A stretch of 64,000 nucleotides of DNA, taken from NCBI RefSeq assembly GCF_033115175.1, contig NC_084828.1:96535388-96599387 (forward strand). The letters are read 5' to 3'. Positions 1-64,000 of the stretch are shown here, piece after piece (position 1 is the first letter of the stretch; every line of letters starts with the position of its first letter). Source of the stretch: Lepus europaeus (Eukaryota > Chordata > Mammalia > Lagomorpha > Leporidae). The translations under genes and the position numbers were made by a program. Below the pieces are notes generated by a model. That model made no database searches. It saw nothing but the letters and a program-made list of their open reading frames with translations, and was not told the DNA's origin.

Positions 1-724
1 AGGAGTGCACTAGTCCCAGGAATGGTTTCCCACGGCCACAGTGCTGGTGGTATCAGTCACAGTTATCGGCTGTGACGGCAGCTGTGGTGTCAGTGAGGAC
101 GCCAGTAGTAGATTATTGCAGCATAGAACACACAATACGGTGGTGCACACACAGAATCCAGTGTATCACGTGGGGCACCTGCAGGAGTCGGTGCCAACTC
201 GTTGACTTGTCATGTGAGTATTTCTTACTATCAATTTTAAGGGAGATCAGATGGTAGGCTCCTCTGACCAGCGAATTTTTCTCCCATTTAAGAAGCCAAA
301 GTATAGTCAGAAGGGTATTGTTGAGCATGGAATTAGAGCAATGGAGTTCACTGTATGATTAAAATGTTTAACTCCATCTGCCTTGAAGCAACTACTGCCT
401 TGTAGGGTGAGGCGAGCCTGTGAGCAGGTCCTTCCCCCCACCGACAGCACTCTGATGGAAAGAGGTGGGCCTCTCCTGTCTGTTTCTGTGGGTTGGTTTT
501 TCTTTCTGCTATATTCATACATTCCATCTGGTTGCACGCAAATTCTCCATTGCTGACTCTGCTGTCTCTGTTCTGATTCACTAGGGGTTCATGTGACTGA
601 ATGTCTCAGAGAGCAATTTCACTTCACTTACTCCTAAAGTTTTTTGTTGGTGCATCTCTGTAGCCCCCAGCCATCAACACTAGCTCCTACCAACTCTGTC
701 CCCAGTGATTGAAAATAACTGAAG
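1..724 (+). other. LAMP3 intron, no repeat or exon recognised
   Basis: Single-copy-looking sequence with stop codons in all frames over any length that matters. No LAMP3 exon block, splice-bounded ORF or known repeat was seen. Confidence 0.6.
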
Positions 725-1080
725 AGGGTTGGGTGTCTGGCCTAGTAGTTAAGACTCAGCTGAGATGCTGGCATCCTACATTGGAGCACGTGGGGTCCAT
801 TCCTGGTTCCAGCTCCTGATTCCAGCTTTTTGCCAACACAGACTTGGAGGCAGTGGTAATGGCTCAAGTAATGGGGTTCCTGCCACCCATGTGGGAGACC
901 TGGGTTGAGTTCCCAGTTCCTGGCTTTGGCCGCAGCCCAGCCCCTGGCCATTGTGGGCCTTTGAGGAGTGACTGGGAGCATGCACACTCTCTGTGTCCTT
1001 CTCTCTCTTTCCCTCCTCTCTTTTTCTCCTCCCCCCCACCCCGCCATCCCTCAAACAAAAATAAAATAAAATATAAAACA
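725..1080 (+). mobile_element. CSINE, divergent long subtype
   Basis: Head GGTTGGGTGTCTGGCCTAGTAG, internal CCATGTGGGAGACCTGGGTTGAGTTCC, CT-rich stretch, then (AAAAT)n tail. The GTTGAGTTCC and TTTGGCCGCAGCCC variants mark an older CSINE subtype. Confidence 0.85.
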
Positions 1081-1082
1081 AC

Positions 1083-1391
1083 TGGGGTTTGGAGTTGTGG
1101 TGCAGCAGGTTCAGCCATCACTTGGGGAGGCTAGCATCCCATATATGAGTGCAGGTTCAAGTCCCAGCTTCTACCTAATGTACAGGGGAAGGCTGTGGGT
1201 GGTGGGTCAAGTGCTTGGTTCCTGATCCCATGTGGGAGACCTGGATGGAGCTCTTGGCTCCTGGCAGCAGCCTGTCCCAGCCCTGGCTGTTGTGGCCATT
1301 TGGAGAGTGAACCAGTCGATGGAAGATCTCTCTCTCTCTCTCACTCTCTCTCTCTTTGTCACTCTGCCTTTCAAATAAATAAGTAAATATA
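1083..1391 (+). mobile_element. CSINE inserted just after the tail of the previous one
   Basis: Head GGGGTTTGGAGTTGTGGTGCAGCAG, body with CATGTGGGAGACCTGGATGG, (TC)n and tail CAAATAAATAAGTAAAT. It sits 2-3 nt after the A-rich tail of the copy at 725. Confidence 0.87.
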
Positions 1392-1633
1392 CCTACATCT
1401 ATACAACAGCTGAAGGAAACATGCCCCAGAGTTTTCACCGCAGTATTCTCCTGTCCACTCCAAACACTACCTGGAGGTCTCTGACAGCACGCAGTGTCTC
1501 CCTGGGGAGAAGGTGGCTGCCCCCGCAGAGAGCCCCGTGGAAGGAGGGCTTTTCACTGCCCTGGGCAGCCCGGCAGCAGTGGGAACGTGACAGATGGCTG
1601 TGTGGATCCTCATGCCTCACTGTTTCTTCTCAG

Positions 1634-1801
1634 AGAAAACATACCAAGGGATGAAGAGTGCCGTGGTGTTCGAGACGCTGATCGGGCATTCCTTCAAGTG
1701 TGTGAGTGAACAGAGCCTCCAGCTGTCGCCCCTGCTCCAGCTGAGAACCACCAACGTCCAACTCCAGGCCTTCGATTTTGAAGGGGACCGCTTTGGAAAT
1801 G
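1634..1801 (+). CDS. LAMP3: LAMP3 penultimate coding exon (end of LAMP lumenal domain)
   Basis: The exon is 168 nt, phase 1 to phase 1. It follows a pyrimidine-rich acceptor (TGTTTCTTCTCAG) and ends at a strong donor (ATG|GTAAGT). It encodes 55 full codons, read from AAA at 1636, plus a split codon at each end. The single cysteine in FKCVSEQ is expected, by LAMP family structure, to form the last disulfide with the cysteine in the DEC motif that opens the terminal exon. The segment TTNVQLQAFDFEGDRFGN is the typical pre-membrane LAMP3 stretch. No upstream LAMP3 exon was recognised in 1-1633, so the window opens within the preceding intron. Confidence 0.93.
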
Positions 1802-4800
1802 GTAAGTCGAGGGTGCATCAGGTCAGAAAAGCAAACTTTGGGGACTCAGGGACAGGTTCAAGGTGTGTTCGGTCAGGGGCAAGAATCCCCGTGAGCTTCC
1901 CGGCAACATATATTCCACATGGTTCTTAGGGCCGAGTTTCTCTGGCCACCTCTCCCTCCCACCCCAAAACCACCAGACACCTGCACCCATGCATGCCCAC
2001 AGCTCGCCTGCAGCAGGGGACATCTCCCCTGTGGGACCGACACACACATTCTCACTCATAGAAACACCCACCCTGCCTCGGACCAGCACAGAGCACAGTC
2101 CCCAGTCTCCCCGGGACAAGCTCCCAGACCTGGTAACACTCAAGCATGCTTGGAAAACAAAGATCCCGAGTATCCGTGATGTCAGAATGGACCCTCCCCA
2201 GCCACAGAGGGCAGAGAGCCAAGTGTGGTCGTTCAAGATGGGGACCAACGTGACCCGCTCTGCTTGGTTCCGAGCTGCTTTTTCTTAGTGTAGAGTTCAT
2301 CGCCTTCTGATTTCTGCTCTGAGTTCCTACTGCCACACTCAGAAGGAAACTGGGCTTTGGCGGAGCGCCAGGGATGGTCCAGGGTGACTTTCCAGAAAAG
2401 TCCTTGTCTCCCTGCCGGGCAGTCAGTGTTGGCTGGGTTTCTCCGTGTGATTCTTTTCTACATACCAAGTCATGGACGTCAGTCTCTGTGACACCCTCTT
2501 GTAAGAACCCAATCTGTTATAAGTTCTCGAGGATCAAAACCAGATTTAGCTTGAGGTGTAGTTGATTTGCTTTGAGTTCCGTGATAAAGCAAGAGGCAGG
2601 TGTAGCGGAAAATGTTTCCTTAGTGCCAAGTGTTTCAGGAAGGAAGCACTTGGGCGCTGCTCGCCTTGGGCCCCCTGATTTCCCTAGGACTTTTCTGAGT
2701 CTTGCAGCCTCTGCTTTCGGCCTGCACCTTTCTCATAGGGGCGAAGATTCAATATGAAAGCTGGCTAGTAGGCATAGTCCCACTCTGTCTCTACCCTCAA
2801 AACGTCTCAGGTTGGGAAAGGGTTATTTTTACAATCCACTGGGAAGCTTTGGAAAGCCTCCGAAACCAACGATGGGATCTCGGCATCAGGTGTGCACCTG
2901 CTCTTCTTGCTGTCGGCACCGCCGAGAAGCAGCGAGTGAGCAGGTCCGGGAGCTCACTGGGCACACGTGGCCTGCCCTCAGCGGTGCTCACAGGGAGATG
3001 CAAGCAAGCTCCGCCTTCACCGGTCGTCGGGGCACAGCGCCCCAACACAGGCTTCCCGGCTGTCCCGCCTCCTCCGCACAAAGCCCTCCGAAAGATTTCT
3101 CTTGTTCACTCCTCATCCATGGCGTCAGCTCAAGCCCCTGTGCAGAGCCTTTGCGCTTTAGATTTCACTCACATTGCTCAAATGTGAAGACGTACGTCAT
3201 TCCGTAAATAGCAGTTGCTTCCAGAGGGAAGAGATGGGGGCCGGGAGCACGTCACTCTACCACGTGGTGTTAGGAAGACGCCAGCGGAAAGCGTGGGTAA
3301 CACTGCGTTGGGTGGCGAGACGGGGGTGCAGAGAATCCTGACGGGCGGGTGACATTTAAACAGGGGCTCGAGGGACCAGGGAGGAGTGAGCCAACGTGAG
3401 AGCTCAGCCTTGTCGCGGAGACTGTCCCCAGCTGTGGACTGCTGCCTTTCCATCTCCCCAAATCCTGGAGCCTGCGGAAGGTTTTCTTTAGCCTTCCTTG
3501 CCTTTCGCTGGCCAAGCCGCCCTTCGGAAAAGCACCAGGTTTGAGGAGCCCGCCTGGGCTCGGCGGCTCTGCGCAGGACCAGTCTGTCTCCGCAGAGGCG
3601 TACCTGGGCTGCGCCCACCACCTCTGAGCCCAGACTCGGATTTCCTTCCCAGCAGCGCCCCCTGCCCCAGACCCGCGGAGTCCTCATTCCTCCGGCGTGC
3701 GGTCTGGGGTCCGCCCCTGAATGGCCTCCCTCAGGAACCACCAGCGCCACCCATTTCAGACCCACGGGAAGGCGACCCTTTCTCCTCCCCGTCTTCAGCT
3801 CCCTGTTGAGTGAGGCAGCAGGTGGGAGGCCCGGGCGCTCCGGCTCCCCCTCGGTGTCCTGGCCTGGGAAGCTGAGGCAGACAGGGGCGGTGCCAGGCGC
3901 AGCATTTGGGGCCGGCCTGTAACACCTGTTACTCTGACTTCAATTACAGCGGATGAATGCTTCCGTGACAGAAACAGGAGAGAAATCCCCGTGGCTATCG
4001 GCCTGAGTTTCACGGCTTTGCTGGTCATTTTGCTAACGGCGTGCCTGGTGGCCAGAAAGAGGCCCAGTAGAGGATATGAACGCATGTAGAGACCTGCCTT
4101 CAGACGCAGCAAGGTCCAGGCGCTGGGGAACCTGCGCCCCCCCACCCCCAGGCCCTTGGGGAGCCCTCAGTTTCCGCCCCACGGCTCCTCTGCCGGCTCT
4201 GGCGAGGCCAGCGCCACCCCCCCCCCCCCCCCCCGCCTTTGGCTTGGACACCATAGTCCACACCTAAGTCAGACCGGCTGACTTCTAGAATTAGGGAGCA
4301 AGAGGCACACACGTGAATGAGAAGGAGAAAGCAAAATCCCAAAGTGAAATTATTGCAGAGGACATTTTCAAGTTGCGTTGATTTTTCATATACATTTTAA
4401 AGAATCTACTCTTCTGGTTTCTTTTAAATAACACTTTTTAAAAAAGCAATCCCTTTCAAAATAGATTATAAAGTGAGTTTAAACTCTTGAGTTTTACTCC
4501 AATTTTTGGGGGGGGGGTAGGAAAAGAAAGGACATCTTTACTTAGCATTTTCTTTTTCCCAGAAACCTTTTATTTAAGGAGTACAAACTATACATTTCAT
4601 AATTACAAGTTTAGGAACATGGTGATTACTGCAATTTTGATTTACTTACATTGTAGATGCTCTTCATATGGTAGGTTTTTTTGTAATAAAGGACATAGTG
4701 TACCCTATGATAATGTATTATTAGTTAAAAAAGAAAAGTCTTAGGGAGCTGCCTCATTTCACTTCCTAAATGGGAAACACATACGAAAGATCTTGGCAAA

Positions 4801-7800
4801 CAAAACAGATTCAATAGATGTTAGGTCTCCAATTCCTTCTGTTTTATTTGTCGTCTGTCTTATGAACACGTCCTCCTGGTGTGTCTCCGTTTTTCTTGGC
4901 TACTATCCTGTCCTTGTCAGTTTATTCATTTGGGCCATGGCAGGAGAGCAGGCAGGTGGGAAACGGGGAGCAGGAGGCAGACCTGCCTGGGGGAGGCTGA
5001 GTACAACCGGCTTTGTTTTTTAGCAAACAGTCACACAAAATTGCTACACCAGAAAGCTCCTGAGTGGGAGTGATGGGTAAAGGAGGACAAAAAACTATTA
5101 AAATACAGCTGGGGATGTTATTTTTCATTTTCTGTTGCACTGACAGTTTCGTTTGGGGCTTTTGTGAGAAAAGGGAAAATAATGGATTTCTAGAAATTCT
5201 TAGCTGATTTTATGACCAGGAAGTTTTCTGGGTGGTTGTTGTTCTACATTTTCCAGAGGTGCCACTCATTTTTAATAGGAAGTTTATGAAATTTAGCAAC
5301 ATCTCTAACTATTGCTTATCTAGGAAGAGTACTGGCTCCCCCCCACACCCCGAGGTATTCTAGTTCTCCCCCACTTTCTTGGAAGTGAGGGGGTGGAGAG
5401 GGCATAGGGCACTTTTAAGAGAACATTAAGAGCCCCTTAAGACGCGTGGAGTGTCAGGAAATGGCCCCCCTTAAAGCAGGAGAGGTTGATGAGAACCTGA
5501 GGCCTGAGGTCGAGTGATCCAGCCTTAGCCAAGGCGTGGCTGCGGAGAGAGGCAGCCTCTTCCTCCCCTTCAGGCAGCACCTGCTCCGCACTCTCAGGTG
5601 CCCAAGGTGAAGGGCACTGGAAGAGCTTTGTAGTGCCCAGCGCAAGGTGTTTATTTGCTGTGCTGCTGACCATGTGCCCCAGAAAGGTGCGTTTCCAATC
5701 TGTGGAAATGCCTCCCACAGCAGAGAAACGAACAGGCAGAACTTAAGAGGAGGGGGCTGGAGGTTCGTGGAGCAGCAGCCCCCACCCTCAGTTCCAGTTT
5801 CCTGCTAATGTGCCTCCTGAGAGGCAGCAGCTGATGGCCCAGGTCGCTGGCCCTGCCACCCACAGAGTAGACCTGGGTTGAGTTCCTGGTTCCTGGCTCT
5901 GGCCCAGCCCAGTCGTAGCCATGGCAGGCATTTGGGGGAGTGAACTAGCAGATGGGAGACCTTTCTGTCTTTGTCTATCTCTCCTTCTTTCTATTCCTCT
6001 CAAATAAATAAAATACATAATTTTTTTTTAAAAGTGGGGGCCGGTACTGTGGCATAGTTTGTAAAGCCGCTGCCTGTGGCGCTGGCATCTCATATGGGCA
6101 CTGGTTCTAGTCCCGGCTGCTCCACTTCTGATCCAGCTCTCTGCTATTGCCTGGGAAAGCAGTAGAGGATGGCCCAAGTCCTTGGGCCCCTGCACCTGTG
6201 TGGGAGACCCAGAAGAAGCTCCTGGCTCCTGGCTTTGGATCAGCACAGCTGTGGCCATTGCAGTAATTTGGGGAGTGCACCAGCAGATGGGAGACCTCTT
6301 TCTCTGTGTTTCCTTCTCTCTGTCTGTAACTCTGCATTTCAAATAAATAAAATAATTCTTTAAAAAAGTGAAGTGAAGAGTAAAGGGATAGACGGTTCAT
6401 TTTAATTTTCCTAACATCTTGAATGAGTTCTTTTGGGTGACCGCTACTGCCTAGGCCCTGGTTATCTAAACCACCACCTCTAATACCAACTGTTCTTTTT
6501 TTTTTTTTTTTAAAGATTTATTTATTTATTTGAAAGGCAGAGTTATACACAGAGAAAGAGAGAGGCAGATCCAGAGAGACAGAGAGATCTTCCATCTGCT
6601 GGTTCACTCCCCAAATGGCCACAACAGCTGCAGCTGAGCCCATCTGAAGCCAGGAACTAGGAGCTTCTTCTGGGTCTCCCACATGGGTGCAGGGTCCCAG
6701 GTACTTTGGCCATCTTCTACTGCTTTCCCAGGCCATCAGCAGAGAGCTGGCTCAGAAGTGGATCAGCGGGACTTGAGCCGGCACACCCATATGGGATGCT
6801 GGCACTGCAGGCGGTGGCTTTACCCACTATGTCACGGCGCCGGCCCCATCATCTGTTCTTAATCCAGTGATGAAGACCGACGATTTCATCGGAAAGGGCA
6901 GTGAAGAAATGCTCAGGTGCATTGTCCACTTGCATTGTCCCACTTTGTGCAGGGGAGAATGGAAGGCGACAGAGCCAGGCTTCTCGTCCTGCCTCCCCCT
7001 CTCCCCACCACAAATATCCACCCCAAGAAGCCTATAAGGGAAGAAATTCTGTGAGCTTGTGCTTGGCTTCCTAAACCTAGAGAGAGAAAAGGAATGGGTT
7101 TCTCTGTCTTCCTTTCTAACCTAGGAGGCGCACATGGTTCCCAGGAGGTCTAGGAATGGTGAGCACAGGAACTGAGGCCACTGAACTAGGGGACTAGTCC
7201 CAAACCCAGGGAGAGCTCCAGGCTGCAGCCATCTCCAGGCTACAGTAAGAGGTAGAATCCAAGGTCTAGCTTAAAGGAAACCTTAACGGGTCGCAGGTGC
7301 AATGGGCAGAAAGACCGTAGGAAACTCCATTTCTGCACTGACATGCATGAGCACGAGGGAAACAAGTCGAACGGCCACTTTGCAGAACTACGGCAGCCAA
7401 GGCCCGCGCAGTAAATCGCAGTTAATCAGAGGAGGGAGGGTGTACTAATTTTCGAGGCCTGTCCTAACCAGGCACCACGGACTGTTGCCCTAACAACACC
7501 TGGACGCCTCCAGCAGCAGACATCTGTGCTCTCCTAGTTCAGGAGGCTCGAAGGCCAAGGGCAAGGTGTTGGCAATGTCGGGGGCCCCGGAGGCCTCTCT
7601 CCATGGCTGCGGGTGGCCTGCATCCTCACGTGGCCTTCCTCTGCCTATTCTGTCTCCAAACAGCCTCTTCTTAGAAGGACAGCACTCCTGCTGGGTTAAT
7701 GGCCTCCTTAGAGACCTGCAGCCCTGATAGGGTCATGTTCTGTGGTCCTTTGGTTAGGGCTTGAACAAAGGAATGGCAGAGGAGACACAGTTGTTTTCCT

Positions 7801-9950
7801 TCTATGAAATTCAACTAAGATCCAAATCAACAACTTATAAAATCACACTTGTCTGATCCTGTTTAAATGAAAGTACTTGTGTTTCTCTACTCGTTTATAA
7901 TTCCAAAGAAAGATGCCTGAAATAATGTTTGTGTTAGCAATGACAGTTTCTGGGTGCATGTTTTTGGGGTGACAGGCTCTTACTTTTCATTGGTGATTTT
8001 CTTGATTATTTTAATGATTTGTAATGTGCACAAGCTGCTCATTAAAAATAAAATGACTTTTCTTTAAGTATGCACATGAGTACACACACACACACACAGA
8101 AAGCAAATCCCTGGAAAGGGATGGTGGTTCATTGAAGTAGAGCTTCAGTGATTGAATAACAACTTCTCCTTATGTACTCATCTGCATTTTAAAAAAGGTT
8201 TAAACAATGTTAACTTAGACAATTGAATAATTTAACAAAATTACATGGAAGGTAAAAGTTGCCTTCTAGTTCCATCTCAGATTTTTGTGTATCTTTTCAC
8301 AGTGGACACACACACACACACACACGTATCAGTTTTGGTTCATGTGATGCTTCATGGATCTTGGAGAAATTTTTTCATATCACACTGGGACTACCACCTT
8401 CTTTCAGTGGCTGCATTGTATTCCATTGGATGAATACCATTTAAAATTTTCAAAAAACTTTTAATTTTTAATTCTCTCTTTAAATGGACATTATTGTAAA
8501 TGCCTTTTATAATTGTGTGGCCATGTCTTTAGTGTAAATTCCTAGAGCTGGAATAAATAGATATGTGCTTTCTATTTTTAATTTTGTGGCTTTTTTCCAA
8601 CTCATTTTAGTTTCTTGTCAAATTTCTTCCTTATTTAGAAAATTTAGATAATAACCAGAGTACCATGAACTCCACCAGATTCTCGTGAAAAGCAGCACCC
8701 CCCACCCCACCCGGGGAGACCAAGCACTTTCAGCTAATCTTAGCAATGTCTCCTGGTGGTTGGCTCTATAATTCTACAAAATTAAAAAACTTATCACACT
8801 ATTCCTTAACTTGCCAGCTTTAGACTTTCTGCTGTGGCACATAAAGTTTTTTGGTTACAGCCCTATTTTTGGTTAAATCAAAAGCTATATTATAACTAAG
8901 CAAATGTTGTCTGTTGCCAAATCAAGTAGTGTACTAACAGCTTTTTTTCCTGAAATCTCCCATCTCCCCTGACCTCCTCTGACACTTGTTTTTGGACCCC
9001 AGGTACATAGAATTGGGTTAATGGTGATTCTTGGTTCAGGATACAAATTCAGTATTGGACCATGCAAAGACCTTACACATACATCTTCTTATCTATCCCT
9101 GAAGAGAGAGAGTTAGGTCTGCACCTGCTTACCCTTCTCTCCCAAACATCCCCCACACTGAGTATTCTATCAAGTTCCCCCTCTCCCCAGGCCCCTGCAT
9201 CTTTCTCCAGTTTATTCAAGTTGTTTTTGTGAAATGCATGAAGTTTGTATTTCTTAAACAGAAGGTTTCGGGGTGGGGGGGTGACTAATTAGTGGCTGAT
9301 CCAATCAGTGACAGCTTTAAATGAATTAAGCAATTGCTCTCTAATGGAATAAAGAAAAACCAGTCTTGATAAGTTCTCCAATTTCATTTCTAAATCATTT
9401 GGTCTATTTTCTAACGTTAGCTAAAAGTAGCACAAGAAAGCGTCAGAAGCCCTGAAGAAGGTTTTAAAAGTGGGGAAGCATCACAGGTTGTTGAGAGATC
9501 ATCTGAAACCTTGTGGCAGAATTGGGCTCTAGGGTGGGCACCCTCCGCTCTGCAGGAGACATTGCCCGGGCTTCAGGAAAGGGGGCTAACGATTAGGGGA
9601 CAGTAAGTGCTGAGAAGATGAGGTTATTTTACCTACCTGCAGACACTCACTTATTGTCTACTTTATACATGAGGTAAATGAAGTGCCCAAGGTCACATCG
9701 TTTGCTGGAGTTGGAATTGAAAGTCGAGTCCGGAGCACTGGTTCTTCCAGCTCCAGCCCGCCTCCTGGTCTGTCATCGCCATCTCACCTGCATGTCGTGT
9801 TTGTTTTTTCTCTTAGTGGATGAGTGTTCGTCTGACTACACAGTTGTGCTGCCCATCATTGGGGCCGTCGTGGTGGGTCTCTGCCTTGTGGGTATGGGTG
9901 TCTATAGAATCCGCCTAAAGTGCCGAGCATCCGGATACCAGAGAATCTAA
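1634..9950 (+). CDS. LAMP3: LAMP3 gene, 3' coding part (two or three exons; 5' exons lie before the window)
   Basis: LAMP3 (DC-LAMP, CD208) is a type I glycoprotein of the lysosomal limiting membrane, known from mature dendritic cells and lung type II cells. The window holds the exon for the last part of the membrane-proximal LAMP domain (1634-1801) and the exon for the stalk cysteine, transmembrane helix and cytosolic tail (9817-9950). A second, alternative terminal exon lies between them (3950-4089). The lumenal exon shows the LAMP3 blocks TYQGMKSAVV, GHSFKCVSEQSLQLS and VQLQAFDFE. The canonical tail ends in GYQRI, a YXX-hydrophobic lysosomal sorting signal. The exon junctions are all phase 1, so either terminal exon can follow 1634-1801 in frame. 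MCCC1 follows on the same strand about 9 kb after the poly(A) site, the same order as human 3q27. Identity is confident; use of the middle exon is unproven. Confidence 0.93.
1802..3949 (+). other. LAMP3 intron between 1634 exon and alternative exon; GC-rich second half
   Basis: No SINE or LINE was recognised across 2.1 kb, unusual for this window. From about 2870 to 3930 the sequence is GC-rich with many CG dinucleotides. Open frames here on both strands (for example 3178-3765 minus) lack any family resemblance and look like GC-bias frames. Confidence 0.6.
3950..4089 (+). CDS. LAMP3: Candidate alternative terminal exon of LAMP3 (second transmembrane/tail exon)
   Basis: After an acceptor CAATTACAG with a branch-point-like CTGAC 18 nt upstream, the sequence is open in the same phase as the canonical last exon. 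The G that ends exon 1634-1801 completes GCG, followed by GAT GAA TGC (Ala-Asp-Glu-Cys), and the frame runs to TAG at 4087-4089. The 46 codons give the conserved DEC cysteine, a basic stub (RDRNRR), a hydrophobic span of about 22 residues beginning IPVAIGLSF, a stop-transfer ARKRPS, and a tail ending GYERM. GYxx(hydrophobic) at the extreme C terminus is the LAMP lysosomal signal. The canonical exon begins with the same Val/Ala-Asp-Glu-Cys and also ends in GY-x-R-hydrophobic, so the two look like duplicated, mutually exclusive exons, as in LAMP2. An AATAAA lies at 4685. It could instead be an unexpressed relic, but it has no stop or frameshift. Confidence 0.72.
4217..4234 (+). repeat. Poly(C) run of 18
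   Basis: An uninterrupted C18 tract, 128 nt after the stop of the alternative LAMP3 exon. It gives a G18 run on the minus strand with G-quadruplex potential. Its length in an assembly is error-prone. Confidence 0.9.
4561..4740 (-). mobile_element. Old L1 3'-end fragment
   Basis: AGAAACCTTTTATTTAAGGAGTACAAA... resembles the fragments at 32445 and 59308 (TTTAAGGAATACAAGCTTCATG; AAGTAATACAAACTTCATG), which belong to antisense L1 3' ends of lagomorph type. Divergent; borders approximate. Confidence 0.5.
4685..4690 (+). promoter_or_regulatory. Candidate poly(A) signal for the alternative LAMP3 exon
   Basis: AATAAA in TTGTAATAAAGG, about 600 nt after the TAG of the alternative exon. It is the first canonical hexamer downstream. 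Its use is not shown by the sequence. Confidence 0.4.
4741..5784 (+). other. LAMP3 intron, nothing recognised
   Basis: AT-rich then mixed sequence without recognised repeat or exon. A short C-rich stretch lies at 5338-5350. Confidence 0.5.
5785..6033 (+). mobile_element. 5'-truncated CSINE, older subtype
   Basis: It starts inside the element (CAGTTTCCTGCTAATGTGCC), then GTAGACCTGGGTTGAGTTCC, a CT stretch, CAAATAAATAAAATAC and T/A tail. It is followed after 2-3 nt by another + copy. Confidence 0.8.
6036..6366 (+). mobile_element. CSINE, full length
   Basis: GGGGCCGGTACTGTGGCATAG head, GGTTCTAGTCCCGGCTGC box-B region, GTGTGGGAGACCCAGAAG, tail CAAATAAATAAAATAATTC. Confidence 0.92.
6496..6847 (-). 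mobile_element. CSINE, full length
   Basis: Poly(T), TAAAGATTTATTTATTTATT, GAAAGGCAGAGTTATACACAG, ending CACGGCGCCGGCCCC: the exact reverse of the + copies. Confidence 0.92.
6848..9660 (+). other. LAMP3 intron, mostly unassigned
   Basis: No coding exon was seen. About 7440-7740 (TTCAGGAGGCTCGAAGGCCAAGG region) resembles a reiterated ancient mammalian repeat that I cannot name. (CA)n tracts occur near 8083 and 8307, and the end runs into a MIR relic. No lagomorph SINE lies in 2.8 kb. Confidence 0.45.
8083..8098 (+). repeat. (AC)8 microsatellite
   Basis: ACACACACACACACAC in LAMP3 intron. A second (AC)n lies at about 8307-8325. Confidence 0.85.
9610..9755 (-). mobile_element. MIR relic just upstream of the canonical LAMP3 last exon
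   Basis: TACATGAGGTAAATGAAGTGCCCAAGGTCACATCG..., then GGAGTTGGAATTGAAAGTCGAGTCC, matches the MIR core in reverse (AAGGTCACAC, GGATTCGAACC region). Ancient and diverged. Confidence 0.55.
9817..9950 (+). CDS. LAMP3: LAMP3 canonical last coding exon (transmembrane helix and GYQRI tail)
   Basis: The acceptor is TTGTTTTTTCTCTTAG. The exon starts with TG, which completes GTG (Val) with the G from the previous exon, then GAT GAG TGT (Asp-Glu-Cys), and runs to TAA at 9948-9950. The 44 residues include SSDYTVVLPIIGAVV, a membrane helix of about 24 residues, the cytosolic RIRLKCRAS, and the C-terminal GYQRI. Human LAMP3 has the same tail design. The cysteine after Asp-Glu should pair with the cysteine of the previous exon. 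The tyrosine motif recruits AP complexes for lysosomal delivery (family knowledge). Confidence 0.96.
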
Positions 9951-10678
9951 TTGGTGCCCAGGGGAGATGAAAATCGTGGCGTTTGGAGGATTCTTTCATC
10001 GTGTCCAGAATGGTGGGGGCTTCTCTGAGAGTGTGGGTCCCCCAGAACATGTAAACTCCGATCTGCCGCTGAAACCAATGAGCCATTTGTTATCGAAGTT
10101 CACGCGGCACATCAGCGATGTCCAGTTTGGGGTTTTTTCTCATTTTGTGAAAGATTTCGCGAGCTCTTTAAGAGGATTTTCCAGTTTCCTTCAGCTTAGT
10201 TTAACCCAAGTCCACATGTGACATATGTTGAATTAACAGCAGGTATGTGAAGTGGCGTGTGCTTCCAAACGATGTCCCAAAGTGTCCATTTTAATTAATC
10301 TGCACGAGAGTTCTATTTTCCCTTTGATCCTTTCCACTTCAAAATGTCTTCTCTGTGTCTGTCAGTTGGCCTTCAGTGCTTTTGCTGTGTTTTGTGTGAC
10401 GCACATACGATGCTGTGATACTTACCTCCTTTACCACTTTGAATGTTTTTTCTTTTTTTAAAAAAATTGTCAAAAAGAATAACATAACTCAGGTTGTGTA
10501 GGTTTTAATATGAAACTAACAAGGGGACCAGATCAGCTTCTGTTTCTTAGTGTGATGCCTCCTGCTCCAGATAAGAATTTGGTGGCTACAGATATCAGAA
10601 GTGAATCGTAAGCAAGAAACTAGCATCATGGCCCTTAATTACTGAACACATGTGTCCCAGACATTAGGCTAAGCAGCA

Positions 10679-10724
10679 TATATATGTATGTATATACATA
10701 CATACATATATATATATATATATC
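10679..10724 (+). repeat. TATG/TA microsatellite in the LAMP3 3' UTR
   Basis: Imperfect TATATGTATGTATATACATACATACATATATATA: short inverted TATG/CATA blocks that can fold on themselves in RNA. Confidence 0.8.
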
Positions 10725-10860
10725 TTATTTAATTCTCACAACTTACAGATGTGTGAACTTAGGCCTCAGGGATTGAAACCACTTACACATCACCCACCTA
10801 ACAGGTGGCAGAGCCAGAAGCGGAGCTCATGCTGGTCTGGTCCCAAGGTCTTTGGTCTTT
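10715..10860 (-). mobile_element. MIR relic in the LAMP3 3' UTR
   Basis: TTATTTAATTCTCACAACTTACAGATG, GGCCTCAGGGATTGAAACC and AACAGGTGGCAGAGCCAGAAG follow the reversed MIR core order. Diverged, so borders are rough. Confidence 0.6.
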
Positions 10861-11524
10861 TCAGCATACCAGGTTGTCTGCAGGAGCGATGGCACTAAGC
10901 ACTTCCTGAAGCCACAGCCCAGCATTTGCCCCATTTTCACAGCGGACATAGATTTATCCAGAGTCCTAAGACGCTGGCATAGATCAAAGGAGCACTTTGC
11001 AGATGGTAAAACAGCCTTTCTTTAGTAAGTCCTCCGCTCCCGTGAGGGATCCAGAGAGGGCTCTGCAGCACCTAAGCCCCGTTCTCATTTCTATGGGCTT
11101 GTTTAGCTGTGGCTTTAAAGATGAAACAATGGAGTAAACGTCTCGAAATATTTCAGTGAGTGCCTTCAAAAACAGAAATCTCACAGTTACATTTCTTTCT
11201 TGAAGCACCCTCCGCGCGCGCCACCTTGTGGTCGTGTGCTGCTCCTGCACGTTTATATCCCCAAGTTCTGATGCCGTTTGGGTCATTCCCCAGAGCAGCC
11301 TGACAGGAATTTTGGCCCTGCTGGGTTTTGCTGCTAAAGAAAGGAACTCAGTCAAGATTTCAGCAGAAAAGACCAGGTAACACTAGACTTCTTCAGTAAA
11401 GGAATAATTCTCGCCAACCTGGAGGACAGACTGACTTTCCTGAGGTGTTCCCCTATGAGGCAATAGGGTTGGGGAGATCCTGGCTTTAGTTTTAATAGAC
11501 TATGAACTGTACAAAAGTTTTTGT

Positions 11525-11530
11525 AATAAA
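11525..11530 (+). promoter_or_regulatory. LAMP3: Poly(A) signal of LAMP3
   Basis: AATAAA within TTGTAATAAAAATG, followed within 60 nt by T- and GT-rich sequence (TTTGTCTTTTGTTC). This places the LAMP3 transcript end near 11545-11555. Confidence 0.65.
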
Positions 11531-11670
11531 AATGTTGTGGAGATTCGTTCATGTCATTTCTTTCTTACGATTTGTCTTTTGTTCTACTGAAATTTTTGCT
11601 TCCAATCTCAGTGGTAAGCCTTTCTTACGAAGTTTGCTGCTTAACAAAGTCATCTTGCTGTAGAGAATTT

Positions 11671-12008
11671 ATTTTTTAAAGATTTATTTATTTATTTGAA
11701 AGTCAGAGTTACACAGAGAGAGGAGAGGCAGAGAGAGAGAGATAGAGAGGTCTTCCATCTGATGGTTCACTCCCCACATGGCCGCAATGGCCAGAGCTGT
11801 GCTGATCTGAAGCCAGGAGCCAGGAGCTTCTTCCGGGTCTCCCACACAGGTGCAGGGGCCCAAGGACTTGGGCTGTCTTCTACTGCTTTCCCAGGCCATA
11901 GCAGAGAGCTGGATTGGAAGTGGAGCAGCCGGGTCTCAAACTGGCGCCTATATGGGATGCCGGCACTTCAGGCCAGGGCATTAACCCCCTGTGCCACAGC
12001 GCCAGCCC
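11671..12008 (-). mobile_element. CSINE, full length
   Basis: TTAAAGATTTATTTATTTATT, GAAAGTCAGAGTTACACAGAG, then GCCAGGGCATTAACCCC and CAGCGCCAGCCCC. It lies about 120 nt past the LAMP3 poly(A) site. Confidence 0.92.
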
Positions 12009-12187
12009 CTGATAATTTATTTCTTATTCTCTTCTCCCTCACCACATTATTACTAGGTAGGAAGGCCCTGTGCAGGAGAAATGAAATTCCTGAGAAGATA
12101 AACCTCTTTAAAGTCACAAACCACAATCTCTCAACTCTTAGTCCAGACTAACCAACCATGTTACCATTTGTTTTGTTGTTCATATTA

Positions 12188-12478
12188 TTCTTTTTCTCTC
12201 AGATAGAAAGAGACAGGTAGAGCTCCAACTGCTGGTTCACTCCCCAAATGACTGCAGCACCTGGGGCTGGGCCAGGCCAAAGCCAGGATCCAGGAACTCA
12301 CTCCAGGTCTCCCATGTGGGTGGCAGGGACCCAACTGGTTGAAACATCCCTGCTGCCTCCCAGGGTTGGGTGAGTGGGAAGCTGGAATTGGGAGCCAGAT
12401 GGATGTTGAACCCAGGTGCTCTGATACAGGATACAGGTGTCCTCAACCAGGTCTTAACCGCTGTGCCTGCGGCCTGCA
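12188..12478 (-). mobile_element. CSINE, older subtype
   Basis: CTCAGATAGAAAGAGACAGG, ACTGCTGGTTCACTCCCCAAATGACTGC, GGGTGGCAGGGACCCAA, ending AACCGCTGTGCCTGCGGCC. The GGCAGGGACCCAA variant marks the older group. A (CA)n tract follows directly at 12478-12494. Confidence 0.82.
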
Positions 12479-12828
12479 CACACACACACACACAATTACT
12501 GCTTCGCTTAAATGCTGCCACAGTTTTCCCACTCATTCAACCAGCGCCCGTTAAGGACCGAACAAGTGCCAGACCCTGTGGCAGGGGCTGAGATGAGTAA
12601 GAAGAGATCGTGCGTTAGTTCTCCATCGTGATCAAGAGAAACACTGAGCAAGACAGAAGTGGCAGTGACCTCTGCCACCCAGTCAGGCAGGCGACATCCC
12701 AGCACTTCTCTGTATTCTGCTGATCACATAGCCCATGCCTGCTGCAGTGTGGGAGGGTGTGCAGCCGGGGCGAGGACGCCGGCTACCACAGCTCCCTATG
12801 GTCAAGTGCACACTGTGGAGCTAGTGCT

Positions 12829-12861
<33 letters not shown>

Positions 12862-15031
12862 TTTTTTTGAAAATGCAGGCGAATGAATTCCAGGGTACAT
12901 ACAAAGAAAAGTGGCCCGCCAGGAACCTGCTCAGAGTGGTGAGAGCAGAGCCCTCCCCAGCCTGCTCCCACCCCCACCTCCTCAGGAGGGCGGTCCCTGG
13001 CCTGTCGCCCATGAACGCTGGTTGTTGACCCAATGCTCTAGGGTGCAAATGCTGGGACTTCAGCATGGCAAGTGGCCAGGACCCCCCCACACCACTTCCA
13101 CCAACACATCCCAACTTGCTGCTGCTGATTCCCACACACGTTGTTAGCTAGCACATTGTCAGGTGTTAGTAACTGCACCGGAGTGACACGTTATCCCTCC
13201 CAAGGCCACTTGCATTTCGTCCAAAGGCTTCAGGCCAGAGCATGCGATTGGCAAGGGAAGTCTTGCAAGGCAGCGGGATCTCCTGACCTCCGTCAGTTCC
13301 CCTCACCTTCCAGGGCCCCGGATAGACAGCTCTGATTGTGAGGCTGATCTGCAGCCATATGGAGGCCCCAGCTTCCTCCCTACTCGCAGGGCCTGGTTCT
13401 GTCACCTTGGCTCACCATGCCACAGCAGGCCCCACTTGCTCATGCCTTCCGTGTTGACCTCCTCCTTGGGGGGCCTGTGCCCTGCTCCTCCTCGGAGCTT
13501 CTGTTTCATTCCTTTTCTCTCAGGGCAGGACACAGACTTTCTCCAGCTTCCCTACCCACGGCAGATCCACCCCACACACCCAGCCACCCTTGATCTCATT
13601 GCTCGGTTCATTTTCTTCCTTCACTCAATCCCCAAGTGAAATGATCCAGCTTGTTGGCTTAGTTTGCTACCCAGCTGTCATACGAGTTTCATGATGGGGT
13701 GGGGGAAGACAGGGCAGGGGAGTGGCATCTAGTCTCTGTTCCAGCCTGTGACGGCCACGAGAATGGGTCTCACACACCTCCACCTCCAGGACGCATCGTG
13801 CACCAAGGACCCCGGCTGCTGCACCACAGCTACAAGGTCCTCCGCAGGCAGCTTCCAGGCAGCCGCTGAGCATGCCGGGAGCCTAAGGCAGAACCATTCT
13901 TGGTGGACACAGGACCCACTGACAGCTGGCTTTGGCTGGGGAACTCCACAGGGGCTGAACTTTCCTTAGACTGTGCAGCAAAAGGGTCCCCTGACCCACC
14001 TTTCGTTCCCCTCTGCTTCAGTCGGATTCCAACCTGCACCATGATCCGGGACCTCCCCTGCCCCCTCCAGCTCCCTTAACTTTCTCTCCCCCAGGCTTTT
14101 CCCCTAATAACATTCCCACATGCTTACTCCCATCTTGGCACCTTTTTTCTGGACCCAGATCAACACAAGTGGTACTGAGCATGGTCCCTAAAATGAGTCA
14201 GCCAGGAGGGGATTTGGAACTGGTTCACACACCACACAGCTTCTACAGGGGACACTGTCCTGGTTGACAGGTGGGCCTTGCAAGTGCCTGGTGCCAAATG
14301 ATAGCTCATTTGCTAGAGAGTTCATTGGTGGTACCCTGAGCAAATGTCTTCTTGGAGGAGAGTGCTGTGGAGGGGTGATTTTGCAAACCTTTCACAGATG
14401 GGGGAACAGTGGCCGTGGGACAGTTCAGTGGGCTGGTGCCGGCTAAATGCTGCCGAAGACGCTGCAGAAGAAAAATGAGACACAAGAGGCAGGTGACAAG
14501 CAGTTAAGTGATAAGTGTGAGGACCACAGAGCCTTGGTGGCCTCCTACAAAACTGGCGTTATCTCCCATAGCGGAAAAATGGGCGCAGGGTTTCAGAGGC
14601 GTTTGAATGCCCGGCCCAGGCTGATCTGGTATGGGAAGGGCCGGGTCTTGGCCTCCTTGGTGCGGTGGCAGGGAGGGAGGAACCTAGATTCCTGTGACAT
14701 GGGACAGAGGCAGCTGGGTGGATGCCTCCGGGAATGTCTGACTCTACAAAAGCACAGAACTTCTGGGATTTCAAAGGCAGCCCTGCTCTCACTAATAGGT
14801 CCCAGCCCTTCAGCTGCCAGGAGGCCACTACCACAGCCTGTCACACACACAAGGCCAGAGTGGGGCCTCTATGGGAGATGTCTCAGGCTGAGAACCAGGG
14901 TTAAATTCCAGGCGGAAACATGCTGGGCCTGATAAGAGGGGGAGAGACCATATATCAAAGAAACTGCAAGAATTAGCAGGCTGGTACAGCAGGAACTAGG
15001 TGCACACTCCTGGGGTTGAATTTTGAAGGTT
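12479..15031. other. Intergenic DNA between LAMP3 and MCCC1, no gene recognised
   Basis: Moderately GC-rich single-copy-looking sequence with a (CA)n at 12478-12494 and (TC)n(T)n at 12830-12868. The longest + frame (14447-14932) has no recognisable domain, no upstream promoter signal and no splice context. Confidence 0.5.
12830..12868 (+). repeat. (TC)n followed by poly(T)
   Basis: TCTCTCTCTCTCTCTCTCTC then 16 T. It is not part of a complete SINE here. Confidence 0.8.
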
Positions 15032-15358
15032 CTTTTTTTAAGATTTTATTTATTTATTTGAGAGGTAGAGTTACAGACAGTGAGAGAGAGAGACAGAAAG
15101 GTCTTCCTTCCATTGGTTCACTCCCCAAATGGCTGCAACGGCCAGAGCTGCGCTGATCTGAAGCCAGGAGCCGGGAGTTTCTTCCAGGTCTCCCATGCAG
15201 GTGCAGAGGCCCAAGCACTTGGGCCATCTTCTACTGCTTTCCCAGGTCACAGCAGATAACTGGATGGGAAGAGGAGCAGCCGGGACTAGAACCAGCGCCC
15301 ATATGGGATGCCGGTGCCGCAGGGGAGGATCAACCTACTGTGCCATGGCGCCAGCCCC
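15032..15358 (-). mobile_element. CSINE, full length
   Basis: TTTTTTTAAGATTTTATTTATT, GAGAGGTAGAGTTACAGACAG, ending CCATGGCGCCAGCCCC. Flanks TTGAAGGTTCTT (before, 15021-15032) and TTGAAGGTTCTT (after, 15359-15370) form a 12-bp target-site duplication. Confidence 0.93.
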
Positions 15359-15370
15359 TTGAAGGTTCTT

Positions 15371-16139
15371 GAGCAAAGAGGCCAGAATGTTAGTCTTAAT
15401 GAGCAAGAATTCATTGAGTTGAGGGAAGATTCTTGGAACATGGTGTTTAACACCTAAGCAAGGACCCCAGAAAATGGGCACACTCTCTACAGGATGGCCC
15501 TTAGGAACCTGAAAGAAATGATGGCCAACTCTCAGCGAGGTGGGAATGTCGAGGGAAACTGGATGGATGACGTCTGTAAGGCCAGGATGGGATGAATGTA
15601 CTTTGTCAGGTCAAAAGACACACTGGAGACTTACGTCCCACAGGCGGCATCAGAGGACACAGCACTCACCAAGGCATCAGGCGTGCAGTGGTGAGATAGA
15701 TGTTCATCACCGACAGCCTCAGAGTGGCTCTCCTCCATAGCGCAGGGGTGACGGCAGGAGAGGGGTCCTAGAGCCCAGGTGCTGGAATGATGGATTCTTC
15801 TGAACACTGTGGGCCAGGGGGCAGCCATTAGCCTCTACGCGCCAGGAGGTACCACTACCATAACCATTTGCAAGGTCAGAGCATTAGTCAGCAGGGCTTG
15901 AGCTGCAGCAATTGCAGATATGGTTGATGGAGGATGCTATGCTCAGGAGAAAATATGGGCAGCACATCTGTAAGCAGCAACAGAAGCACAAGAATAGGCG
16001 AGCAGGTGGCTGAGATGGTCACCGTAATCCCTTGCTCAGTTCCCAGGCCTGAGTCAGTTTTCAGACCTGGAAGCCATCAACTGAAGGAGTAGCTGTGTCC
16101 TCAGGAGGGAGGACCTCCATAAATTCTTCCAGATCTTAG
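15371..16139. other. Intergenic, nothing recognised
   Basis: Single-copy-looking sequence. No repeat, ORF with family resemblance or promoter motif was seen. Confidence 0.5.
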
Positions 16140-16472
16140 TGGGCCGGCATGGTACAGCGGGTAAAGCCGCTGCCTGTGACGCTGGCATCCCATATAGCAC
16201 CAGTCATGTCCTGGATGCGCCACTTCTGACCCAGCTCCCTGCTAATGGCCTGGGAAAAGCAACGGAAGATGGCCCTTGAGTTTGGGCTCTTGCCGCCCAC
16301 GTGGGAGACCTGGATGATCCTGGCTCCTGGCTTTGGCCTGGCCCAGCCCCCAGCCATTGTGGCCATATGGGGAGTGAACCAGCGGATAGAAGATCTCTCT
16401 CTGTCTGTCTGTCTGTCTCTCTTCCTCTGCATAACTCTGATTTTAAAATAAATAAATAAATAAATTCTAAAA
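16140..16472 (+). mobile_element. CSINE, full length
   Basis: TGGGCCGGCATGGTACAGCG head, CACGTGGGAGACCTGGATG, (TCTG)n, then TTTTAAAATAAATAAATAAA tail. Confidence 0.9.
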
Positions 16473-16808
16473 CAACATATAGCCATTTATTTTAGTAGCT
16501 GTACATCAAAGAAAGGAAATAATTGAGTATTTCAAGCACTATTGGATATGGGACGTTGATACTGAAGATCCAAACTCTCATAACAGCACTCCTGATAGAT
16601 TCAGGGGTAACAGAACCAAGTAATAGTGTCCTGGCTCAAATGTGGCTCGTTGGTGGGCTCACTGGGTCTGCAGACCCATCCAGTGGTTATTTCTACAGTC
16701 CCTAGGGGAATTAGAATTGATAATTCGGCAACTGGAATAAGCCTCCCACTGAGTCCATGATCTGTAGAGCTATTTGTAAGAGCTGTCATTGCAGGAAAAG
16801 CCCAGTGG

Positions 16809-17143
16809 AGAGGCTGGCACTGTGGCATAGTCGGCTAAGCCTCTGCCTGTGGCTCTGGCATCCCATATGGGCACCAGTTGGTGTCTTGGCTACTCTTCTT
16901 CTGATTCAGTTCCCTGATGATGGTCTAGGAAAGCAGTAGAAGATGGTCCAAGTCCTTGGACCCCTGCACCCTGTGTGGTAGACTGGGAAGAAGCTCCTGG
17001 CTCCTGGCTTCAGATTGGCACAGCTCCAGCCATTGCAGCCATTTGGGGAGTGAACCAGTGGAGGGAAGACCTTTCTCTGTCTCTCCCTCTCTCTATCTGT
17101 AACTCTACCTCACAAATAAGTAAATAAAATCTTGAAAAAAAAA
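16809..17143 (+). mobile_element. CSINE, full length
   Basis: GAGGCTGGCACTGTGGCATAG, GCATCCCATATGGGCACCAG, tail CAAATAAGTAAATAAAATC then A-run. Confidence 0.9.
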
Positions 17144-17215
17144 AGCCACATGGAAATCTCTGAAATGACTTTCCTTTTGTCCTCTCAAAGGTATTACAAT
17201 TTAGAAAGTACTGCA

Positions 17216-17560
17216 GGGGCCAGTGCTGTGGCACAGTTGGTTAATCCTCTGCCTGTGGCGCCATCACCCCATATGGGCACCGGTTCGAGTCTTGGCTGCC
17301 CCTCTTCCAGTCCAGCTCTCTGCTATGGCCTGGGAAAGCAGTGGAGGATGGCCCAGGTCCTTGGGCCCCTGCACCCACATGGGAGACCTGGAAGAAGCAC
17401 CTGGCTCCTGACCTGGCTCCTGGCTTCGGATGGGTGCAGCTCTGGCCGTTGCGGCCATTTGGGGAGTGAACCAACGAAAGGAAGACCTCTCTCTCTGTCT
17501 CTCCCTCTCACTGTCTGTAACTCTACCTCTCAAATAAATAAATAAAATCTTTTAAAAAAA
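17216..17560 (+). mobile_element. CSINE, full length, duplicated CTCCTGACCTGG block
   Basis: GGGGCCAGTGCTGTGGCACAG head, GGTTCGAGTCTTGGCTGCCC, CACATGGGAGACCTGGAAGAAG, and a short internal duplication (CTGGCTCCTGACCTGGCTCC). Tail CAAATAAATAAATAAAATC. Confidence 0.92.
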
Positions 17561-17927
17561 TGTACTGTATTCCTGAGCAGAATGGTGGGATTGGTACCAG
17601 AGACTTCCCAGTCCTGTCTGCACTTACTCCGTCAGTTTCGGTGTCTGCAGAAATGGGATGGCCTCCAGGGAACACCAGTGGATTCCTTCAAGCTTAGAGA
17701 GGAGCCCTGATGGCAGCTGCTGTGTCTGGTGTGGCGTCATTGCTGCAGAGGAATGAGGACTCTGGTGTGTGGCACACAGCCATTGCCTTGGCATGTACGT
17801 CCTTTGCCATTCCAACTCAACAGAGGGTCAAAATCAGTTTCATCACATGCAATAGACAATGTTATCCATGTGTAGTTTTGCTTCAGGGGCTGGTAGATCT
17901 TCTGTCATCACATAATCCAAAGAGACC

Positions 17928-18255
17928 TGGGCCATGGGTTGCCCTGTGGCTCCATCATCTCATATGGGCTCCCAGCTGTTTCATTTCTGATCCTGTTCCA
18001 TTTGAGTCCCAGCTGTTCCATTTCTGATCCTGTTCCTTCTTAATGTGCAGAAGATATCGTCAGTGCATGGGCCCCTGCCGCCCATACAGAAGACTCGGAA
18101 GAAGCTCGTGGCTCCTGGCTTTGGCCTGGCCCAGCCCTGGCCGTTGTGGCCATCTGGGGGGTGAACTAGTAGATGGATGATTTCTCTCACTTTCTCTGTC
18201 TCTGTAACTCTGCTTTTCAAATAAGTAAATCTTAAAAATAAATAAATAAAAACAA
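17928..18255 (+). mobile_element. CSINE with internal tandem duplication
   Basis: The head is degraded. CCCAGCTGTTTCATTTCTGATCC near 17971 recurs at about 18008 (CCCAGCTGTTCCATTTCTGATCC), a roughly 37-bp duplication inside the element. The rest follows CSINE order to an AATAAATAAATAAAAAC tail. Confidence 0.75.
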
Positions 18256-18435
18256 AGACCTGGGCCACACAGACATCCCACTGGACATGATATTGATCCA
18301 TTCAAGTGATGACAACATGCAAATAACACAGGATAAACAAGAAGTCGTTAGCATGCTGGAGGCCTTAAGACACAGATGATCCTGGAGACAGGAGATAAAC
18401 CCTCTGACCATTCAGGAGTTAACTTCTTTAGAGAA

Positions 18436-19408
18436 TTTTTTTAACTCTTATTTAATAAATATAAATTTCAAAGTACAACTTTTGGATTATAGCGGCTTTT
18501 TCCTCCCATAACCACCCTCCCACCTGCAACCATCCCACCTCCCACTCCCTCTCCCATCCCATTCACATCAAAATTCATTTCCAATTATCTTTATATAAAG
18601 AAGATCAATTTAGTATATATGAAGTAAAGATTTCAACAGTTTGCACCCACACAGAAACACAAAGTATAAAGTACTGTTTGAGTACTAGTTATACCATTAG
18701 TTCACATAGTACAACACATTAAGGACAGAGGTCCTATGTGGGGAGTAGGTGCACAGTGACTCTTGTTGTTGATTTAACAATTGACACTCTTGTTTATGAC
18801 ATCAGCAATCACCTGAGCCTCTTGTCATGAGCTGCCAAGGCTATGGAAGCCTCTTGAGTTTGCCAACTCCGATCTTATTTAGACAAGGCCATAGTCAAAG
18901 TGGAAGTTCTCTCCTCCCTTCAGAGAAAGGTACCTCCTTCTTTGATGGTCCCTTCTTTCCGCTGGGATCTCACTCACAGAGATCTTTCATTTAGGTCATT
19001 TTTGTTTTTTTTTTTGCCACAGTGTCTTGGCTTTCCATGCCTGAGATACTTTCATGGGCTTTTTAGCCAGATCCGAATGCCTTAAGGGCTGATTCTGAGG
19101 CCAGTGGGCTGTTTAGGACATCTACCATTCTATGAGTCTGCTGTGTATCCTGCTTCCCATGTTGATCGTTCTCTCCTTTTTAATTCTATCAGTTAGTAGT
19201 AGCAGACACTAGTCTTGTTTATGTGATCCCTTTGACTCTTAATCCTATCACTATGATCAATTATGAACTGAAACTGATCACTTTGACTAGTGAGATGGCA
19301 TTGGTACATGCCACCTTGATGGGATTGAATTGGAATCCCCTGGCACGTTTCTAACTCTACCATTAGGGAAAAGTCCGATTGAGCATGTGCTGAACTGTAC
19401 ATCTCCTC
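18436..19408 (-). mobile_element. 5'-truncated LINE-1, 3' end only, lagomorph type
   Basis: A T-rich start (reverse poly(A)), ACTCTTATTTAATAAATATA..., C-rich TCCCATCCCATTC, then a long AT-rich 3' UTR. It is flanked by CTTCTTTAGAGAA at 18423-18435 and again at 19409-19421, a perfect 13-bp target-site duplication that fixes both ends. The copy at 25137 is about 85-90% alike by eye. It lies 1.3 kb upstream of MCCC1 exon 1. Confidence 0.85.
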
Positions 19409-19421
19409 CTTCTTTAGAGAA

Positions 19422-20223
19422 GTTTTTAAGGTCTCAGGAGGTCAGAGGCATGCCAGAATATTCCTTTCAAAGTAAAGTATGGATTTTTAGATTTTTTTTT
19501 TTTTAATATTGCTCCTCCTCCACATGAAAGGAAGCACAGGGCCTGGGAGACTTCTTAAGGTTCTAGAAGCAGTACTCCATACCTAAGAATATTCCTCTGG
19601 CCCATTTTCTAGGCGACATAGACAGTTATCATTTCGATGGCACTGGAGTTGAAGGTGGTAGAATACTTCTTTGCCAGCATTCTCTAGTTCTTCTGTGATA
19701 ACCATTTGCTGAGATGTTTTTCTCTCTTCCAGGATCTATTTTGGTAATTATATTTTAACATTATAGACTTTATCCAGAGTTTTGAGTTTGTTTAAAGTTG
19801 AAAACAATTAGCCTCTTGCAAATCTAAAATTTGTTGTATCTGTGATCGCATTTTTGCTTTTATCATGTCAAGTGTGCGTTTTTCTCCCTTTATTTCTGAG
19901 CAAGTAGCTATTTTTTGTTTCCCCCCCGAATCCATCTTTGATACCAGTTTTCTTAATTCATTAATTTCTTCATCTTATTTCTTCTACTTCCCTCATGTTC
20001 AATTTTGTGTTTTCTTACAACCTTTGATTTCTATGTGTACTTTCCATGAATTTTTGTATGAGCCTTGGCTTAGCTGCAACAAGCACAAACGTACAGTGTC
20101 TTCGGTATTTTCTAGACAGTCTGCAATTTTGGTTTTGACCGCCTGTATTTCCCAACAGCCAATGAGAACACCTTTTAAAGCTCAGGCGATTTAAAACTTT
20201 TCATTGAATTAATTAACTCCATT
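19422..20223. other. AT-rich intergenic DNA upstream of the MCCC1 island
   Basis: AT-rich sequence with C- and T-runs (19490-19505, 19919-19928). It may hold older LINE-like sequence but none could be assigned. Some CCAAT-like motifs (20159-20163) lie at its right end. Confidence 0.4.
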
Positions 20224-20488
20224 CTTGAGAACATCAGAGAACTCTGCATTCTCCGCTCCACCCCCCAGCTCCGGCTCCGCCACGGCCTCAGCGTTTTACG
20301 AGAGAGGTCATGAGGAGGGTTCCTCTCCTAGAAACCCGACGACGGCGAAGGAACGCTGCGGTCCCCGGAGAGAACCGGCCATGGGACCCCGGCTCCGGGG
20401 CACAGCAGCACAGACCCTTCCCCGAGTAGGCGCAGACCCCAAACGCCGGAGCGGAGACCACGCCCCCGCGGGCACGCACTCCGACTGG

Positions 20489-20529
20489 CCAATCGTCGCC
20501 ACGGCAGCCCAGATCTGCCCTCTGATTGG
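20489..20529. promoter_or_regulatory. Pair of inverted CCAAT boxes (NF-Y type)
   Basis: GGCCAATCG at 20487-20495 and TGATTGGTT at 20523-20531 are opposite-strand CCAAT boxes with NF-Y-like flanks. They are spaced 36 bp centre to centre, just upstream of the expected MCCC1 start site. Confidence 0.5.
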
Positions 20530-20645
20530 TTTTACTGGAGACGCCCCCCAGCTGCACTTGATCGGACGGTGGCCGGCCGGGGACAACAGGCTCGCAGATT
20601 GGAGGGACGGGTTTGCGTGTGTGGACCCAGCTGCCTATCCACTAG

Positions 20646-57772
<37,127 letters not shown>

Positions 57773-57849
57773 TAAAACAATATTTATGTTTCGAAAGGCA
57801 AGAGAAAAATAAATTTTGAGTTTGACCATTATCATGGGAAGAAAAACAA

Positions 57850-58371
57850 TATTTTAAATTTTTATTTATTTATTTGAATGGCATGAAGACTGAGATCATC
57901 CACCTGCTGGTCCACTCCCCAGACCCCTATAGGAGTGAGGACTTGGGCTGGCATTTGTGGTGCAGAGGGTTAAACCACTGCCTTTGACATCAGCATCTCA
58001 TATGCTTTTGTTTGAGTCCTGGCTGCTCCACTTCCAACTCAGCTCCCTGCTAATGGCCTGGGAAGCAGCAGGAGATGGTCCAAATGCTTGGGCCGCTGCA
58101 CCCATGTGGGAGACCTAGATGAAGCTACTGGCTCCTGGATGTTGCAGTCATTTGGGGACTCAATCAGTGGATGGACGATCTGTTTCTCCCTCTCTCTATA
58201 ACTTTGTTTTTCAAATTAAAAAAAAAATTAATGTTTTAAAAAAGAGTAAGGGCCATTATCAGGGGGCTGGATCAGAAGTAGGAGCAACCAGGATTTGAAC
58301 TGGTACTCAAATGGGATGCTGGCATCATAGGCAGCAACTTAACCTAACTGCTGTGCCACAATGCCAACCCC
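57850..58371 (-). mobile_element. Old CSINE interrupted by another CSINE (57945-58238)
   Basis: ATTTTTATTTATTTATTTGAATGG to TATAGGAGTGAGG, the inner + copy, then AAGAGTAAGGGCCATTATC and the remaining body to GCCACAATGCCAACCCC. GAGTGAGG / GAGTAAGG flanks the insert. Confidence 0.85.
57945..58238 (+). mobile_element. Inner CSINE
   Basis: TGGGCTGGCATTTGTGGTGCAG, CCCATGTGGGAGACCTAGATG, tail TTTTTCAAATTAAAAAAAAAATTAATG. Confidence 0.88.
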
Positions 58372-58603
58372 ACATACATATTTGAAATAAAGAGTTCACC
58401 AAACAGTACTTGCTGTAATTACATATGATTAGTTTTTATATATTTTTATTCTATTTATAATAATATCACTGAATTGATTTTTTCACTTTTTAAACATTAA
58501 TAAATTTTAATTTTTTTAGAGCAATTTTTATATTCGTAGCAAAACTGAGCAGAAAGTACAGAGTTCCTATGTAATTCCTCCCCACACTCGCCACATGCCA
58601 CAC

Positions 58604-58621
58604 ACACACACACACACACAC
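58604..58621 (+). repeat. (CA)n
   Basis: CACACACACACACACACA within the L1 3' UTR. Confidence 0.8.
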
Positions 58622-58892
58622 TCCAGCATTATCAACATCCGTGCATCAGAATAGTTCATTTGTTACAATAGATGAGCCTATGCCAACACACCATTATAAT
58701 CCAAATTCAAAGTTTGCATCAGGGTTCACTCTTAGTGTTGTACAGCCTATGGGATTTGTCAAACGTGTAATGGTATGTATCCACCACGATAGTATGATAT
58801 GTAGCAGTTTCACTGCCCTAAATTTCCTCTGTACTCTGCCTATTCATCCCTCTGTATCCCCTAAACTCCAGCAACCACTAATCTTTATTTTT

Positions 58893-59214
58893 TTTCCTTT
58901 AAAGATTTATTTATATAATTGAAAGGCAGAGTTACAGAGAGGAAGAGAGAGAGAGAATCTTCTATCCACTGTTTTACTCCCAAATGGCTGCTAGGCCTGG
59001 AGCTGGGCTGATCTGAAGCCAGGAGCCAGAAGCTTTTTCTGGGTCTCCATGCAGGTGCAGGGGCCCAAGGACTTGAGCCATCTTCTACTGCTTTCTAAGC
59101 CATAGCAGAGACCTCGATAGGAAGTGGAGCAGCCGGACTTCCTACCGGCAGCCATATGGGATGCTGGCACTGCAGGCAGTGGCTTTACCTGCTAAGCCAC
59201 AGCACCAACCCCAG
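58893..59214 (-). mobile_element. CSINE inside the old L1
   Basis: TTTAAAGATTTATTTATATAATT, ending CCACAGCACCAACCCC. The host L1 text CCAGCAACCACTAATC before and CCAGCAACCACTTATG after shows the duplication. Confidence 0.92.
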
Positions 59215-59307
59215 CAACCACTTATGTTTTTACTAGCTCCGTAGTTTTGACTTTTCCAGAGTGTTGTGTAGTTGGAATCATATCGTGTCTAGCCTTCTCA
59301 TATAGCC

Positions 59308-59664
59308 TTTTTTTTTTAAGTAATACAAACTTCATGTATTTCATATATACAAATTTAGGAGCATAGAGATTCTTCCAACCCTCTCTCCCTCCCTCTTCCA
59401 TTCCCATTCTTATTTTTTTACAAAGACCTAGTTTCAGTTAACTTTATGCACATAAGATGAACCCTACAGTAAGTAGAGCGTTCAAAAAATAGTATGAAGA
59501 AAAAACAAAGAAAAACAAAAAAACATTGTTCCTCAACAGTCAAGACAAGGGCTGTTCAGAATCCTCACATCTCAAAATGTCAATATCACTCCTATAGATT
59601 ACCTTTTAGATACTCTAGTAGTTACTACAGATCAGGGAAAACACATGGTATTTGTCAGACAGCC
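59308..59664 (-). mobile_element. Lagomorph L1 3'-end fragment inserted in the old L1
   Basis: TTTTTTTTTTAAGTAATACAAAC, CATTTCATATATACAAATTTAGG, TCTCCCTCCCTCTTCC, GGGCTGTTCAGAATCCTCAC. Old-L1 text (CATATAGCC... / ...CTTAGTAATATGC) stands on both sides. Confidence 0.65.
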
Positions 59665-60566
59665 TTCTTACCCTTAGTAATATGCATTGATGTTTTCTCC
59701 CAGTCTTTTCATGGATTGAGAGCTCATTTCTTTGTGACAATGAATAATATTCCATTTTCCAGATGTATCAGAATTTATCCCTTTATCTACTAACAAACAT
59801 CTTAATTGTTACTTAATTTTGACAATTATAAATAAAGATGCTATAAACTTTCATGTACAGGTTTTTCTTTGGATATAATTTTTCAATTCATGTGTGTAAA
59901 TTCCAAGGAACGTGATTGCTGGATCATATGATAGAAGTATTTTTAGTTTTGGAAGAGACTACCAAACTGTCTTCCAAAATGGTTATACCATTTTATATTC
60001 CAACCAACAGTGAATGAGGGTTTCTGTTAACTCCAGCATTTGCTATCATCTATGTTTTGGATTTTGATCATTTTCTATCATTTTTGTTTTAATTTGTACT
60101 TTTATTTGATGTTGAATATCTCTTCATCTACTTTTTTCCATCTGCATATCTTCTTTGATAATGTGCTTGTTCATGACTTTTGCCCATTTTTAAATCTAAT
60201 TGTTTATTTCTTATTGTCAAGTTCTGAACAACAGTCTTTTACCAGATGTGCCTTTTGGAAACACTGCCTCTCACTCTGAGACCTGTTTTCTCATTCTCTT
60301 GATACTGCTGTCACAGAGCAGTTTTTTTTTTTTTTATTTCAATGGGGCCCAACTAATTAATTCTTTCCTTCATGGATTGTGCCATACAGTTTATCTAGAT
60401 ATTCTCCTTTGTTATCTTCTAGTTTTGCATACATTTAGGTGTATTATCCATTTTGAGTTAATTTTATGAAAGGGTGTAAAGTTAGTGTGTAGATTTTTTT
60501 TTTTGCCTATGGATGTTTGCTCCATTGTTTAGCCTTCATTGCTTTGTCAAAGATCAGCTGAGTTTA

Positions 60567-60856
60567 GGGCAGACATTTAGCCTAGCAGTTACATCAGTGG
60601 TTAAATTAACCCCATCCTATGTCAGGGTACCTGGTTCACTACCCAACTCTGGCTCGTGGCACCAAATTTCCGCTAATGCAGTCCCTGGAAGTAGCAGTGA
60701 TAACTCAGGCATTTGAGTTCCTGCCACTCATATGGGAAGCCTGGATTGAGTTCCCAGCTCCCAGCTTCTGCCAAGTCAGTCCCAGCCATTGACTGTATTT
60801 GGGGAATAAACTAGCAGATGGGAGTTCTGTCTGTCTAGTCTCGAATTTTTAAAAAG
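60567..60856 (+). mobile_element. CSINE, older subtype
   Basis: AGGGCAGACATTTAGCCTAGC head, GGAAGCCTGGATTGAGTTCC, CTAGCAGATGGGAG. The tail is degraded (CTCGAATTTTTAAAAAGC). Confidence 0.78.
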
Positions 60857-61379
60857 CATTAGTTAAATATATTGATATAGGTCTATTTCTGTGCACTGTA
60901 TTCTGTTTAATTAATCTTTTGTCTATTCTTTCAGCAATACCAAACTGTTTTGATTATGGTGGCTTTTAGTAAGTTTTGAAGTAGGGTCATATCATTCCTC
61001 CAACTTTGTTCTTTTCCTTTATTCTTAAGTTGGCTACTTTGGGTCTTTTGATTTTCTCTATAAACTTTAGAAGCAATTTGTTGGTATCCACAAAATAGTA
61101 TGCTGGTATTTTGATTGGACTCCATTGAATTCATAGATCAAGTTGGGAGAACTGATGTCTTGACAATATTGAGTCTTCTTGTCCATCACCATGTAATATT
61201 TCTCTGTTTTTAGTTCCACTAATTCATTCATTAGAATTTTATAGTGGTCCTCCTAAAGACCATGTACATATTTTATCAGATTTACAGTTAATATTTTGGT
61301 GCTAACGTAAATAGATATTTTGTGTTTTTAATTTCAAATGCCACTTGTTCATTTCTGGTATTGGGAAAAAATTGACTTT

Positions 61380-61694
61380 TTAAAAAATTATTTATTTCAG
61401 AATTATAGAGAGAAAGAGACACAGAGAGAGGGATCTTCCATCTGCTGGTTCACTCCCCAGATGGCCCCAATGACCTGGGGTTGGCCCAGCCCAGCCAGGA
61501 GCCAGGAGCTTCTTCCAGGTCTCCCACATGGGTGGTAGGAGCCAAGGCACTTGGGCCATCTTTCACTGCTTTTTCCCATATCATCAACAAGGAGTTGGAT
61601 TGGAAGTGGAACAGCTGGAATACAAAACAGTGACTATATGGGATGCTAGCATTGTAGGTGGTACCTTTACCCACTATGCCACAATGCTAGCCCC
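61380..61694 (-). mobile_element. CSINE
   Basis: TTTAAAAAATTATTTATTTCAG, ending CCACAATGCTAGCCCC. Confidence 0.9.
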
Positions 61695-62268
61695 TCAAAA
61701 TTATCTTTTATGTATTAATCTTATATTCTGAAATGTTGCTATAATTTTCATTTGTACCAGGAGGATTTTTTAAATAAGTTCATTTGGATTTTCTACATAG
61801 ATAATCAAGTGGTCTGAGAACATAGGCAGTTTTATTTCTTCTTTCCTACTCTATATTCATTTTTATTTCCTTTTCTTAACTTGTTGTATGTAGTATGAGA
61901 TTGGAAAGGAGTGGTGAGAGGGAATGTCTTGTTTTATTCCTAATCTTGGTGAGAAAGCCTCTAGTTTCTCACCATTAAGTATGATATTAACTGTAGAGTT
62001 TTTGTAGATTTCTTTATCATGTTGAGGAAATTTCCCTCTGTTTTTGGTTTATTGAGAGCTTTTATTGTGGATAAATGTTGTGTTCTGTCGAATGCTCTTT
62101 TGCATCTATTGAAATGATCAAATATTTTTCTTCCTTAGCCTATGATATGATGGAGTATATTAATTGATTTTTAAATATTGAACTTGCCTTATACCTGAGG
62201 TAAATTCCACTTCATCATGGTGTACATTCATTTTAAATGTTGTTGGGTTCAACTTGCTAATATTTATT

Positions 62269-62603
62269 TATTTAAAGATTTATTTATTTATTTGACAGAA
62301 TTACACAGATAGAGGAGAGGCAGAGAGAGAGAGAGGTCTTCCATCCGATGGTTCACTCCCCAGTTGGCTACAATGGCTGGAGCTGTGCCAATCCAAAGGC
62401 AGGAGCCAGGAGCCAGGAGCTTCTTCCAGGTCTCCCACGCAGGTGCAGGGGTCCAAGGACTTGGGCCATCTTCCACTGCTATCCCAGGCCATAGCAGGGA
62501 GCTGGATGGGAAGTGGAGCAGCCAGGTCTCGAACTGGCACCCATATGGGATGCCGGTGCTTCAGGCCAGGGCGTTAAACCACTGTGCTACAATGCCCACC
62601 CCA
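62269..62603 (-). mobile_element. CSINE with a perfect 20-bp target duplication
   Basis: TATTTAAAGATTTATTTATTTAT-type start, ending CTACAATGCCCACCCCA. TCAACTTGCTAATATTTATT at 62249-62268 and 62604-62623. Confidence 0.95.
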
Positions 62604-62785
62604 TCAACTTGCTAATATTTATTATTGTGTTGGGGATTGTTACATCTGTCAGTGTTCCTGAGACATACTGATCTATGGTTTTCTTGTAATGTCTTTGTCT
62701 GGTTTGGGTATTAGAATGATGCTCGCTTTAGAGAATGAGTTAAAAAGTATTTTGTTTGATTCTGTCTTTTGAAAGAAATTGTAGG

Positions 62786-63142
62786 GGTTTGGTGCTGTGG
62801 TGTAGTGTGTAAAGCCGCTGCCTGCAGTGCCAGCATCCCATATGGGTGCTAGTTCGAGACCTGGCTGCTCCACTTCCAATCCAGCTCTCTGTTATGGCCT
62901 GGGAAAGCAATAGAAGATGGCCCAAGTCTTGGGCCCCTGCACCCACATGGGAGACCCAGAAGAAGCCCTTGGCTCCTGGCTTCAGATCAGCACAGCTCTG
63001 GCTGTTGCAGCCATCTGAGGAGTGAACCAGCAGATGGGAGACCTCGCTCTCTGTCTCTTTGTCTCCCTCTCTCCTTCTCTCTGTCTTTGCCTCTCTGTAA
63101 CTCTGCCTTCTGAATAAATAAATCTTTTAAAAAGAAAAAAAA
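62786..63142 (+). mobile_element. CSINE, full length
   Basis: GGTTTGGTGCTGTGGTGTAGTG, TGCTAGTTCGAGACCTGG, tail TGAATAAATAAATC. AAAGAAATTGTAGG at 62772-62785 and 63143-63156 flanks it. Confidence 0.95.
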
Positions 63143-63182
63143 AAAGAAATTGTAGGTAATTTGTGTAGTTTTTGACTTAAAT

Positions 63183-63500
63183 TATTTTTTTAAGATTTTT
63201 TTTTGTTGTTTATTTATTTGAGAGGTAGAATTACAGACAGAGAGGGACAGAGAGAAAGGTCTTCCATCTACTGGTTCACTCCCCAAATGTCCACAATGGC
63301 CGGAGCTGGCCTGATCTGAAGCCAGGAGCTTCTTTCGGATTTCCCATATAGGTGCAGGGACTTGGGCCATCTTCTACTGCTTTCCCAGGCCATAACAGAG
63401 AGCTGGATCAGAAGAGGAGCAGCTGGGATACGAACCAGCAGCTGTATGGGATGCCAGCGCTGCAAGCGGAGGCTTAGCCCACTACGCCACAGTGCCAGCC
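63183..63500 (-). mobile_element. CSINE
   Basis: TATTTTTTTAAGATTTTTTTTTG, ending CCACAGTGCCAGCC. TTGACTTAAAT at 63172-63182 and 63501-63511 flanks it. Confidence 0.94.
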
Positions 63501-63740
63501 TTGACTTAAATGTTTTTTTAGGGAAGACATTTTAAGGAAAACACCTCAGGATCTGGTGCTTTCTATTTTGGAAGGTATCAATTATTGATTTTGTTTCTTC
63601 TTTTTAAATAGATAATAGCTGCTTCAGTTGTCCATTTGGCAGGTTGTATCTTTCAAGGAATTGATTGACTTACTCTAGTTATCAAATCTGTGGGCATGGA
63701 ATTGACCGTAATATTCATTTATTGTCCTAATTTAAACATT

Positions 63741-64000
63741 TTTTAAATTTATTTGACAGGTAGAGTTATAGACAGTGAGAGAGAGAGACAGAGAGAAAGG
63801 TCTTCCTTTGCCGTTGGTTCACTCTCCAATGGCCGCCGCGGCCGGCGCATCGCACTGATCCAAAGGCAGGAGCCAGGTGCTTCTCCTGGTCTCCCATGCG
63901 GGTGCAGGGCCCAAGCACTTGGGCCATCCTCCACTGCCCTCCCGGGCCATAGCAGAGAGCTAGACTGGAAGAGGAGCAACCGGGACTAGAACCTGGTGCC
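63741..64000 (-). mobile_element. CSINE, young subtype, cut by the window end
   Basis: TTTTTTAAATTTATTTGACAGG, GCCGTTGGTTCACTCTCCAATGG, CCGCCGCGGCCGGCGCATC. It runs off the window before its head. Confidence 0.93.

Follow-up and report, generated by a model that had tools for sequence, protein, structure and literature searches.

Introduction

The tails of LAMP2 have been linked with chaperone-mediated autophagy, macroautophagy and nucleic acid uptake, and LAMP3 (DC-LAMP) is widely used to mark mature dendritic cells and the lamellar bodies that store surfactant. According to two reports, LAMP2 is made as three splice forms that differ in their transmembrane and cytosolic regions and also in function (PMC9221867, PMC3409847), whereas the LAMP1 gene encodes a single transcript (PMC3409847, which also covers the part played by the LAMP domain's second disulfide). 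In Airedale Terriers, a recessive lethal lung disease occurs with LAMP3 p.E387K, a substitution adjoining the fourth conserved cysteine (PMC7082050). Mice with a frameshift in exon 2 are viable, strikingly unlike the dogs, in which the protein is still detected (PMC8259984).

Here we describe a second terminal exon of LAMP3 that encodes a membrane span and a tail ending in GYERM. This tail is already present in NCBI and UniProt as unnamed predicted LAMP3 isoforms, often 'isoform X1'; these entries share the YERM tail, but they are automatic models in which a tail switch is not described. A literature search, which mostly covered papers outside subscription, found none on a second LAMP3 tail, and there is no mention of one in the accessible parts of PMC3409847, PMC8259984, PMC9221867, PMC11026864 and PMC7082050.

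Organisation of the LAMP3 3' region

The window, by which we mean the whole 64 kb stretch of Lepus europaeus DNA that was analysed, starts with the 3' part of LAMP3 on the + strand (Table 1). Six MCCC1 matches follow 3' of LAMP3, in order and on the same strand (tblastn with a human query), so that this is the normal LAMP3 locus. The matches span 29894-57751 (+); between 48583 and 49235, two adjoining ones overlap in the query and are only 55-63% identical, perhaps concealing a short intron or a rearrangement. LAMP3 differs from the UniProt Oryctolagus entry (P0034) at 7 of 99 compared residues, and the last lumenal exon at 5 of 55, which would suit a leporid other than Oryctolagus or a divergent assembly.

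Table 1. Positions in the window of the features at the 3' end of LAMP3.
Feature	Position	Strand	Basis or remark
Last lumenal exon of LAMP3	1634..1801	+	Pfam PF01299, E 1.3e-12; ends with G of the split codon; common to both isoforms
5' splice site GTAAGT, common to both forms	GT 1802..1803	+	Sequence
3' splice site (AG) preceding the alternative last exon (ttacag/C)	3948..3949	+	Sequence
Alternative last exon, coding part, YERM/E-type tail	3950..4089	+	Sequence, spliced reading, same tail in therian LAMP3 proteins
Asp-Glu-Cys of the YERM exon, with the fourth conserved LAMP-domain cysteine	3952..3960	+	Alignment of E tails
Transmembrane segment, LAMP1/LAMP2 type, limits estimated	3985..4053	+	PF21222, LAMP1 profile match, hydropathy
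Predicted cytosolic tail of 11 residues, RKRPSRGYERM, with GYxx-hydrophobic signal	4054..4086	+	Sequence
Stop codon of the YERM exon	4087..4089	+	Sequence
AATAAA, candidate poly(A) signal	4685..4690	+	About 595 bases 3' of the YERM stop
Usual last exon, YQRI/Q-type tail	9817..9950	+	Sequence; type in 73/120 clusters among the matches listed

The original prediction placed an intact, splice-ready phase-1 exon in the interval that separates the last lumenal exon from the usual terminal one, and held that it re-creates every part of a LAMP C terminus. Both statements agree with our reading: the acceptor AG and the stop codon are in place, in-silico splicing from 1801 to 3950 gives the split codon G/CG in phase 1 and reads cleanly as FGN-ADECFRDRNRREIPVAIGLSFTALLVILLTACLVARKRPSRGYERM up to the stop, and the exon encodes ADEC, a membrane span, a basic stretch and then GYERM. 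Splicing from 1801 to 9817, with the split codon G/TG and again in phase 1, reads FGN-V-DEC...GYQRI. In the spliced reading, two same-phase terminal exons follow one LAMP3 donor, and the best 19-residue Kyte-Doolittle means of the two tails are 2.54 (YERM) and 2.56 (usual tail). We scanned the 64 kb in six frames for EC followed by 25-50 residues, GYxx[ILMFV] and a stop; there were two matches, namely the exons at 3950 and 9817. When profiles of both tails were compared with 2115 six-frame stretches of the window (at least 20 residues, stop to stop), no significant match to a third tail exon was found beyond these two.

Upstream of the YERM exon, TAAC at 3920-3923 is a plausible branch point candidate for its acceptor. 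Downstream, AATAAA occurs nine times between 4001 and 12500, and the motif at 4685 is no more than expected there; a long C run lies at 4217-4234, about 130 bases after the YERM stop, in the putative 3' UTR. Rfam at gathering thresholds gave no match in positions 1-12000 of the window, and a scan of viral contigs for another copy gave 58 pattern matches, with no relative among them.

Distribution of the two tails among mammals

We refer to YERM-type tails as E-type and to YQRI-type tails as Q-type. A protein search with the YERM tail only returned, among 48 candidates, 33 LAMP3 proteins at E <= 10, each with the LAMP domain PF01299 and 74-91% identical to the tail in the window. They come from macaque, marmoset, mouse lemur, marmot, horses, bats, bear, badger, yak, ibex, deer, camel, toothed whales, dugong, elephant, opossums and Tasmanian devil. 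So that sequences were not chosen by their tail, a second search used the opossum lumenal domain only. Among the 120 clusters listed of 125 hits, 73 were Q-type (counting P0111, which has a Q-type start and a divergent end and entered no pairwise comparison), 41 E-type and 6 other. In this database, which is clustered at 90%, only one tail per cluster is displayed and the other isoform may stay hidden, and most LAMP3 entries are predicted gene models.

Marsupials and placentals each have the two tails, and both are recorded in five species: Equus przewalskii, E. caballus, Monodon, Sarcophilus and Myotis brandtii. For three of the five (P0003/P0044, P0020/P0080 and P0075/P0076), the printed size of the source contig is equal for the two forms. 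The same tail in marsupial and placental LAMP3, together with the five two-tail species, supports the predicted LAMP2-like choice of membrane and tail exons. Among the matches listed, and with order labels that we assigned ourselves, the Q tail was found in 15 of 19 orders, the E tail in 12 and both in 8 (Primates, Rodentia, Lagomorpha, Chiroptera, Carnivora, Artiodactyla, Perissodactyla and Dasyuromorphia). No E tail was seen among the matches listed from Eulipotyphla (0/6), Diprotodontia (0/4), Macroscelidea and Afrosoricida (0/2 each), or Dermoptera, Cingulata and Tubulidentata (0/1 each), where clustering at 90% may hide isoforms. The YERM tail is also present in pika (P0108), which belongs to the second family of lagomorphs.

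Altogether 43 E tails were compared, 33 from the tail-similarity search, which favours conserved copies, and 10 from the tail-blind search only. The first residue is A, V or E in 43/43, as expected from a codon starting with G, which the shared donor and phase 1 demand. In five bat entries (P0024, P0063, P0076, P0113 and P0116, from Miniopterus, Pipistrellus, Myotis and Molossus) the YERM tail starts with VTA or VTV and has two extra residues. If this start corresponds to G/TT ACA G.G, the last six intron bases (TTACAG) would have become coding after a new AG six bases upstream, forming a tandem acceptor; this reading of the proteins, if right, would mean that the YERM acceptor itself is conserved, and the bat entries would offer a natural experiment on how the acceptor is chosen.

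The endings of six LAMP3 models correspond to neither tail, P0069 (pig), P0070 (fox), P0084 (orangutan), P0094 (Leopardus), P0097 (titi) and P0110 (horse), and may represent further last exons, read-through or prediction errors. The ending GRVFI is common to pig P0069 and sea lion P0090.

Relationship of the YERM tail to LAMP1 and LAMP2

Comparison of the 45-residue YERM frame with PDB gave matches to LAMP1 (E 3.5e-5) and LAMP2 (E 0.015). The alignment with the LAMP1 C terminus covers nearly the whole length of the tail, RKR...GY included, with 19 of 43 residues identical (44%). Pfam PF21222, the LAMP2 transmembrane segment, matches the YERM tail of the window at E 7.5e-4, but its 19.7 bits lie below the curated cut-off of 27.

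For profile comparisons we hand-chose 16 of 36 distinct E tails (alignment A1) and 16 of 54 distinct Q tails (A2), in each case with the tail of the window included. The E profile matched LAMP1 at E 1.4e-8 and LAMP2 at 0.0021, the next chains being aquaporins from 0.021, whereas the Q profile gave 1.4 and 0.073, respectively. Similarly, PF21222 at E <= 1 recognised 14/16 E tails (best 2.2e-6) vs 0/16 Q tails, and the mean pairwise score to LAMP1 was 95.9 for E tails (n=36) and 53.5 for Q tails (n=53). Because z-scores from composition shuffles overstate kinship between membrane segments, we used those obtained against the LAMPs only for the contrast between E and Q. Aligning the two tails with one another shows that they, too, are related (hhalign probability 92, 27% identity). 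By these comparisons the YERM frame is a real LAMP tail rather than a lookalike, and it is the more LAMP1-like of the two LAMP3 tails.

Within A1, the Cys of DEC, which directly follows the last lumenal exon and is predicted to complete the second LAMP-domain disulfide, is invariant (16/16) and its Glu is present in at least 90%; the proline is found in 16/16 rows and the first glycine in 15/16, while the second glycine position holds Gly in 11/16 and Ala in the YERM tail of the window. The usual LAMP3/DC-LAMP form, which shares the gene and the lumenal exon with the YERM form and has a related tail, differs in its membrane helix and in being less basic, with a mean of 3.0 basic residues in the last 11 (n=69) vs 4.6 in E tails (n=36). 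The residue after the signal Tyr is mostly Glu in E tails and is Gln in YQRI.

Conservation and losses

We compared both tails across 13 lineages, in 8 of which the E and Q tails come from two different species or genera. Over the 78 non-independent pairs, mean identity was 0.804 for E and 0.716 for Q, with the last 55 lumenal residues in between at 0.757, and E was better conserved than Q in 61 pairs and worse in 17. The gap is widest when Tasmanian devil is compared with five rows from placentals (two horses, narwhal, Myotis and the window): E tails are 72-87% identical and Q tails 45-59%. Placentals with both forms give a mixed picture: the tails are equal for horse-narwhal, Q is ahead for horse-Myotis and narwhal-Myotis, and E is ahead in the pairs with the window. 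As judged from protein sequences, the YERM tail is on average better conserved than the YQRI tail.

A GYxx-hydrophobic signal ends 40 of the 43 E tails, the exceptions being elephant, tamandua and one sea-lion model in which GYERI is followed by five more residues. The proposal that LAMP3 "has, or once had" a LAMP2-like switch is supported in its first half, and with this number of intact endings the second half is too weak. The Elephas tail (P0028) ends in GCEYT and that of Tamandua (P0122) in GRGRP; in both, the tyrosine signal is lost and the membrane span kept, and the two endings are possible lineage losses of lysosomal sorting for the YERM form.

Alternative explanations for the YERM exon

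We consider 3950-4089 to be a functional alternative last exon of LAMP3, with a probability of roughly 0.87. The alternative that survives best refines this explanation rather than opposing it: YERM would be the original and main therian tail and YQRI a divergent add-on, so that the labels canonical and alternative would be reversed. The closer profile matches of the E tails to LAMP1 and LAMP2, their recognition by PF21222, the higher LAMP1 pairwise scores and the identities between Tasmanian devil and placentals all speak for this order, and YERM may be the older, LAMP1-like tail. Against it, YQRI is commoner both among the listed clusters (73 vs 41) and by order label, and the ancestral tail state is unrooted, since the 120 listed clusters contain no monotreme, bird, reptile or fish LAMP3. 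We give such a reversal somewhat below even odds.

It is improbable that the YERM exon is instead a relic of an older switch, kept by descent, spliced at noise level and present in databases through gene prediction. Consistent with a relic, the YERM acceptor has the weaker pyrimidine tract (11/17 pyrimidines at -20..-4 vs 14/17 for the YQRI acceptor), and elephant and tamandua have lost the signal. Furthermore, all three LAMP3 entries on contigs of 1.4-2.9 kb coding 409-454 residues (P0039, P0066 and P0067), which on these sizes are probably spliced transcripts, carry the Q tail. However, an unused frame of 46 codons should not stay open and retain the identity found between Tasmanian devil and the five placental rows, nor keep its terminal signal in 40/43 copies, although the latter figure partly reflects selection by the search, as 33 of the 43 came from tail similarity.

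If the exon were a piece of LAMP1 or LAMP2 that had been inserted or retrocopied recently, this would account for the resemblance to the LAMP1 tail, but the exon is in the correct splice phase, and its 44% identity to LAMP1 compares with 74-91% to the LAMP3 tails of other mammals, marsupials included. This origin, which is contradicted by the occurrence of the same tail in LAMP3 proteins in both the tail-only and the tail-blind search, is very unlikely. A chance open frame resembling a tail, for which the shortness of the frame and the GC-rich intron could be cited, is hardly credible and is contradicted by the LAMP1 match in PDB and the E-profile match, the 33 LAMP3 proteins, the E-type clusters of the tail-blind search and a layout unique in 64 kb. 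On these comparisons the YERM exon is neither a chance frame nor a dead copy.

Discussion

LAMP3 probably comes in two forms, and the best reading of the sequences is a LAMP2-like tail switch common to therian mammals. We propose that the donor at 1801/1802 is spliced either to the proximal exon at 3950, which brings a stop and a 3' UTR of its own, or to the distal one at 9817, and that both transcripts are made. The products would be two type I membrane proteins that share their lumenal domain and differ in helix and tail, ending in RKRPSRGYERM or in ...GYQRI. Use of the proximal exon would need its acceptor and a poly(A) site, presumably its own, for which AATAAA at 4685 is a weak candidate. 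The likeness to LAMP2A, B and C lies in the combination of one lumenal domain with one of several last exons, each encoding a membrane span and a short tail; LAMP2 is another gene with three tails compared to two for LAMP3 in the window, and the E tail of LAMP3 scores higher with LAMP1 than with LAMP2A. As the LAMP2 forms differ in helix, tail and function, by analogy the two LAMP3 tails should differ in adaptor sorting, membrane partners or oligomerisation.

The second exon also bears on the Airedale Terrier variant, at CanFam3.1 chr34:16092728. Judging from the YERM form of bear (P0014) and the YQRI form of panda (P0096), the part common to the two forms extends to residue 384, and DEC has its Glu at 387. 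This numbering comes from carnivores related to the dog: the shared part ends at 384 in four of the models (bear, otter, sea lion and panda), at 383 in fox and at other positions elsewhere. Each last exon encodes its own Glu-Cys at 387, and therefore E387K can alter one isoform only, if the dog has both. In that case, the variant should fall within a single alternative exon and leave the second isoform unaffected, whereas the mouse exon 2 frameshift would remove both forms. When the published genotyping primers (PMC7082050) were compared with the window around both exons, one primer had p = 0.06 on the 3' side of the YERM exon and p = 0.05 on the 5' side of the YQRI exon; for its partner in the needed orientation, p was above 0.95 at both exons, a result that favours neither exon.

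We also put forward a more far-reaching scenario, more doubtful than the reversal of the two labels taken by itself, in which LAMP3 would be two-tailed throughout therians with YQRI derived, the older, LAMP1-like and strongly basic YERM form would do a separate job, and E387K in one terminal exon would disable one isoform only, bearing on the different outcome in dog and mouse. If YERM has such a job, it might involve, for example, another organelle route, oligomerisation via the LAMP1/2-type helix or LAMP2C-like handling of nucleic acids by the arginine-rich tail.

What appears new is a probable LAMP2-style tail switch in a second LAMP gene, where the tail so far overlooked is, on average, better conserved than the usual one and also closer to LAMP1. 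Given the conserved second tail, the switch known from LAMP2 would extend to LAMP3, and constructs with the YQRI end would test one of two LAMP3 forms. The second LAMP3 tail would furthermore give a direct test of the dog lung disease, and a reading of E387K as affecting one isoform bears on why dogs with the variant die and mice with the exon 2 frameshift do not.
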